DNA of 64,000 nt. It comes from Alkalibacterium sp. (GTDB lineage: Bacteria; Bacillota; Bacilli; Lactobacillales; Carnobacteriaceae_A). Location: positions 124,001-188,000 of the forward strand of contig JAFIFE010000023.1 of assembly GCA_020832185.1 (NCBI GenBank). Reading direction: 5' to 3'. Of the stretch, positions 1 to 64,000 are shown piece by piece; the first letter of the stretch is position 1, and each line of letters opens with the position of its first letter. Under the pieces are notes generated by a model that saw only the letters and a list, made by a program, of their open reading frames with translations, searched no databases and was not told the origin of the DNA. The translations under genes and the position numbers were made by a program.

Positions 1-2
1 AG

Positions 3-551
3 TTAACGGGATTGATCGGGAAAATAGGATACGAAGAAGGCTTGCCTGTGGTAGTGGATCCCAAAATACTTGATCCGAAGGCCTTTATAGATGAAGTGAT
101 TAATGTAAGATTTCCAAATCCATTTATGCCGGATACGCCGCAGCGTATTGCAACGGATACGTCACAAAAATTATCTATCCGTTACGGCAAAACGATGCAG
201 TCATATATTGATGCAGAAAACAGAGAGGTAACAGACCTGACATTCATCCCACTGGTTTTAGCAGGATGGCTCCGTTACTTGATGCAGGTGGACGATGAAG
301 GAAACAAACTGGAACTAAGCCCAGATCCACTTCTTGAAGAATTAACACCAGTCATGAGTGCCGTGAAATTAGGAGAGACAAACAAAGAAGAGCTCGCTGA
401 AATAGTGAAGCCCATACTGGCCCGTAAGGATATCTTTGCTGTTGATCTGTACGAAACAGGGTTAGCCGATAAAGTGGTAGGTTTCCTGTCACAACTGACT
501 GAAAAGCCAGGTGCGGTCAGAGACACGCTGAAACAATCGTTAAAAAACTAG
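3..551 (+). CDS. uxuB: Fructuronate reductase (mannitol dehydrogenase family), C-terminal part
   Basis: Partial gene: the frame is open from the first base, so the N-terminal NAD-binding part lies outside the window. About 182 residues remain and match the C-terminal helical domain of the mannitol dehydrogenase family; the segment FPNPFMPDTPQRIATDTSQK, followed by an RYG block, is typical of fructuronate reductases. The enzyme reduces D-fructuronate to D-mannonate in the cytosol, one step before UxuA, which is encoded at 4183. This fits disposal of glucuronate released by the GH67 and GH115 enzymes. Other polyol dehydrogenases share the fold, so the context carries part of the call. Confidence 0.8.
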   Translation, partial: LTGLIGKIGYEEGLPVVVDPKILDPKAFIDEVINVRFPNPFMPDTPQRIATDTSQKLSIRYGKTMQSYIDAENREVTDLTFIPLVLAGWLRYLMQVDDEGNKLELSPDPLLEELTPVMSAVKLGETNKEELAEIVKPILARKDIFAVDLYETGLADKVVGFLSQLTEKPGAVRDTLKQSLKN

Positions 552-560
552 ATAGTTACA

Positions 561-613
561 AAATAGACGATCCCTCTCGATGACTGACTCATAGAGGGGA
601 TCGTCTATTTTTG
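561..613. terminator. Bidirectional terminator between uxuB and xylR
   Basis: An inverted repeat AAATAGACGATCCCTCT / AGAGGGGATCGTCTATTT with one bulged G is followed by a T run on the plus strand and preceded by an A-rich stretch. It lies between convergent genes and can serve both. Confidence 0.8.
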
Positions 614-635
614 TATAGTTAAAAAGCAGTTTAAA

Positions 636-1811
636 TTATACTTCCAATACTTTTTCCATATTTAAACTGAATTCGACATTTTCTACATGCAGGAATTCCT
701 GAAGATTCATGACAGTTGCACCATACAGACTGGCCTTTTTACCCAAAATGGATTGTTTTAATGGCACGTTTTTATATATAGTCATGCTCAAATAGTGCTG
801 GAGCAAACTGATCAGTTCCGGAATCTCTTCAAGAAGTTCTGAATTGATATAGACAATTTCAGGGTCATAGTTGCCGATAACATTCATCAGTCCGATTCCA
901 AAATCTTTAGCGAACTGCAGAATCATATTCAGCGTAGAGGAGTCTTTCTGATGATAAGAATCGATCAGATCATCAAATGACAGTGATGGATCTCCTTTCA
1001 GTATTTGAAATTTACGAACAATTGCTTTCGTTGAGCAGTATTGCTCAAGACATCCCTGATTTCCACAAGGACAGCTTGTTCCGTTAGGGTAGAGGACAGT
1101 GTGCCCGACTTCACCGGCACGTCCTTTATTCCCGCGGTGAACTTTTCCGTCCAGAATGATTCCTGCACCGATACCAGTATGGGCGCTGAACGAAACGATA
1201 CTTTTATGTTCATTATCAAAAGCAGCCTCTGCTAATGCGGATAGGTTTGCTTCGTTTTCAATATGGATAGGTAAATCCAGCTGCTCAGTTAATAACGTCG
1301 CTAAATCTATCTCATTCAAATTGAAGTAAGGTGTAAATTCGATTCTGTTTTCATGAACGATCCCATGTACTGAAATGGTTACTCCAATAATGCCGAAAGG
1401 GATGTCTCCGATTGAATGCTTGACCTCTTCTACGACATCAGAAATAAAATCAACAATATTATCTTTGTTCATTTCTTTCTCTTCTATAGTATAATCGATT
1501 TTCTCGCCGTCAAGATATGTAATCAGATAACTGATTCGATCATAGCGGACTTCAAAACTGATGGAAACACCGGCTTTTTTATTGACGGTTAGTTGAATAG
1601 GCCGTCTTCCGCCGGAAGAGGTACTTTTGCCCGGACCAATTTCGATTACATAATTATCGTCGATTAATCGTCTGACAATTTCAGATACGGTGGCTTTGTT
1701 TAAACCAGTCAACTCAGAAATCATGGCACGTGATATTTCCGGCTGGTTTATTATTTCAGATAATACTAAAATACTGTTGTTTTCTCTGATTGAATTTTTC
1801 ATTCTAAACAT
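636..1811 (-). CDS. xylR: Xylose-responsive ROK-family repressor XylR
   Basis: The 391-residue protein has an N-terminal winged helix-turn-helix (about residues 10-65, with ISELTGLNKATVSEIVRRL) and a ROK sugar-kinase-like domain. The ROK part shows GIGAGIILDG and the zinc-binding block CPCGNQGCLEQYC. Members of this family repress xylose genes and release DNA when xylose binds. The start at 1811 is preceded by GAGG at good spacing; an internal Met at 1802 has no such site. It is divergent from the aguA operon, and XylR-type 25-bp operators lie at 1967-1991 and before xylA at 27367-27391, which supports a role in both. Binding is inferred. Confidence 0.9.
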   Translation of the reverse strand: MFRMKNSIRENNSILVLSEIINQPEISRAMISELTGLNKATVSEIVRRLIDDNYVIEIGPGKSTSSGGRRPIQLTVNKKAGVSISFEVRYDRISYLITYLDGEKIDYTIEEKEMNKDNIVDFISDVVEEVKHSIGDIPFGIIGVTISVHGIVHENRIEFTPYFNLNEIDLATLLTEQLDLPIHIENEANLSALAEAAFDNEHKSIVSFSAHTGIGAGIILDGKVHRGNKGRAGEVGHTVLYPNGTSCPCGNQGCLEQYCSTKAIVRKFQILKGDPSLSFDDLIDSYHQKDSSTLNMILQFAKDFGIGLMNVIGNYDPEIVYINSELLEEIPELISLLQHYLSMTIYKNVPLKQSILGKKASLYGATVMNLQEFLHVENVEFSLNMEKVLEV

Positions 1812-1917
1812 AGTGGATTCCTCGTTTCTTATTTACGTAATTTATAGGGAGAACACAGCCAACGCACAGACTCACCTTTGATTCGTCAAAGTTCATTCAT
1901 AAAATTGAAAAAGTGTC

Positions 1918-1931
1918 TGGAAGCGCTTGAC
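1918..1931 (+). promoter_or_regulatory. cre-like CcpA site overlapping the aguA promoter -35
   Basis: TGGAAGCGCTTGAC keeps the AAGCGCTT core of the catabolite-responsive element and differs from the consensus only at its right edge. It overlaps the TTGACA -35 box, so CcpA binding would block the polymerase when glucose is present. Confidence 0.6.
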
Positions 1932-1955
1932 ATTAAAATCAAGTTTCGCTATAGT
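1927..1955 (+). promoter_or_regulatory. Sigma-A promoter of the aguA/xylan operon
   Basis: TTGACA at 1927-1932 and TATAGT at 1950-1955 are separated by 17 bp. The predicted start is near 1962, just before the XylR operator, leaving a leader of about 190 nt before aguA. Confidence 0.75.
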
Positions 1956-1966
1956 TATAACAGAAG

Positions 1967-1991
1967 TTAGTTAATTCAACTAACAAACTAT
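1967..1991 (+). promoter_or_regulatory. XylR operator upstream of aguA
   Basis: The 25-bp element starts TTAGTT and ends AAACTAT, the layout of the Bacillus xyl operator (TTAGTTTGTT...AACAAACTAA). It also contains the perfect shorter palindrome GTTAGTT-AATTC-AACTAAC. It sits at the transcription start, the classical repressor position. Confidence 0.75.
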
Positions 1992-2118
1992 CGATACACC
2001 TAGTGTATCATATATGGCTTAATAAAAAAACATAAAATGTAAAGGTTTTCTTTTCTTACAGATTACACTGTAATGGTGATGAGAACAACCTTAATACAAG
2101 ATTTTTTTTTGCAGTAAT

Positions 2119-2132
2119 TGTTAGCGGTAACT
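2119..2132 (+). promoter_or_regulatory. Second cre-like site in the aguA leader
   Basis: TGTTAGCGGTAACT matches the 14-bp cre consensus TGNAANCGNWNNCW at all fixed positions but one. It lies about 160 bp after the promoter start, where a bound CcpA could act as a roadblock. Confidence 0.4.
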
Positions 2133-2154
2133 AAACCTACAAAGGAGAATTTGC

Positions 2155-4116
2155 ATGACCACTAAATTCGATTTCGATGAAAGCTGGCTTTCGGTTGACA
2201 CATTGAAAGCATGGCCATTTAGTAAACTAGCTGTTAAAGGGGCTGAGCACCTCGAGAGTACACTAAAAAAAGAGTTTCATCTATACAGCGAAGCACAAAC
2301 CGACAGCACGCTTGAGTTGTCATTTGAGGTTACACAAGATAACTCTATCATATTAGATGGATTTAAGATAGAAGAAAAGGATAACAAAGTGTTTGTTACG
2401 GCTGCTGAACCAGAAGGTTTGATATACGGGTTCTTCCATATTGTCAGAGCTTATCAGCAGGATGCACACCCTTCCTTATCTATTGTATCAAATCCTAAAA
2501 ATAAAATTCGCATGATCAATCACTGGGACAATTTCGACGGAACAGTCGAAAGAGGGTATGCGGGTCGATCACTGTTTTATAGTAATAATGAATTCAGAAT
2601 TCAAGACGAGCGTTTCGAACAGTATGCTAAAATGCTGGCATCTGTGGGCATCAACGCACTGACTATCAATAACGTAAATGTACATCAGAAAGAAAGCTAT
2701 TTCATAACTGACTCGCTGATTCGAGAAGTTAAAAAACTGGCAGAGATTTTTAGAACGTATGGCCTGACATTATTCTTAAGTGTTAACTACGCTTCTCCAA
2801 TAGAAGTCGACTGGGTAGATACAGCTGATCCGCTTGATGACAGAGTGAGAGCCTTCTGGAAAGAAACGGCTGAACTAGTATATGAACACATTCCTTATTT
2901 TGGAGGATTCGTCGTAAAAGCGGACTCTGAAAACAGACCAGGACCATTTACTTATGGACGGACACATGCTGATGGAGCAAACATGCTGGCTGAAGCATTA
3001 AAACCATTCGATGGAACAGTCTTCTGGAGATGTTTTGTTTATGACAATCACCAGGACTGGCGCGACCGTTCGACTGATAGAGCAAGAGCGGCATATGATT
3101 ACTACGCACCCACAGATGGTGATTTCGCAGACAATGTGGTTCTTCAGATCAAAAACGGACCGATGGACTTCCAGGTACGCGAATCAGTATCTCCCTTATT
3201 TGGTGCTTTACGTAAAACTAACCAAGTACTGGAATTTCAGATTGCACAGGAATACACTGGTCAGCAGAAACATATTTGCTACCTGATTCCAATGTGGAAA
3301 GAAGTACTGGATTTTGACACCTATGCAGATGGACCAGGGACAGCTATTCAGGACGTTTTAGTTAAGTATCCTGAAAATCCACAGCGTAATGGGATCACAG
3401 CGGTCGTGAATACCGGGATGGATGAAAACTGGACAGGACACAAATTGTCACAAGCTAATCTCTTCGGTTATGGACGACTGATCTGGGATCCAAGTCTGAC
3501 AGCGGAAGAAATCGCTGAAGAGTGGATCGAGGCAACTTACTCACTCTCAGATAAAGGGAAAGAAACACTTCTTAACATTCTGATGACGAGCTGGGATACT
3601 TATGAGAAATATACCTCACCGCTTGGTATTGGATGGATGGTTCAGCCGAATCATCACTACGGACCAAACATTGACGGGTATGAATACGACATGTGGGGAA
3701 CGTACCACTTCTCAGATCGCGACGGACTTGGAGTTGACCGGACAGTGGCATCAGGCACCGGTTTCACGAGACAGTTTTACGATGAGAATTACGCGATGTA
3801 TGAAAATGTGGAGACCTGTCCGGAAGAGCTGCTTTTATTCTTCCATCACCTGCCTTACAGCTATGAGCTGAAAACAGGTAAGACGATCATCCAGCATATA
3901 TATGACACTCACTTTGAAGGGTATGACAAAGTTCTGGATTATCAGAAACAGTGGGAATCCTTAAAAGAAGAAGTTGATGAAGCATCTTACGTAAACGTTA
4001 AAGATCGACTGGATGAGCAGCTTCGCTCTGCCAGAGAGTGGCGTGATCAGGTCAATACGTACTACTACCGCAAGTCAGGTGTAGACGATGCAAAAGGAAG
4101 AACCATTTACAGATAG
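2155..4116 (+). CDS. aguA: Alpha-glucuronidase, GH67
   Basis: This 653-residue cytosolic enzyme (no signal peptide) releases (4-O-methyl)glucuronic acid from the non-reducing end of aldouronic acids derived from glucuronoxylan. Catalytic residues are visible: the acid Glu259 in [10 protein letters not shown], and the bases Asp338 in [10 protein letters not shown] and Glu366 in QIAQEYTG. All three are shifted by exactly 26 from E285/D364/E392 of the Geobacillus enzyme. AAAGGAG precedes the ATG. It is first in the operon, followed by uxuA and an LplBC-type importer, the same partners seen in the aldouronate clusters of Paenibacillus and Geobacillus. Confidence 0.95.
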
Positions 4117-4126
4117 GCAATAAACT

Positions 4127-4144
4127 GGCGGGGAGTTCCCCGCC
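4127..4144 (+). other. GC-rich intergenic hairpin aguA-uxuA
   Basis: GGCGGGG-AGTT-CCCCGCC forms a perfect 7-bp stem with a 4-nt loop. There is no T tract after it, so a processing or partial attenuation element is more likely than a full terminator. Confidence 0.6.
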
Positions 4145-4182
4145 TTGTAATAAAAGGGAATAAAGAAGAAGGGGGAAACAGA

Positions 4183-5262
4183 ATGAAAACAACTTTTCGC
4201 TGGTATGGCGCTGGAAATGACACCGTTTCACTTTCAGATATTCGCCAGATTCCATCGATGCACAGCGTGGTCTGGGCACTTCATGATCTACAGGCTGGAG
4301 AAATATGGCCAGTCGATCGAATACAGGAAGTGAAAGATCAGGCAGCAGAATATAAATTAGGTATTGATGTAGTCGAATCAGTTAATATTCATGAGTCTAT
4401 CAAGTTAGGGACTGCTGAAAGAGATGACTATATTGAGAATTATAAAGAAACATTGCGTCATTTAGGAAGAGTTGATGGCGTCAAAGTCGTCTGTTACAAC
4501 TTTATGCCGGTCTTTGACTGGGTGCGAACAGACATGGCTAAAGAGCTTGAAGATGGATCAACGGCGCTGTTTTACGAAGTCGACAAGATCGAAGGGGTCG
4601 ACCCTTACGAACTAGTTGAAAATGTGAAGAAATCTTCCAGAGGAATGACTTTACCAGGATGGGAGCCTGAACGACTCGAGAAAATCGAAGAATTGTTTAA
4701 AGCTTACGAGAATGTTTCAGAAGACGATCTCTTTAACAACCTGGCTTACTTTCTGAAAGAAGTTGTTCCTGTGGCAGAAGAAAACGGCATAAAAATGGCA
4801 ATTCATCCTGATGACCCTCCATATCCCGTCTTTAATTTACCACGCATCGTGCGCAGTAAAGAAAATCTGCAGCGTATAGTGGATATTATAGACAGCCCGT
4901 CAAATGGGTTGACGTTATGTAGTGGAGCATTGGGGTCTAACCCTAATAATGATGTACCGGATATGATTCGTACATTTAAAGACCGTATCCCGTTTGCTCA
5001 CATACGAAATGTTAAAGTATTTGAGAATGGCGACTTTATCGAAACCTCTCACAGAGAACAAGATGGGTCAGTTCCTATCCTCGAAATAATGAAAGCGTAT
5101 CATGAAATCGGATTCGAAGGATATATGCGTCCGGATCATGGCAGACATTTGTGGGGAGAAGAAAGCCGGCCAGGTTATGGGCTGTACGATAGAGCACTGG
5201 GCATTATGTATATGATGGGTGCCTGGGATATGCTGGAAAAGCAAAAAAATGAAACGCGCTAA
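4183..5262 (+). CDS. uxuA: D-mannonate dehydratase
   Basis: This 359-residue protein of the UxuA family (TIM-barrel, metal dependent) converts D-mannonate to 2-keto-3-deoxygluconate. The N-terminus MKTTFRWYGAGNDTVSL and the blocks WALHDL, CYNFMPVFDW, AIHPDDPP and MRPDHGRHLWGE are characteristic. The length is normal for the family. GGGGG lies before the ATG. It follows aguA in the operon and takes the product of the fructuronate reductase encoded at the start of the window, completing glucuronate breakdown towards KDG. Confidence 0.95.
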   Translation: MKTTFRWYGAGNDTVSLSDIRQIPSMHSVVWALHDLQAGEIWPVDRIQEVKDQAAEYKLGIDVVESVNIHESIKLGTAERDDYIENYKETLRHLGRVDGVKVVCYNFMPVFDWVRTDMAKELEDGSTALFYEVDKIEGVDPYELVENVKKSSRGMTLPGWEPERLEKIEELFKAYENVSEDDLFNNLAYFLKEVVPVAEENGIKMAIHPDDPPYPVFNLPRIVRSKENLQRIVDIIDSPSNGLTLCSGALGSNPNNDVPDMIRTFKDRIPFAHIRNVKVFENGDFIETSHREQDGSVPILEIMKAYHEIGFEGYMRPDHGRHLWGEESRPGYGLYDRALGIMYMMGAWDMLEKQKNETR

Positions 5263-5290
5263 TTATGAATCGATTTAAGGAGGAAACCCA

Positions 5291-6337
5291 ATGGAAATAG
5301 ATAGCCAAAATCCCGGTGGAACTGGAACAGGGCCAATCGGAAACAACCCTGAAACGGGAATCGCCGCTTCTGGTAACGGAGCACAAAGTGTTGCTGAGTA
5401 TCAGGAAAAACTGAAACAGACGCAAGTTTCAAGATGGGAATCGACAAGTAAATCATTAAGAAAAGACTGGCAGCTGTATACGTTTTTGATTTTACCCATT
5501 CTTTATCTGATTATTTTTCAATACTTACCAATGATCGGTAACGTGATCGCCTTCAGACGTTTTGTTCCAGGTGGAAGCATGCTAGGGCAAGATTTTGTAG
5601 GCCTGCGATATTTCGAGATGTTCTGGAATGACCGTACGTTCTGGAGAGTATTCAGAAATACGTTCACAATCGGAGGATTGACTCTATTGTTCAACTTCCC
5701 GATACCTATCATATTCGCATTATTACTAAATGAAGTAAAGAGTGTAAAATTCAAACGCTTCGTTCAAACAGCATCATACTTGCCGTATTTTATCTCTATG
5801 GTTATTATCGCAGGTATGATTATGGAAATGTTATCTGCAAACGGTATTATCAACCAGATGATCGCTTACTTTGGTGGAGATACCATCATCTTCCTGCAGA
5901 GAGCTGAATGGTTCCGTACAATCTATGTGGCATCAGGTGTATGGCAGACAACTGGTTGGGGTGCGATTCTTTACCTAGCTGCACTGACCAACATCGATCC
6001 AAATCTTTATGAAGCAGCAGCAATCGATGGTGCTGGTCGACTAAAACAGACTTGGCATGTGACGATTCCCGGCATTTTACCAACAATCATGACCCTGCTT
6101 ATTTTAAACATAGGGAACTTTATGAACGTTGGTTTTGAGAAAGTATTCTTACTTTACAACCCATTAACATATGAAACAGGAGACGTTATCTCTACTTACC
6201 TCTACCGTATCGGTTTAGGGAGTGCGAACTTCTCATACGCAACAGCCATTGGTTTAGCACAAGCGGTTGTCGGATTTGTTCTTGTTATGAGTGCAAACAT
6301 GTTATCTAGAAAACTCACAAATAGAAGTTTATGGTAG
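5291..6337 (+). CDS. LplB-type sugar ABC transporter permease
   Basis: This 348-residue membrane protein has about six transmembrane helices after a polar N-terminal extension of roughly 55 residues (Gly/Asn/Ser rich, then MSRWES-like basic segment). The EAA-type loop YEAAAIDGAGRLKQTWHVTIP near the C-terminus is the contact for the ATPase. It belongs to the LplB/YteP group that takes up oligosaccharides. With the next gene it forms the permease pair, probably for aldouronates or xylo-oligosaccharides given the GH67 and GH10 neighbours. AAGGAGG precedes the ATG. Confidence 0.88.
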   Translation: MEIDSQNPGGTGTGPIGNNPETGIAASGNGAQSVAEYQEKLKQTQVSRWESTSKSLRKDWQLYTFLILPILYLIIFQYLPMIGNVIAFRRFVPGGSMLGQDFVGLRYFEMFWNDRTFWRVFRNTFTIGGLTLLFNFPIPIIFALLLNEVKSVKFKRFVQTASYLPYFISMVIIAGMIMEMLSANGIINQMIAYFGGDTIIFLQRAEWFRTIYVASGVWQTTGWGAILYLAALTNIDPNLYEAAAIDGAGRLKQTWHVTIPGILPTIMTLLILNIGNFMNVGFEKVFLLYNPLTYETGDVISTYLYRIGLGSANFSYATAIGLAQAVVGFVLVMSANMLSRKLTNRSLW

Positions 6338-6353
6338 AAGGAGGGAGAAAATC

Positions 6354-7238
6354 ATGCATTTAAATGACACTAAAGGATATAAAGCGTTCCGAATCTTTAA
6401 TATCATCACAATGATTTTTATTGTTGTCGTAACATTTGTACCATTCATTAACATCATCGCTCAGTCTTTCAGTAGTGAGCGTTTCATTACTGCAGGAGAA
6501 GTATTCCTTCTTCCTAAAGGATTCAACGTTGAAACGTACCGCGCGGTGTTAAGCAACCAGCGTTTCTGGATTCACTATAGAAATACGATTGTGTATACCG
6601 TAGTAGGTACAGGACTTGCGATGTTTTTAACCACACTTTTAGCCTATGTACTTGCAAAACCTAAGACACGCTTAAAAGGAAAAGGCTTCTGGGTAGGTTT
6701 CTCTGTCTTTACTATGTTCTTTGCAGGAGGAATTATCCCTACCTATATCGTGTATAACAACACTTTGAATATTACAAACACTATGTGGTCAGTTGTCTTT
6801 CCACTTGCATTAAGTATTTATAATATGCTGATCATGAAAGCATTCTTTGAGAATTTACCACCTTCTCTTGAAGAAGCAGCTTCAATCGATGGAATGTCGA
6901 CATATGGAATCTTCATGAAAATCGTATTGCCTTTGTCAAAACCCATTTTGGCAACAATGACGTTATTCTATGCTGTAGCTTACTGGAACGCCTGGTTCCA
7001 GGCATTCATGTTCTTGAACGACTGGACATTATTCCCGGTCACACTGTTCTTGAGAAACTTGATTTCCGGAGCAACTGCAACGGGAGAAGCAGCAGCCGCT
7101 GAAGCTGGCGGAGCACAAATAGCATCCAACGTTCGTTCGGTGTCCATGTTCTTGACCGTGTTACCGATCATCTTAGTCTATCCATTTGTTCAGAAATACT
7201 TCGTAACAGGTATCATGCTTGGTTCTGTTAAAGAATAA
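6354..7238 (+). CDS. LplC/YtcP-type sugar ABC transporter permease
   Basis: This 294-residue permease has six predicted membrane segments and an EAA loop LEEAASIDGMSTYGIFMKI. The start at 6354 is chosen because GGAGGGAG stands directly before it; an in-frame ATG at 6291 would overlap the preceding permease gene. It pairs with the LplB-type protein 16 bases upstream. No ATP-binding subunit is encoded in the window, so a shared multisugar ATPase is expected elsewhere. Confidence 0.88.
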   Translation: MHLNDTKGYKAFRIFNIITMIFIVVVTFVPFINIIAQSFSSERFITAGEVFLLPKGFNVETYRAVLSNQRFWIHYRNTIVYTVVGTGLAMFLTTLLAYVLAKPKTRLKGKGFWVGFSVFTMFFAGGIIPTYIVYNNTLNITNTMWSVVFPLALSIYNMLIMKAFFENLPPSLEEAASIDGMSTYGIFMKIVLPLSKPILATMTLFYAVAYWNAWFQAFMFLNDWTLFPVTLFLRNLISGATATGEAAAAEAGGAQIASNVRSVSMFLTVLPIILVYPFVQKYFVTGIMLGSVKE

Positions 7239-7247
7239 GGGTTTAAA

Positions 7248-7282
7248 TTATTAACCGGGATTTAACTAGTCCCGGTTAATAA
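7248..7282 (+). terminator. Hairpin after the permease pair
   Basis: A perfect 13-bp inverted repeat TTATTAACCGGGA / TCCCGGTTAATAA with a 9-nt loop is followed by an A-rich rather than T-rich stretch. It may be a partial terminator or an RNA-processing barrier separating permease and binding-protein expression. Confidence 0.6.
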
Positions 7283-7293
7283 AACTAAAAAGT

Positions 7294-7331
7294 TGTAACC
7301 GCTTGACAGAAATAGTCCTGGTCAATATTGC
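7294..7331 (+). promoter_or_regulatory. Internal promoter with cre-like site before the binding-protein gene
   Basis: TTGACA (7303-7308), 17 bp, TATTGC (7326-7331). The cre-like TGTAACCGCTTGAC (7294-7307) overlaps the -35 exactly as in the aguA promoter, but there is no XylR operator nearby. It would give the binding protein extra, glucose-sensitive transcription, with a leader of about 190 nt. Confidence 0.55.
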
Positions 7332-7414
7332 AGTAAGTAAAACAATGAGAGGGACTATAACTTATTCTACTCAGTCTGCAGTACTTAATCGATTTTCTCT
7401 GCAGACCTTACTGC
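7330..7414 (+). other. Nested inverted repeats in the binding-protein leader
   Basis: GCAGTAAG (7330-7337) is complementary to CTTACTGC (7407-7414), and directly inside its right arm lies GTCTGCAG (7374-7381) with CTGCAGAC (7399-7406). The outer left arm straddles the predicted -10, so the outer pair would form only in read-through RNA or act at DNA level. Confidence 0.4.
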
Positions 7415-7525
7415 GATAACTTTTCTATGGAAAAACTAAAGGGGTCGATGCCATACGATCAGTTTGACAAATGTTAAGGTATTATTCTGCATTAAAATTA
7501 GCAATACATTCTAAGGAGGAAAACA

Positions 7526-9223
7526 ATGGGTTCATCACTTAAGAAAAAATTATTAGCTGGATTAACTCTTTCAACTGCGACTTTACTGATTGCATGTGGA
7601 GGAGACAATGGTGGAGACACAGATACGGATAACGGTAATGGAAATGGAACGACTACAGAAGAAGGCGAAAACGGCGTAACTGAAGACGAAATCGGTACTG
7701 AAAACGCTATGGAAGACTTCAGTGCAGGCGATACTTTCTATTCTGAAGAGCCTTTGTCATTCTCATTCTTGTATCGTGACCACCCGAACTACCCAATTGA
7801 CGAAGACTGGACATTCTACCAGATGCTGGAAGAACGTACGAATGTAACGTTCGAAAATACAGTTGTTCCTTTATCTGATTTCCAGGAACGTCGTTCTGTA
7901 TTGATCGCAGCTGGGGATGCTCCGGATATTTTATCTAACTCATACCCAGGAGACGAATCACAATTTGTTGGATCAGGTGCATTACTGCCATTATCTGACT
8001 ATGTTCATTTAATGCCTCACTTGTCTCAGCGTATCGAAGAGTGGGACTTGCAGGAAGAATTAGATCAGCTCCGTCAGGCTGATGGCAAATACTATATCTT
8101 ACCTGGTATCGAAGAAAACGTTCGTCATGACTATACTTTGATGATTAACAAAACGGTCTTTGAAGAGTATGGATTAGAAGAACCTAATACATGGGACGAG
8201 TTAAGAGAAGCAATGGAAGTGTTGCGTGATGAAACTGGAAACGTTCCGTTTAACGACCAATGGCAAGGGAATGCATTGATCAACTATGCGGCACCTTCAT
8301 TTGATACAGTAGCAGGATGGGGATTCGGCGGCGGAGTTGTCTTTGATGATGATGCTGAAGAATTTAGATATGCTCCAATGGAAGACGGCTACCGTAACTT
8401 AGTGGAATACTTTGCCGGTCTAGTTGAAGATGGATTAATGGATCCTGAATCATTCACACAAGAAGATGAAACAGCTCAAAATTCATTTAACAATTTGAAT
8501 TCATATGTTATCTCATCTAACTCTCAAACTGTTATTGGTCAGAGAGAATCTATGGATGAAATCCATGGAGAAGGTGAATATGAAATCGGAAAAATTATCT
8601 CTCCTGAAGGACCAGCTGGCCCTTATGTAGGTGGAAGCCGCTTTATCGCTGGATTCATGCTTCGTGCAGACGTGGCTGAACGTGACGATTTCTTAGCACT
8701 CTTACAGTTTGTTGACTGGTTATACTACAGTGAAGAAGGAAATGAACTAGCATGGTGGGGTGAAGAAGGAGAAACATTTGAACGTTCAGATGAAGCTCCA
8801 GGAGGATACATGCCTCTTGATCCAATCACTTATCTAGGACTGAATCCTGAAGGATCTGAACACTTACAGGAAGATCATGGTTTCCGTAACGGAATCATCG
8901 CTTCTGGTGGAACAGACGAACTTCTTCAATCAGTAATGGATGAAGAAGAAATCGAATTCCAGAATGAAACAAATGCTAACAGAGAAGTTATCGATCCTGC
9001 TCCTCCATATCCATTGAATGAAGCAGATCAGGAACAACTAGCATTAATCGGTACACCTCTACAGGATACAACTGAAACGTATACACTTCGTTTCATTACT
9101 GGTCAATATGACTTAGACCGCTGGGACGAATTTATGGCTGACTTAGAGAACCAGAACGTCGACCAGTATCTTGATATCATTAACAATGCTTATCAGGATT
9201 TCCAGTCTAACCAAGCTGAATAA
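7526..9223 (+). CDS. LplA-type extracellular sugar-binding lipoprotein (copy 1)
   Basis: This 565-residue protein has a lipoprotein signal: basic start, hydrophobic core, lipobox LIAC with Cys24. A Gly/Asp/Asn/Thr-rich acidic linker of about 40 residues follows, then the binding domain. It is strongly acidic overall. It follows the LplBC-type permeases and should deliver aldouronates or xylo-oligosaccharides to them. Two paralogues, at 28992 and 57864, share the block EEIGTVGSMEDF-like linker end, the FYRD/LYRD segment and the C-terminal DRWDEFM block. AAGGAGG precedes the ATG. Confidence 0.9.
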   Translation: MGSSLKKKLLAGLTLSTATLLIACGGDNGGDTDTDNGNGNGTTTEEGENGVTEDEIGTENAMEDFSAGDTFYSEEPLSFSFLYRDHPNYPIDEDWTFYQMLEERTNVTFENTVVPLSDFQERRSVLIAAGDAPDILSNSYPGDESQFVGSGALLPLSDYVHLMPHLSQRIEEWDLQEELDQLRQADGKYYILPGIEENVRHDYTLMINKTVFEEYGLEEPNTWDELREAMEVLRDETGNVPFNDQWQGNALINYAAPSFDTVAGWGFGGGVVFDDDAEEFRYAPMEDGYRNLVEYFAGLVEDGLMDPESFTQEDETAQNSFNNLNSYVISSNSQTVIGQRESMDEIHGEGEYEIGKIISPEGPAGPYVGGSRFIAGFMLRADVAERDDFLALLQFVDWLYYSEEGNELAWWGEEGETFERSDEAPGGYMPLDPITYLGLNPEGSEHLQEDHGFRNGIIASGGTDELLQSVMDEEEIEFQNETNANREVIDPAPPYPLNEADQEQLALIGTPLQDTTETYTLRFITGQYDLDRWDEFMADLENQNVDQYLDIINNAYQDFQSNQAE

Positions 9224-9310
9224 TCTCTAATGATTTTTAGTTCTACAATTGATTAGTCTGAAATACCATGACGGAAAGAAACAGTTTTAGACCCTTGCTG
9301 TCTTTCCCAG

Positions 9311-9444
9311 GACAAAAGGTTGTCCTCTGACTATACAAGAGATAAAGTGATGATTCGTCGTTACTAAATGCTCAAGTGAGTGCCTGCACCAGAAGTGAAT
9401 TCATTCCTTCTGGTGGACGCATGCTCAGAGGATGACCTTCTGTC
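9311..9444 (+). ncRNA. Candidate structured RNA element, three stems
   Basis: In the 438-base gap after the binding-protein gene. Outer stem: GACA-a-AAGGTTGTCCTCTGA (9311-9330) pairs with TCAGAGGATGACCTT-c-TGTC (9425-9444), 19 pairs including two G-U wobbles and one mismatch. Inside are AGTGATGA/TCGTTACT with a TTCG loop (9346-9365, two wobbles) and CACCAGAAG/CTTCTGGTG (9387-9415). The wobbles suggest pairing in RNA rather than DNA. No T tract follows, so it is not an ordinary terminator. It could be a 3' stability element or a leader of the next gene; no known riboswitch is recognised. Confidence 0.5.
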
Positions 9445-9661
9445 TGTTTACATAGTTAAAAAGTAATTTATTTACTCCAAAGCGATTTAATTCGCTAAAA
9501 TTGTTCTGTTTTTTTACTAATAAACATGACTTTTTCTTTCTACTTCTGTAAAATAGTAAAGGTAGGGGATCAAAGAATGTGCGTGAAAATAATGAACTCA
9601 TTCATAGTGATCAACCCATATGCAGGCAGACATGCCAAATATGAAAAGTGAGAGGGATTAT

Positions 9662-10360
9662 ATGCGAGACGATTTTAACAAAGATATCGGTGAAGGAAGA
9701 CTGTATAAGATTTCTCAAAACATTTCATGGTTTTTAATTACAACACTCTGGTTCAATTTAAACTTGATTCCATTGTTTTTCTTCTTCTTATTTGTAGAAG
9801 CCACACTGGCAAACTTAGTCTGGTATCTCATCGGACTTATTCCATTGGGGCCGGCTATAGGAGCGCTTCTTGGCTCCACCATGCATGTTGTGGAAGACGA
9901 TGATTTTTCAGAGCCAGGGAGAGATTTCAGAAAGTATTACCGCCAGAATGTGTGGGACACCCTCAAAATCTGGATGCCTTACTTAATAGTGATATACCTG
10001 TTTTCAGTGAATATCAATTACTACTTTAGTATTGCAGGCAGTCAATATGTTCTTTTAGGGTATGTGTTTGCACTGCTTATTCTAATTTTAACCTTGTATT
10101 TCATTCCTGTTCTTTTGATTCAGATCAAATTTTCATTCAGGTACAAGGATCTGCTGAAGCTTGGCTGGTATTATTTTTTTATGAAGCTAAAACTCACCAT
10201 CGGCAATTTCTTAATTATTTTCATCCTTGTCTTTTTACTGTTAGCTATATCTGAATGGTTATTGCTGGCTATTCCAGCCGTGCTGGCCTATATTTGGACG
10301 CTTTATAACTACAGCATAGTAAAAGATGTAAAAGCTAATTTTGTTAAGGAAGAAGAGTAA
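9662..10360 (+). CDS. DUF624 (YesL-like) membrane protein
   Basis: This 232-residue membrane protein has about five hydrophobic segments. The N-terminal GEGRLYKISQNISWFLITTLWFNL pattern and the motif LGPAIGALLGS are typical of DUF624/YesL proteins, which often sit beside sugar ABC importers and have no established function. The start at 9662 is preferred because GAGAGGG lies before it; an upstream in-frame ATG at 9620 lacks a clear site. A second family member is encoded at 37434, beside the first AraNPQ-like system. Confidence 0.8.
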   Translation: MRDDFNKDIGEGRLYKISQNISWFLITTLWFNLNLIPLFFFFLFVEATLANLVWYLIGLIPLGPAIGALLGSTMHVVEDDDFSEPGRDFRKYYRQNVWDTLKIWMPYLIVIYLFSVNINYYFSIAGSQYVLLGYVFALLILILTLYFIPVLLIQIKFSFRYKDLLKLGWYYFFMKLKLTIGNFLIIFILVFLLLAISEWLLLAIPAVLAYIWTLYNYSIVKDVKANFVKEEE

Positions 10361-10400
10361 CACTTTACGATTAAAGTAATGATTATAGGAGGCAAATGAT

Positions 10401-12101
10401 ATGTCAATGATTCAAAATCCAGTGTTAAAAGGATTCAATCCGGATCCGAGTATGTTAAGAGTAGGTGACGATTTTTATATCGCGGTTTCAACATTCGAAT
10501 GGTTCCCGGGAGTAGTGATTTATCATTCTACAGACATGCGAAACTGGCGTCAGGTTGCACGTCCATTAAATAGAGTTGAACTGTTAGATATGAAAGGAAA
10601 CCCTGATTCAGGTGGCGTCTGGGCACCTCAGTTAAGCTATGCTGACGGCAAGTTCCACCTTATTTTCTCTGATGTCAAAGTAACCTCTGGCAGCTGGAAA
10701 GATGTGACTAATTACTTAACCACCTGTGAAACCATTGATGGGGAATGGAGCGAACCTGTCTATATGAATCAGTCAGGATTTGACCCTTCATTATTCCATG
10801 ATGAAGACGGGCGCAAATGGTTCGTGAACATGGTATGGGATCACCGTAACGGAAAACACGATTTCGGAGGCATCGTTCTTCAGGAATACGATGCTGACCA
10901 GGAGAAACTGGTTGGAGAACGTAAAATTATCTATAAAGGAACTGATGTTGGTCTGACTGAAGCCCCTCATTTATACAAAATCAATGAGTACTACTATTTA
11001 CTGACTGCTGAAGGCGGAACGATGTATGACCATCATGCAACGATAGCCCGTTCTAAAAATATTGACGGTCCTTACGAAACACACCCGGATAACCCATTGA
11101 TTTCATCTTGGGGAGTTCCACGTCTGGCACTACAAAAAGCTGGACATGGATCACTTGTTGAAACTAAAAACGGTGAATGGTATCTGGCTCACTTGACAGC
11201 ACGTCCGACAAAGGCGCCTGGTGATGTCTTATTGATGGACCGTGGCTACAGCCAGCTTGGCCGTGAAACGGCTATTCAAAAAGTTGAATGGAAAGAGGGT
11301 TGGCCGTATGTTGTAGATGGCAACTATCCAAAAGTGTTTGTTGAAGCCCCTGATTTGCCAGAACAGAAATGGGACGCTGACTTCCCAGTTATTGATCAGT
11401 TTGATTCAGAAGAATTGGGTGGACAATGGCAGACTTTGCGTATTCCGTATACTCAGTTCGCATCTCTGTCCGATAAACCTGGTAACCTGCGTTTGTACGG
11501 AGCGGCCAGCTTCTCAAACTTGTTTAAGCAGGCGTTGGTAGCACGTCGCTGGCAGGCCTTTGAATTTGAAGCAGAAACGAAAGTATCAGTCGATCCTGTT
11601 TCATTCCAGCAGCAAGCGGGTCTAGTTAACTATTACAACACTAAAAACTGGTCAAGTGTTCATGTCACCTGGCACGAAGATAAAGGAAAAGTAATCGACC
11701 TGTATGCTTCAGAGCGCGATAATGTTTCCAATCCTTTAGGTGGTGATGTGATTCCTGTTCCAGAAGATGCTGAGGCTGTGTGGTTTAAAGTGAAAGTTGA
11801 TCAATACAACTACCAGTACAGCTATTCATTTGACGGCGAAAAATGGGAAGAAATCCCTGCTGTGTTTGATTCATGGAAATTATCAGACGAATATATTCAG
11901 GAATCTGGATTCTTTACAGGAGCGTTCGTCGGCATGAGCTGTATCGATACGAGTGGAATGCGTTTAGCGGCTGACTTCGAATACTTCCGTTATGAAGAAA
12001 AAGAAGATGACCGTGATCATTGGACTCAAACGCGTCACTATGGCAATGGAACTAAAGGCAAAAGTAAATCTGTCGTAGGACAATCAGGTACCACAAGATA
12101 A
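10401..12101 (+). CDS. xynB: Beta-xylosidase, GH43 (XynB type)
   Basis: This 566-residue cytosolic enzyme releases xylose from the non-reducing end of xylo-oligosaccharides. The five-bladed propeller starts NPVLKGFNPDPSMLRVGDD with general base Asp15; SGFDPSLFHDEDG supplies the second Asp and GLTEAPHLYK the general acid Glu, the same order and near-identical spacing as Geobacillus XynB3 (D15, D128, E187). A C-terminal beta-sandwich completes the active site. A polar tail of about 30 residues (from roughly 537) extends beyond the usual length. GGAGG precedes the start. Confidence 0.93.
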   Translation: MSMIQNPVLKGFNPDPSMLRVGDDFYIAVSTFEWFPGVVIYHSTDMRNWRQVARPLNRVELLDMKGNPDSGGVWAPQLSYADGKFHLIFSDVKVTSGSWKDVTNYLTTCETIDGEWSEPVYMNQSGFDPSLFHDEDGRKWFVNMVWDHRNGKHDFGGIVLQEYDADQEKLVGERKIIYKGTDVGLTEAPHLYKINEYYYLLTAEGGTMYDHHATIARSKNIDGPYETHPDNPLISSWGVPRLALQKAGHGSLVETKNGEWYLAHLTARPTKAPGDVLLMDRGYSQLGRETAIQKVEWKEGWPYVVDGNYPKVFVEAPDLPEQKWDADFPVIDQFDSEELGGQWQTLRIPYTQFASLSDKPGNLRLYGAASFSNLFKQALVARRWQAFEFEAETKVSVDPVSFQQQAGLVNYYNTKNWSSVHVTWHEDKGKVIDLYASERDNVSNPLGGDVIPVPEDAEAVWFKVKVDQYNYQYSYSFDGEKWEEIPAVFDSWKLSDEYIQESGFFTGAFVGMSCIDTSGMRLAADFEYFRYEEKEDDRDHWTQTRHYGNGTKGKSKSVVGQSGTTR

Positions 12102-12124
12102 GCAACACTTAACAAGTAAATAGA

Positions 12125-12200
12125 GGGGACCGACTTCAACGGAAAGCATTGATCGATTCTAGATTGGAGCTTCCTTTGAAGTCGGTCCCCATTTTCATTT
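12125..12200 (+). terminator. Terminator between xynB and xylB
   Basis: A perfect 15-bp inverted repeat GGGGACCGACTTCAA / TTGAAGTCGGTCCCC, with a further GGAAAGC/GCTTCC inner pair, is followed by ATTTTCATTT. Read-through would be needed to express xylB from the upstream promoter. Confidence 0.75.
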
Positions 12201-12225
12201 CAAATCAGAGAATGGATGTGTCGAT

Positions 12226-13722
12226 ATGAGTTATGTATTAGGTTTAGATTTAGGAACAAGTGGATTAAAAGGAATCTTAGTGAATAAAAAAGGAAAAATC
12301 GTTGATGAAGCTTCTTCAGAGTATCCCTTACTGACACCAAAAAGAGGACACAGTGAACAGGATCCTAAAGAATGGTTTAGAGCTGCTAAAGAAGTCATGG
12401 CGGCTATTTTAAAAACGACACCAGATGCTAAAGACCAGTTGGAAGGGATAAGTTTTTCCGGACAAATGCACTCTCTAGTCCTTTTAGATGAGAAAGACGA
12501 TGTGCTCCGTCCAGCTATTTTGTGGAACGATGTGCGAACGACTGAACAGTGCATGACAATAACGGATAAAGTGACCAACCTGATCGATATAACAAAAAAC
12601 AAAGCTTTAGAAGGATTTACTTTGCCTAAATTAGTCTGGGTCAAAGAGAATGAACCGGATGTCTGGAGCAAAGTGAGCACATTCCTACTTCCTAAAGACT
12701 ATCTTGGATTCCGTTTAACAGGAAGCAAGCAGATGGAATACTCTGACGCAGCAGGAACCTTGTTTTTAGATGTTGAAAAAAGAGCATGGAGTGAAGAAAT
12801 TGGACAGGCTCTAGACATTTCTACTGCTATTTGTCCGAAATTAGTCAATTCAAATGATGAAATAGGTAAATTAGATGCTGCTTTAGCTGAAGAGCTTGGA
12901 TTTACAGTTGAGGTGCCGGTTTATTCTGGTGGAGCTGATAATCCGTGTGCAGCTGTTGGTGCAGGAATTGTTCGTCCAGATCAGGGAATGGCAAGTATTG
13001 GAACCTCCGGTGTCTTTTTATCTTATGAAGAAACGGGAGATAAAGCCTACAACGGTCATCTACATTACTTTAACCATGTCGTACCAAATGCGTTCTATAC
13101 TATGGGTGTGACCCTGGCTGCAGGAAGTAGTTTAAACTGGTTTAAGAATACATTTGCCCCAGAAGAAAGTTTTGAAAGCTTACTGAGTGGAGTGAAAGAT
13201 GTCAATCCTGGATCAGATGGCTTACTATTTGCCCCTTATATTTCCGGCGAGCGGACACCACATACTGACAGTAATATCCGCGGAACTTTCCTGGGTATGG
13301 ATATTGCTCACACACGTGATCATTTTGCCCGTGCAGTATTGGAAGGCATTACGTTTTCACTTAAAGACTCCTATGAGTTAATGAAGAAACACTCCAACAA
13401 GGATTTCAAGCAAATCGTATCTGTCGGTGGGGGAGCTAAGAATCCAGACTGGCTTCAGATGCAGGCTGATATCTTTAATGCACCTGTAGTCACTCTTGAA
13501 ACAGAACAAGGACCTGCTATGGGAGCTGCAATGATCGCAGCTGTCGGCACAGGGTGGTTCAGTGATTTTGAAGCCTGCTCTAAAGAGTTTGTTCACTATA
13601 AATCAGAAGTGAAACCCAACTCAGATGCTGTGGCTCAATATGAAAAAGTTTACGCAAACTATAAAGAAGTCTACCCGACTATTAAAAACCTTTCTCACAA
13701 ACTGGTCACGGATAACGGCTAA
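12226..13722 (+). CDS. xylB: Xylulokinase
   Basis: This 498-residue FGGY-family kinase phosphorylates D-xylulose to D-xylulose 5-phosphate, the entry to the pentose phosphate pathway. The N-terminal phosphate loop LGLDLGTSGLKG, the substrate segment SGQMHSLVLLD with WNDVRT, and the C-terminal SVGGGAKNPDWLQMQADI with GAAMIAA are all xylulokinase-like. Its ribosome binding site is weak (GGATGTG). No XylR operator or clear promoter is seen directly upstream. Its partner xylose isomerase lies 14 kb away at 27429. Confidence 0.93.
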   Translation: MSYVLGLDLGTSGLKGILVNKKGKIVDEASSEYPLLTPKRGHSEQDPKEWFRAAKEVMAAILKTTPDAKDQLEGISFSGQMHSLVLLDEKDDVLRPAILWNDVRTTEQCMTITDKVTNLIDITKNKALEGFTLPKLVWVKENEPDVWSKVSTFLLPKDYLGFRLTGSKQMEYSDAAGTLFLDVEKRAWSEEIGQALDISTAICPKLVNSNDEIGKLDAALAEELGFTVEVPVYSGGADNPCAAVGAGIVRPDQGMASIGTSGVFLSYEETGDKAYNGHLHYFNHVVPNAFYTMGVTLAAGSSLNWFKNTFAPEESFESLLSGVKDVNPGSDGLLFAPYISGERTPHTDSNIRGTFLGMDIAHTRDHFARAVLEGITFSLKDSYELMKKHSNKDFKQIVSVGGGAKNPDWLQMQADIFNAPVVTLETEQGPAMGAAMIAAVGTGWFSDFEACSKEFVHYKSEVKPNSDAVAQYEKVYANYKEVYPTIKNLSHKLVTDNG

Positions 13723-13728
13723 ATAACT

Positions 13729-13767
13729 AAAGAAAAAGCTATGATATGACTGTCATAGCTTTTCTTT
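13729..13767 (+). terminator. Hairpin after xylB
   Basis: AAAGAAAAAGCTATGA pairs with TCATAGCTTTTCTTT around a short loop, and the right arm is itself T-rich. It is a probable rho-independent terminator or attenuator before the oxidoreductase genes. Confidence 0.7.
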
Positions 13768-13808
13768 GAATTTCACCAGCATACTTAATTTCAGAAAGGA
13801 ACGTTTTG

Positions 13809-14948
13809 ATGATAAAAGTAGCAATAGTAGGAACAGGTGCTATTTCACCGCTTCACATAGAAGGATACCTTCAGTTTAAAGATGAAGTGACCATTGTGTC
13901 TCTGTGCGATATTTACCCTGAGAAAGCAGAAGAACTTGCCGATACTTTTGGACTCGATGTATCAGTATATGATAACCACCAAGACATGCTGGAAAAAGAA
14001 GCGATCGATTTAGTCTCAGTGTGTACGCCCCCGTATGTCCACGCTGAAATCGCAATACATGCCATGAAAGCTGGCGCACATGCAGTAGTAGAGAAACCTA
14101 TGGCTGCTTCTCTCAAAGAGTGTGATGATATGAATCGTGTGGCTGAAGAAACAGGACAACTATTATCGATTATATCTCAAAACCGCTTTACTGATCCAAT
14201 GATGAAACTAAAGCACCTGCTGGACGAACGTGTTATCGGAAAAGTACTGCATACCCAAGTCGATTCTTTCTGGTGGAGGGGACACAGCTATTATGATTTG
14301 TGGTGGCGCGGTACATGGGAAAAAGAAGGGGGAGGCTGTACCCTCAACCATGCGGTGCATCATTTAGATATCTTTAAATGGATGAATGGCATGCCTGATG
14401 AAATCACTGCAATGATGAGTAATGTGGCGCATGATAATGCAGAAGTGGAAGATATTTCCATAGCTGTTGGCAAATACAAAAATGGGGGCCTAGCTACTTT
14501 AACGAGTTCAGTGGTTCATCATGGCCAAGAACAGCAGCTCATATTCCAGGGAGAAGAAGGAAGGATTTCAGCACCATTTAAAGTCTATGCATCTACTTCT
14601 TTGGAAAATGGATTTCCTGAAGTAAATACAGAAAAAATGAACCAGATTACTGAGGCATACGAGGAGATTGAAGACTTGCCTTATGAAGGTCACACCGGTC
14701 AGCTTAATAACGTGATTCAGCATATACTAGGGAATCAGTCATTAGTTGTTGATGGGCATCAGGGGAAAGAAACACTCGAACTGATTATGGCAATCTATGC
14801 TGCTTCACAGACGGGTCAAACGGTTAAACTACCACTTGAACCGTCTCATCCGTTTTATACAAAAGAAGGCGTCATGAAACATGCCCCAAGTTTTTACGAA
14901 AAATCATCGTCGATTGAGAACTTTAATCAAAGCGATATTACGACTTAA
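13809..14948 (+). CDS. Gfo/Idh/MocA-family oxidoreductase 1
   Basis: This 379-residue NAD(P)-dependent sugar oxidoreductase has a Rossmann motif at the N-terminus (VAIVGTGAISPLH), the catalytic EKP motif in AVVEKPMA, and the GGGCTLNHAVHHLDIF segment carrying the conserved Asp/His pair. The start at ATG 13809 follows AGAAAGGA. It is the first of three consecutive family members placed between xylB and the GH43/GH115 genes. The substrate is unknown; a sugar or uronic acid from xylan side chains is an inference from context. The family also includes inositol dehydrogenases. Confidence 0.85.
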   Translation: MIKVAIVGTGAISPLHIEGYLQFKDEVTIVSLCDIYPEKAEELADTFGLDVSVYDNHQDMLEKEAIDLVSVCTPPYVHAEIAIHAMKAGAHAVVEKPMAASLKECDDMNRVAEETGQLLSIISQNRFTDPMMKLKHLLDERVIGKVLHTQVDSFWWRGHSYYDLWWRGTWEKEGGGCTLNHAVHHLDIFKWMNGMPDEITAMMSNVAHDNAEVEDISIAVGKYKNGGLATLTSSVVHHGQEQQLIFQGEEGRISAPFKVYASTSLENGFPEVNTEKMNQITEAYEEIEDLPYEGHTGQLNNVIQHILGNQSLVVDGHQGKETLELIMAIYAASQTGQTVKLPLEPSHPFYTKEGVMKHAPSFYEKSSSIENFNQSDITT

Positions 14949-14969
14949 TTTGGTATTGGGGGGATAAGG

Positions 14970-16007
14970 ATGGAGAATGAGAAAAGAACATTGAAAGTGG
15001 GTATTATTGGACTGGGGGATGTGTCGCCTATTCATATACAAGCTATTGAGATGAGCGAACACGCTGAACTTACAGCGGTGTGCGATATTGACCCAACACT
15101 TACTTCGATGGTCGAAAGTACGCCTTTCTATAGAGACTACACTGAGATGATCAGCAAACATAAATTAGATGTTGTACACAACTGTTTGCCTCATCATCTC
15201 CATTACCCAGTCACAAAGGGGTGTGTCGAAGCAGGGGTACACGTTTTTCTGGAAAAGCCTGTGTCAATCAGTTTTGAAGAAGGGATTCTTCAGAAAAATC
15301 TGGAAGATGAATCCGGTCAGAAAATCTGTGTCTGTTTTCAGAATCGCTATAATGCCACATTCATAAAGCTTCAGGATGTTCTAAGTAAAGGAGAAACAGG
15401 AGCTATTACAGGTATTAAAGCGCTGGTCACCTGGTATAGAGAGGACAATTATTATCAGTCAAAGCCCTGGCGACGGACAAAAAAAGAAGTTGGCTATGGC
15501 AACATTATGAGTCAGTCGATTCATACACTTGATCTGGTTCAGTTGTTGGGAGGCAAAGTTGCAGCAGTTAAATCAACCTTGTCGAAATTACTGGATGTGG
15601 ACAGTGAAGTAGAAGATACAGCAAGTGCAGTTTTCACATTTGCCTCGGGTTCTCGAGGATACTTTCATGCGACAAATGCTAATGTTGACAATTCATCAGT
15701 AGAGTTGCAGGTCAATACTGATCAGGCAACTTATATAATAAGAGACAGTACACTTTATCAGATGACTAGTGAAGGAGAGCAAGAGAAGCTGGCAGTAGAT
15801 GAGAAGCTTGAAGGCGTTAAGTTTTACTTTGGAGCAAGTCATAAACTACTGATCGACCGGTTTTATAACGCCGTACTGGAGGATACTGATGATTACGTGT
15901 CAGTCGCAGACGCATTGCCTTCTATTCAGCTTATAGAGATGATGGCAGCGTCGTCCAGAACAGTCACTGAACCTGTTACAATATCACCCGAGCTATTCAA
16001 ATCATAA
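14970..16007 (+). CDS. Gfo/Idh/MocA-family oxidoreductase 2
   Basis: This 345-residue protein shows the Rossmann motif VGIIGLGDVSPIH, the catalytic lysine motif FLEKPVS and a NIMSQSIHTLDL segment that stands where copy 1 has GGG...HHLD. The last is more degenerate, so substrate or reaction may differ from copy 1. The gene begins 21 bases after copy 1 with GGGGGG before the ATG and is followed after 18 bases by copy 3, so the three are surely cotranscribed. The substrate is unknown. Confidence 0.85.
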   Translation: MENEKRTLKVGIIGLGDVSPIHIQAIEMSEHAELTAVCDIDPTLTSMVESTPFYRDYTEMISKHKLDVVHNCLPHHLHYPVTKGCVEAGVHVFLEKPVSISFEEGILQKNLEDESGQKICVCFQNRYNATFIKLQDVLSKGETGAITGIKALVTWYREDNYYQSKPWRRTKKEVGYGNIMSQSIHTLDLVQLLGGKVAAVKSTLSKLLDVDSEVEDTASAVFTFASGSRGYFHATNANVDNSSVELQVNTDQATYIIRDSTLYQMTSEGEQEKLAVDEKLEGVKFYFGASHKLLIDRFYNAVLEDTDDYVSVADALPSIQLIEMMAASSRTVTEPVTISPELFKS

Positions 16008-16025
16008 TGAGACGGAGGAAATCGT

Positions 16026-17108
16026 ATGACTGAAGTGAGTGGAATGAATCATGCACCCAAAGGAAAACCTGAACCAGTCGTTTCTAAAGGGCAATTTATC
16101 ATTGCAGCTATTGGATTAGATCATGGACATATTTACGGCATGGTCAATGGCTGTTTAGAGGCAGGAGCTACATTGAAATGGGTCTATGATAAAGACCCTG
16201 AAAAAATGGAAAAATTTAAACAGGCCTATCCTCAGGTCAGGTATGCAGAATCAAAAGAACAGATTTATAAAGATGAGGATGTAAACATGGTTCTTTCAGC
16301 AGCTATAGCCAGTGAGCGTAGCACGATCGGTAACGAATCGATGCGTGCAGGAAAAGATTACTTTGCAGATAAAACTGCGTTTACTACTTTAGAACAGCTG
16401 GATGAAAGCAAGCGAGTGGTCAATGAAACAGGCAGACGTTTCTTTGTCTATTTTGGAGAACGCCTTCATGTAGAAAGTGCCATTTATGCAGGGGAGCTCA
16501 TTGAACAGGGAGTGATTGGTGAGGTCCTTCAAGTCACCGGTTTTGGGCCGCACCGATTAGGCAAAGCTAACAGACCAGACTGGTTCTTTGAGAAAGAACA
16601 GTATGGAGGCATCTTATGCGATATCGGCAGTCATCAGATCGAACAGTTCTTGTATTATACAAATAATACAGAAGCAGAAGTTGTGCACAGTAAAGTTGCC
16701 AACTATGCCAATCCGGATAAGCCCGGACTGGAGGACTTTGGCGATGCCACCCTGGTAGGAGGAAATGGCGCGACGTTTTATTTCAAGGTTGACTGGTTCA
16801 CCCCAGCTGGACTTTCTACATGGGGGGATGGCCGTACGTTCATTACTGGAACAAAAGGCACAATCGAGCTGCGAAAATATGTTGATGTTGCCAAAGAAGA
16901 ATCCGGGAATCATCTGTATCTGGTTAATGAAGAAGGCGAGCAGCACATTGACTGCAACGATAAAGTGGGGTATCCATTCTTTGGAGAAATGATTCTAGAC
17001 TGTATTCATGGGACCGAAAAAGCCATGACCCAAGACCATATATTCAAAGCCCAAGAACTCAGTTTAATTGCAGAAGAGAATGCCATCCGCCTGCAGCCCA
17101 AACTTTAA
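16026..17108 (+). CDS. Gfo/Idh/MocA-family oxidoreductase 3 (divergent)
   Basis: This 360-residue protein has a nucleotide-binding start IIAAIGLDHGHIYGM and a C-terminal domain with GGILCDIGSHQIEQF. The usual EKP motif is replaced by ADKTAF; the lysine is kept but its neighbours differ. It belongs to a divergent branch of the family and is related to copies 1 and 2 only at fold level. GGAGG precedes the ATG. It is followed closely by a GH43 gene. It could act in a multi-step oxidation and reduction of a sugar together with the other two, which is inference. Confidence 0.8.
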   Translation: MTEVSGMNHAPKGKPEPVVSKGQFIIAAIGLDHGHIYGMVNGCLEAGATLKWVYDKDPEKMEKFKQAYPQVRYAESKEQIYKDEDVNMVLSAAIASERSTIGNESMRAGKDYFADKTAFTTLEQLDESKRVVNETGRRFFVYFGERLHVESAIYAGELIEQGVIGEVLQVTGFGPHRLGKANRPDWFFEKEQYGGILCDIGSHQIEQFLYYTNNTEAEVVHSKVANYANPDKPGLEDFGDATLVGGNGATFYFKVDWFTPAGLSTWGDGRTFITGTKGTIELRKYVDVAKEESGNHLYLVNEEGEQHIDCNDKVGYPFFGEMILDCIHGTEKAMTQDHIFKAQELSLIAEENAIRLQPKL

Positions 17109-17151
17109 TTAGACCGACTCGTTTTTAGAAACGGAATAATGGAGGGTTTAG

Positions 17152-18534
17152 ATGAAAAAAGTCTTCGGGAATCCTATTCTACCGGCTGATGAGTATATTC
17201 CAGACCCGGAAGCGCATGTATTTGGTGACCGGGTCTACATTTATGGCAGTCATGATCAGTTTAATGGAAAAATATACTGCGAAAATGATTATGTTACCTG
17301 GTCGGCTTCAGTTACTGACCTAACGGACTGGAGGTATGAGGGAATTATCTACAGAAAAGAGCAGCATGACTCCCCTATAAAAAAAGGGAAGCCCTACATG
17401 TACGCGCCAGATGTTGCTGAAGGTCCAGATGGCCGCTATTATCTGTATTATTCAATGGCTGATTCAAGCGTGATGTCAGTGGCTGTCAGTCAGTCCCCAG
17501 CTGGCCCTTTCGAGTATTATGGTGATGTAAGAAATGCATTTGGGCATACTTTTGGAGAGTCTCTAGACGACTACTTTGAATTTGATCCGGCAATCCTTGT
17601 TGCAGATGATAAGATTTATCTCTATTCAGGATCCGGACAGAAATCAAATGAAAAGAACGGCCATCCGGTCGCTGGGTTATTTGTCAGAGAATTAGAGGCA
17701 GATATGCTGACGGCAAAAACCGAGCCTAAGATACTTATGCCTGCTGACGACGATCGCTTTGCTCCAAACTTTTTTGAGGGGGCGTCCATAAGACAATTTG
17801 ATGACTGGTTTGTTCTAGTGTATATGTCTACAGATTTATCAGGTTTGCATTACGCAATGAGTCGATTCCCTGATAGAGAATTTATGTACAAAGGAAGACT
17901 CCATTCAACAAGTCACACCCTGATGACTGAATCAATCAGTACAGATGGGGATCGCGCTATAGAAAACAATCACGGGTCTCTGGAAAAAATCAATGATCAG
18001 TATGTCGTGTTTAATCACAGGCATACGAATCAGAGTCATTTTTCAAGGCAAGTGGTTGCAGATTATGTCGAGAGAAATTCTGACGGGTCTTTCAAAGAAA
18101 CAGACTACACCAGCCAGGGATTAAGAGGAAAGCCATTTGACGAGTCAGGAGTCTATGAGGCAGGAATGGCCTGCAAACTGGTCAATACCCTTGAGCCGAG
18201 TTTACCGCCTTATGTGACACAGTATTATGATGACAGCACTGTGTCAGTAGTTCGTTCGATAACTAATGGTTCGGTTGTGGAGTACAAATACTTTCAGTTT
18301 GATCAGTCAGTCAAGGTGACTCTCGGTGTTAATGGAGAGGCTAGAGGAGAATTGCTTATAACTCAAATGGGTGATCAGACAACGGAGTGTATGATACCAA
18401 TCGATGTGTATACAGAGGAGTGGCTGGATCTCAGTTGTCTCTTAGAAGAGCAGTCGACACCTTATACGCTTGGTTTCGAGTACAAAGGCAAAGGCTCTTT
18501 AAGCCTGAAAGCATTAAAAATAGATAAAGAATAA
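17152..18534 (+). CDS. GH43 glycosidase (arabinofuranosidase/xylosidase type, copy A)
   Basis: This 460-residue protein has no signal peptide. The GH43 five-bladed propeller covers about residues 1-320: general base Asp18 in EYIPDPEAHVF, second Asp in MYAPDVAEG and general acid Glu in NFFEGASIRQF. A beta-sandwich carbohydrate-binding-like domain follows (to LSLKALKI). It probably removes arabinose or xylose from imported xylan oligosaccharides; exact specificity cannot be read. A clear paralogue is encoded at 55949 in the arabinose region. GGAGGG precedes the ATG. Confidence 0.85.
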   Translation: MKKVFGNPILPADEYIPDPEAHVFGDRVYIYGSHDQFNGKIYCENDYVTWSASVTDLTDWRYEGIIYRKEQHDSPIKKGKPYMYAPDVAEGPDGRYYLYYSMADSSVMSVAVSQSPAGPFEYYGDVRNAFGHTFGESLDDYFEFDPAILVADDKIYLYSGSGQKSNEKNGHPVAGLFVRELEADMLTAKTEPKILMPADDDRFAPNFFEGASIRQFDDWFVLVYMSTDLSGLHYAMSRFPDREFMYKGRLHSTSHTLMTESISTDGDRAIENNHGSLEKINDQYVVFNHRHTNQSHFSRQVVADYVERNSDGSFKETDYTSQGLRGKPFDESGVYEAGMACKLVNTLEPSLPPYVTQYYDDSTVSVVRSITNGSVVEYKYFQFDQSVKVTLGVNGEARGELLITQMGDQTTECMIPIDVYTEEWLDLSCLLEEQSTPYTLGFEYKGKGSLSLKALKIDKE

Positions 18535-18547
18535 GTTGGAGGAAGGT

Positions 18548-21500
18548 ATGTTTTTTGACTCAGATTATATAACATTCAGTAAGAAATCCGGTACGGTAAC
18601 AATCTCAGACAGTGAGCAGACGCTTCCAGTTGTAGTACTGGACACGGAACACAAAAGTGTAAAAAGAGCAGCAAAGGATTTAGTGAACGATATAGAGAGA
18701 GTATCTGGGTGTAAACCGGAATTGAACTGTGAGATTCCGGATACGCCAGCCATTATCGTTGGAACAGTGGCCAATGAAAATCTGATGACAGTCGTTGGTC
18801 TAAATGGAGACGCTTTAAAAGGAAAATGGGAAAGTTTCCTGATACAAACAGTTAAGTTGCCAGGTCAGTCGGCCTCAAGCATCCTGATACTTGGAAGTGA
18901 CAACCGGGGTGCGATCTATGGAATGTATGACCTCACCGAAAAAATAGGTGTATCGCCGTGGCACTGGTGGATGGATGTCCCCGTTAAGCGACATGAAGCA
19001 CTTTATATGAAAGAAGGAAAAGTCCTTCAGGGAGAACCAAGTGTTCAGTACCGAGGTTTCTTTTTGAATGACGAAGGCCCCTCTCTGATGACTTGGGTCA
19101 GGAGCCATTTCCCGGATTTCACTCATGAGTTTTATGAAAAAATATTTGAATTAACCCTGCGTTTGAAAGCTAATTACCATTGGCCGGCAATGTGGGACAG
19201 TACATTTTATGAAGACGATGAAAAGAATAGTGAGACAGCTGATTTATACGGAGTAGTGATTGGTACGTCTCATCATGAACCGATGGATCGGCCGCATGGC
19301 GACTGGAAAGCCCATAAACAGGGACCATGGGACTACTCAACCAATAAAGATTACTTAAAGAAATTCTGGACCGAAGGCATACAGCGGTCAGAACCGTTTG
19401 AAACAATCATTAACCTGGGGATGCGTGGAGATGGAGACGAACCAATGGGTGGAGATCTGTCTTTCCAGGAGAAAATCAAACTGATGGAAACGATTATCGC
19501 TGACCAGCGTCAGATCATAGAAGACACGATGGGGAGTCCTGTAGAATCAATCCCCCAAATGTGGGCTCTATATAAAGAGGTAAAAGAGTACTATGACTCG
19601 GGGATGGTTATACCCGAAGATGTGACCCTCCTTTGGGGAGACGATAACTTTGGGAATATCAGACGTTTGCCGACTAAAGAAGAACGGTCCAGAAAAGGCG
19701 GGGCGGGCATCTATTATCACTTTGATTATGTGGGTGGACCACGTTCATACAAGTGGGTCAATACCGTTCCAATTCAGAAAACCTATGAACAGATGCAGAA
19801 AGCATTTGCTTATGATGCAAAGAAACTTTGGATTGTAAACGTAGGAGACCTTAAACCTATGGAGTTCCAGACAGAATTCTTTCTCCGTTTAGCTTGGGAT
19901 GTTGACGCATTTTCTCCGGAGAATCTTCACACTTACAGCAGAGAATGGGCTGCTTATACGTTCGGAGAAAAGTTTGGTGATGATATAGCCCAGATTATAA
20001 GAGACTACGTTAAATTTAACGGGCGCCTTAAACCTGAAGTCATTAATCTGGTCGATTTGTACAGCTGGGAAAATGAATATGAAGCGGAGTGCATTCTTGA
20101 AGAATTCACTTCAACGGTTGATTTAGCTGAATCGGTCATGAGTAGACTCCCTTACGCGCTAAGAGATGCTTTTTATCAGGTGGCTTATTATCCTGCAAAA
20201 GCCTCTTTTACGGTTTTAAAACTGCAGCTGATGGTTAACTTGAGCAGATTGTACAAAGCACAAGGACGTGTGGCAGCTAATGCTGCTGCGCTGGAAGCTG
20301 AACGCCTTTTTGAAGAAGATAAACGTCTGACATTTGAGTACAATAAACGGGTGTCGAATGGGAAATGGGACCACATGATGGATCAGCTCCATATTGGATA
20401 CACTTACTGGCAGCAGCCGGACGACTTGGTCATGCCAGAAGTATCTACTCTAACGATGGATGACATGTCAGCTGGCGAATTTGGGGTTGAAATAGTGGGA
20501 CCCTCGGAATCAGACGTCTACACTAAGGCGCCATTTACTGTTGATGTGTACAACAAAGGAATGGAGCCTGTAGATATAGAAGGTGTATCAGACAAAGAGT
20601 GGGTCAGGATTGAGAAGTCGTCCTTCACGCTTTCCGTCCAGACAAGAGTCACTATTCAAGTTGATTGGGAACGCGCTCCTGCGGGGAGAACTGAGTTCAC
20701 ATGCACGTTCACAAATGGTAAAGGGAATTCAGAATCAGTACTCTTGAGTATAGATCATCCTGATCAGCTTTTATCAGGTGGATATGTACCCATACAGGGA
20801 AAAATTGCGATTGAAGCAGAGCACTACACGAGTAAGAGAGACACAGAACACCATAAATGGACCGTGATTCCTGACTATGGCCTGACACAGTCCGCTATGG
20901 CTATCTACCCAGTTGAATTCAAAAGGGACTATTCTATAGAAGAAAGTCCGGCATTGTCTTACGATATCGTATTGCCTGAATCAAGTGATCTGGAAGTCAT
21001 GATCGTAACGGCACCTTCTCTTCCTTTCGATCCGGACAGAGGTATGCGTCTTGCCTTAACATTAGACGAGCTTAAGCCTGAGATTGTTCATCCGGGTGAT
21101 TTGACTCAAAATGGTGAGCGCGATTCGCCAGACTGGCAGAAGAGTGTCATCTATAACAGACACACCTACACAAAAGAGTTCAAACAGGTAGAAGCCGGCC
21201 GTCACATTCTCCACGTGAAGCTGTTTGATCCACAAGTGGTGATTCAGAAAATTATTATTAATTGCGGAGGTCTCAAACCGACATACCTTGGACCTCAAGT
21301 GACACCACACACAGACCACCTGGATACACACACACTCACTCTGCCTGCCAGTCAGCAAGATTATTCGTTCATTCCAGGGTATTTAGTCACACGCATCGGT
21401 TATGTGACGACAACTGGTTTTTACAGATTCAGATCAGGAAAAGAGAGCAATACATTGATGAAAATAGACGGACAATCGGTCGATGCATCTGAATCGATCC

Positions 21501-21874
21501 ACCTGACGGCAGGATATCATGAGTTTGAGGTCTCTGATGATAAGGGGACGCTGAATGCTGTACTCGAAAAAGAAAGCGCGCTGGCTTTAATTCCTCGTAT
21601 CCAAAAGGGAGAGGAAGATGAATGGATATTGGATCTGATGCTTCACAATCCTGAAGAGTCAGCTGTCTCGTATAGACTGGGTGCATCACTTTTAGGCAAG
21701 AGCGAGTCTGTCCAAATGGGTGCTTCAAGAGGCACGTTGAAGTCTGATGAGCAGCGACTCGTTAATTTTATTAAAGGCACCCATTCTGGCTTTTTGCCGG
21801 AACGAATGATGATAGAAATAGAAAGTGAAGGGTACACACGCACGATCAGTCACACCATAAATAGATTAAGCTAA
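18548..21874 (+). CDS. Xylan alpha-1,2-glucuronidase, GH115
   Basis: This cytosolic protein of 1108 residues has no signal peptide. The blocks DNRGAIYGMYDLTEKIGVSP, LRLKANYHWPAMWDS, GTSHHEPMDR, LGMRGDGDEPM and LLWGDDNFGNIRRLP are hallmarks of GH115, which removes (4-O-methyl)glucuronate from internal as well as terminal xylose units. A C-terminal beta-rich region of about 400 residues follows the catalytic core. The ATG at 18548 directly follows GGAGG; an in-frame TTG at 18536 is not preferred. It complements the GH67 enzyme, which acts only on terminal substituents. Confidence 0.9.
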   Translation: MFFDSDYITFSKKSGTVTISDSEQTLPVVVLDTEHKSVKRAAKDLVNDIERVSGCKPELNCEIPDTPAIIVGTVANENLMTVVGLNGDALKGKWESFLIQTVKLPGQSASSILILGSDNRGAIYGMYDLTEKIGVSPWHWWMDVPVKRHEALYMKEGKVLQGEPSVQYRGFFLNDEGPSLMTWVRSHFPDFTHEFYEKIFELTLRLKANYHWPAMWDSTFYEDDEKNSETADLYGVVIGTSHHEPMDRPHGDWKAHKQGPWDYSTNKDYLKKFWTEGIQRSEPFETIINLGMRGDGDEPMGGDLSFQEKIKLMETIIADQRQIIEDTMGSPVESIPQMWALYKEVKEYYDSGMVIPEDVTLLWGDDNFGNIRRLPTKEERSRKGGAGIYYHFDYVGGPRSYKWVNTVPIQKTYEQMQKAFAYDAKKLWIVNVGDLKPMEFQTEFFLRLAWDVDAFSPENLHTYSREWAAYTFGEKFGDDIAQIIRDYVKFNGRLKPEVINLVDLYSWENEYEAECILEEFTSTVDLAESVMSRLPYALRDAFYQVAYYPAKASFTVLKLQLMVNLSRLYKAQGRVAANAAALEAERLFEEDKRLTFEYNKRVSNGKWDHMMDQLHIGYTYWQQPDDLVMPEVSTLTMDDMSAGEFGVEIVGPSESDVYTKAPFTVDVYNKGMEPVDIEGVSDKEWVRIEKSSFTLSVQTRVTIQVDWERAPAGRTEFTCTFTNGKGNSESVLLSIDHPDQLLSGGYVPIQGKIAIEAEHYTSKRDTEHHKWTVIPDYGLTQSAMAIYPVEFKRDYSIEESPALSYDIVLPESSDLEVMIVTAPSLPFDPDRGMRLALTLDELKPEIVHPGDLTQNGERDSPDWQKSVIYNRHTYTKEFKQVEAGRHILHVKLFDPQVVIQKIIINCGGLKPTYLGPQVTPHTDHLDTHTLTLPASQQDYSFIPGYLVTRIGYVTTTGFYRFRSGKESNTLMKIDGQSVDASESIHLTAGYHEFEVSDDKGTLNAVLEKESALALIPRIQKGEEDEWILDLMLHNPEESAVSYRLGASLLGKSESVQMGASRGTLKSDEQRLVNFIKGTHSGFLPERMMIEIESEGYTRTISHTINRLS

Positions 21875-21889
21875 CGAGGAGATTAGATA

Positions 21890-23023
21890 ATGACACGTTT
21901 AGAAAAAACTACGTACAGAAATCGGTTTAAAGAAGCAGGGTATACAGATCAGGAGATAGAAGAAAAAATCAAGTCTACATGGGATGCCATTTTTGTTCAT
22001 CCAGAGACTAAGTTCTATTTTAATGCCGGTGAAGACATGGGGTACATGGTTGATACGGGAAATACGGATATACGAACGGAAGGCCAGTCTTATGGAATGA
22101 TGATGGCCGTTCAAATGGATCGACAGGACATTTTCGATCGCATTTGGAAATGGACAGATACCTATATGAGAAATCATGAAGGACCTTACAAAGGGTACTT
22201 TGGATGGCATGCAACTTTAGACGGTGAAAAAATGAGTGAAGGACCAGCTCCTGATGGAGAAGAGTTTTTTGCGATGGCATTATTCCTTGCTTCCATCAGG
22301 TGGGGTGATAAGACACAAGCCCCATTCAACTACAGCGAACAAGCAAAAGAGTTATTGTCAGTCTGCATACACAAAGGGGAAAATGATGAAGAAGGAGATC
22401 CCATGTGGAATCCTGAGAATCATCTGATCAAGTTTGTACCAGACTGGGAATTTACTGACCCGTCTTATCACTTGCCTCATTTCTATGAGTGCTTTGCAGA
22501 ATGGGCGAATGAAGAAGACCGCGAGTTCTGGCACAAAGCAGCAGAAGCCAGTCGAGCATTCATACCCCAATCAACTCACCCTGAAACAGGTATGAATCCT
22601 GAGTATTCTCATTATGATGGCTCACCAAATCCAGTTAATGATCACGGTGATTTTTATAGTGATGCTTACCGTCTCGCAGCAAATGTGGGATTAGATTCAG
22701 AATGGTTTGGCAAACGTGACGCGTACGAACAGATCATTGAAAACTTGATCAGCTTCTTCGATGGAAAGGAACTGGACGAGTATCAAAAATATGTCATCGA
22801 TGGAACAGATACAGGTGAACCCTCACTTCATCCCATCGGACTTCTTTCAGCAAATGCAATGGGCGTACTGGCACTCGACCAGTCAGAATTAACTGATCGA
22901 ATCGTCAAACAGTTTTTCACCACTGCACCACGAGAAGGCAACAGACGTTATTACGATAACGGCTTATACTTCTTCACTGTACTGGCCTTGAGCGGACAAT
23001 ACCGTATGAACTGGACAGACTAA
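21890..23023 (+). CDS. Reducing-end xylose-releasing exo-oligoxylanase, GH8 (Rex type)
   Basis: This 377-residue cytosolic (alpha/alpha)6-barrel enzyme has general acid Glu64 in IRTEGQSYGMMM and the base region NDHGDFYSDAYR (Asp254/Asp258). SLHP at 312-315 matches the Leu-His-Pro loop that blocks the +2 subsite and restricts Rex enzymes to release of xylose from the reducing end, setting it apart from endo-acting GH8 xylanases. It complements XynB, which works from the other end. GAGGAG precedes the ATG. Confidence 0.92.
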   Translation: MTRLEKTTYRNRFKEAGYTDQEIEEKIKSTWDAIFVHPETKFYFNAGEDMGYMVDTGNTDIRTEGQSYGMMMAVQMDRQDIFDRIWKWTDTYMRNHEGPYKGYFGWHATLDGEKMSEGPAPDGEEFFAMALFLASIRWGDKTQAPFNYSEQAKELLSVCIHKGENDEEGDPMWNPENHLIKFVPDWEFTDPSYHLPHFYECFAEWANEEDREFWHKAAEASRAFIPQSTHPETGMNPEYSHYDGSPNPVNDHGDFYSDAYRLAANVGLDSEWFGKRDAYEQIIENLISFFDGKELDEYQKYVIDGTDTGEPSLHPIGLLSANAMGVLALDQSELTDRIVKQFFTTAPREGNRRYYDNGLYFFTVLALSGQYRMNWTD

Positions 23024-23080
23024 ATTTAATTTCGATAAGATGACTAAAAAAACTAGACACTGAAAAGGAGAAAAGACAAC

Positions 23081-24076
23081 ATGACTAAACAATTACTGAC
23101 TTTAAAAGATGCGTATAAGGATTACTTCAAAGTAGGGGTAGCTGTAAGTCCAGAAACGTTAGAAAGAGATGGAGAATTGATCAGCAAGCAGTTTAACAGT
23201 TTAACTGCAGAAAATGTGATGAAACCCGAAGAAGTACAACCGGAAGAAGGCGTCTTTACATTCGAAAAGGCTGATAAAATTGTGGACTTTGCTAAAGCGA
23301 ATGACATGACCATGCGCGGACACACATTAGTCTGGCACAACCAGACACCAGAATGGGTATTTAAAGATGGGGATAAATCAGCTAGCCGCGATTTAGCACT
23401 GGACCGCATGAAAAAACATATGGATGTAGTGATGAATCATTTCAAAACCCCTTTTTATGCGTGGGATGTTATCAATGAAGTCATAGCGGATGAAGGAAAT
23501 GACTTGTTGCGTGAATCGCCTTGGCGTTCTATAATTGGAGACGACTATGTGCAGAAAGCATTTGAATTTGCTAGACAGGCTAATCCTGATGTCGCACTGT
23601 ATTATAATGACTACAACGAATCTCACCCAGCTAAAAGAGACAAAATTTTCACGATGATCAAAGATATGATGGACAAAGGTACGCCAATTGACGGTGTTGG
23701 CCTGCAGGCGCACTGGGGTCTTGAAGATCCAAGTCTGGATAATATCAAAGCAGCAATCGAAAAGTATGCGTCTCTTGGATTGACCCTTCAAATCACTGAG
23801 ATGGATGTGTCTGTCTTTAACTTTGATGACAAGCGTACGGACTTGACTGCACCAACTGCTGAAATGATGGAAAAACAAGCTGAACGTTACGATGCCTTTT
23901 TCTCATTATTTAGAGAATACAGTGAGCATATTGATTCGGTTACTCTATGGGCAGCAAGTGACCGCTACAACTGGTTAGATGATTTCCCAGTTCGTGGACG
24001 CAAGAACTGGCCAATGTTGTTTGATGTGAACAACCAGCCAAAAGAGAGCTTTAATCGAGTAGTCTCTTATAAATAA
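23081..24076 (+). CDS. xynA: Intracellular endo-1,4-beta-xylanase, GH10
   Basis: This 331-residue protein is a bare GH10 TIM barrel with no signal peptide and no binding module. Acid/base Glu133 lies in WDVINEVIAD and nucleophile Glu240 in LQITEMDVSVF; RGHTLVWHNQTPEW is the conserved substrate-cleft segment. Its size and lack of export match the intracellular XynA2-type enzymes that cut imported aldouronates and xylo-oligosaccharides. It stands between the GH8 gene and a DUF975-like gene. AAAAGGAG precedes the ATG. Confidence 0.95.
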   Translation: MTKQLLTLKDAYKDYFKVGVAVSPETLERDGELISKQFNSLTAENVMKPEEVQPEEGVFTFEKADKIVDFAKANDMTMRGHTLVWHNQTPEWVFKDGDKSASRDLALDRMKKHMDVVMNHFKTPFYAWDVINEVIADEGNDLLRESPWRSIIGDDYVQKAFEFARQANPDVALYYNDYNESHPAKRDKIFTMIKDMMDKGTPIDGVGLQAHWGLEDPSLDNIKAAIEKYASLGLTLQITEMDVSVFNFDDKRTDLTAPTAEMMEKQAERYDAFFSLFREYSEHIDSVTLWAASDRYNWLDDFPVRGRKNWPMLFDVNNQPKESFNRVVSYK

Positions 24077-24107
24077 TTTATTGGTTTAAAAAGGAAGGAA
24101 GAATGAC

Positions 24108-24992
24108 ATGACAATAGGAATGCTAAGAGGGCAAGCTTCACAAGCAATGAAAGGGAACAGATTGATCTTAATGGTAGGTTATGTTTTATCATTAGTCACA
24201 TGGACACTCACAGCGCAAATTTTTATCAACGTGTTTGGATTTGACCGAGTGTTTTCCATAATCGATCTATTTGCTGGAGGATGGAGTGGCTTTCAGTGGA
24301 CCTATCTGTTGATGCCCGTTCTTCTGATTATCCTTTTTTTACTGGGCGATATGCTTCATATGAGCTATCGATGGTTTGGACTAGACCTTTTAAACAACAA
24401 AGCGTTAGATGTCAAAAGGGTCTTTCAGGGCTTTCAAAAAACTCAGGCAAGGAAATTATTTTCCCTTATAGCTTTAAGAGGAGCAATCGTTTTAGGGTGG
24501 ACGCTTCTTTTCGTTATCCCTGGTATCTGGAAAGCTTACCTGTATAGTCAGGCCGCGAACTGCCTGAAAGATGATCCGACACTGAATGCCATGCAGGCTT
24601 TAAAAAAATCTGAAGATCTGATGAAGGGTAACAGTTATAAATATGCGATACTTCAAGGGGTTTTTGCGCCATGGTATGTGGTCCCAATCGGATTGTTTGT
24701 GTTTTTTATATGGAGTAACCGAGCCGAACTTCAGGTCGGACTTGAAACGGGCCAGGATGGGGCTGAACTGATTTTCGGTGTGGTTCTGGCGTTCCTGCTG
24801 ATGATCGGTCTCGTTCTGCTGCTATTTTCTTTATACGTTGAACCGTATAAAATGGTTTCAAAACAGGCGTTTTATCAGTTCATAGCACATCCTGCAGAAG
24901 AAGACCCTTATGATGACTTTGAAAAAGAATTAATGGATCGCCAGGGATTAAAGCGTAATTCAACACAAGTGACTCCTAGAATCAAGAAATAG
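24108..24992 (+). CDS. DUF975-like membrane protein
   Basis: This 294-residue protein has about five or six hydrophobic segments. The N-terminal QASQAMKGNRLILMVGYV, the central LIALRGAIVLGWTLLFVIPGIWKAYLYSQA and SEDLMKGNSYKY resemble the DUF975 family of integral membrane proteins, whose function is not established. The cytosolic tail is charged (residues about 268-294). It is cotranscribed with the xylanase and esterase genes, so a role around the cell envelope during xylan use is possible. GGAAGGAAG precedes the ATG. Confidence 0.6.
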   Translation: MTIGMLRGQASQAMKGNRLILMVGYVLSLVTWTLTAQIFINVFGFDRVFSIIDLFAGGWSGFQWTYLLMPVLLIILFLLGDMLHMSYRWFGLDLLNNKALDVKRVFQGFQKTQARKLFSLIALRGAIVLGWTLLFVIPGIWKAYLYSQAANCLKDDPTLNAMQALKKSEDLMKGNSYKYAILQGVFAPWYVVPIGLFVFFIWSNRAELQVGLETGQDGAELIFGVVLAFLLMIGLVLLLFSLYVEPYKMVSKQAFYQFIAHPAEEDPYDDFEKELMDRQGLKRNSTQVTPRIKK

Positions 24993-25027
24993 ACCTATCA
25001 ACTATTCTATGAAAAGAAGGAAACAGA

Positions 25028-26917
25028 ATGATTAAAAGAGATCAGTTAAAGTTACCGAATACTCTGAGTGAAGGCATGATCATTCAGCAGAATAAACCAA
25101 TACAATTATCAGGAAAAGATAAAGTCGGTATTGATGTGACCATAGAGTTTAATGGAATAAAAGAAGGAACAAAGGCGGATGAAAAAGGCGACTGGTTTCT
25201 AACGTTTCCCTCCATGAAAGCTGGCGGACCGTATACATTGACGGTCTCCGGTTCAAGTGAGAAAACTGTTTCCGATATTTATATCGGAGAAGTCTGGCTG
25301 ATTGGCGGTCAATCTAATATGGAACTGCCAATCAATCGAACATACGATGAATTTAAAGAAGAGATAGATGCTGCTCACTTCCCTTTGATCCGTCAATTTC
25401 ATGTAGAGATGGACTTGGCTTTCGAAGGACCCAAACACATGATGGAACAGGGCGAGTGGAAACAGGCTGTTCAGGAAAATATTCAGGATTTCTCGTCACT
25501 AGGCTTCTTTTACGCTAAGAAATTATATCAAGAACTGAATGTTGCGGTCGGTATTATTCATACTGCGGTCGGGGGGACACCCGTTGAAGCCTGGATGAAG
25601 GAAGAAACGTTAAGGTCTCTAGGCAACTATGATGAGGAAATGGATTACTGGAAAGATCCCGTCAATGTAGAAGCTGAAATAAAAAAAGATGCAGAAACGA
25701 CTCAAACCTGGTATGAAGACTTAAATAAGAGAGATGTAGGCTATGCAAATGGCAATGAATGGGTTAAAGAAAACCTGGATATTGACTCCTGGAAAAGCAT
25801 AACCGTTCCGTTTATGTTTAAAGATGTTGAAGAATTGAAGTCATTCTCAGGAGCTATCTGGTTTAGACGGACATTTAATGTCACGGAAGAGGATTTACAG
25901 TCTCAGTCTTACCGAATCAGATTAGGTTCGCTGATTAATGGTGATGAAACCTACTTGAATGGGAAAAAAATCGGTGTGACTGAATACCGTTACCCGCCTC
26001 GAAAATATCCGATCACTAAATCTGATTTGAAGTTGGGGACGAATACACTCGTTGTCCGTCTCTCAATAGATGCTGCCAACGGGGGCTTTATCCCTTCATT
26101 CCCTTATCAGCTTGAGCTTGATCATCAATCGATCGATTTAACGGGACAATGGCGATATAAAATCGGAGTTCGAAAAGAAAAGATCGATCCGATGCTGTTT
26201 TTACATTACAAACCGTCTGTTTTATATAATGCGATTCTTTACCCGCTTAGACATGTCGCTGTAAGAGGCTTTCTGTTTTATCAGGGGGAGTCGAATACAG
26301 GTCAGCCGATCGGTTACAAAGAGTTAATGAAGCTGATGATTGCAGATTGGCGACACTTATTTAGTGAAGAGCTACCGTTCTATTATGTACAGCTGGCAAA
26401 TTATGTGGACCCTGCAGCAGACAGGGATGACCACCAGTGGGCAGTCTTGAGATATGAACAGGACCGTGTCAGATTTGAAAATAAAAAGGTCGAAATGATT
26501 CCTGCGTATGACTGTGGAATTTCATATGAACTTCATCCTCATGATAAAAAAACACTGGCTCATCGACTGGCTGAGGTGGCACTAAATAGAACCTATCAAA
26601 TCGGCACTCCTTATGAGAATGTAGAGATTTCTTCTATAACTAATGATGGACAGGCCATCCGACTGACGCTTAAACACGTTGAAGGAAACCTCGTTCTATC
26701 AGATAAAATACCTGAATTTGATATCAAACTAAAGGATCAATGGATAGAATGGGCTGATTTTTCAGTGAGTGAACAGACTGTTGAACTCTCAATCAGTGAT
26801 TTGACGTCTGAGACAATCACAGGCGTCAGATATGCCTGGCGTAACGATCCGAGAGGGTACGTGTATGACTCGAAGACCAACCGGCCACTGCTGCCATTTA
26901 TTTGTCCATTAAACTAA
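25028..26917 (+). CDS. SGNH/SASA-family carbohydrate acetylesterase
   Basis: This 629-residue protein is of the sialate O-acetylesterase/acetyl-xylan-esterase-like type. The nucleophile is Ser96 in LIGGQSNMELP; block FYQGESNTGQP and the C-terminal YELHPHDKKTLAHRLAEVAL provide the remaining catalytic elements. A jelly-roll-like insert (about residues 235-385) interrupts the hydrolase fold, as in other members. It has no signal peptide. In this operon the likely job is deacetylation of imported xylo-oligosaccharides. It is the last gene before a bidirectional terminator. Confidence 0.8.
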   Translation: MIKRDQLKLPNTLSEGMIIQQNKPIQLSGKDKVGIDVTIEFNGIKEGTKADEKGDWFLTFPSMKAGGPYTLTVSGSSEKTVSDIYIGEVWLIGGQSNMELPINRTYDEFKEEIDAAHFPLIRQFHVEMDLAFEGPKHMMEQGEWKQAVQENIQDFSSLGFFYAKKLYQELNVAVGIIHTAVGGTPVEAWMKEETLRSLGNYDEEMDYWKDPVNVEAEIKKDAETTQTWYEDLNKRDVGYANGNEWVKENLDIDSWKSITVPFMFKDVEELKSFSGAIWFRRTFNVTEEDLQSQSYRIRLGSLINGDETYLNGKKIGVTEYRYPPRKYPITKSDLKLGTNTLVVRLSIDAANGGFIPSFPYQLELDHQSIDLTGQWRYKIGVRKEKIDPMLFLHYKPSVLYNAILYPLRHVAVRGFLFYQGESNTGQPIGYKELMKLMIADWRHLFSEELPFYYVQLANYVDPAADRDDHQWAVLRYEQDRVRFENKKVEMIPAYDCGISYELHPHDKKTLAHRLAEVALNRTYQIGTPYENVEISSITNDGQAIRLTLKHVEGNLVLSDKIPEFDIKLKDQWIEWADFSVSEQTVELSISDLTSETITGVRYAWRNDPRGYVYDSKTNRPLLPFICPLN

Positions 26918-26922
26918 AAAAG

Positions 26923-26970
26923 AGCGTCCAATTCGGAAGTGGCTAAAACCGAATTGGGCGCTTTATTTAC
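26923..26970. terminator. Terminator between esterase and small acidic protein genes
   Basis: AGCGTCCAATTCGG pairs with CCGAATTGGGCGCT (one G-U) around a 12-base loop, with A-rich left and T-rich right flanks. It lies between convergent genes and probably works in both directions. Confidence 0.8.
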
Positions 26971-27006
26971 TCACCTGTTTGATGAGTAAGTAATAAGAGA
27001 AGACAG

Positions 27007-27216
27007 TTAATCTTCTTTGTTTTCTTTTTTTGACTTTTCAAGATCATCTACTTTGTCTAAATCAAACTCTTTTTTATCTTCAGGGACAGATTCATTCTCT
27101 TTTTCTTCTTCTGTTTTTTCTACTTCACCTTCAGCTAAGCCTTCTTTCGTTTTCTTAGCCGCTTCTGCGTCTGCCGGGAGGGAAGGATTTCCTGCCATTG
27201 ATGGATCATTCTGCAT
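27007..27216 (-). CDS. Small acidic protein, paralogue 1
   Basis: This 69-residue protein is highly charged, with no hydrophobic segment, and is probably disordered. It starts MQNDPSMAGNP and ends with the motif FDLDKVDDLEKSK. The same tail (FDV[DE]KV[DE]EL) is found in small proteins encoded at 38125 and 61528, and MQNDP is shared with the latter. The ATG at 27216 is preferred over an in-frame upstream TTG, because AAAGGAG lies 11 bases before it. It stands between the xylan operon and xylA, on the opposite strand to both. No known family is recognised and no function is proposed. Confidence 0.75.
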   Translation of the reverse strand: MQNDPSMAGNPSLPADAEAAKKTKEGLAEGEVEKTEEEKENESVPEDKKEFDLDKVDDLEKSKKENKED

Positions 27217-27338
27217 AAATTCATCTACTCCTTTCAATTATCTATAAAATAGTATAGCATATTACTTAATGGAACGCTTTCATTTTGCTTATGCTCACCA
27301 TGAAACGAAATAACTTAAAAATAATTTTATAAAAGTTA

Positions 27339-27367
27339 TTGACACCGTTTCCAGAATGATGTATTGT
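27339..27367 (+). promoter_or_regulatory. xylA promoter with overlapping cre
   Basis: TTGACA (27339-27344), 17 bp, TATTGT (27362-27367). The cre-like TGACACCGTTTCCA at 27340-27353 covers the -35 and matches the consensus at all fixed positions but one. Confidence 0.75.
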
Positions 27368-27391
27368 TAGTTAGTAAGTTAAACCAACTAA
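27367..27391 (+). promoter_or_regulatory. XylR operator before xylA
   Basis: A 25-bp element beginning TTAGTTAGTA and ending CCAACTAA overlaps the end of the -10 box and the transcription start. It has the same length and end sequences as the operator before aguA, so both units should answer to XylR. Confidence 0.75.
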
Positions 27392-27428
27392 CATTTTTAT
27401 ATATAAAACGAGAGGAGCAATAGTGTAT

Positions 27429-28757
27429 ATGGCATATTTTGACAACATTAGTAAAATTAAATTTGATGGTGCAAAATCTAAAGATCCATTAGCATTTAAA
27501 TTTTACAACCCTGAAGAAAAAATCAACGGAAAAACAATGGAGGAGACACTAAAATTTGGTGTGGCTTACTGGCACACATTTATGGAAGATCTTTCTGATC
27601 CGTTTGGTGTTGGAACTGCTCAACGTCCATGGGATAAATTCTCTGATCCAATGGATAAAGCAAAAGCTCGCGTTGATGCAAGTTTTGAGTTCTTCGATAA
27701 ATTAGGAATTCCATACTTCTGTTTCCACGATTTTGATATCGCACCAGAAGGAAGCAACCTGAAAGAAACATTAGCTAACCAGGATGTCATTGTGGACATG
27801 ATGGAAGATTACTTAAAAGACAGCAAAGTGAAACTACTTTGGAATACAGTAAATAACTTTACTAACCCAATGTTCGTTCACGGAGCGTCAACTTCAAACA
27901 ACGCTGACGTATTTGCTTATGCAGCTGCTAAAGTGAAAAAAGGATTGGAAGTTGGGAAACGTTTAGGATCAGAAAGTTACGTATTCTGGGGTGGACGTGA
28001 AGGATATGAAAGTTTATTAAACACTAACATGGGTCTTGAACTGGACAACTTGGCACGTTTCTTCCACATGGCGAATGACTATGCGAAAGAAATTGGTTTT
28101 GATGCTCAATTCCTGATCGAACCTAAACCAAAAGAGCCAACTACTCACCAATATGACTTTGACGTTGCTCACGGGTTTGCATTCCTGCAGAAATATAACT
28201 TACAAGATGTATTCAAATTCAATATTGAAGCTAACCATGCTACTTTAGCAGGACACAGCTTCGAGCACGAATTACACTATGCACGTATCAATGGCATGTT
28301 AGGATCAGTAGATGCTAACCAGGGTCACCCACAACTTGGATGGGACACAGATGAATTCCCTTCAGATTTATACGCTACAACATTAGCTATGTATGAAATC
28401 TTGAAGAATGGTGGTCTTGAAAAAGGTGGATTGAACTTTGATGCTAAAGTTCGTCGTACATCATTCAAACCAGAAGACTTATTCAAAGCTCATATCGTAG
28501 GAATGGACAGCTTTGCGTTAGGTGCAAAAGTTGCTCAACGTATGATCGATGATAAAGCACTTGATTCACTTGTTGAAAAACGTTACAGCTCATTTAGTGA
28601 AGGTATCGGTAAAGATATCGTTGATGGAAACACAGACTTCAAGAAATTACAGGATTACGCTCTTACACTTGATAAAGTTGAAAACGAATCTGGTAATGTA
28701 GAAGTAATCAAGTCTATCTTGAACCAGTATTTAGTCACTACAATCGCTGACGCATAA
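27429..28757 (+). CDS. xylA: Xylose isomerase
   Basis: This 442-residue type-II xylose isomerase converts D-xylose to D-xylulose. [19 protein letters not shown] (catalytic His), [14 protein letters not shown] and [16 protein letters not shown] carry the active-site and metal ligands. The start is chosen at ATG 27429 because [10 protein letters not shown] aligns with the E. coli-type start; GTG at 27423 is nearer to the GAGGAG site and cannot be excluded. It stands as a single gene between its XylR/cre promoter and a terminator. Confidence 0.96.
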
Positions 28758-28783
28758 TTCAGATTTAAAGATAATCAAAAATG

Positions 28784-28839
28784 GTTATAAAGCACTGCAC
28801 TGATTTTTAAACATAGATTGTGTGCAGTGCTTTTATAAC
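28784..28839 (+). terminator. Terminator after xylA
   Basis: GTTATAAAGCACTGCAC pairs with GTGCAGTGC-tt-TTATAAC across a 21-base loop. The T-rich stretch is part of the right arm. Confidence 0.75.
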
Positions 28840-28913
28840 AGGTTAATATATTACTAATTCAAACTTAATGAAGTCAGACTACTTTGATTAAGGCAACAAT
28901 TCTATCCTGTTAT

Positions 28914-28927
28914 TGTAAGCGTGCTCA
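28914..28927 (+). promoter_or_regulatory. cre-like site before binding-protein copy 2
   Basis: TGTAAGCGTGCTCA matches the cre consensus except for one weak position. A poor promoter (TTGATT 28884-28889, 18 bp, TGTTAT 28908-28913) would put the site at the transcription start. No XylR or AraR operator is seen here. Confidence 0.45.
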
Positions 28928-28991
28928 TTAAGTGTTCCATCATAGTTGAAAAAAGATAATCACAAACAAGATGAGAAATCGGAGGAAATTA

Positions 28992-30659
28992 ATGAAATCA
29001 TTATCTAAAAAATATTTATTGACGAGTGCTACTCTATGTGGCGCATTGCTGTTAGCAGCATGTAATGGTGACACAGCTGGATCAGAGTCGGAAGAAGAAA
29101 TTACAGAAGATGATATTGGATCAGTTGGAGCTATGGAGAGTTTTGAATTTGGAGATACGTTTGTAGCCACTGAACCACTAGACATCAGCATTTTATATAG
29201 AGATTTACCAGCTTATCCGCTGGATACAGACTGGTTGTTTTTCCAGGAATTAGAAGAAAATAATAATGTCACTTTTGATATTACTAGTGTTCCTCTATCT
29301 GACTGGGAAGAACGACTAAACGTGACAATGGGTGCAGGGGACTTGCCTGACTATTCTACAGATATCTGGTCAGGTCATGAAACACCATTCGTACCTTCAG
29401 GCACGTTGCTGCCAATTTCTGACTATACTCATCTGATGCCTCACTTCCAGCAGCGACTTGAAGACTGGGAAGGCGTAAATGAACAGATTGAAAATATGCG
29501 TCAACTGGACGGTAAATATTATGTCCTGCCTGGAATCAATGAAAATATTTCTTTTGACTTCAGTATGAAATACAACAAAACAGCCTTTGACGAATATGGC
29601 ATCGAAGAGCCTCAGTCATGGGATGAATTGAGAGACGCTTTAGTTATCTTAAGAGATGAAACAGGTACTGCTCCACTAACAACCTGGTGGCAGGGAGGAG
29701 CTATGTTTAACTTCGGTGGCGCTTCATTTGACACAATAGGTGGATGGGGCTTCATGGATGGCGCTATGTTTGACCATGATACAGAGCAATTCGTTTATGG
29801 TCCAATGCAAGATGGCTATAAAGACATGGTAGAGTACTTTGCTGGATTAACAGCTGATGGATTAATGGATCAGGAAGCATTGACACAAGATGATCAGATG
29901 GCTAGAAATAAACTAATCAATCAGGAAGCATTTGTCAGTTCTGGTAATGTCGGAACGATGACTGACGTTAATGAAGGCTTAGATGATCAATATGGTGAAG
30001 GCGAAGTTGAATTTGCCAGATTACCGATTCTTGCCGGACCAAACGGACAGAAAATGCGTGGAGGAAATACTAACAGTGGAATCATGCTGAATGCAGATGT
30101 TGCTGAAAGAGAAGACTTCCTTGCGTTACTTCAATATATTGACTGGCAGTACTACAGTGACGAAGGAACTGAATTCTCTCACTGGGGTGTAGAAGGCGAA
30201 ACATTTGAATACACTGATGAATTGGCTGGTGGTTATAAACCTGTTGAGGGAATCCGTTACGAACGTATGAACGTTGGTGCAGAAGAACACATGCAGGAAG
30301 ATTACGGATTTGGGAATGTGGCATTTGCTTATGCAGGGCCAGCACATATTCGTCAATCGATTATGGAAGAGAAAGAATTCAACTATCAGTCTCGCATGAA
30401 TGACGAAGTTGAAATCATCCTACCTGATCCGCCACGTCCTATGTCACCGGCTGACCAGGAGCAGGCATCATTATTGGCTACTCCACTACAAGATACAGTA
30501 GACCAATATACATTCAGATTTGTTACTGGACAATATTCTATGGATCGTTGGGACGAATTTATGGCTGAACTGGAAGCTCAGAACGTTGATGCATTCATGG
30601 AATTAGTGAATGAAGCTTATGTAGAGTACCAGGAAGCTATCGAAGCTGCAACTGAATAA
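28992..30659 (+). CDS. LplA-type extracellular sugar-binding lipoprotein (copy 2)
   Basis: This 555-residue lipoprotein has the lipobox LAAC with Cys24, a short acidic linker, then the binding domain. The in-frame ATG at 28971 is rejected because GGAGG sits directly before 28992. It is a paralogue of the proteins encoded at 7526 and 57864 (shared FVATEPLDIS, YRDLPAYPLD-type segment, VDQYTFRFVTGQYS, DRWDEFMAEL). No permease gene adjoins it; it is flanked by terminators and probably feeds the LplBC-type permeases encoded at 5291-7238. The ligand is unknown. Confidence 0.88.
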   Translation: MKSLSKKYLLTSATLCGALLLAACNGDTAGSESEEEITEDDIGSVGAMESFEFGDTFVATEPLDISILYRDLPAYPLDTDWLFFQELEENNNVTFDITSVPLSDWEERLNVTMGAGDLPDYSTDIWSGHETPFVPSGTLLPISDYTHLMPHFQQRLEDWEGVNEQIENMRQLDGKYYVLPGINENISFDFSMKYNKTAFDEYGIEEPQSWDELRDALVILRDETGTAPLTTWWQGGAMFNFGGASFDTIGGWGFMDGAMFDHDTEQFVYGPMQDGYKDMVEYFAGLTADGLMDQEALTQDDQMARNKLINQEAFVSSGNVGTMTDVNEGLDDQYGEGEVEFARLPILAGPNGQKMRGGNTNSGIMLNADVAEREDFLALLQYIDWQYYSDEGTEFSHWGVEGETFEYTDELAGGYKPVEGIRYERMNVGAEEHMQEDYGFGNVAFAYAGPAHIRQSIMEEKEFNYQSRMNDEVEIILPDPPRPMSPADQEQASLLATPLQDTVDQYTFRFVTGQYSMDRWDEFMAELEAQNVDAFMELVNEAYVEYQEAIEAATE

Positions 30660-30690
30660 ATTGAACTAACTGATTTAAAGTCATAATTAG

Positions 30691-30744
30691 CCACCCATAA
30701 AGCGGGTAAAGACAGAATTAATGTCTGACCGTTTTATGGGTCGC
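30691..30744 (+). terminator. Hairpin after binding-protein copy 2
   Basis: CCACCCATAAAGCGG pairs imperfectly with CCGTTTTATGGGTCG, and a second small stem AGACA/TGTCT (30710-30726) lies in its loop. It is followed by CTTTTGG. It is probably a terminator or 3' protective structure. Confidence 0.55.
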
Positions 30745-30771
30745 TTTTGGGATATAGGAAAAATGTGTATT

Positions 30772-30808
30772 AAAAAAGGCGTAAACTTAATGTTTACGCC
30801 TTTTTTTT
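30772..30808. terminator. Bidirectional terminator between copy 2 and MATE genes
   Basis: AAAAAAGGCGTAAAC-TTAAT-GTTTACGCCTTTTTTTT is a near-ideal intrinsic terminator in both directions between convergent genes. Confidence 0.9.
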
Positions 30809-30834
30809 CTGTATATGATACTGAAAAGATCACT

Positions 30835-32208
30835 TTATGCTTTCAGTGTCCGACTTACAAGACGTTTGTTCATCCAGCGTTTCTTTTTCCATCTGAAGAA
30901 CATTAAACTGCTGCGGATCCACTCATCGATCAGCATCGCACACCAGATTCCTGGAAGACCAAAGCCAAGAACTATGCCCAGGAAATAAGCAAGAGGGACC
31001 ATAACAGCCCACATGACAGTTACACCGATCATTACCGGGAATTTTGCATCACCCGCTGCTCTCAGTGCACTGATGATAACCAGATTACCTGTTCGAGCCG
31101 GCTGAAGTAGTAATTCGATGAATAAGATGGTTGAACCTAAAGCAATAATACTAGGGTCATCAGAGAAAAATCCGAAAATCTGTCGGCCAAATAGGGCGAA
31201 TAAACTGCCGATTATGATAGTAACGATAACTGCAAATTTTAATCCGGTAAACATATACTGGTATGCTTCATCCTGTTTTCTGGCTCCGACCAGCTGACCA
31301 ATAAAAATCTGCATGCCTTTAGCAATCGACATGGAAAAAATAACGAGTACGGATAAAAAGGTGTGTGAGTAAACCCTGGTAGCTAATGCTGTAGCTCCTA
31401 AGGTTGTAATCATAATAGTCAAAACAATTTGACTGACATTATAAGACAGTTGTTCACCAGCTGACGGAATACCAATTCCCAGTATTTTCCCAGCATATTT
31501 CTTTTTAAACTTGAAAAATGACTTAAGTGGAATTTTTACGGGCATACGTTTGAATAATAAGACCAGCATACCGAGCATAATGATTACCCGTACAGCGGCA
31601 GTTGATATGGCTACTCCTGTTACACCGATACGAGGGAATCCTAAGACACCGAAAATCAGAACATAGTTCCCAAATACATTCAGCACATTCATGATCAGTA
31701 CAGATATCATTACGTCTTTGGTATAGCCCATGGCTTGAAGAATGGATGACACAGTTAAAATGAGTGCTTGAGCGAATAAGGCAAATCCGACAATCATGGC
31801 ATAGTTGTTAGCATATGCAAACAACTCAGCTTCTAACGCAAATAGATTGAGAAGAAAGTGACGGTTAAAGCCAACGAATAAACTTACGGCAAGTCCAAAG
31901 AGCAAGTTGATTGAAATGGCACTGGCAATCGTCTTTCTGACCCCGTCCTTATCCCCGGCACCTACATACTGAGAGACGACCACTCCGGCTCCCATAGCTG
32001 TAAAATTAAACATGACGAACATGAAGGTCATCAGCTGATTGACGACACCAATGGCAGCCACCGCCTGATCGGATACAAAACTGAGCATAAACACATCCGT
32101 CATTTTCATTAACATCTGAAGAAAGACTTCTATGAAAATTGGCCATGTGATCATAAACATATACCGTTTAGCAGAAGCTGGATTCTCCAGAGTGATTCCT
32201 TTTATCAT
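30835..32208 (-). CDS. MATE-family efflux transporter
   Basis: This 457-residue protein has twelve predicted membrane helices in two repeated halves. Segments such as TWPIFIEVFLQMLMKMTDVFMLS, GAGVVVSQYVGAGDKDGVRK and IGIPSAGEQLSYNVSQI are typical of the MATE (NorM/DinF-like) family, which exports organic cations using a sodium or proton gradient. The start at 32208 follows AAGGATGATG. It is on the strand opposite to the sugar genes and has no obvious link to them; the transported compound cannot be told from sequence. Confidence 0.88.
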   Translation of the reverse strand: MIKGITLENPASAKRYMFMITWPIFIEVFLQMLMKMTDVFMLSFVSDQAVAAIGVVNQLMTFMFVMFNFTAMGAGVVVSQYVGAGDKDGVRKTIASAISINLLFGLAVSLFVGFNRHFLLNLFALEAELFAYANNYAMIVGFALFAQALILTVSSILQAMGYTKDVMISVLIMNVLNVFGNYVLIFGVLGFPRIGVTGVAISTAAVRVIIMLGMLVLLFKRMPVKIPLKSFFKFKKKYAGKILGIGIPSAGEQLSYNVSQIVLTIMITTLGATALATRVYSHTFLSVLVIFSMSIAKGMQIFIGQLVGARKQDEAYQYMFTGLKFAVIVTIIIGSLFALFGRQIFGFFSDDPSIIALGSTILFIELLLQPARTGNLVIISALRAAGDAKFPVMIGVTVMWAVMVPLAYFLGIVLGFGLPGIWCAMLIDEWIRSSLMFFRWKKKRWMNKRLVSRTLKA

Positions 32209-32253
32209 AATTAATCATCATCCTTAGTGAAACAAAAAATAAGTACATTGAGA

Positions 32254-32281
32254 ATTTTACCATTCAAGGTGAATTAAACAA
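32254..32281 (-). promoter_or_regulatory. Possible promoter of the MATE gene
   Basis: On the minus strand TTGTTT (32281-32276), 16 bp, TAAAAT (32259-32254), about 45 bases before the start codon. Both boxes are reasonable but nothing else supports it. Confidence 0.35.
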
Positions 32282-32344
32282 GTGAATTAGTCAATTTTCA
32301 GTGGAATAGTTCATTGTTTGTACACGAGTTTGCAGTTTTTTTAA

Positions 32345-33918
<1,574 letters not shown>

Positions 33919-33936
33919 ATGATGGAAATTTATTTA

Positions 33937-33974
33937 AGAAAACGATTGCAAAAAATGAAGACAAATGATATAGT
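33937..33974 (+). promoter_or_regulatory. Promoter with cre for the first AraNPQ-like operon
   Basis: TTGCAA (33946-33951), 17 bp, TATAGT (33969-33974). cre-like AGAAAACGATTGCA (33937-33950) overlaps the -35, as in the abfA promoter. The leader to the first gene is about 210 nt. Confidence 0.7.
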
Positions 33975-33980
33975 TTAACA

Positions 33981-33996
33981 AAAGGTACGTACCAAT
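33981..33996 (+). promoter_or_regulatory. AraR operator 1 before the first AraNPQ-like operon
   Basis: AAAGGTACGTACCAAT contains the full GTACGTAC core and lies at the predicted start point. Confidence 0.75.
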
Positions 33997-34094
33997 AAGT
34001 TTATTGACTCAAATATCTTCCGATTAACCATCTTAAACCTACTTATCTGGTAGTATTTGTGAAATAAACGTGTTGAGTACGTATTTTTTTCTCG

Positions 34095-34110
34095 ATATGT
34101 CCGTACAATT
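34095..34110 (+). promoter_or_regulatory. AraR operator 2 before the first AraNPQ-like operon
   Basis: ATATGTCCGTACAATT lies 114 bp centre to centre from operator 1, which would permit looping between bound repressors. A weaker GTACGTAT core is also present at 34077-34084. Confidence 0.55.
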
Positions 34111-34194
34111 CTGGCAAGCACTATTAAGAAGGGAGTCGACTATTACAATCGTTTTTATTATAATCATATAGAACAGACAATGGAGGAATGAAAA

Positions 34195-35553
34195 ATGAAT
34201 TGGTCAAAAAATGTTTTATCAACTGGATTTATAATGGCAAGCGCTTTGGTGCTTTCAGCATGTGGCGGTAATGGAGATACGGAGGGTGCATCACCATCTG
34301 ATGAAGGGGATGCTAATGCTGGTAACGACGAAAATATTTCTTTAACATTCATGTTCCGTGGAGGAACTGATGAAAGAGATGCATACGACTTGGCAATTGC
34401 TGCTTTCGAAGATGAGAATCCAAATGTTTCAGTAAATGTTATAGCTACTGATCCCGATCAATACGCAACGCAACTTCAAGCATCAATTTCAGGTAATGAT
34501 GTACCGGACGTATTCTATGTTGGACAAGGGGATGTTATGGCCTACGTTGATAATGGGATACTTAGAGATATTACAGAAGATGTAGAGAACATAGATATCG
34601 ACCTTGACAACATTTGGGAGTATGGTATTGACAGCTATCGTTATGATGGAGACAAAATTGGTGAAGGGGCCATTTATGGGTTGCCTAAAGACGTAGGGCC
34701 ATTTGCCTTTGGTTATAACAAAACAATGTTTGAAGAAGCAGGTATAGAGCTACCAGATCCAGATGTTCCATACACTTGGGATGAATTTATTGAAGTAGGT
34801 AAAGAGCTGACTGCTGAAGATCAATGGGCTACCGGGTTAAATGTAAACTGGTCACTGCAGTCATTTGTATGGAGCAACGGCGGAAACTTCATTAATGAAG
34901 ATTTAACCGAAGTAACTGTTAACACACCAGAATTCATTGAAGCCTTACAATATTTTGCTGATATGCAGAATGTTCATGGTCTGACTCCTTCTGTTGAACA
35001 AGCTCAAACATTGGATACTTACCAGCGCTGGATGAACGGTGAACTTGCTTTCTTCCCGGTCGGTCCGTGGGATATGAGTACCTTTAATGAACTGGATTTC
35101 GAATATGATTTACTTCCATGGCCAGCTGGAAAAACTGGAGAATCAGCCACTTGGGTTGGGTCACTGGGAATAGCAGTATCTGAAGCAACTGAACATCCTG
35201 AAGTTGCAGTTGAATTGGCTGCCTATCTATCAGCTTCACCTGATGCACAACAACAGTTAGTGGATGCTAATATTCAGATTCCAAACAATATTGAAGTAGC
35301 TGAAGAATGGGCCTCAGATACTGAATCACTACCTAACAATAAACAAGAATTTTTAGATATCGTTGGAGATTATGGAAAAAATCTACCCGCAGCAAAAACT
35401 TATACCTCTGAATGGTATGATGAGTTCTTTATAAATGTACAACCAGTAATAGATGGAGATATGTCAGCAGAAGAATTTGTTGAAAACATCCAACCAAGAA
35501 TGCAGGATCTGTTAGATCAGTCAATTATGCAGCACGAACAATCAAAACAATAA
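34195..35553 (+). CDS. Sugar ABC transporter substrate-binding lipoprotein (AraN-like, system 1)
   Basis: This 452-residue family-1 solute-binding protein has the lipobox LSAC with Cys23 and a short Gly/Asp-rich linker. The blocks [20 protein letters not shown] and [19 protein letters not shown] are MalE/AraN-like. With the two following permeases it forms a complete importer apart from the ATPase. AraR operators upstream make arabinose oligosaccharides the likely cargo. GGAGG precedes the ATG. It is only fold-related to the LplA-type proteins of the window. Confidence 0.88.
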
Positions 35554-35561
35554 TTTTTAAT

Positions 35562-35595
35562 TATACTAGGCTATCTTAATGGGTAGCCTAGTATA
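35562..35595 (+). terminator. Hairpin between binding-protein and permease genes
   Basis: A perfect 12-bp inverted repeat TATACTAGGCTA / TAGCCTAGTATA with a 10-nt loop and no T tract. It probably stabilises the binding-protein mRNA or reduces read-through, as is common in such operons. Confidence 0.65.
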
Positions 35596-35615
35596 CTGAT
35601 TAGGAGGTATCGCTC

Positions 35616-36554
35616 ATGATAGAAAGTCAGGCAAGTAAACTTAAGAAGAGATCAAGTGTGACTCTTAAAAGAAAAAGTAAACTGTATAAGAATGAACATC
35701 GTTTCGCACTTCTCTTTATTCTTCCGCCAGTAATCGGATTTTTACTATTCGCATTAACTCCTTTACTGATCAGTTTTTATGCATCATTTACTAACTGGAA
35801 TGGGTTAAGACAGATGAATTTCGTTGGTCTGGAGAATTACAGAAGACTGTTAAGTGACAGTTACTTTTGGACTACATTAGGCAACACGTTTTATTTAATG
35901 ATTGGGATTCCAATAGGATTGACCTTATCTTTCTTATTAGCTTTAGCACTGAATAGAAGGATCGTTGGAAGAAACACGTTTAGAGTCATTTATTACATTC
36001 CGGTAGTATCTTCGCTTGCTGCTATTTCTATTCTATGGCAATGGGCATATAATGGGGATTTCGGATTGGTAAACCAGGCTCTGGCATATATAGGTATTGA
36101 CGGTCCTAACTGGCTTCAAAATACTGCAACTATAAAGCCGGCCATTATAATTATGACTGTTTGGAAAGGGCTGGGATACTCTATGCTCCTATACTTAGCA
36201 GCTATACAAAGCGTTCCGAGAACTTTTTACGAAGCTGCTGAACTAGATGGCGCGTCACCGTTACAGCGACTGACCTATATAACTTGGCCAATGGTCAGAC
36301 CGGTCACTTTTTTCCTGATTGTGACAAATATTATTGGCGGCGCTCAAATGTTTACAGAGATCAATATAATGACTCCAACTGGGGGGCCAATGTATTCATC
36401 GGCCACATTAGTCTGGTATCTGTGGCAGCAAGCGTTTAATTACTGGAGAATGGGGTATGCTTCTGCCATGTCAGTAGTTTTAGGCATTTTGATTTTCATC
36501 ATAACAGCACTGCAATTCCACATGAATAAAAAATCCAGCTATAAACTAGATTAA
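35616..36554 (+). CDS. Sugar ABC transporter permease (AraP-like, system 1)
   Basis: This 312-residue protein has six membrane helices after a basic N-terminal tail of about 25 residues. The motif FYEAAELDGASPLQRLTYITWP is the EAA loop for the ATPase. It shows the MalF/AraP arrangement (TNWNGLRQMNFVGLENYRRLL after the first helix). GGAGG precedes the ATG. The next permease starts 12 bases after its stop. Confidence 0.88.
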   Translation: MIESQASKLKKRSSVTLKRKSKLYKNEHRFALLFILPPVIGFLLFALTPLLISFYASFTNWNGLRQMNFVGLENYRRLLSDSYFWTTLGNTFYLMIGIPIGLTLSFLLALALNRRIVGRNTFRVIYYIPVVSSLAAISILWQWAYNGDFGLVNQALAYIGIDGPNWLQNTATIKPAIIIMTVWKGLGYSMLLYLAAIQSVPRTFYEAAELDGASPLQRLTYITWPMVRPVTFFLIVTNIIGGAQMFTEINIMTPTGGPMYSSATLVWYLWQQAFNYWRMGYASAMSVVLGILIFIITALQFHMNKKSSYKLD

Positions 36555-36566
36555 GGGTGATTTAAA

Positions 36567-37403
36567 ATGAAAAGAGAGACTAAGTTAGGCAACATTATTA
36601 TTTTTATCATAGTTCTATTTGGATCTGTTATAATGATTGCTCCATTACTATGGATGGTTTCTACAGCTTTCAAGGAGCGAAGCAGTGTATTTGCACTTCC
36701 TCCTGAATGGATACCTGATCCAATAACCCTTGAACCATTTAGAAGGTTACTGGAAATTGATACATTATGGAGTGGGATTAGAAATTCCTTAATAGTATCT
36801 TTCTCAGTTACAATTATAGGGTCATTTACTTCTAGCCTGGCAGCTTTCTCGTTTGCCAAGCTAAAATTACCATATAAAGATCTGGTGTTTTTACTATTGC
36901 TTGGAGGAATAATGATCCCTTATCCAAGTATAATGATTCCTCAATTTGCTATTTTCTCAATGATTGGCTGGGTGGATACACTTAGACCACTTATTGTTCC
37001 TGGCTTATTTGGAAATATTGTCATGATATTCTTTTTAAAGCAATATCTCTCAAACATTCCCGATTCCATTGTTGAAGCTGCTAAAATTGATGGAGCAGGC
37101 TATTTCCAGATGTTCTATCGACTGATAGTGCCTGCAATTAAACCTGCTATTGCAGCACAATTCATCCTTTGGTTCATGGCTTCATGGAATGATTATTTAG
37201 CACCGCTATTATATCTGAGAAGTCCTGAAAGATTAACTCTTCAAGTTGTAATAGCAAATCTTAATGCAACCTATGCGATTCAGACTGATTACCCATTAAT
37301 TATGGCTGCGTCTGTTGTTTCACTCTTACCAGTACTATTAATATTTATTGTGTTCCAGAAACAAATTATTGAAAATGTGGCTTTAAGTGGAGTAAAAGGA
37401 TAA
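36567..37403 (+). CDS. Sugar ABC transporter permease (AraQ-like, system 1)
   Basis: This 278-residue protein has six membrane helices and the EAA loop IVEAAKIDGAGYFQMFYRLIVP, in the MalG/AraQ group. It starts with a modest GGGTGAT site. It completes the membrane part of the first arabinose-type importer. No ATP-binding protein follows; a shared MsmX-like ATPase is assumed. Confidence 0.88.
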   Translation: MKRETKLGNIIIFIIVLFGSVIMIAPLLWMVSTAFKERSSVFALPPEWIPDPITLEPFRRLLEIDTLWSGIRNSLIVSFSVTIIGSFTSSLAAFSFAKLKLPYKDLVFLLLLGGIMIPYPSIMIPQFAIFSMIGWVDTLRPLIVPGLFGNIVMIFFLKQYLSNIPDSIVEAAKIDGAGYFQMFYRLIVPAIKPAIAAQFILWFMASWNDYLAPLLYLRSPERLTLQVVIANLNATYAIQTDYPLIMAASVVSLLPVLLIFIVFQKQIIENVALSGVKG

Positions 37404-37433
37404 TAATGCAATAGGAAGGGGGGGAATAGTCAA

Positions 37434-38048
37434 ATGCCAGAAAAAGCCATGAGTATATTAGAAAAAGGTGTATTTTTCATTTATCTTAATATTCTTTGGT
37501 TCATAGGAATATCAGCAGGATTGGTATTAGGTGGTTTTCTTCCTTCTTCATTGACTGCTCAACTCATTCTGGAAGACGAAGAGTTCTATTCGAGATATCA
37601 GTCTTTCATATCATTAACCAGAAGATTTTTTACTATCTATAAAAAGAACCTTAAGAACTACTGGAAGCTTTCTGTTTTGTATACCTGCATTTTTGCTGTA
37701 TTGATAATTAATATGACTATGGTATTTAGAATAGAATCATTATCTTTTCTTATCTATATCACCATACTATTTTCTCTTTATGTGATCATACATTTTTTAT
37801 ATTTGTTACCGATCCTTACAACAGCGACGGGTAAATTATCTGAGAAAGTAAAGTTGGGTCTCTTAGCTCCTTTACTGCATTTGAAAGTGACACTTTTAAA
37901 TATGCTTTTGATTTTTACCCTAACTGTGATGACGCTTTTTTATCCTGTTGGATTATTCTTAATATACCCTATAGGAGTACTAGAACTCAGTAGAAGGTTA
38001 AATCTATTTGGATTAAAAGAAAAAAAATTAATTGTGCTTTCAGATTAA
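37434..38048 (+). CDS. DUF624 (YesL-like) membrane protein 2
   Basis: This 204-residue membrane protein has about four or five hydrophobic segments. The start (LEKGVFFIYLNILWFIGISAGLVLGGFLPSS-type) and the general layout resemble the DUF624 protein at 9662, though it is more divergent. It sits at the end of the importer operon, GGAAGGGGGG precedes the ATG, and a small acidic protein gene follows. Function is unknown. Confidence 0.65.
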   Translation: MPEKAMSILEKGVFFIYLNILWFIGISAGLVLGGFLPSSLTAQLILEDEEFYSRYQSFISLTRRFFTIYKKNLKNYWKLSVLYTCIFAVLIINMTMVFRIESLSFLIYITILFSLYVIIHFLYLLPILTTATGKLSEKVKLGLLAPLLHLKVTLLNMLLIFTLTVMTLFYPVGLFLIYPIGVLELSRRLNLFGLKEKKLIVLSD

Positions 38049-38124
38049 ATAAACAGTCTTGAAATATTTTAGTTTACTTAAAATAAGTGTGATAAGGGTT
38101 AGTAAAATAAGGGGGGAATGAATA

Positions 38125-38340
38125 GTGCCAAGTCATCCAACGGGCAATCGTTCACAGGGAGTCGGAAATATTCCCGGTAGCCAAAAAGACAATTTAAAAG
38201 AAGACAATAAAAGTGTTACTGGACTGCCAAATCAAGAGGACGAAGAAATTACTGATAAAGAAAGCAAGCCAGAAGATTTTAAAAAGTTTGACGTTGACAA
38301 AGTAGAGGAACTAGACAAGTTAAAGTCAGACGATGTTTAA
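38125..38340 (+). CDS. Small acidic protein, paralogue 2
   Basis: This 71-residue hydrophilic acidic protein starts with GTG, eight bases after GGGGGG; an ATG at 38118 is in another frame. The C-terminal motif KPEDFKKFDVDKVEELDKLK matches the tails of the small proteins at 27007 and 61528. The N-terminal half is Gly/Asn/Ser rich and not conserved. It is the last gene of the first AraNPQ-like operon. No known family is recognised. Confidence 0.7.
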   Translation: MPSHPTGNRSQGVGNIPGSQKDNLKEDNKSVTGLPNQEDEEITDKESKPEDFKKFDVDKVEELDKLKSDDV

Positions 38341-38430
38341 ATAAAAAAGAGAATAAAAAAGTGTATTTAGAAATCTTTAACAAGCTGAACAGTAAGTTTG
38401 TGCATTTAAAGAGAAAGAGGAGGAGCATAT

Positions 38431-38434
38431 ATAG
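38431..38434 (+). repeat. Left target-site duplication of the IS3-family element
   Basis: ATAG here and ATAG at 39968-39971 flank the element. Confidence 0.65.
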
Positions 38435-38486
38435 TGACCCCAAAAAGTTAGACTTTTTTCAGAGTAGAATAATCTACTCTGTTTTT

Positions 38487-39299
38487 TTATGCGCTTTGTT
38501 TTAAAAAAGGTGATGATAATCGGTATTCAATTGGACTTAACCAATTAAGTTTCTCCTTCATTCGGTCGTTATTGTAATAATTAATGAAGGTCACTATTGC
38601 TTTCTTTAGTTCCTCATAACTTTTATAAATACGTCCATGATACATTTCCTGTTTCAATATACTAAAGAAATTTTCCATTGGACTGTTATCGAGGCAGTTT
38701 CCCTTACGTGACATACTTTGGAATATTTTGTTGTCTTCTAATTCTGCACCATAAGCTTTCATTTGATAAGCCCAGCCCTGATCAGAATGGAATGTTCGTC
38801 TATATTGGCAATTATTCGTGGCCTTGATAGCTTCGTTTAAAGCTGCCATGATACTCTCGCCATTGGGTTGTTTAGTCACTTTAAAACTAACAATCTCACG
38901 ATTAAATAAATCCATAAATGGATCGAGGTATAACTTTTTAATCTGTAAACGGTCTGACTCATCTTTCTCATAATACTTAAATTCAGTCGTGTCCGTTGTG
39001 ATCTTTTGGTAAGGGACAGAAGAGTTAAACCGTCGGTTTATACGATTAGGAGCTATAGTCCCGACGTTGCCTTTATAAGAACTATATTTCCGTGATTTTC
39101 GAGAATAAGATTTAACACGAATATCAAGTTCAATCATAAGACGCTGAAGCTTTTTGTGATTGATTTTAACATCATACTTAAGCAATTCTTTTTTCAGACG
39201 TCGGTAACCATAATCAGCGTGCTGCTTTCTTATAGTCATAATCACTTCTTTGATTTCTTTATCTGGGTCTTCTCGATCCCATCGTTTTTGCCAGTACAT
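38487..39299 (-). CDS. IS3-family transposase OrfB (DDE integrase domain)
   Basis: The 270-residue ORF from the first ATG carries an HTH_21-like segment, then the rve-type DDE core: Asp in TTDTTEFKYY, Asp in TFHSDQGWAYQ, Glu in CLDNSPMENFFSILKQE. The frame stays open upstream of this ATG (encoding SNEQISRVIHTLRRRFKLKDILEV), as expected when OrfB is made as a frameshift fusion with OrfA rather than alone. Confidence 0.92.
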   Translation of the reverse strand: MYWQKRWDREDPDKEIKEVIMTIRKQHADYGYRRLKKELLKYDVKINHKKLQRLMIELDIRVKSYSRKSRKYSSYKGNVGTIAPNRINRRFNSSVPYQKITTDTTEFKYYEKDESDRLQIKKLYLDPFMDLFNREIVSFKVTKQPNGESIMAALNEAIKATNNCQYRRTFHSDQGWAYQMKAYGAELEDNKIFQSMSRKGNCLDNSPMENFFSILKQEMYHGRIYKSYEELKKAIVTFINYYNNDRMKEKLNWLSPIEYRLSSPFLKQSA

Positions 39300-39340
39300 A
39301 TACGTTGATTTAGGGAAGTTTACGACCTCAAGAATGTCTT

Positions 39341-39913
39341 TTAATTTGAATCGTCTTCGGAGGGTGTGAATGACTCTTGAGATTTGTTCGTTGCTTTGTG
39401 CGATTCCTCGCTCCGCAACCTCCTGAGTTCTTTTAAAAAGGCGTTCTCAATTTCTAAACGATGGACTCGTTTTTCCAACTCTTCAATATGGGTTTCTTGA
39501 GACCCTTCGGTCTTGCGAGACTCTACGTCTCTCGACAGTTTATCTGGAGTCATTTTAGGCGGTCGTCCTTTCGCTTTAGAAAGGCCTTCAATACCTTCGC
39601 TATGAAAGACTTGAACCCACTTCGCCAAGAGACTAGGGTTATTCATTTCAAGTTCTATAGCGAGATTCTGATAGGACATTTCTGTAGTTAAGTACAACTC
39701 TACCGCATTTATCTTGAATTGAACAGAATAACTCTTATTTTGACGACTACGTTTTAAACTTTCTTTTCCCATTGCTTTATAGCTGGCTACCCATTTTTCA
39801 ACAATTGTTTTACTAGATATTCCGTATTTGTCGGCAAGGAACGCAAATCCTCCTTTTCGATTTAAATAATCTTCTACGATTTTTAATTTTAACTCATAGC
39901 TATATTTAGCCAT
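39341..39913 (-). CDS. IS3-family transposase OrfA (helix-turn-helix protein)
   Basis: The 190-residue protein has two HTH segments (around residues 15-60 and 65-115) and a C-terminal leucine-zipper-like heptad region HIEELEKRVHRLEIENAFLKEL. The heptamer T_TTA_AAA (39437-39431 on the minus strand) is in the correct register for a -1 shift into the OrfB frame, giving an OrfAB transposase. Confidence 0.92.
   Translation of the reverse strand: MAKYSYELKLKIVEDYLNRKGGFAFLADKYGISSKTIVEKWVASYKAMGKESLKRSRQNKSYSVQFKINAVELYLTTEMSYQNLAIELEMNNPSLLAKWVQVFHSEGIEGLSKAKGRPPKMTPDKLSRDVESRKTEGSQETHIEELEKRVHRLEIENAFLKELRRLRSEESHKATNKSQESFTPSEDDSN
39431..39437 (-). other. Slippery heptamer for -1 frameshifting in the IS
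   Basis: TTTAAAA read in the OrfA frame as T_TTA_AAA fits the X_XXY_YYZ pattern. After slippage, translation enters the open OrfB frame without a stop codon. Confidence 0.7.
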
Positions 39914-39967
39914 AAAAACACCCCCAAAAGTTAGATTTTTCAGGTCTAACTTTCGGGGGTCGGCTCA

Positions 39968-39971
39968 ATAG
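39968..39971 (+). repeat. Right target-site duplication of the IS3-family element
   Basis: ATAG, identical to 38431-38434. Confidence 0.65.
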
Positions 39972-40080
39972 CTCTATCCTCTTTTTTTATTGCTTAAGAA
40001 CCAATCACGGGAAAACTAATAGTAATTAAAAGCAATTTCAAGTGGCTGAGGAAATTTTATTAGCTAATTCAATATAAAAC

Positions 40081-40111
40081 TGTTGACCGTACAACAGAGT
40101 CATGTTATATT
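40081..40111 (+). promoter_or_regulatory. Promoter fused to an AraR operator, second AraNPQ-like operon
   Basis: TTGACC (40083-40088), 17 bp, TATATT (40106-40111). The operator TGTTGACCGTACAACA (40081-40096) includes the -35 box, so repressor and polymerase would compete directly. Confidence 0.7.
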
Positions 40112-40122
40112 TAAATCAAATA

Positions 40123-40138
40123 AAAGGTACGTACTAGC
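40123..40138 (+). promoter_or_regulatory. AraR operator at the start point, second AraNPQ-like operon
   Basis: AAAGGTACGTACTAGC has a full GTACGTAC core just after the predicted transcription start. Confidence 0.7.
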
Positions 40139-40240
40139 TATGTATCTTTTTTCTTTATTTTATTAAAGAAAGCGTTTTTAATCGTTTATAAGGCAGACTT
40201 CTTTTTAAAACAGGGGGGTGAAAGTTAACGAAAGAAGTTT

Positions 40241-40256
40241 TAATGTACGTACATGT
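40241..40256 (+). promoter_or_regulatory. Third AraR operator, second AraNPQ-like operon
   Basis: TAATGTACGTACATGT is the most symmetrical site of the set. It lies 118 bp after the preceding operator, inside the leader. Confidence 0.7.
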
Positions 40257-40306
40257 ACTGTGCGTCATATTAATTAATTTCAAAATATAACACTGGAGGA
40301 ATATAA

Positions 40307-41581
40307 ATGAACATTCAGAAAAAGATGTTACTAAGCGCTGCGACTCTTTCCTTAGGAGTCTTAGCTGGTTGTGGAAATTCAAATGAAATTGTGATGTGGA
40401 CACCACTTACAGGTGAAGATGGACAAATTATGGATCAGATGGTTGAAGATTACAACGACACCGATCCTGAGTTTCCTGTTTCACATGTCATCACTCCTGA
40501 TTTATATACACAGATTTATACTGTTATGAATACAGGTGAAGGAACTCCAGATTTAGCAATGATTCATGCTGATAGAGTAGAAGGATTTGTCCGTTTTGAT
40601 ATGGTTAAACCATTCGACGATTTAATGAGTACTCATACCACATTGAATCAGAATAATTATATAGATCAAGCATGGACTGCTGGGGAAGTCGATGGATCAC
40701 AATATACTATACCATTGGATGTTCATTCAAATGTATTATATTACAACCAAGATTTGATGGCTCAGTATGATATTGACCATTTCCTGGATGATGACGTTTT
40801 AACCTTTGATGAGATCATGTCATTGGAAGGACAACTTGAAGATGGTCATTACGCTATAAATAATGCGTTGATGTCATGGGTGTTGCTTGCTCAAGTTGTA
40901 AACCTAGGAGGAGATATCAGTGATGATGCTGGAAATCCAACAATTGATACGCCTGAAATGGCTGAAGCAATGGAGGCATTGGTTGCTGTTGAAGAGGCAG
41001 GATTAATGACCCCACAGGGTGAAGATGGATTTGCAATGTTCCAGGGACAAACTGTTATCTTCTCGTCAGATGGGACGTGGTCATCATTAGCACATGATAT
41101 GGTGGATGATTTAAACTATGGAATAACTAACATTTATTCATTCGACAGCGATACTTGGCATAACCGTGGGTCTTCTCACTTATTCTCAATGCTAGTTAGT
41201 GAAGATCGTACAGAGGAAAAAGAAGAAGGGATTGGAGAATTTCTTGAGTGGATCTATGAGAATTCAATCACTTGGGCTGATGCCGGACAAATTCCAGCAA
41301 GTAGAGAAGTATACGAATCTCCTGAATTTGAAGATTATCAGCAGTCATTCTTTACTCAAACAGAAGAACAAAGAGATTCTTTATTAATATTCGACTATGA
41401 ATATTATGGTTATGTAGAAGCTGCTATCAACTTGGTTATTTTAGATATGCTTTATGGAAATATCTCAATTGAAGATGGTCTTGCAGCTGCTCAACAAGAA
41501 GTTGAAGATTTAGTTGCACAAGGTCATGGTGCGGATATTGAAATAGATTTAGATGATTTTGAAGTAGAAGACGCAGAATAA
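40307..41581 (+). CDS. Sugar ABC transporter substrate-binding lipoprotein (AraN-like, system 2)
   Basis: This 424-residue solute-binding protein has lipobox LAGC with Cys22 and then EIVMWTPLTGEDGQIMDQMV, a MalE-like start of the binding domain. It is acidic, with an Asp/Glu-rich end. It heads an operon with two permeases, arabinanase and arabinofuranosidase genes, which makes arabino-oligosaccharides the best guess for the ligand. Three AraR-type operators precede it. GGAGG lies before the ATG. Confidence 0.88.
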   Translation: MNIQKKMLLSAATLSLGVLAGCGNSNEIVMWTPLTGEDGQIMDQMVEDYNDTDPEFPVSHVITPDLYTQIYTVMNTGEGTPDLAMIHADRVEGFVRFDMVKPFDDLMSTHTTLNQNNYIDQAWTAGEVDGSQYTIPLDVHSNVLYYNQDLMAQYDIDHFLDDDVLTFDEIMSLEGQLEDGHYAINNALMSWVLLAQVVNLGGDISDDAGNPTIDTPEMAEAMEALVAVEEAGLMTPQGEDGFAMFQGQTVIFSSDGTWSSLAHDMVDDLNYGITNIYSFDSDTWHNRGSSHLFSMLVSEDRTEEKEEGIGEFLEWIYENSITWADAGQIPASREVYESPEFEDYQQSFFTQTEEQRDSLLIFDYEYYGYVEAAINLVILDMLYGNISIEDGLAAAQQEVEDLVAQGHGADIEIDLDDFEVEDAE

Positions 41582-41598
41582 TTTCAAGTTATATTCAG

Positions 41599-41641
41599 AA
41601 GCGCCATTCTTAACTGCATAATAGAATGGTGCTTTTTCTTT
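41599..41641 (+). terminator. Hairpin between binding-protein and permease genes, system 2
   Basis: AAGCGCCATTCT pairs with AGAATGGTGCTT (one G-U) and is followed by TTTCTTTT. It is likely a leaky terminator giving more binding protein than permease. Confidence 0.7.
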
Positions 41642-41662
41642 TAAATACGAAAGGAGTCAACT

Positions 41663-42577
41663 ATGGAAAAATCAATGACAGAAGAAATACCAGTTCAAAA
41701 GAAGAAAAAATTTAATCTCAAGCAATGGATTTTTATAGGACCCCATTTTATATTCTTTGCAGTGTTCATTTTCTTTCCAATGATTTACGGTTTTTATGCC
41801 TCTTTTACCCGTTGGAATTTATTGAGTACCCCACAATGGGTAGGATTGCAGAATTATCAGACAATACTTGGAGATCCAAGCTCGTCATTCTACAGGCAGT
41901 TCAGAACGGGTCTATTTAATACATTAGTCTTTGTTGCCGGGACGGTGCCTCTTCAAGTAATCATTCCTTTAATACTAGCAATAATGCTTCAGCATAAAGG
42001 GGTAAGATTTAAAGGGTTATTTCAAGCCATTTTTTACATCCCTGGCCTAATATCGGTTTCAGCTGCAGCTATAGTATGGCTGTTAATATTCAATCCAAGA
42101 CTTGGCCCAGTTAATAACCTCCTGGGATCTGAAGTGACCTGGGTGGTTAATCAGCCGTATGCATGGATAGTCATTTTTATGATGACTCTATGGGGAGCCA
42201 TTGGAGGTAACTTGATTATTTACCGTTCTGCCATGAGCGGTATCTCAAGAGATTTATATGAAGCTGCAGAACTAGATGGAGCTTCAGGAACAGTTAAATT
42301 CTTTAAAATTACTTTGCCAATGATCAAATTTCCATTACTTTATACAATTGTTATGTCAACAGCAGGTGCATTTAATGTATTTGCTCAGCCACTTATGGTG
42401 ACCCAAGGTGGACCGGAACAGACAACACATGTTTTAATGATGTATATTCGGACATTAGCATTCGGTCAAGGTCAATCCGTAGCAGGTATGGCAGCTGCAA
42501 TGTCAATTCTACTTGGATTAGTCATTGTTGTTATTGCTGCATTCCAGTTTAAGATTATGTACTCTAATGCAAAATAG
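41663..42577 (+). CDS. Sugar ABC transporter permease (AraP-like, system 2)
   Basis: This 304-residue protein has six membrane helices and the EAA loop LYEAAELDGASGTVKFFKITLP. A short basic N-terminal tail (KKKKFNLKQW) precedes the first helix. AAAGGAG lies before the ATG. It is the partner of the next gene and of the lipoprotein before it, and parallels the gene at 35616. Confidence 0.88.
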   Translation: MEKSMTEEIPVQKKKKFNLKQWIFIGPHFIFFAVFIFFPMIYGFYASFTRWNLLSTPQWVGLQNYQTILGDPSSSFYRQFRTGLFNTLVFVAGTVPLQVIIPLILAIMLQHKGVRFKGLFQAIFYIPGLISVSAAAIVWLLIFNPRLGPVNNLLGSEVTWVVNQPYAWIVIFMMTLWGAIGGNLIIYRSAMSGISRDLYEAAELDGASGTVKFFKITLPMIKFPLLYTIVMSTAGAFNVFAQPLMVTQGGPEQTTHVLMMYIRTLAFGQGQSVAGMAAAMSILLGLVIVVIAAFQFKIMYSNAK

Positions 42578-42592
42578 AAAGGGGTTTTAACA

Positions 42593-43444
42593 TTGGAAAG
42601 AAACAAGACATTTATAATTACTAAATGGGTCTCCTATGTGTTGCTTACCATTACAGCCATCATATGGGTGTTCCCTGCAATCTACGCATTGACAACATCA
42701 TTTAAGACTCAATCGGATGTCATACAAACTGGATTCAGATTATTACCGGCTTCCTGGGTGATGGACAACTATGCGAGAGTTTTGTCAAACACTTCAAGTG
42801 CGCCAATTGTAAGATGGTTTCTTAATTCAGTGCTGATTTCTACGAGTCACACGATATTAATGGTTATTGTAGTTTCTCTGGCAGCTTTCGGGTATGCAAG
42901 ATTAGATTTTAAATATAGAGATACTATGTTTTTTGTTATACTAGCAATATCTATGTTTCCAGCTGTCGTCAATATAATACCTAATTATATGATCGTACAC
43001 CGTCTTGGGTGGGTAAATACTCCTTTAGCTGTAATTGTACCTGGTATTGCTGCAGTAGGAAATGTATTCCTTGTGCGTCAATTCATGACTGGATTACCAA
43101 AGTCCTATGATGAATCTGCACGTATGGATGGAGCAAGTGATTTCACTATTTACTTGAAAATTATCGTCCCATTGATTAAGCCAGTTCTAATTGTTACATC
43201 GATATTCTCTTTTACTGGTTCATGGAACGACTTTTTATGGCCAACTATTGTATTGAATGACGTAAGACAACTGACGATTACAGCAGGCATGCTTCTGCTG
43301 CAAGATATTTATGGGAATTATATGATGATTGGACAGCTGATGGCTTCAGCATTCCTGGCAATGATCCCTACAACATTACTATTTATTTTTGCACAGAAAT
43401 ACTTTATAGAATCATTGAATTTAAACACTGGTCTAAAAGGTTAA
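42593..43444 (+). CDS. Sugar ABC transporter permease (AraQ-like, system 2)
   Basis: This 283-residue protein has six membrane helices and the EAA loop YDESARMDGASDFTIYLKIIVP. The start codon appears to be TTG at 42593, with AAAGGGG about ten bases upstream; no ATG stands near a good site. It completes the second arabinose-type importer, again without an ATPase gene. Confidence 0.85.
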   Translation: MERNKTFIITKWVSYVLLTITAIIWVFPAIYALTTSFKTQSDVIQTGFRLLPASWVMDNYARVLSNTSSAPIVRWFLNSVLISTSHTILMVIVVSLAAFGYARLDFKYRDTMFFVILAISMFPAVVNIIPNYMIVHRLGWVNTPLAVIVPGIAAVGNVFLVRQFMTGLPKSYDESARMDGASDFTIYLKIIVPLIKPVLIVTSIFSFTGSWNDFLWPTIVLNDVRQLTITAGMLLLQDIYGNYMMIGQLMASAFLAMIPTTLLFIFAQKYFIESLNLNTGLKG

Positions 43445-43459
43445 TTAGGAGGATAAACT

Positions 43460-43900
43460 GTGAAAAGACAAACAGAACGAAGACTATTAACAGCCGTCTC
43501 GATATGGCACTTTATTAATGGGATACTGACTATCTTTGTTTTTGGATTATGGTTCAAAAATAACGGAGACACAGCGATTAATCAGTTATATCCTGAATTA
43601 GCTGGAGGAAGCTCAAGTTTTGTGGATATCCTTTACACTGTACTAACCTCTTATTCTATAATAGTAATACTTATTGGTGCTGGAAATATTTACAGCTTAA
43701 AAAAATTAAAAGACAATGAAATACAACGAAAATGGCAGGGGTGGTTGTTACTGATGCTGTTAGCTTCCTTTATATCTTTTGATGTAATCGCATCTCTATT
43801 ATATTTGATCACCCTGGTCACCTATTCATCTAAAAATAAAGCAATAGAATTAAGCCAAAACAATCAAACTCACTATCAACTGGCAAATGGAGGACTATAA
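43460..43900 (+). CDS. Small integral membrane protein of unknown family
   Basis: This 146-residue protein starts with GTG after GGAGG. Three hydrophobic stretches are visible: residues about 14-30 (HFINGILTIFVFGLWF), 58-76 (ILYTVLTSYSIIVILIGAG) and 94-122, with a charged segment KKLKDNEIQRKW between the last two. I do not recognise the family. It lies between the permease and GH43 genes of the arabinan operon, with spacing of 15 and 3 bases, so it is cotranscribed and may take part in transport or envelope functions. Confidence 0.65.
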   Translation: MKRQTERRLLTAVSIWHFINGILTIFVFGLWFKNNGDTAINQLYPELAGGSSSFVDILYTVLTSYSIIVILIGAGNIYSLKKLKDNEIQRKWQGWLLLMLLASFISFDVIASLLYLITLVTYSSKNKAIELSQNNQTHYQLANGGL

Positions 43901-43903
43901 CAA

Positions 43904-44869
43904 ATGACAAACGATTACACCTATTCAAATCCTATAGTATTAGAGAGAGCAGATCCTTGGGTGTATAAACACACAGATGGCTTTTACTATTTCACCGGAT
44001 CCGTTCCAGGCTATCAGTCTATTGAACTTAGAAGAGCTAAAACACTTAATGAATTAAAAGACGCTGAAAAAGTGACGGTATGGACGGCTCATGAATCTGG
44101 AGAAATGAGTCATCTCATATGGGCACCTGAAATTCATTATATAAATGAAAAGTGGTATATCTATTTTGCTGCAGCTTCTTCAGACCAGCCAAAAAATGAT
44201 ATTTTCCAGCACCGGATGTATGCAATTGAATGTGCTGACGAAAATCCATTATCTGCTAACTGGATTGAAAAAGGTCAGGTCAAAACGCACATCAACAGTT
44301 TTTGTCTGGATGCTACAACATTTACGCACAATGATCAGTTGTACTACGTTTGGGCACAGAAAGATCCAGCTATTCCAGGCAATTCAAATTTATATATATC
44401 CGAGATGGAAAATCCATGGACATTAAAAGGGCATACCACTCTGTTGACTATTCCTGAATTTGATTGGGAGACAATCGGTTTCCTGGTCAACGAAGGCCCA
44501 GCTGTTCTGAAAAGAAATGGTAAAATTTTCATAACTTATTCTGCCAGTGCTACTGATGAGAATTATGCGATGGGACTCTTATGGGCAGACGAAGACAGTG
44601 ATTTACTCGATGGGTACTCATGGACAAAGTCTGAGAAACCTGTGTTTACATCATCCGAAAAAAATAGTTTGTACGGGCCGGGTCATAACTCGTTTACACG
44701 ATCAGAAGATGATCAGAAGGATGTTCTCATTTACCACGCACGTCCCGAGAAGAACAAAGAAGGCGATCCTTTAGATAATCCAAACAGACATGCTAATGCA
44801 CAGGTCTTTGGATTTGATGAAGATGGATTTCCAACATTCGGTGAACCCGGAAGCTCGTTAGCAAATTGA
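43904..44869 (+). CDS. GH43 exo-alpha-1,5-L-arabinofuranosidase type
   Basis: This 321-residue protein is a single GH43 propeller with no signal peptide. General base Asp17 lies in LERADPWVYK, the second Asp in SFCLDATTF and general acid Glu in LVNEGPAVLKR. This compact form resembles the GH43 group that trims arabinose from arabino-oligosaccharides. Its ribosome site GGAGG lies within the end of the preceding gene, three bases apart, suggesting coupled translation. Confidence 0.8.
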   Translation: MTNDYTYSNPIVLERADPWVYKHTDGFYYFTGSVPGYQSIELRRAKTLNELKDAEKVTVWTAHESGEMSHLIWAPEIHYINEKWYIYFAAASSDQPKNDIFQHRMYAIECADENPLSANWIEKGQVKTHINSFCLDATTFTHNDQLYYVWAQKDPAIPGNSNLYISEMENPWTLKGHTTLLTIPEFDWETIGFLVNEGPAVLKRNGKIFITYSASATDENYAMGLLWADEDSDLLDGYSWTKSEKPVFTSSEKNSLYGPGHNSFTRSEDDQKDVLIYHARPEKNKEGDPLDNPNRHANAQVFGFDEDGFPTFGEPGSSLAN

Positions 44870-44889
44870 TCTGAGAAGGGATAAAGTGA

Positions 44890-46521
44890 ATGCCTAACAT
44901 TAAAGGGACCAAATCTAAAATAGTGTTATCTACAATTTTTTTACTGGGAGTGAGTGGTTGCACAATGTCATCTGATGGAGTAAGACAGCCTGATACGCAA
45001 GAGTGGGAAACAAGACCGGCTGGAAGAGTGTCAATTCATGATCCAGCGGTAAGATCTGTGATCAATGAAGATGGAGAGGAAGTTTTTTATGCGTTTGGTA
45101 CGCATATATCTCAAGCTAAGTCAACTGATCTCGTAAACTGGGAAGTTCCCCATATGACAGAATATGAAAATATGGATGATAATATAATATTTGGCAACAC
45201 TAATGAGAACCTTCAGGAAACATTTGAATGGTCTGGTCATGACGATGCAGATTCTGCTGGAGGGTATAATTTATGGGCACCGGATGTTATCTGGAATGAG
45301 AACTTTGAATGGGCAAATGGAGATACCGGTGCTTACCAGATGTATTATTCAGCCAGTTCAACATGGAGAAGATCGGCCATCGTTTTAATGGCCTCTCCAG
45401 ATATCGAAGGACCCTATACGTACGTTGATACAATCATTTATTCTGGGTTTACATCCAGTGATTCAACAGACGGCAGTGAACGGAATATCAATTACGAAGG
45501 CACACATTTACCTGAACTGATTGAAGAGGGAGTGATTTCTGAATTCAATGAGAACTGGGTTAGAGGTGGCGGTACGGAATATAATACAGACTATGCGCCT
45601 AACGCAATCGATCCTGCTCCATTTTATGATGAGGACGGGAATTTCATGCTCGTATACGGTTCTTGGTCTGGAGGCATACATTTACTGGAACTAGACGATG
45701 CGACAGGTAAGCCGATTTATCCCGGAGAAGACGGTGAGACTGAGGACGGCCGTACCATCGACCGTTATTTCGGAACCAAATTATCGGGAGGGTACCACCA
45801 GTCAGGTGAAGGACCTTATATTGCTTATGATGATGAATCGGGGTATTACAATCTCTATATAACATATGGCGCTCTTCAGGCACACGGTGGTTATAATATG
45901 AGGCTATTCCGTTCTGAAACTGTTGATGGGCCCTATGTAGATGCTCAAGGTAATACAGGAATAATCAATTCCGGTGATATAAACGAAAATTATGGCATTA
46001 AATTACTTGGGAACTATCATTTTACAGGTCTTAATAATAGAGGGTACCGTGCTCCAGGTCATAATTCGATTGTAAATGATCAGAATGGAAACTGGTTCAA
46101 TGTGTTTCACACTCGTTTCAACAGCGGATCAGAACAGCATGAAGTACGTGTGCATCAGATGCTGAAGAATAGAGAAGACTGGCCGATTCCATTGCCTTAT
46201 GAATACAGAGGTGAAGCAGCTTCAACAGGTAACTTAAGTAGTGAAGATGTTTCTGGAAAATATGAATTTGTAAATCACGGGACAAAAAATTCCAGCGACA
46301 TGCTTCCAACTCTTTCAATTGAGCTTAACGAGGACAACACTATCTCTGGTGATATTGAAGGCGAATGGGAAATTGATGAATCTGGTTATGCGACTTTCAC
46401 CATTGAAGGAAACACTTATAACGGTATTTTTACTGAACAACCGGATGAAAATGATGAAATGAGAATAGTGTTTGCTGCGTTTGGCGATAACAATGAAATG
46501 ATTTGGGGAATACAACCCTAA
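44890..46521 (+). CDS. Endo-alpha-1,5-L-arabinanase, GH43, lipoprotein
   Basis: This 543-residue exported protein has a lipobox VSGC with Cys24, so it is probably anchored on the outer face of the membrane. The GH43 propeller has Asp in RVSIHDPAVR, Asp in APNAIDPAPFYDEDG and Glu in HQSGEGPYIAYDD. A C-terminal beta-barrel domain (from about residue 455, KYEFVNHGTKNSS) is found in AbnB-type arabinanases. It should cut arabinan outside the cell to oligosaccharides for the importer encoded just upstream. It is related to the larger protein at 61969. Confidence 0.9.
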   Translation: MPNIKGTKSKIVLSTIFLLGVSGCTMSSDGVRQPDTQEWETRPAGRVSIHDPAVRSVINEDGEEVFYAFGTHISQAKSTDLVNWEVPHMTEYENMDDNIIFGNTNENLQETFEWSGHDDADSAGGYNLWAPDVIWNENFEWANGDTGAYQMYYSASSTWRRSAIVLMASPDIEGPYTYVDTIIYSGFTSSDSTDGSERNINYEGTHLPELIEEGVISEFNENWVRGGGTEYNTDYAPNAIDPAPFYDEDGNFMLVYGSWSGGIHLLELDDATGKPIYPGEDGETEDGRTIDRYFGTKLSGGYHQSGEGPYIAYDDESGYYNLYITYGALQAHGGYNMRLFRSETVDGPYVDAQGNTGIINSGDINENYGIKLLGNYHFTGLNNRGYRAPGHNSIVNDQNGNWFNVFHTRFNSGSEQHEVRVHQMLKNREDWPIPLPYEYRGEAASTGNLSSEDVSGKYEFVNHGTKNSSDMLPTLSIELNEDNTISGDIEGEWEIDESGYATFTIEGNTYNGIFTEQPDENDEMRIVFAAFGDNNEMIWGIQP

Positions 46522-46548
46522 TATTTAAGATTAAAAGGAGATTATTTT

Positions 46549-47994
46549 ATGACGATCAAAGTACTGACAGGTAAAAAAGGACCTCAGATAAGCAAATATA
46601 TATATGGACAATTTGCAGAACATCTAGGACGCTGTATTTACGAAGGCGTATGGGTAGGAGAAGATTCTGATATCCCTAACAATAAAGGCATTCGTTTGGA
46701 TGTTGTAGAAGCGCTAAAAGACATTAATGTCCCTGTTGTAAGGTGGCCAGGTGGATGTTTTGCCGATGAGTACCACTGGAAAGACGGAATAGGATCTCAA
46801 ATAGACAGAAAGACAATTGTCAATACACATTGGGGTGGCGTAGTTGAAAATAACCACTTCGGAACACATGAATTCTTCCACCTTCTTGATTTACTGGGTG
46901 CAGATGCATATGTGAATGGAAACGTTGGAAGTGGAACTGTTCAGGAAATGCAAGAGTGGGTCGAGTACATGACGTTTGAAGGCGAGTCACCTATGGCAAA
47001 CTTGCGTAAAGAAAATGGAAGTGAAAAGGCTTGGGATGTCAAATTCTTTGGAGTAGGAAATGAAAGCTGGGGATGCGGTGGAAACATGCGTCCTGAGTAT
47101 TATGCAGACTTATATCGACGCTACCAGACATATGTTAGAGATTATACAGATCAGCATGTATACAAAATAGCATGTGGACCTAATATTGATGATTATAACT
47201 GGATGGAACAAGTTATGAAAATTGCAGCACCCTTTATGGATGGGATCAGTTTACATCACTATGCTCTTGCTTCAGAATGGGAGGACAAGCGTCCGGCTCT
47301 AGGGTTCCCTGAAAAAGAATGGCACTCACTGATTGAAAGTGCGCTTAAAATGGACGAGCTGATCACAAAACACTCTACAATTATGGATAAATATGATCCT
47401 GATAAACGAGTAGGTCTTATTGTCGACGAATGGGGATCTTGGCTTGATGTTGAAAAAGGGACTAATCCTGGATTCCTGTATCAGCAAAATACTATTCGCG
47501 ATGCAATGGTCGCAAGCTTAACTTTAAATATCTTCCACCGTCACGCTGACCGTGTTCGTATGGCAAACATCGCTCAAATGGTTAACGTACTTCAAGCGAT
47601 GCTGCTTACTGAAGGGGAAAAGATGATCAAGACACCCACTTATCACGTGTTTGATTTATATAAATATCATCAAGACGCTGAACTGGTCGACACATATGGT
47701 GAGAGTAAGACATTCGTAGATTATACAGTTTCCAAGAAAGACGGAAACCTTGCTATTTCAATATGCAATTATAGTGTAGACACTAGTGAGAGTCTATCTT
47801 TTGATTTGAATGAGTTCACACATACTTCAGCTGAAGGTTGGATAGTAGCTGGAGATGTAATGGATGCACATAACTCTTTTGATGATACTGATAAAGTAGC
47901 GAAGAAGGCATTCAAGGATTATAATCTGGAAGATAGACACCTCTCAGTGACATTGCCACCTATGAGTGTGGCCACAGTGCTTATTAAGGGGTAA
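46549..47994 (+). CDS. Alpha-L-arabinofuranosidase, GH51 (second type)
   Basis: This 481-residue cytosolic GH51 has acid/base Glu172 in [13 protein letters not shown] and nucleophile Glu294 in [11 protein letters not shown]. It differs clearly from the AbfA-type enzyme at 32419 ([18 protein letters not shown] instead of [18 protein letters not shown]) and belongs to another GH51 group, suggesting a different linkage preference. It follows the endo-arabinanase gene with AAAAGGAG before the ATG. Two bases after its stop codon a cysteine-rich protein gene begins. Confidence 0.93.
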
Positions 47995-47996
47995 TC

Positions 47997-48233
47997 ATGA
48001 CGTGTAAAAGCTGCGAAAGATTACAAGAAATGGCAAACTTGAACGAAAGAGAAATGATTGAAGAGCAGCTGATGCTGGAGACAGATTTGGCTACTGAAGA
48101 AACTAAAGACAACCGACTCTCGATTTGTATGACCTGTCCTTTTTTATCAGGCCAAACCTGTACGAAATGCGGTTGTTATGCACTATTTCGAGCAAGTTTA
48201 GAATTTAAAAACTGTCCAGTCAATAAGTGGTAA
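47997..48233 (+). CDS. Small cysteine-rich protein (DUF6171-like)
   Basis: This 78-residue protein has CKSC near the N-terminus, CMTCP in the middle, then CTKCGCYALFRASLEFKNCP. Nine cysteines in CxxC-type pairs suggest a zinc-ribbon or iron-sulfur-like site. It resembles the DUF6171 family, for which I know no function. The ATG is two bases after the GH51 stop, so translation is probably coupled. It is the last gene of the arabinan operon. Confidence 0.7.
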   Translation: MTCKSCERLQEMANLNEREMIEEQLMLETDLATEETKDNRLSICMTCPFLSGQTCTKCGCYALFRASLEFKNCPVNKW

Positions 48234-48240
48234 ACATAAT

Positions 48241-48278
48241 TTTGGGTAAGGAGAGATAAGTTCTTCTTGCCCGAATAT
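48241..48278 (+). terminator. Probable terminator of the arabinan operon
   Basis: TTTGGGTAAG pairs with CTTGCCCGAA (two G-U pairs) around a 15-base loop. The downstream sequence is only moderately T-rich. Confidence 0.45.
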
Positions 48279-48336
48279 TATGTTAGTTTAATATTTAATC
48301 AAACTTGTTTATTTTTTTCTCTATTTCATGTATTAT

Positions 48337-48352
48337 ATATGTACGTACGAAT
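48337..48352 (+). promoter_or_regulatory. AraR operator before araR
   Basis: ATATGTACGTACGAAT has a full GTACGTAC core and overlaps the TATTATATAT stretch that probably contains the -10 box, 15 bases before the araR start. This predicts autoregulation. The -35 is not clear. Confidence 0.7.
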
Positions 48353-48366
48353 TTAGGGGTGAAATT

Positions 48367-49473
48367 ATGCTGAACGAGCCAAAATATATAATTATTAAAA
48401 AAAACCTCCAGCTTAAAATTGAGAATCAGGATTATAGTTTAGGGACGAAAATACCTTCTGAGGCGGAGTTGAGACAAGAGTATGATGTGAGTCGTCATAC
48501 GATAAGACAAGCTATATCAGAATTGGTTAATGATGGGTATCTTGTAAAACAACAGGGCTCTGGTACATTCGTAAGTGATTATTATAAAACGAGGCAAATA
48601 GGTAATGGGAAAAAGACTATTGGTGTCATCACTACTTATTTATCTGATTATATCTTCCCTTCAATTATCAGAGGTATTGAAGAAGAACTATCTAAACATG
48701 ATTATTCTTTAATGCTTTCCAGCACTCGAAACAATGTAGAGAATGAAAAGAGATCACTGGAAAGTATGATGGCTCAAAATGTAGATGGTCTAATTGTTGA
48801 ACCGACAAAAAGTAACTTAATGAATCCTAATCTAAATTATTATCTTAGTCTAAGTGAAAAACCGACGCCTCTAATTATGTTAAATGCATCTTATGAAGAG
48901 TTGGATTTACCTTTTGTCGCATTAGACGACGTCAAGGCTGGAAAAATGGCTACTGAACACCTTATTGATTTGGGTCATACTGATATTGGGATTATAACAA
49001 AGTCTGATGACTTGCAGGGAAAAAATAGACTTAAAGGGTATCTGAAAGCGCTGTACGATGCTAAGTTAACTTTCTCTAATGAATTTATTATGCGTTACGA
49101 TACTGAAGCAAAAAATGACTTGCCTAGTTTAATACGAATAATGCTCGAAAGTGGTCAATTACCGACTGCTTTTGTGTGTTATAACGACGAAATAGCCGTT
49201 ATGCTTATTAAAGAATTAAATGATAAAGGTATCAGCTGTCCAGATGACATCTCAGTAGTTAGTCATGATAATAGTTTTTATAGTACGACGCTACCTTCGG
49301 TAAAATTGACATCTATTGAACATCCTAAAGAAAAATTAGGTATTCAAGCCGCGAGATCAATCGTTCAAGCTGTTGAAAATAGAGAGCCTATAACCTCGTA
49401 TATATTTGATCCAGAGTTAATTATTAGAGAATCTACCAAAGCTATTGCTGAAAAAGACGAAATCGAGATATAA
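48367..49473 (+). CDS. araR: Arabinose operon repressor AraR
   Basis: The 368-residue protein has a GntR-type winged HTH (about residues 5-70, with IPSEAELRQEYDVSRHTIRQAISELVNDGYLVKQ) followed by a LacI/periplasmic-binding-like effector domain (from about 80, TIGVITTYLSDYIFPSIIRGIEE). This combination is specific to AraR. The start at 48367 follows AGGGGTG; an in-frame ATG at 48328 would place the operator inside the gene. Operators of the ATTTGTACGTACAAAT type precede most transcription units from 32389 to 59807. Confidence 0.93.
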   Translation: MLNEPKYIIIKKNLQLKIENQDYSLGTKIPSEAELRQEYDVSRHTIRQAISELVNDGYLVKQQGSGTFVSDYYKTRQIGNGKKTIGVITTYLSDYIFPSIIRGIEEELSKHDYSLMLSSTRNNVENEKRSLESMMAQNVDGLIVEPTKSNLMNPNLNYYLSLSEKPTPLIMLNASYEELDLPFVALDDVKAGKMATEHLIDLGHTDIGIITKSDDLQGKNRLKGYLKALYDAKLTFSNEFIMRYDTEAKNDLPSLIRIMLESGQLPTAFVCYNDEIAVMLIKELNDKGISCPDDISVVSHDNSFYSTTLPSVKLTSIEHPKEKLGIQAARSIVQAVENREPITSYIFDPELIIRESTKAIAEKDEIEI

Positions 49474-49514
49474 AATCCATGATTAATAAAAGGTTTAAAT
49501 ATAACTATGTTCAC

Positions 49515-49530
49515 ATATTTACGGACGTTT
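49515..49530 (+). promoter_or_regulatory. Possible AraR operator before araD
   Basis: TATTTACGGACGTTTA reads on the other strand as TAAACGTCCGTAAATA, resembling the GTCCGTAC sites at 59675 and 59792 with one core mismatch. Confidence 0.4.
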
Positions 49531-49583
49531 ATGTTCAATTGATGAAAATCCCGTACGAGTGAATTGTGAAAGGAGAATCACCT

Positions 49584-50276
49584 ATGCTTGAAAATTTGAA
49601 AAAAAAGGTCTATGACGCTAATATGGCTCTTCCTCAACATAATTTAGTAGTGTTTACATGGGGAAATGTCAGCGGAATTGATCGTGAAAAGGGACTAGTG
49701 GTTATCAAACCTAGTGGTGTAGATTATAGCGCTTTGTCTCCTAATAATATGGTTGTAGTAGATTTAAACGGTGAAATAGTTGAAGGCGATTACAAACCAT
49801 CTAGTGATACGGCTACTCACATTGAACTTTATAAGTTTTTCAAAGATATTGGAGGAGTTGTACATACTCATTCACCATGGGCAGTCAGTTTCGCGCAAGC
49901 GGGAATGGATATTCCTGCTGCAGGTACGACTCATGCAGACTATTTTTATGGAGATATACCTGTTACTAGAAAGATGAGAACAAAAGAAATAGAGTCAGAT
50001 TACGAGAAAAATACAGGTACAGTTATCGTAGATACTTTTAAAGAGCGTTCGATAGATCCTAATCAAATTCCTGGCGTACTTGTAAATGACCATGGCCCGT
50101 TAACTTGGGGAACCTCGCCAGATAACGCTGTTTACAATTCTGTTGTACTTGAAAAAGTGGCAGAAATGACTTATCACGGCCTTCAGATAAGTAGTTCTAG
50201 CTCTCGAATGGATCAAGCGTTATTGGATAAACATTATTTAAGGAAACATGGAAAAAATGCCTATTATGGACAATAA
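49584..50276 (+). CDS. araD: L-ribulose-5-phosphate 4-epimerase
   Basis: This 230-residue class-II aldolase-fold enzyme converts L-ribulose 5-phosphate to D-xylulose 5-phosphate. [21 protein letters not shown], the zinc-binding THIEL and HTHS segments, [14 protein letters not shown] and NDHGPLTWG are characteristic, and the length equals that of the E. coli enzyme. The ATG at 49584 follows AAAGGAG. araA begins 24 bases downstream, so araD and araA are cotranscribed. Confidence 0.95.
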
Positions 50277-50300
50277 ACAATATAAGAAGGATGTGTCAAT

Positions 50301-51725
50301 ATGTTAAACAGTCAAGATAGAGAATTTTGGTTTGTTGTGGGAAGTCAACATTTGTATGGTGCAGATGCGCTAGAAGAAGTAAAAGAACATGCTAAGGAAA
50401 TAGTGGATAGTCTGAATGAAAATGCGGGTCTAGCTTATCCGCTGGTCTTCAAAGCACTAGTAACGACAGCTGATGAAATCAAGAGTGTTATGAAAGAAGT
50501 CAATTATGATGACAAAGTAGCGGGTGTTATAACTTGGATGCATACCTTCTCTCCAGCAAAAATGTGGATCCCCGGCACAAAACTGCTTCAAAAACCATTA
50601 CTGCATTTATCCACTCAATTTAATAAAGAAGTGCCTTGGAAAACAATCGATATGGACTTCATGAACTTGAATCAAAGCGCACACGGAGATAGAGAATACG
50701 GCTTTATCAATGCACGTCTTAAAATCAACAATAAAGTCGTCGTCGGTCATTATGAAGATGAAGAAGTCCATGCAGAAATTAGTAACTGGATGCGTTCAGC
50801 TGTTGGGTTTGCCGCTTCTCAAACGATCAAAGTGGCACGTTTTGGCGATAACATGCGTAATGTTGCCGTAACTGAAGGCGATAAAGTGGAAGCAGCGATT
50901 CAGTTCGGGTGGACAGTCGATTATTTCGGCATCGGAGATCTCGTTGAAGAAATGAGTCACGTGACTGATAAAGATATCCAGTCCACATATGACGAATGCA
51001 ATAAGCTTTATGACATGGCTCCTGGCGACAATGATCCAGAGTTTTTTGAATCACATGTCAAAGAACAGATTAAAATAGAAATCGGATTGAGACGTTTTCT
51101 TGAAAAGGGTGGCTATACAGCATTCACCACTAACTTTGAAGACCTGCACGGGATGAAACAACTGCCGGGTATGGCTGTTCAGCGTTTGAATGCTGAAGGC
51201 TATGGCTTTGCGGGTGAAGGCGACTGGAAGACAGCTGCATTGGACCGTTTAGTAAAAGTCATGACTGATAATGAGTCAACCGGCTTTATGGAAGACTATA
51301 CGTATAATTTTACAAAAGGTGATGAATATATCGTACAGTCACACATGCTTGAAGTTGATCCGACATTTGCTGAAACAAAACCAAGAGTCGTCGTCAATCC
51401 TTTAGGTATCGGTGACAAAGAAGATCCTGCACGTCTGGTCTTTGACGGAAAAGCCGGAGAAGGCTTTACGATTTCAATGCTCGATCTGGGAACACATTAC
51501 CGCTTGGTAGTGAATCCATTTGAAGCAGTCACACCAGCTGAAGAAGCACCCAACCTTCCCGTTGCGCGTGTGATCTGGAAACCGAAACCGGACTTTAAAA
51601 CAAGCATCAAAAAATGGATTGAAGCAGGCGGAGGTCACCACACCGTCGCAACATTAGCTCTAGATAAAGACGTTGTTCTGGACTGGGCTAAGATGGTCGA
51701 TCTTGAAACTGTTTTGATAGACTAG
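50301..51725 (+). CDS. araA: L-arabinose isomerase
   Basis: This 474-residue enzyme converts L-arabinose to L-ribulose. FWFVVGSQHLYG at the N-terminus, ITWMHTFSPAKMWIPG, HLSTQFNKEVPW, DMDFMNLNQSAHGDREYGFI and GEGDWKTAALDR are typical, and the length is normal for the family. AAGGATG precedes the ATG. From about 50570 codon use shifts to more GC-rich synonyms than the araR/araD genes before it, which may hint at a mixed origin, but this is an impression only. Confidence 0.96.
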   Translation: MLNSQDREFWFVVGSQHLYGADALEEVKEHAKEIVDSLNENAGLAYPLVFKALVTTADEIKSVMKEVNYDDKVAGVITWMHTFSPAKMWIPGTKLLQKPLLHLSTQFNKEVPWKTIDMDFMNLNQSAHGDREYGFINARLKINNKVVVGHYEDEEVHAEISNWMRSAVGFAASQTIKVARFGDNMRNVAVTEGDKVEAAIQFGWTVDYFGIGDLVEEMSHVTDKDIQSTYDECNKLYDMAPGDNDPEFFESHVKEQIKIEIGLRRFLEKGGYTAFTTNFEDLHGMKQLPGMAVQRLNAEGYGFAGEGDWKTAALDRLVKVMTDNESTGFMEDYTYNFTKGDEYIVQSHMLEVDPTFAETKPRVVVNPLGIGDKEDPARLVFDGKAGEGFTISMLDLGTHYRLVVNPFEAVTPAEEAPNLPVARVIWKPKPDFKTSIKKWIEAGGGHHTVATLALDKDVVLDWAKMVDLETVLID

Positions 51726-51733
51726 ATTGAATT

Positions 51734-51764
51734 GAGACACTCTATTTCAGGGTGTCTCTTTTTT
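51734..51764 (+). terminator. Terminator after araA
   Basis: GAGACAC pairs with GTGTCTC and is followed by TTTTTT. Confidence 0.85.
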
Positions 51765-51869
51765 CAAATTTCTTCACGAACTTGAAAAAATACACAAATA
51801 ATTAAAATCCAATATTTGAAAATATTAAAACGAACAGCGATTAAACCTGAATGATTAAAGGAGGTTATT

Positions 51870-53399
51870 ATGAGCATAACAAAAGTGAAAAATCCATTAA
51901 TACCCCTGGATTATCCGGACCCAGATGTAATAAGAGTAGGTGACACATACTATCTAATATCTACTACCATGCATTTTTTTCCTGGATGTGAGATTTTAAA
52001 GTCAAATGATCTTGTTCATTGGGAACACGCAAGTTATGTCTACAGTCGATTGGACAGCACAGACGCTCAACAATTGAAAGGGAATAAAAATATTTATGGC
52101 AAAGGAATGTGGGCTGCCAGTTTAAGGTATCATGAAGGACTATTTTTTGTTTTATTCGTCGCAAATGATACTCAAAAAACGTATTTATACTCTACAGATG
52201 ATTTGACCACTGAATGGAGCAAACAATTCATTGAAGGGTTCTATCATGATGCCTCTTTATTATTCGATGATGATGGCCGAAACTATATTGTCTACGGGAA
52301 TACAGATATCTGGCTGACAGAATTAAACAGCGAGCTTACAGGTCCGAAGAAAAACGGCGTAAATCGACTGATTATCAGCGAGAGAAACCCAATCCTTGGA
52401 CATGAAGGGGCGCACTTTTACAAAATTAATGGAAGGTACTACATTTTTCTTATACGCTCTTTACCTGACAGATGGATGCGCGTCCAGTCTTGCTTTACAT
52501 CGGACTCCATTGAAGGAGAGTTCAGTGGAGAAGATATTTTATGTGATGACAGAGGGGTTACAGGTCAAGGAGTAGCACAGGGAGGCATCGTAGATACACC
52601 TGAAGGAGCCTGGTATATGATATTGTTTCAGGATCTTGGTGCTGTCGGAAGGCTGCCTATTCTTGTTCCATTCACTTGGAAAAATAACTTGCCAGTAATT
52701 GGGGAGGATAAGAAAATACCCGAATCAATTTTTGTTCAGATAAATGAGGAACAGGAAAATTTCCCTTTAGTCGGAAGTGATGATTTCAAAGGGTTCTCTA
52801 AAAACTTTTATGGTTTGAAGCCGTTCTGGCAATTTAACCACGAACCGGATGAAAATTCGTTTAACGTTGATATTGATCAAGGGCACTATGAACTAACAAA
52901 CCAGTACCTTGTTGGTACGCTCACCCAAGCAAGAAATACATTAACACAGCGAATGCTTTTTCCTAAAAGCAGTGTAGAAGTTACTATTGACTTTGAAGGG
53001 TTAAAGGATGGTGATGTCGCAGGACTATGTGCGCTTCAAGGGGCTTATGGGTTTATTGCAGTGAACAAAAGGGAAGGGAACTATTATATAATAATGAAAT
53101 CGGTCAATCCAATAAAAGATCCTTTGAAAGCTGATGATTATCTTCCTGAGAAGCAATGGGAAGAACGCTTATTGCATCAAACTGTGGTGCAATTGAAAGC
53201 AGAAGCTAGTTTTGAAGATGGTGTTGATGAAGTGACATTTTATTATAAAGCTAAAGGTAAATACGAACAAATAGGTATTACACATAAATTGTTTTTCAGA
53301 TTAGATCACTTCACTGGGTGCAGATACGGCTTATTCAGTTATGCAACAGAAGATACAGGCGGTAAAAGTCGCTTTAGTCAATTCAAGTACACTAGATAA
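51870..53399 (+). CDS. GH43 beta-xylosidase/arabinofuranosidase with C-terminal sandwich domain
   Basis: This 509-residue cytosolic protein has the GH43 propeller start NPLIPLDYPDPDVIRVGDT with Asp17 as general base; Asp in FYHDASLLFDDDG and Glu in GHEGAHFYK complete the triad. From about residue 310 a concanavalin-like beta-sandwich follows, as in XynB-type and GH43_12-like enzymes. It is distinct from the XynB at 10401. AAAGGAGG precedes the ATG. Monocistronic between terminators; no AraR-type site is seen in the 145 bases upstream. Confidence 0.85.
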   Translation: MSITKVKNPLIPLDYPDPDVIRVGDTYYLISTTMHFFPGCEILKSNDLVHWEHASYVYSRLDSTDAQQLKGNKNIYGKGMWAASLRYHEGLFFVLFVANDTQKTYLYSTDDLTTEWSKQFIEGFYHDASLLFDDDGRNYIVYGNTDIWLTELNSELTGPKKNGVNRLIISERNPILGHEGAHFYKINGRYYIFLIRSLPDRWMRVQSCFTSDSIEGEFSGEDILCDDRGVTGQGVAQGGIVDTPEGAWYMILFQDLGAVGRLPILVPFTWKNNLPVIGEDKKIPESIFVQINEEQENFPLVGSDDFKGFSKNFYGLKPFWQFNHEPDENSFNVDIDQGHYELTNQYLVGTLTQARNTLTQRMLFPKSSVEVTIDFEGLKDGDVAGLCALQGAYGFIAVNKREGNYYIIMKSVNPIKDPLKADDYLPEKQWEERLLHQTVVQLKAEASFEDGVDEVTFYYKAKGKYEQIGITHKLFFRLDHFTGCRYGLFSYATEDTGGKSRFSQFKYTR

Positions 53400-53407
53400 A
53401 CAATCTC

Positions 53408-53450
53408 AAAAGACAGTCCCGTTGAGTATATTTCAACACGACTGTCTTTT
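53408..53450. terminator. Bidirectional terminator between GH43 and GH95 genes
   Basis: AAAAGACAGTC pairs with GACTGTCTTTT, with an inner GTTGA/TTCAAC pairing. A and T runs on the two sides suit both directions. Confidence 0.85.
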
Positions 53451-53454
53451 AAAA

Positions 53455-55605
53455 TTATGGTTCAACTATAAAAATAGAGTCATCAGTATCAGCTAACTCA
53501 TTTAGTCGCCCCTGATACTCATTGTTTATAAACAGTTTTGGGTTATCATGAAATGCGCCCATAACCGTCATTTTTTCAAGCACATTATTTTTCCAGCTCA
53601 TATCTATTTTTACTTTGTTCGGTAGACAAACTCCTTTGATTTCACCATTTGACCATTTGTCGGGCAATGCAGGAAATATATCCAGTCTATTGTCATAGTA
53701 TTGAATCAATCCTTCGATTATCCCGGAAGTGAACCCGAAGTTTCCGTCTATCTGAAATGGAGGGTGGTTGTCCAGCAAATTTGGTAAGGTGGATTCTTTT
53801 AATTGTTTAAGAATGGAATAGTGAAACTGTTGCTTATTTTTAAAATGTGCCCAGAGATTGATTAGCCAGGCTGCACTCCATCCCGTATGCCCACCGCCGT
53901 TTTCAAGCCTCATTTCAATAGATTTTCTAGCTGCGCTAATTATTTTAGATGGTTCATGTTTTAACTTGTGTCCCGGAAACAATCCGAATAAATGAGAAAA
54001 ATGTCGGTGACCAGGTTCTTCTTCACAGTAGTCCTTTATCCATTCCTGCAGTTGTCCATTTTTTCCGAGTGTATGAGGGGGAATCCTATTCAAAGTGTCA
54101 GCGGCTTTTTCAGCTAATACCTTGTCATGTGGCATAAGTTCAATACCCTTTAAATAACACTGGATGATTTCCCAAGTCAACTGGTTATCCATCGTAGTAC
54201 CGTAACTGACGTAACCAACTTCGCCAGACTCCGTGTAGAAGCTGTTCTCCGGAGAGACGGAAGGATTGGTGACCAGGTATCCCTCAGGTGACTCAACTAA
54301 GTAATTAAGTAAAAATCTTAGGGATTCTTCGATAAGATAAAAATAATCATTCAGAAATGTTTTATCCAGAGTGTAGTCATAGTGTTCCCAGATATGAAGG
54401 GAAAGCCAAACAGCACCCATCGGCCAATAAGTCGCAGGTAAGTAGACATCCTGAGGAGCGGTGTCACCCCAAATATCCGTATTGTGGTGAGCCGTGAATC
54501 CATCGACAGCATACATATCCCTAGCTGTCTTTACACCATTTGGGTACATCCTTTTAATATGATCGAATAAAGGCAGGTGACACTTTGATAATCCTGTTTT
54601 CTCTGCAGGCCAGTAGTTCATTTCCGTATTAATATTAATTGTGAATTTAGAATCCCAGGCAGGCATTATGTCTTTGTTCCAGATGCCTTGCAGATTTGCA
54701 GGCAAGGAGCCAGGACGACTGCTTGATATTAGCAGGTAACGTCCGTATTGGAACATCAACTCTGTCAGGTAGTTGTTTGATTTTCCTTCTCTGATTTCTT
54801 CTAGCAGATCAGGAACAGCTTTGAATTCAGAAGGATCACTTATATTGAATGACAGCTGACCAAATAATTCCTGATAATCTGCTATGTGGTACTGTTTTAA
54901 GCTGTCCCAGCTATTTTTTTCTACTAATTTTATTTTTTCCAGACAGTATTCAGTTGGGTTCTCTACTCGAAAAGTTGTTGCAGCTGTAGTATAAAGAATA
55001 ACTTCTTTAAAATGTGACATAGTGACGTACTGACCATTTAAATCCATATTGCCATCTGACTGCACACTTATAATCTGAGCGTAAACAACACCTTTATTCG
55101 ATGTCTGCCCGGAAATGCCTAATACAGTGCCTTGTTCACTGGATGATAAATCATGGAATGTTTCGTAATTCCCTCTCAAACGATTGAGACTGATCGTTAA
55201 CGTGTGAGGCAGTTCCGTAGTGGATGACAATTTCCATCCTATAATGTTATCAGGGTAACTTGAAAAACTCTCCACTCTAACACTTGACTGATCAATAGAA
55301 ATGTGTATATCACCAGCAGGCTCATATTGCCTCTGATATTCAGGTATTGAAGTAAGATGTCGTTTCATCATTTCCTGAGCTTCAAGGGTTTTTCCTTCAA
55401 AAATGAGCGCTTGAATAGTCTTTCTTGTCTGCTCACTTACCTTAGGATTACGATTTCTATAGTCTCCCTGCCATAAACTATCTTCGTTGCATTGAAGAGT
55501 ATAGTGGTGAGGGTTACCGTAAATCATTGCTCCCAGCTTTCCATTTCCTATTGGCAAACCTTCTTCCCAATTAGATGCAGGACAGTAAAAGTGTAGTTTT
55601 TGCAT
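53455..55605 (-). CDS. Alpha-L-fucosidase/alpha-L-galactosidase-like, GH95
   Basis: This 716-residue protein has no signal peptide. The N-terminal WEEGLPIGNGKLGAMIYG and NEDSLWQGDYRNRNP, then AHHNTDIWGDTAP, HIWEHYDYTLD, NGGGHTGWSAAWLINLWAH and FQIDGNFGFTSGI match the (alpha/alpha)6-barrel enzymes of GH95 and their catalytic sites. Substrates in the family are alpha-1,2-linked L-fucose or L-galactose; L-galactose decorates some arabinoxylans and could be the target here. It is the only glycosidase gene of the window on the minus strand. Confidence 0.88.
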   Translation of the reverse strand: MQKLHFYCPASNWEEGLPIGNGKLGAMIYGNPHHYTLQCNEDSLWQGDYRNRNPKVSEQTRKTIQALIFEGKTLEAQEMMKRHLTSIPEYQRQYEPAGDIHISIDQSSVRVESFSSYPDNIIGWKLSSTTELPHTLTISLNRLRGNYETFHDLSSSEQGTVLGISGQTSNKGVVYAQIISVQSDGNMDLNGQYVTMSHFKEVILYTTAATTFRVENPTEYCLEKIKLVEKNSWDSLKQYHIADYQELFGQLSFNISDPSEFKAVPDLLEEIREGKSNNYLTELMFQYGRYLLISSSRPGSLPANLQGIWNKDIMPAWDSKFTININTEMNYWPAEKTGLSKCHLPLFDHIKRMYPNGVKTARDMYAVDGFTAHHNTDIWGDTAPQDVYLPATYWPMGAVWLSLHIWEHYDYTLDKTFLNDYFYLIEESLRFLLNYLVESPEGYLVTNPSVSPENSFYTESGEVGYVSYGTTMDNQLTWEIIQCYLKGIELMPHDKVLAEKAADTLNRIPPHTLGKNGQLQEWIKDYCEEEPGHRHFSHLFGLFPGHKLKHEPSKIISAARKSIEMRLENGGGHTGWSAAWLINLWAHFKNKQQFHYSILKQLKESTLPNLLDNHPPFQIDGNFGFTSGIIEGLIQYYDNRLDIFPALPDKWSNGEIKGVCLPNKVKIDMSWKNNVLEKMTVMGAFHDNPKLFINNEYQGRLNELADTDDSIFIVEP

Positions 55606-55698
55606 ATTATCATTCCTTTGATTTTATAAAAACGGTTTACTGGTTAGCCCATACTAATAAGTGTTGAAATAGTATGACGATAAATAATAGAATAGGTA

Positions 55699-55716
55699 GC
55701 TTCCTTTAAAGGAAGC
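55699..55716. repeat. Perfect 18-bp palindrome in the GH95/GH43 intergenic region
   Basis: GCTTCCTTTAAAGGAAGC is fully self-complementary. It lies about 95 bases upstream of the GH95 start. It could be an operator or a small hairpin; it matches neither the AraR, XylR nor cre patterns. Confidence 0.5.
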
Positions 55717-55775
55717 ATACACTTTTGACCATATATCTTCAACGTCTTTTCTTGTTAAAAAAAATAATCCGACTT

Positions 55776-55806
55776 ACTTGACCGTACAAATAATTAGTGG
55801 TATCGT
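55776..55806 (+). promoter_or_regulatory. AraR operator fused to a promoter before GH43 copy B
   Basis: TTGACC (55778-55783), 17 bp, TATCGT (55801-55806). ACTTGACCGTACAAAT (55776-55791) covers the -35, as at 40081 and 57696. Confidence 0.6.
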
Positions 55807-55818
55807 TATATCGTAAGT

Positions 55819-55834
55819 AAACATACGTACGATC
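55819..55834 (+). promoter_or_regulatory. Second AraR-like site before GH43 copy B
   Basis: AAACATACGTACGATC has the core with one change (ATACGTAC) and follows the preceding operator by 43 bp, four DNA turns. Confidence 0.5.
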
Positions 55835-55876
55835 GAAGTTTACTTATACTTTTATTATTTTATAGTAATGAACCCA

Positions 55877-55934
55877 TTAAAAACTGAAATTGATATCGTT
55901 TCCAGCTAAGATGATATTTGATTTCAGTTTTTAA
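55877..55934 (+). promoter_or_regulatory. 14-bp inverted repeat enclosing a cre-like site and second promoter
   Basis: TTAAAAACTGAAAT (55877-55890) and ATTTCAGTTTTTAA (55921-55934) are perfect inverted repeats. Between them lie cre-like TGATATCGTTTCCA (55891-55904), nearly identical to the xylA cre, and a possible promoter TTGATA-17-GATATT (55890-55918). The repeat ends eight bases before the ribosome binding site. Confidence 0.5.
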
Positions 55935-55948
55935 TTTATACTTAGGAG

Positions 55949-57388
55949 ATGATTATTATTAAAAAAGAAGGATTTAATCCTTATCTACCATCGTGGGAAT
56001 ATGTTCCTGATGCAGAGCCATACGTTTTTAATGACAGAGTATATATATATGGCTCTCATGATAAGTTTAATGGTCATGCGTATTGTCTCAATGATTATGT
56101 TACATGGTCAGCTCCAGTTGATGATTTAACAGACTGGAAATATGAAGGCGTTATCTATAATAAAACAGATGACCCATTAAATCCAGATGGATCCATGTGT
56201 TTGTATGCTCCAGATGTAACTCAAGGACCAGACGGACGCTATTATTTGTATTATGTTCTGGACAAAGTTCCAGTAGTATCAGTAGCAGTCTGTTCTACCC
56301 CTGCTGGGAAATTTGAATTTTATGGGTACGTTAAAGACAAAAATGGTCATTTACTAGGAGAACGAGAAGGAGATGAACCACAATTTGATCCTGGTGTTTT
56401 GACAGAAGGAAATCAGACCTATCTATACACTGGATTCTGCAGCAAGGGAGACTTGTCTAGACGTGGAGCTATGGCTACTGTTCTGGGAGAAGATATGTTG
56501 ACGATTGTTGAAGATACCGTCTTCGTACTACCTAGTGAACCCTACAGTGAAGGAACTGGATTTGAAGGGTATGAATTTTTTGAAGCGCCATCAATTAGAA
56601 AGATAGACCATACGTATTACCTGATTTATTCCTCAATAGCGATGCACGAACTATGCTATGCAACCAGTTCACATCCAACTAAAGGATTTGAATATCAGGG
56701 CGTTATCATTAGCAATAATGATTTGCATATCGATTCGTACAAGCCTGCGGAGAAACCAATGTATTACGGTGGAAATAATCATGGCAGTATCATTCAAATT
56801 CAAGAGGACTGGTTTATTTTTTACCACAGGCACACGAATGGGTCTAATTTTAGTAGACAAGGGTGTCTCGAAAAAATCACTGTACAAAAAGATGGGTCTA
56901 TTGCTCAGGTAGAGATGACCTCAAATGGTCCTAATCAAAGCCCCTTAAAAGGGATTGGTGAATATCCTGCCTCAATTGCTTGTCATTTATTCCATGAAGA
57001 TGAGAGTCTTTACACTGGTGACTTGTGGATGGATAGTCATTTTCCAAAAATAACTCAAGATGGGAAAGATGGAGATCCTGAACCAGGTTATATAATGAAT
57101 ATGACGCATACTTCTACAGCAGGATTTAAATACTTTGATTGTCAGGGCATAAACAAAGTTAAGATTAAAGTCAGAGGATATTGTGATGGTGTTTTTGAAG
57201 TGAGGACAGCGTGGGATGGAAAATCTATAGGTGAGATAAAAGTAGGTTTCACAAATGTATGGACAGAGTATGAAAATGAGATTTCGATTCCGGATGGAGT
57301 GCAGTCTCTTTACTTTACATTCAAGGGTAATGGACGTGCAAGCCTGGCCTCTTTCAGTTTAGAGTCTAGAGTCCTCAATTTAAAATAG
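55949..57388 (+). CDS. GH43 glycosidase (copy B, paralogue of the 17152 gene)
   Basis: This protein of about 479 residues has no signal peptide. The GH43 propeller starts EYVPDAEPYVFNDRVYIYG, with YAPDVTQGPDG and FFEAPSIRKI supplying the other catalytic residues; a beta-sandwich carbohydrate-binding-like domain follows from about 345. The start is uncertain: ATG 55949 lies inside the extended ribosome site AGGAGATGAT, too close to be used well, whereas ATT codons at 55955 and 55958 are at ideal spacing. It is more alike to the 17152 gene than to other GH43s here; the last shared YFDCQGINKVKIKV block supports a sugar-binding module. Confidence 0.85.
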   Translation: MIIIKKEGFNPYLPSWEYVPDAEPYVFNDRVYIYGSHDKFNGHAYCLNDYVTWSAPVDDLTDWKYEGVIYNKTDDPLNPDGSMCLYAPDVTQGPDGRYYLYYVLDKVPVVSVAVCSTPAGKFEFYGYVKDKNGHLLGEREGDEPQFDPGVLTEGNQTYLYTGFCSKGDLSRRGAMATVLGEDMLTIVEDTVFVLPSEPYSEGTGFEGYEFFEAPSIRKIDHTYYLIYSSIAMHELCYATSSHPTKGFEYQGVIISNNDLHIDSYKPAEKPMYYGGNNHGSIIQIQEDWFIFYHRHTNGSNFSRQGCLEKITVQKDGSIAQVEMTSNGPNQSPLKGIGEYPASIACHLFHEDESLYTGDLWMDSHFPKITQDGKDGDPEPGYIMNMTHTSTAGFKYFDCQGINKVKIKVRGYCDGVFEVRTAWDGKSIGEIKVGFTNVWTEYENEISIPDGVQSLYFTFKGNGRASLASFSLESRVLNLK

Positions 57389-57450
57389 GTGATATATTTT
57401 GAAGGCTCAAATGCCGAGTAAACTAAGGTGAATTTCGTAAAATAAATAGA

Positions 57451-57504
57451 ACTGGATCCAGTGCAAAGTCACTTTTTTGCCGAGTATAGGATCCAGTTTT
57501 TTTG
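57451..57504 (+). terminator. Terminator after GH43 copy B
   Basis: ACTGGATCC and GGATCCAGT are perfect inverted repeats 29 bases apart, followed by TTTTTTT. Confidence 0.75.
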
Positions 57505-57544
57505 TGCTAAATTTTTGTCACTATATAACGTAAGTTTATGCAAT

Positions 57545-57560
57545 AAACGAACGGACGTAT
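57545..57560 (+). promoter_or_regulatory. Possible AraR site, distal, before binding-protein copy 3
   Basis: AAACGAACGGACGTAT reads on the other strand as ATACGTCCGTTCGTTT, with the GTCCGT half conserved. It lies 151 bp before the next site and may be an upstream looping partner. Confidence 0.4.
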
Positions 57561-57695
57561 TTAGTTGTATTTAGTCAAAGAATATCTGTAGTTTACTTCT
57601 TTAAAAATGAGATTTTTAATAATACACTGTTAAATCGGTATTTATATGGGAATAAAGAGGTTCGAACCTATTTAGTTTATTTATTATACAAATTA

Positions 57696-57726
57696 ACTTG
57701 ACCGTACAATGATACTATGGTAAATT
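57696..57726 (+). promoter_or_regulatory. AraR operator fused to the promoter of binding-protein copy 3
   Basis: TTGACC (57698-57703), 17 bp, TAAATT (57721-57726). ACTTGACCGTACAATG (57696-57711) covers the -35. Confidence 0.65.
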
Positions 57727-57768
57727 TTAGATACAACAAAGCGAGTCATTAATTTTTTTAACGCCGGG

Positions 57769-57782
57769 TGAAAGCGCAATCA
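57769..57782 (+). promoter_or_regulatory. cre site before binding-protein copy 3
   Basis: TGAAAGCGCAATCA fits the 14-bp cre consensus TGNAANCGNWNNCW at every position, the best cre of the window. It lies about 35 bp after the predicted start, a roadblock position. Confidence 0.7.
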
Positions 57783-57863
57783 TATTTAAGTGTGGAAAGA
57801 TTGGAGGTCAATCCATGCTAGATTAAATTATCACTAAAAATTAAAGTATTAGGAGGAAAAACT

Positions 57864-59531
57864 ATGAATTTGAAAAAATCTTTGATGTTGAGTCTTACGC
57901 TAAGCGGGACATTATTATTGGCTGCGTGTAATAATAATGATGATGGAGCGGCCACTGATACAGGTGAGGGTGATGTAACTGAGGAAGAAATCGGCACAGT
58001 TGGGTCGATGGAAGATTTTAGTGTAGGGGACACATTCGTAGCCACAGAACCGCTGGATATTAGTCTTTTTTACAGAGATTTGTCAGCTTATCCATTTGAT
58101 CCAGATTGGCGATTTTTTGAAGTACTGGAAGAGGAACATAACGTTACTTATGATGCAATTGCCGTTCCTTTATCAGACTTTGAAGAAAGACGTTCAGTTA
58201 CAATTGCGGCAGGAGACATGCCGGATTACGTTACTGACTCTTGGCCAGGAGTTGAAAGTGAATTTGTAGCTTCAGGTGTTATCCTACCTATTTCTGATTA
58301 TGTTCATCATATGCCTCACTTCCAGGATCGTGTTGAAAGATGGGGACTTCAGGAAGAGCTTGACAATCTAAGGTACTTGGATGGTAAATATTACGTATTG
58401 CCAGGTATGCATGAAAATGTTCACTTTGACTTTGGCTTGAAATATAATAAAACTGTATTTGATGAATATGGCATCGAAGAGCCAACATCATGGGACGAGT
58501 TAAGAACAGCCCTTGAAACGTTAAGAGACGAAACAGATACTATGCCAATGACACTCTGGTGGCAGGGGAATGCAACGTTCCTGTTTGCAGGTCCTTCGTT
58601 TGACACTGTAGGAGGATGGGGCTTCGGAGATGGCGCAATGTATGATGAAGATGCAGATGAGTTTGTGTATGCGCCTCAGCAACAAGGGTACCGAGACATG
58701 ATCGAATATTTTGCAGGGCTGGTTGAAGACGGATTACTGACACCAGAAGCATTTACCCAAGATGGGGAAAGAACAAGAAATCAATTGGTCAACCTGGAAT
58801 CTTTTGTCAGTTCTGGACAAGCATTGACTATGGCTGATGTGAACGAAGGATTAGATGACAGAGATGACGATACTGAATACGAAATGGTTAGAATGCCGAT
58901 GCTTGATGGACCAGCAGGACCTAAAGTAGGCGGAAGCCGTTTAGTCAGTGGGGTCATGTTCAATGCTGATGTAGCTGAACGAGACGACTTCCTTGCATTA
59001 CTTCAATACGTTGACTGGTTATACTACAGCGATGAAGGAAATGAATTTGCACAGTGGGGAATAGAAGGAGAAACGTACGAGAAAACAGATGAAGTCGCTG
59101 GTGGGTACAGACCACTGGACGGTATCGGATACGAAACCTTTAATCCTGGTGCTGAAGAAAGTCTACAGGAAGATTACGGCTTTGGTAACGTTGCATTCGC
59201 CTTTGCAAGTAACTCTGAAATAACACTGTCTAAAATGGATGCACAGGAAATCGATTTCCAGCAGGCCATGATCGACAGTAGAGAATTAGTCAATCCTGAC
59301 CCTCCTTACCCAATGTCACAAGCAGATCAGGAGCAGGCAGCATTGATGTCTACACCACTGAAAGATACAGTCGATCAATACACTATGAGATTTATCACTG
59401 GTCAATATTCGCTTGACCGCTGGGATGAATTTATGGACGATCTGGACAATCAGAACGTCGATGCTTACATGGATCTGATCAATGAAGCATATAGAGAGTT
59501 CCAGGATACACTTGATGAGATAGACGAATAA
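57864..59531 (+). CDS. LplA-type extracellular sugar-binding lipoprotein (copy 3)
   Basis: This 555-residue lipoprotein has lipobox LAAC with Cys22, an acidic linker and a binding domain closely related to copies 1 and 2 (shared EEIGTVGSMEDFSVGDTF, FVATEPLDISLFYRDL and DRWDEFMDDL blocks). Unlike copy 1 it has no permease genes beside it, and unlike copies 1 and 2 it is preceded by an AraR operator. It may supply arabinose-containing oligosaccharides to the permeases encoded at 5291-7238. GGAGG precedes the ATG. Confidence 0.88.
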   Translation: MNLKKSLMLSLTLSGTLLLAACNNNDDGAATDTGEGDVTEEEIGTVGSMEDFSVGDTFVATEPLDISLFYRDLSAYPFDPDWRFFEVLEEEHNVTYDAIAVPLSDFEERRSVTIAAGDMPDYVTDSWPGVESEFVASGVILPISDYVHHMPHFQDRVERWGLQEELDNLRYLDGKYYVLPGMHENVHFDFGLKYNKTVFDEYGIEEPTSWDELRTALETLRDETDTMPMTLWWQGNATFLFAGPSFDTVGGWGFGDGAMYDEDADEFVYAPQQQGYRDMIEYFAGLVEDGLLTPEAFTQDGERTRNQLVNLESFVSSGQALTMADVNEGLDDRDDDTEYEMVRMPMLDGPAGPKVGGSRLVSGVMFNADVAERDDFLALLQYVDWLYYSDEGNEFAQWGIEGETYEKTDEVAGGYRPLDGIGYETFNPGAEESLQEDYGFGNVAFAFASNSEITLSKMDAQEIDFQQAMIDSRELVNPDPPYPMSQADQEQAALMSTPLKDTVDQYTMRFITGQYSLDRWDEFMDDLDNQNVDAYMDLINEAYREFQDTLDEIDE

Positions 59532-59554
59532 ACATTAGTACAAAGACTGTTTGA

Positions 59555-59602
59555 AATAGCTGAAGCCTTTCCCCTTAAATTACGGGGCAGGTTTCAGCTA
59601 TT
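59555..59602 (+). terminator. Terminator after binding-protein copy 3
   Basis: AATAGCTGAA/TTCAGCTATT with inner CCT/AGG and CCCC/GGGG pairs; followed by CACTTTTA. A long, stable hairpin. Confidence 0.75.
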
Positions 59603-59674
59603 CACTTTTACTGACATTTAAATAAACTTATATTCTTTCTTTACTTTTCAAAGCTAAGGAATGACTATTTATAT

Positions 59675-59690
59675 ACACGTCCGTACATTT
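59675..59690 (+). promoter_or_regulatory. Distal AraR operator before araB
   Basis: ACACGTCCGTACATTT lies 117 bp before the proximal operator, nearly the same distance as in the first AraNPQ-like operon. Confidence 0.6.
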
Positions 59691-59788
59691 ATGTCGTCTT
59701 TTGAGTTGTTTCATTTAAAACATATGGCTCAGTTGAGCTTTTAACTAAAAAGTATTAATAATATAGAAGAAAAAAGTAGTATTTTGAA

Positions 59789-59817
59789 TTGACATGTCCG
59801 TACATTTAACTTAAAAT
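59789..59817 (+). promoter_or_regulatory. araB promoter with AraR operator in the spacer
   Basis: TTGACA (59789-59794), 17 bp, TAAAAT (59812-59817). ACATGTCCGTACATTT (59792-59807) lies between the two boxes, so bound repressor would exclude polymerase. Confidence 0.75.
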
Positions 59818-59822
59818 TGAAT

Positions 59823-59836
59823 TGTTACCGTTTACT
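59823..59836 (+). promoter_or_regulatory. cre-like site at the araB start point
   Basis: TGTTACCGTTTACT matches the consensus with one mismatch and begins at the predicted transcription start. Confidence 0.5.
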
Positions 59837-59906
59837 TAATATTGAAAAGGTCAAATAATAGATTAAGAGTACTAAATCAGAATAAAATTAAAAAGGAAGT
59901 GTTTAA

Positions 59907-61508
59907 ATGAATAATAATATTAATACTGAATCTGATTCAGGGAAAAAAGTGTTAGGCATTGAATTTGGATCTACTCGTATCAAAGCAGTGCTAATCGATG
60001 AGAACTACAATCCAGTAGCTAGTGGAGCCTATGATTGGGAAAATAAACTTGATAGAGGGTATTGGACGTATTCTTTAGATGATGTTTGGGCCGGGCTTCA
60101 GACAGCCTACAAGAACTTAGCCCTAAATTATGAGTCAACTCGTGGAGAAAAATTGACGACTATCGATTCTATAGGATTCTCTGGCATGATGCATGGGTAT
60201 TTACCGTTCGATAAAGAGGGGAATCTTCTTACTCCTTTCCGTACTTGGAGAAACACTACGACTGAGGAAGCGGCTCAGCAGCTCACAAAACTTTTCTCAT
60301 TCAATGTACCTCAAAGATGGAGCATTGCGCACTTACACCAAGCGTTATTGGATGAGGAAGAGCATGTTAGACATATTGATTTTATGACTACGTTAGCTGG
60401 TTATGTTCACTGGAAACTGACAGGGGAAAAAGTGCTGGGTATTGGAGAAGCCGCGGGTATGTTCCCCATCGATAGTAATTTAAAACACTATGATCAGAAA
60501 ATGATTAACTTGTTTGAAAAAGAAACAGAAGACATGAATAAAGAATGGTCATTACTGGATATTCTTCCTGATGTTTTACTCGCTGGTGAGGCAGCCGGAA
60601 GTTTGACTGAAAAGGGAGCAAAACTACTCGATCCATTAGGTAACTTAAAACCAGGTTCTGTTCTCTGTCCTCCAGAAGGAGATGCCGGGACAGGAATGGT
60701 GGCAACAAATGCCGTAGCAGAACGTACAGGTAATGTGTCAGCAGGTACCTCTGTTTTCTCAATGATTGTGCTTGAAAAAGCTCTGTCAGATTATTATACA
60801 GAAATCGATATGGTAACTACACCTACAGGCAAGCCCACAGCAATGGTCCATTGCAATAATTTTACGACTGACATCAATGCGTGGGCAAAACTGTTTAAAG
60901 AGCTAATTGAAGCGCTGGGAATGGACGTGTCCAGTGACAAGTTGTTCACGACCTTATTCAATAAGGCGATGGACGCTGATGACGATGGAGGCAATTTAAT
61001 GAGTTGCAACTATTATTCAGGCGAACCGATTACTGGATTTGAAGAAGGAAGACCCTTGTTTATTCAAATGCCAGACAGCACGCTCTCACTGGCCAACTTT
61101 ATGAGAACCCATATATACTCAGCGTTAGCAACACTTAAACTGGGAATGGATATACTTACAGTTAAGGAAGATGTAACAGTCGACCAGTTATTAGGACACG
61201 GTGGATTCTTCAAAACAGAAAAAGTCGGTCAGCAAATGATGGCTGATGCCCTAACGATACCAGTGTCTGTAATGGAAAGCGCAGGAGAAGGCGGCCCATG
61301 GGGGATGGCTTTATTAGCATCGTATATGATTAATAAAGAGGAAAATCAGTTACTTGAAGAATTTCTTTCAAATCACGTGTTCAGTAAGCAAGAAGCTCAA
61401 ACAGTAGAGCCGACAGGTAAGGGCAAGGAAAACTTTAAGACATTCTTGTCACGCTACAGTGATATGCTTGAAGTTGAAAAAACAGCAATAACTTATTTAA
61501 AAAACTGA
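59907..61508 (+). CDS. araB: L-ribulokinase (FGGY family)
   Basis: This 533-residue protein phosphorylates L-ribulose to L-ribulose 5-phosphate. The N-terminal [26 protein letters not shown], the [11 protein letters not shown] segment, [13 protein letters not shown] and the C-terminal [20 protein letters not shown] match the Lactobacillales type of AraB rather than the E. coli type. It is 8 kb away from araDA. Its own promoter has two AraR operators and a cre-like site. AAAAAGGAAG precedes the ATG. Confidence 0.9.
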
Positions 61509-61527
61509 TATAAAGGAGGGAATATTA

Positions 61528-61752
61528 ATGCAGAATGATCCAACTCAAGGAAGTCAAAACTCAGCAGTTAATCACCCGGCACATCAGGAAGCAGCAAACA
61601 AAGATAATCGTTACTCGGATCAAGAAACAAAAAAAGAAAAAAATGAAAACGAAGAAGAGATAGTAGAAGAAGAAAGTACCAAAGAAGATTTTGAGAAGTT
61701 TGATGTAGAAAAGGTAGATGAACTGAACAAAACGAAGAAAGATAAGGATTAA
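61528..61752 (+). CDS. Small acidic protein, paralogue 3
   Basis: This 74-residue very acidic hydrophilic protein starts MQNDPTQGSQN and ends DFEKFDVEKVDELNKTKKDK. MQNDP is shared with the protein at 27007, and the tail with both other copies. It begins 19 bases after the araB stop with AAAGGAGGG before the ATG, so it is in the araB transcript. It is likely disordered. No known family is recognised and no function is proposed. Confidence 0.75.
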   Translation: MQNDPTQGSQNSAVNHPAHQEAANKDNRYSDQETKKEKNENEEEIVEEESTKEDFEKFDVEKVDELNKTKKDKD

Positions 61753-61767
61753 AGGACTGTTAGAGAA

Positions 61768-61813
61768 GTGCGCAGTATGTGATGAGTTGTTTTGAGGATG
61801 CTGCGCATTTTTG
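61768..61813 (+). terminator. Terminator after araB and the small acidic gene
   Basis: GTGCGCAG pairs with CTGCGCAT (one G-U) across a 25-base loop and is followed by TTTTTG. Confidence 0.65.
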
Positions 61814-61968
61814 TTAACTGAAGACCTTCTAGGAGGGGGATAATAATTTTAGTTAAATATTATGAAAGCCTTCTCAAGGAGAAACTACTTTAAAAGGATT
61901 AGATTAATGATTATTTTCATATATCTTCAGAAGAATGTACTTAAAAAGTCAGTTAAAAGGAGAAACCA

Positions 61969-64000
61969 ATGAAAAAATTGATAGTTAAACCTTCAATGAT
62001 TGTTCTTACAGCCAGTCTACTAGCTGTACCGGTAATTGGTCTTAGTGCTCATACGTTAATTAACAGTTCAGTAGAGGCGCAAGGTAATAACAGCAACAGA
62101 CCTAATCAGACATATGAAATGGAAAGACCGCAATTTACAGAGGCTTCTGTCCATGATCCTTCAGTGATTAAAGTAGATGATACATTTTATGTATTTGGGT
62201 CACATTTAGCCTCCGCTAAAACGGATGACTTTATGAACTGGACGCAAGTCTCAACTACTGTCAGTCAGTCTAACCCTCTATTTGATAATGTGTTCGAAGA
62301 ACTTGAGGAGGCTTTTGACTGGGCTAACACAGATACTTTATGGGCAGCGGATGTCAGACAACTCGATGATGGGCGGTTTTACATGTACTATAACGCTAGT
62401 CAGGGTGATGCACCCCGGTCCGCGCTGGGGTTAGCTATTGCGGACGATATTGAGGGGCCTTATGAAGATGACGGTATTTTCATCAAGTCTGGAATGTGGG
62501 ATGAAATCAGTCCAGACGGTACCATATATGACGCCACTATTCATCCCAACGCAATAGATCCTCATACGTTTTATGATCATGAAGGAGAATTATGGATGGT
62601 CTATGGGTCATATTCCGGAGGCTTGTTTATACTTGAGATGGATAGTGAAACGGGATTACCCCTGGATGGCCAAGGTTATGGAACACATCTGATTGGGGGC
62701 AATCACAGTCGCATTGAAGGAGCCTTTATCGAGTACAATGAAGATACTGGCTATTACTATCTTTATATGACATTTGGGGGTCTTGATGCTGTCGGTGGAT
62801 ATAACATGAGAGTTGCCCGTTCAGAAAGACCAGATGGGCCATATGTCGATGCAGAAGGCAACCTAATGAGCGAAGTTAAAGGAGCTGAGGGGTCTTTCTT
62901 TGATGATCGGTCAATCGAACCCTTTGGTGTCAAACAGATGGGAAATTATCTTTTTGAAAGACAAATTGGAGATAAAGGAACAGGAATCGGTACGGGGTAT
63001 GTTTCTCCTGGACACAATTCAATTTACACTGATGAAGAAACTGGAAATGTTTACATGTTCTTCCACACACGATTTCCTCAGACAGGGGAAATGCATGAAA
63101 TTAGAGTTCATCAATTACTGATGAACGAAGACGGCTGGCCGGCAATTGCTCCTTACAGATATGCTGGAGAAGAGCTGAAGAAAGTCAATAGACAGGATGT
63201 TATCGGAGACTTTAAATATATCAACCATGGAAAAGGGATTACTGATGAAATCGTTTATTCAGAAACCATCACGTTAGAAAAGAATAATCGTATTAGTGGT
63301 GCAGTGACAGGTACTTGGAAATTGAAAGGACAGCATAACATTGAACTTACTATAGAAGGAGAAACGTATAAAGGTTCAGTGTTACGCCAATGGGATCCGA
63401 CATCAGAACAAGTTGTCATGACCTTTACTGCATTGTCTGAAAAAGGGGTAGCTGTCTGGGGAAGTCAGTATGAAAACCTAAGTCTAGACGAGATTCTCGA
63501 AAATGTTTACAACGACCTGACTCTTGAAGAGGTCGTACTTACTGATTTAACACTTCCGACCACAGCTACCAGACAGACGACTATTACATGGACATCATCA
63601 AATGAAGATGTTATTTCGTCAGAAGGTGTCGTCCGGAGACCTGAAGCAGGAACAGGAACAGCAAACGTCACACTTACCGCAGTGATCGAGAATGGAAATG
63701 GGTCTCGCACGAAAGTATTTGAACTGACTGTACCAGAAGCTGGTGAAGGTAGACTGGTAGCACATTATGAATTTAACGACAATTTAGATAATTCAATAGA
63801 TAATGAGTTTAGTGCAGGTATTGTTACTGGGCATCGAATCGATGAAGAAGGAGGCGTATTGTCCTTTTCAAATGGGAACAATGCAGAGTGTCAATCTCTT
63901 ATGCTTGATGGCAATACTGGAGTAATATTGCCACGAGGATTGATTTCAAGTCATTCGTACAGTGTGTCATTGTGGTTGAATCCGACGGAACTCACTCAGT
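61969..64000 (+). CDS. Secreted multidomain GH43 endo-arabinanase, 5' part
   Basis: The frame is open from ATG 61969 to the window end (677 codons), so the C-terminus is missing. A Sec signal peptide (MKKLIVKPSMIVLTASLLAV) probably ends after Ala37. The GH43 propeller carries Asp in ASVHDPSVIKVDD, Asp in HPNAIDPHTFYDHEG and Glu in HSRIEGAFIEYN. An arabinanase-type C-terminal barrel (near KYINHGKGI) follows, then an Ig-like domain (TTITWTSSNEDVISSEGV) and a LamG/concanavalin-like domain starting LVAHYEFNDNL, probably for binding the polymer. It has AAAAGGAG before the ATG. It is related to the lipoprotein arabinanase at 44890. Confidence 0.88.
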   Translation, partial: MKKLIVKPSMIVLTASLLAVPVIGLSAHTLINSSVEAQGNNSNRPNQTYEMERPQFTEASVHDPSVIKVDDTFYVFGSHLASAKTDDFMNWTQVSTTVSQSNPLFDNVFEELEEAFDWANTDTLWAADVRQLDDGRFYMYYNASQGDAPRSALGLAIADDIEGPYEDDGIFIKSGMWDEISPDGTIYDATIHPNAIDPHTFYDHEGELWMVYGSYSGGLFILEMDSETGLPLDGQGYGTHLIGGNHSRIEGAFIEYNEDTGYYYLYMTFGGLDAVGGYNMRVARSERPDGPYVDAEGNLMSEVKGAEGSFFDDRSIEPFGVKQMGNYLFERQIGDKGTGIGTGYVSPGHNSIYTDEETGNVYMFFHTRFPQTGEMHEIRVHQLLMNEDGWPAIAPYRYAGEELKKVNRQDVIGDFKYINHGKGITDEIVYSETITLEKNNRISGAVTGTWKLKGQHNIELTIEGETYKGSVLRQWDPTSEQVVMTFTALSEKGVAVWGSQYENLSLDEILENVYNDLTLEEVVLTDLTLPTTATRQTTITWTSSNEDVISSEGVVRRPEAGTGTANVTLTAVIENGNGSRTKVFELTVPEAGEGRLVAHYEFNDNLDNSIDNEFSAGIVTGHRIDEEGGVLSFSNGNNAECQSLMLDGNTGVILPRGLISSHSYSVSLWLNPTELTQ

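Follow-up and report, generated by a model that had tools for sequence, protein, structure and literature searches.

A conserved branched RNA fold between a solute-binding-protein gene and a DUF624 gene in Alkalibacterium, probably part of the 3' UTR of an ABC-transporter operon

We describe a conserved RNA fold that is under selection, is tied to the junction between an ABC-transporter solute-binding-protein gene and a DUF624 gene, and is present as a single strong copy per genome. The plus strand is favoured, rather than proved, as the functional one. The element probably belongs to the 3' UTR of a permease-permease-binding-protein operon, where it would act as a leaky terminator, as a barrier to 3'-to-5' exonucleases, or as both; transcription as an operon, termination, read-through, protection of the mRNA and binding-protein excess are inferred.

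Results

The element and its locus

The window, that is, the whole 64-kb stretch of DNA analysed here, belongs to a 2.64-Mb genome of Alkalibacterium type and carries, in this order, a UxuA-family gene, two ABC permease genes, the solute-binding-protein gene, the element, the DUF624 gene, a GH43 beta-xylosidase-type gene and a xylulokinase gene. The first-pass annotation had placed a three-stem structure between the binding-protein and DUF624 genes, and the element indeed lies there, with 49 nt between the stop codon of the binding-protein gene and the first hairpin, P1. An aldouronate-type substrate of the transporter is plausible, judged from the neighbouring genes; the nearest relatives of the binding protein among solved structures are distant (best E 5.9e-16). 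The features of the locus are as follows.

4183-5262: UxuA-family gene
7526-9223, plus strand: ABC-transporter solute-binding-protein gene (Pfam SBP_bac_1, E 1.2e-13)
9273-9307, plus strand: hairpin P1 (9273-9279 with 9301-9307, 9282-9285 with 9297-9300), two bases 5' of P2
9310-9330, plus strand: 5' arm of the outer stem P2, from the predicted fold and a five-species alignment
9334-9378, plus strand: arm P3 of the branched inner domain, with a UUCG loop at 9354-9357
9380-9422, plus strand: arm P4 of the branched inner domain, an inverted repeat with a perfect 9-bp stem
9425-9445, plus strand: 3' arm of P2, from the predicted fold and a five-species alignment
9438-9457, plus strand: imperfect U-rich tract leading to the conserved tail, UUCUGUCUGUUU into UUUACAUAG(U)
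9526-9554, plus strand: candidate promoter for the unit downstream, with ATGACT and TAAAAT boxes 17 nt apart (a consensus match only)
9662-10360, plus strand: DUF624 gene, the first after the element; its start was set by comparison with relatives, and the longest ORF begins at 9620

Folded as RNA, positions 9300-9460 reach -59.5 kcal/mol against -37.3 +/- 3.8 in 200 dinucleotide-preserving shuffles (z -5.8), none of which was as low; the minus strand also folds better than its own shuffles, though less so than the plus strand (z -4.9). The outer stem P2 pairs 9310-9314 with 9441-9445 and, past an A9315/C9440 mismatch, 9316-9330 with 9425-9439. It encloses a branched domain of 94 nt and is therefore not the stem with a short loop of a canonical terminator. 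The outer stem, the UUCG-capped stem and the 9-bp stem that had been claimed at 9311-9444 are all present in the sequence and in the predicted fold, the second of them with its two wobbles at 9346-9353 paired with 9358-9365, and the third with nine pairs between 9387-9395 and 9407-9415. Some details of that description needed correction. P2 has 20 pairs, not 19, the terminal G9310-U9445 having been left out, while its two internal wobbles stand; and 9311-9444 holds the core stems of a larger element, which also comprises P1 on the 5' side and the conserved tail to about position 9457. The reported lack of a T tract was partly right, since UUCUGUCUGUUU (9438-9449) contains eight U in 12 positions with four C/G interruptions. 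The foot of P2 is rich in A on its 5' side and rich in U on its 3' side, which continues into this tract. A simple terminator scan found the 3' part of the element to be terminator-like, but through a different, shorter hairpin.

Boxes resembling those of the candidate promoter, at the same 17-nt spacing, were seen by eye in four of the five species that carry the element, and were not found in the remaining one (G002); a promoter scan returned fewer promoter-like sites than in shuffles.

Other conserved spots were observed around the element. Just before DUF624, at 9601-9660, there is a second block conserved with the relative G003, which includes TTCATAGTGAYCAACCCATATG and continues as far as the ribosome-binding site. 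A perfect 13-bp hairpin without a T run (7248-7282) immediately follows the second permease gene, and this spot carries hairpins of differing sequence in the other four species too; together with the element, it leaves the binding-protein gene bracketed by stem-loops. The 5' leader of the binding-protein gene (7290-7525; L065-L068) contains TGTAANCGCTTGACAGAAA and ATGAGA, conserved in five species, as well as a GGGG..CGATGC block shared by four species and absent from G007. At up to two mismatches TGTAANCGCTTGACAGAAA has its sole occurrence per genome here in the five genomes, and a single two-mismatch match was found in G008. A cre-like or promoter role for these leader blocks is a guess, and comparison over the species did not support a conserved overall fold of the leader.

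Occurrence among relatives

The element was found once each in five of the 12 genomes of the genus, namely those of the window, G002, G003, G007 and G009. These are all five genomes with the binding-protein/DUF624 pair, and none of the seven congeners lacking the pair has it (E 0.01). A DNA search of 99 genomes retrieved a 70% identical region in G003, short arm-and-tail matches in G007 and G002, and matches of about 20-45 nt in ten further genomes (E 8e-4 to 0.0072). The fifth copy, in G009, was exposed by a protein search with DUF624, which detected the gene in five of 60 genomes, all of the window's genus; close orthologs of the binding protein occur in the same five of 99 genomes. A separate protein search of named genomes recovered two relatives of the window's DUF624 gene, in Alkalibacterium olivapovliticus and A. 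putridalgicola.

R1, a covariance model that covers the outer stem and the tail and was built from the five copies, scores them at E 1.8e-18 or better, values that hold by construction. Searched against 60 relatives with stricter filters, it gave nothing beyond the five at E 0.01 except the reverse strand of the G009 copy, the next match being at E 0.056. Against 27 genomes of the family it gave two extra matches, both in G002 (E 0.0015 and 0.0044), which on inspection were ordinary terminator hairpins with T runs. No model match was obtained at 25 loci of binding-protein homologs from other genera, drawn from 398 genomes of the class with at most three candidates scored per genome. Rfam 15 (4227 models) had no match in the 64-kb window at the gathering threshold, and at relaxed thresholds the homologous loci produced weak matches only, none of which fell on the element. 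No publication on the element was among the literature matches listed. A dispersed repeat or MITE was considered and rejected, as the window's own genome has one full match and the other ten are 14-20 nt long.

Maintenance of the base pairs

Homologous regions lacking the pairing, on whose absence the first-pass annotation had staked its claim, were looked for, and the fold was present in all four relatives that have the locus. In each of the five species the P2 domain is far more stable than its shuffles (z -7.2 to -8.1; none of 300 shuffles each as low). The inner domain folds in every species, with two inner stems in four of them and a single one in G002. A P1 hairpin is predicted in all five as well, the 40-nt region scoring between z -1.25 and -3.91 (-2.54 in the window) and being weakest in G002, where 38 of 300 shuffles were as low.

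Between the window and G003, RNAalifold identified 56 common pairs, none of them broken, with five changed on both sides (two in P3 and three in P4) and 11 changed on one side. Pair retention was then assessed with the window's own minimum-energy fold, G003 not having been used to choose the structure. Of its 62 pairs, 57 are kept in G003, four are broken and one is gapped, with 27 substitutions in paired columns. When the substitutions were dealt at random among paired columns, a mean of 13.8 pairs were broken, with a minimum of 7 in 100,000 trials and of 6 in a repeat of 50,000, against the four observed. The reciprocal test also gave four broken pairs (null mean 12.1, minimum 5 in 50,000). 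By the same test, the adjacent downstream sequence did not differ from chance (P 0.08 and 0.33), and for the leader 5' of the binding-protein gene P exceeded 0.2 in 15 of 16 ordered comparisons, the exception being the window's fold on G003 (P 0.007).

Across the five species P2 has standard pairs in 95.9% of 98 pair cells and two pairs changed on both sides; in this alignment an extra A shifts the foot of the window's arm by one column, and three of its foot pairs scored as broken do pair in the window's own fold. The covariation of P2 alone in five sequences is modest, its score being reached by 20 of 500 shuffles and its two-sided changes by 44 of 500, partly because P2 is so conserved.

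As for the strand, the plus fold keeps 57 of 62 pairs in G003 and the minus fold 49 of 61; on the window's plus fold, the G003 sequence forms eight G-U and one A-C combinations. The minus strand of the P2 domain also folds well (z -5.6 to -7.0 in the five species) and beats its own pair-retention null (P 0.0002 and 0.0008), an effect of the shared palindrome, so that the choice of the plus strand follows from the difference between strands and from gene orientation. The compensatory changes and the better pair retention of the plus strand support the earlier view that this is a functional RNA fold and not a DNA operator.

Conserved sequence in stem and tail

Relative to G003, changes affect none of the 35 positions of P1, five of the 41 in the P2 arms, 36 of the 94 in the inner domain and none of the ten in the tail. 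Since P1 is identical in G003, it carries no covariation information in that comparison; its sequence differs in three of the four relatives. Beyond G003 there is little alignable sequence in the inner domain, and the UUCG loop is not conserved (UAAA in the aligned loop of G003). The P2 arms and the tail UUUACAUAG are recognisable in the distant species too, and the tail (9447-9455, UUUACAUAG / TTTACATAG) is identical in all five. To judge from these alignments, selection seems to act on sequence in P2 and the tail, and mainly on pairing in P1 and the inner stems. A small protein was rejected as an explanation of the locus: the region 9224-9660 has only three ATG-started ORFs (20, 41 and 58 aa), and the length differences of aligned stretches are not all multiples of three.

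The tail motif is not a genome-wide signal: among 12 genomes TGTTTACATAGT has eight copies, against seven for a reversed control, and four of the eight are the element itself. Three of the other four copies lie within ORFs and one (L081, in G007) is intergenic, behind a T run. Within the window TTTACATAG occurs once, with 0.83 copies expected by chance. At seven further loci, among them L015, L017 and L020 from the weak DNA matches in ten other genomes, five of the seven tail motifs are outside long ORFs or at an ORF edge (L044), three of those five (L040, L042, L044) having been picked by the tail-containing model and hence not being independent. At L073, on contig C5 of G009, a paralogous binding-protein gene has behind it a canonical terminator that runs into UUUUUUACAUAG, the element's own tail, which suggests that the conserved tail sits at the position of a terminator tract; the next gene there resembles the GH43 gene of the window. 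This locus was picked by protein likeness, and the chance of a coincidental tail among 12 paralogs is about 2% by an estimate made by hand from the expectation of 0.83. We also observed an ordinary intergenic hairpin running into UUCUUUAUUUACAUAGUG, similar to the element's tail, at L040 (contig C7 of G015, another member of the family; motif position 1534 on the reading strand), a locus that entered through a model match at E 0.118 and is thus not independent.

In ensemble calculations the tails of the window, of G003 and of G009 are largely free of pairing, and the five species have no tail partner in common; the G007 tail pairs immediately 5' of P1, the others weakly or with nearby downstream bases.

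Some other binding-protein genes are also followed by stable structures; the folding covered 14 of the 25 loci from other genera. The structure after one of them, L075, is equally stable (-74.5, z -7.5), which means that stability alone does not set the element apart. Strong stem-loops, with z -7.5 and -4.4 over 230 nt, also lie behind the paralogous binding-protein genes of the window at 28998-30635 and 57867-59510 (53 and 58% identical).

Discussion

If the element acts as a leaky terminator, an exonuclease barrier or both, P1 would fold as the polymerase leaves the binding-protein gene, and the branched inner domain would then close into P2, whose 5' foot, rich in A, would pair with its U-rich 3' counterpart. 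Leaky intrinsic termination at the interrupted tract would release part of the polymerases, and the remaining ones would read on into the DUF624, beta-xylosidase and xylulokinase genes, a unit that may also have its own promoter. The very stable stem would stop 3'-to-5' exonucleases, so that the binding-protein mRNA would build up. The opposition between functional RNA and terminator drawn in the first-pass annotation is unsupported: a leaky terminator or 3'-end protector would agree with where the element lies, with the A-rich and U-rich sides of its stem base and with its interrupted U-rich tract. Nor is there support for the sugar sensing hinted at in that annotation, as neither the loops nor the junction are conserved.

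Several other binding-protein genes of the genus are followed by better U tracts than that of the element, and terminators do not need conservation of their stem sequence, so that termination alone leaves the conservation of P2 and the tail unexplained. Both the poor tract and a tail conserved beyond any plausible release point would be expected if the element were a site of processing and stabilisation without termination, the operon being transcribed through, an endonuclease cutting in or after the tail and the stem protecting the upstream fragment. Stem-loops of this kind have a precedent in Clostridium cellulolyticum, where 28 of 33 such structures lack a U run (PMC4423207). However, the candidate promoter between the element and DUF624 makes through-transcription unnecessary, and the paralog with the same tail at L073 has a canonical terminator; we regard processing alone as rather unlikely.

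Its branching, a stability above the published range, its extra hairpin, its place after a 3'-end gene and the kept sequence of P2 and the tail leave room for specific recognition. The element might thus represent a new class of 3'-UTR regulatory RNA, in which P2 and UUUACAUAG would be bound by a specific protein or RNA that sets read-through and mRNA life according to the supply of xylan sugars, a proposal that we consider distinctly unlikely.

It is doubtful to a high degree that a metabolite, a protein or an antisense RNA decides whether P2 forms and hence how much transcription reaches the xylosidase and xylulokinase genes. Such a conditional switch would suit the near abutment of P1 and P2, the conserved sequence of the P2 arms and tail, the catabolic genes downstream and, in G007, the possibility seen by eye that the 5' strand of P1 pairs with the tail. 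Yet the loops and the junction, where a ligand would be expected, lack conservation, and in G002 there is just one inner stem; the tail lacks a shared partner over the five species in the ensemble calculation, and no Rfam match falls on the element. Pairing of the tail with the 5' strand of P1 in G007 was rejected, the ensemble calculation not supporting it. A riboswitch was also rejected, as there are no conserved unpaired aptamer nucleotides: the changes relative to G003 crowd into the inner region and the conserved positions are in P2 and the tail, the reverse of the conserved loops and junction that a ligand-binding RNA would show.

The element is stable and compact, and its conserved 3' tail stays largely free of pairing in the window and in G003 and G009, properties that would also befit a 3'-UTR-derived small RNA acting in trans through this tail. 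This is very improbable, since no conserved promoter was seen before P1 and the stretch from the stop codon to P1 is poorly conserved. A chance fold, a mobile repeat or a DNA operator, to which the palindromic 5' and 3' arms might point, is scarcely credible given the single copy in its own genome and the one strong copy in each of five genomes, the widely varying arm spacing, the compensatory changes and the lack of matches in plasmid (E 1e-5) and phage (E 0.01) collections.

The double role of leaky terminator and 3'-end protector is suggested by likeness to the elements described in three papers (PMC9045158, PMC4423207 and PMC8060035). The closest are the internal terminators associated with binding-protein genes (Wu et al. 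2022, PMC9045158). In that study, stem-loops after Ruminiclostridium cellulolyticum binding-protein genes terminate 20.7 to 96.1% of transcripts in reporters; such loops contain less U than canonical terminators and have longer stems, and in Types III and IV the stem is interrupted and then resumes in a paired foot poor in U. The element shares with them its position directly downstream of the binding-protein gene and, with Types III and IV, the long stem, the 1-nt interruption and the paired low-U 3' foot; an A/C mismatch or one-base bulge followed by a paired foot ending in UGUC or UGUCU is found in the folds of all five species. Binding-protein excess is the effect proposed for both. The types described there are single stem-loops with no additional structures and energies of -38.3 to -10.1 kcal/mol, whereas the element is branched, reaches about -59.5 kcal/mol, has a second hairpin on its 5' side and ends in a conserved tail. 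Moreover, the binding-protein gene before it is a 3'-end one and the genes after it are non-transporter genes, whereas the published cases are mainly 5'-end: according to the same study, stem-loops occur in 87.3% of Clostridia regions with 5'-end binding-protein genes and in 23.5% of those with 3'-end ones.

With the stem-loops of selective RNA processing and stabilisation (SRPS) operons (PMC4423207, PMC8219983) the element shares a very stable stem-loop 3' of a gene that is to be over-represented. Stem-loops at processed 3' ends of C. cellulolyticum go with higher levels of the upstream mRNA and were proposed to be protective (PMC4423207). The SRPS loops mostly lack a U run, and orthologous loops with conserved sequence have been reported, but the fold of the element is more complex. 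In Bacillus subtilis, termination with NusA/NusG can take place at hairpins that have A-U/G-U pairs in the foot and an interrupted U tract (PMC8060035); such foot pairs and tract interruptions recur in the element, but those hairpins are described as weak, whereas its stem is long and very stable, with G-C pairs in the foot as well.

Most likely, then, the element, which is not in Rfam, is a more elaborate form of the known stem-loops of binding-protein genes. It reveals strong selection on RNA structure at the very place believed to set the binding-protein excess of ABC importers, and does so for a genus beyond the Clostridia and Escherichia coli treated by Wu et al. (the word 'Lactobacillales' is absent from PMC9045158). 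With its conserved stem and tail around a freely changing core, the element is a defined object on which to study whether 3' ends of this kind are recognised or passive.
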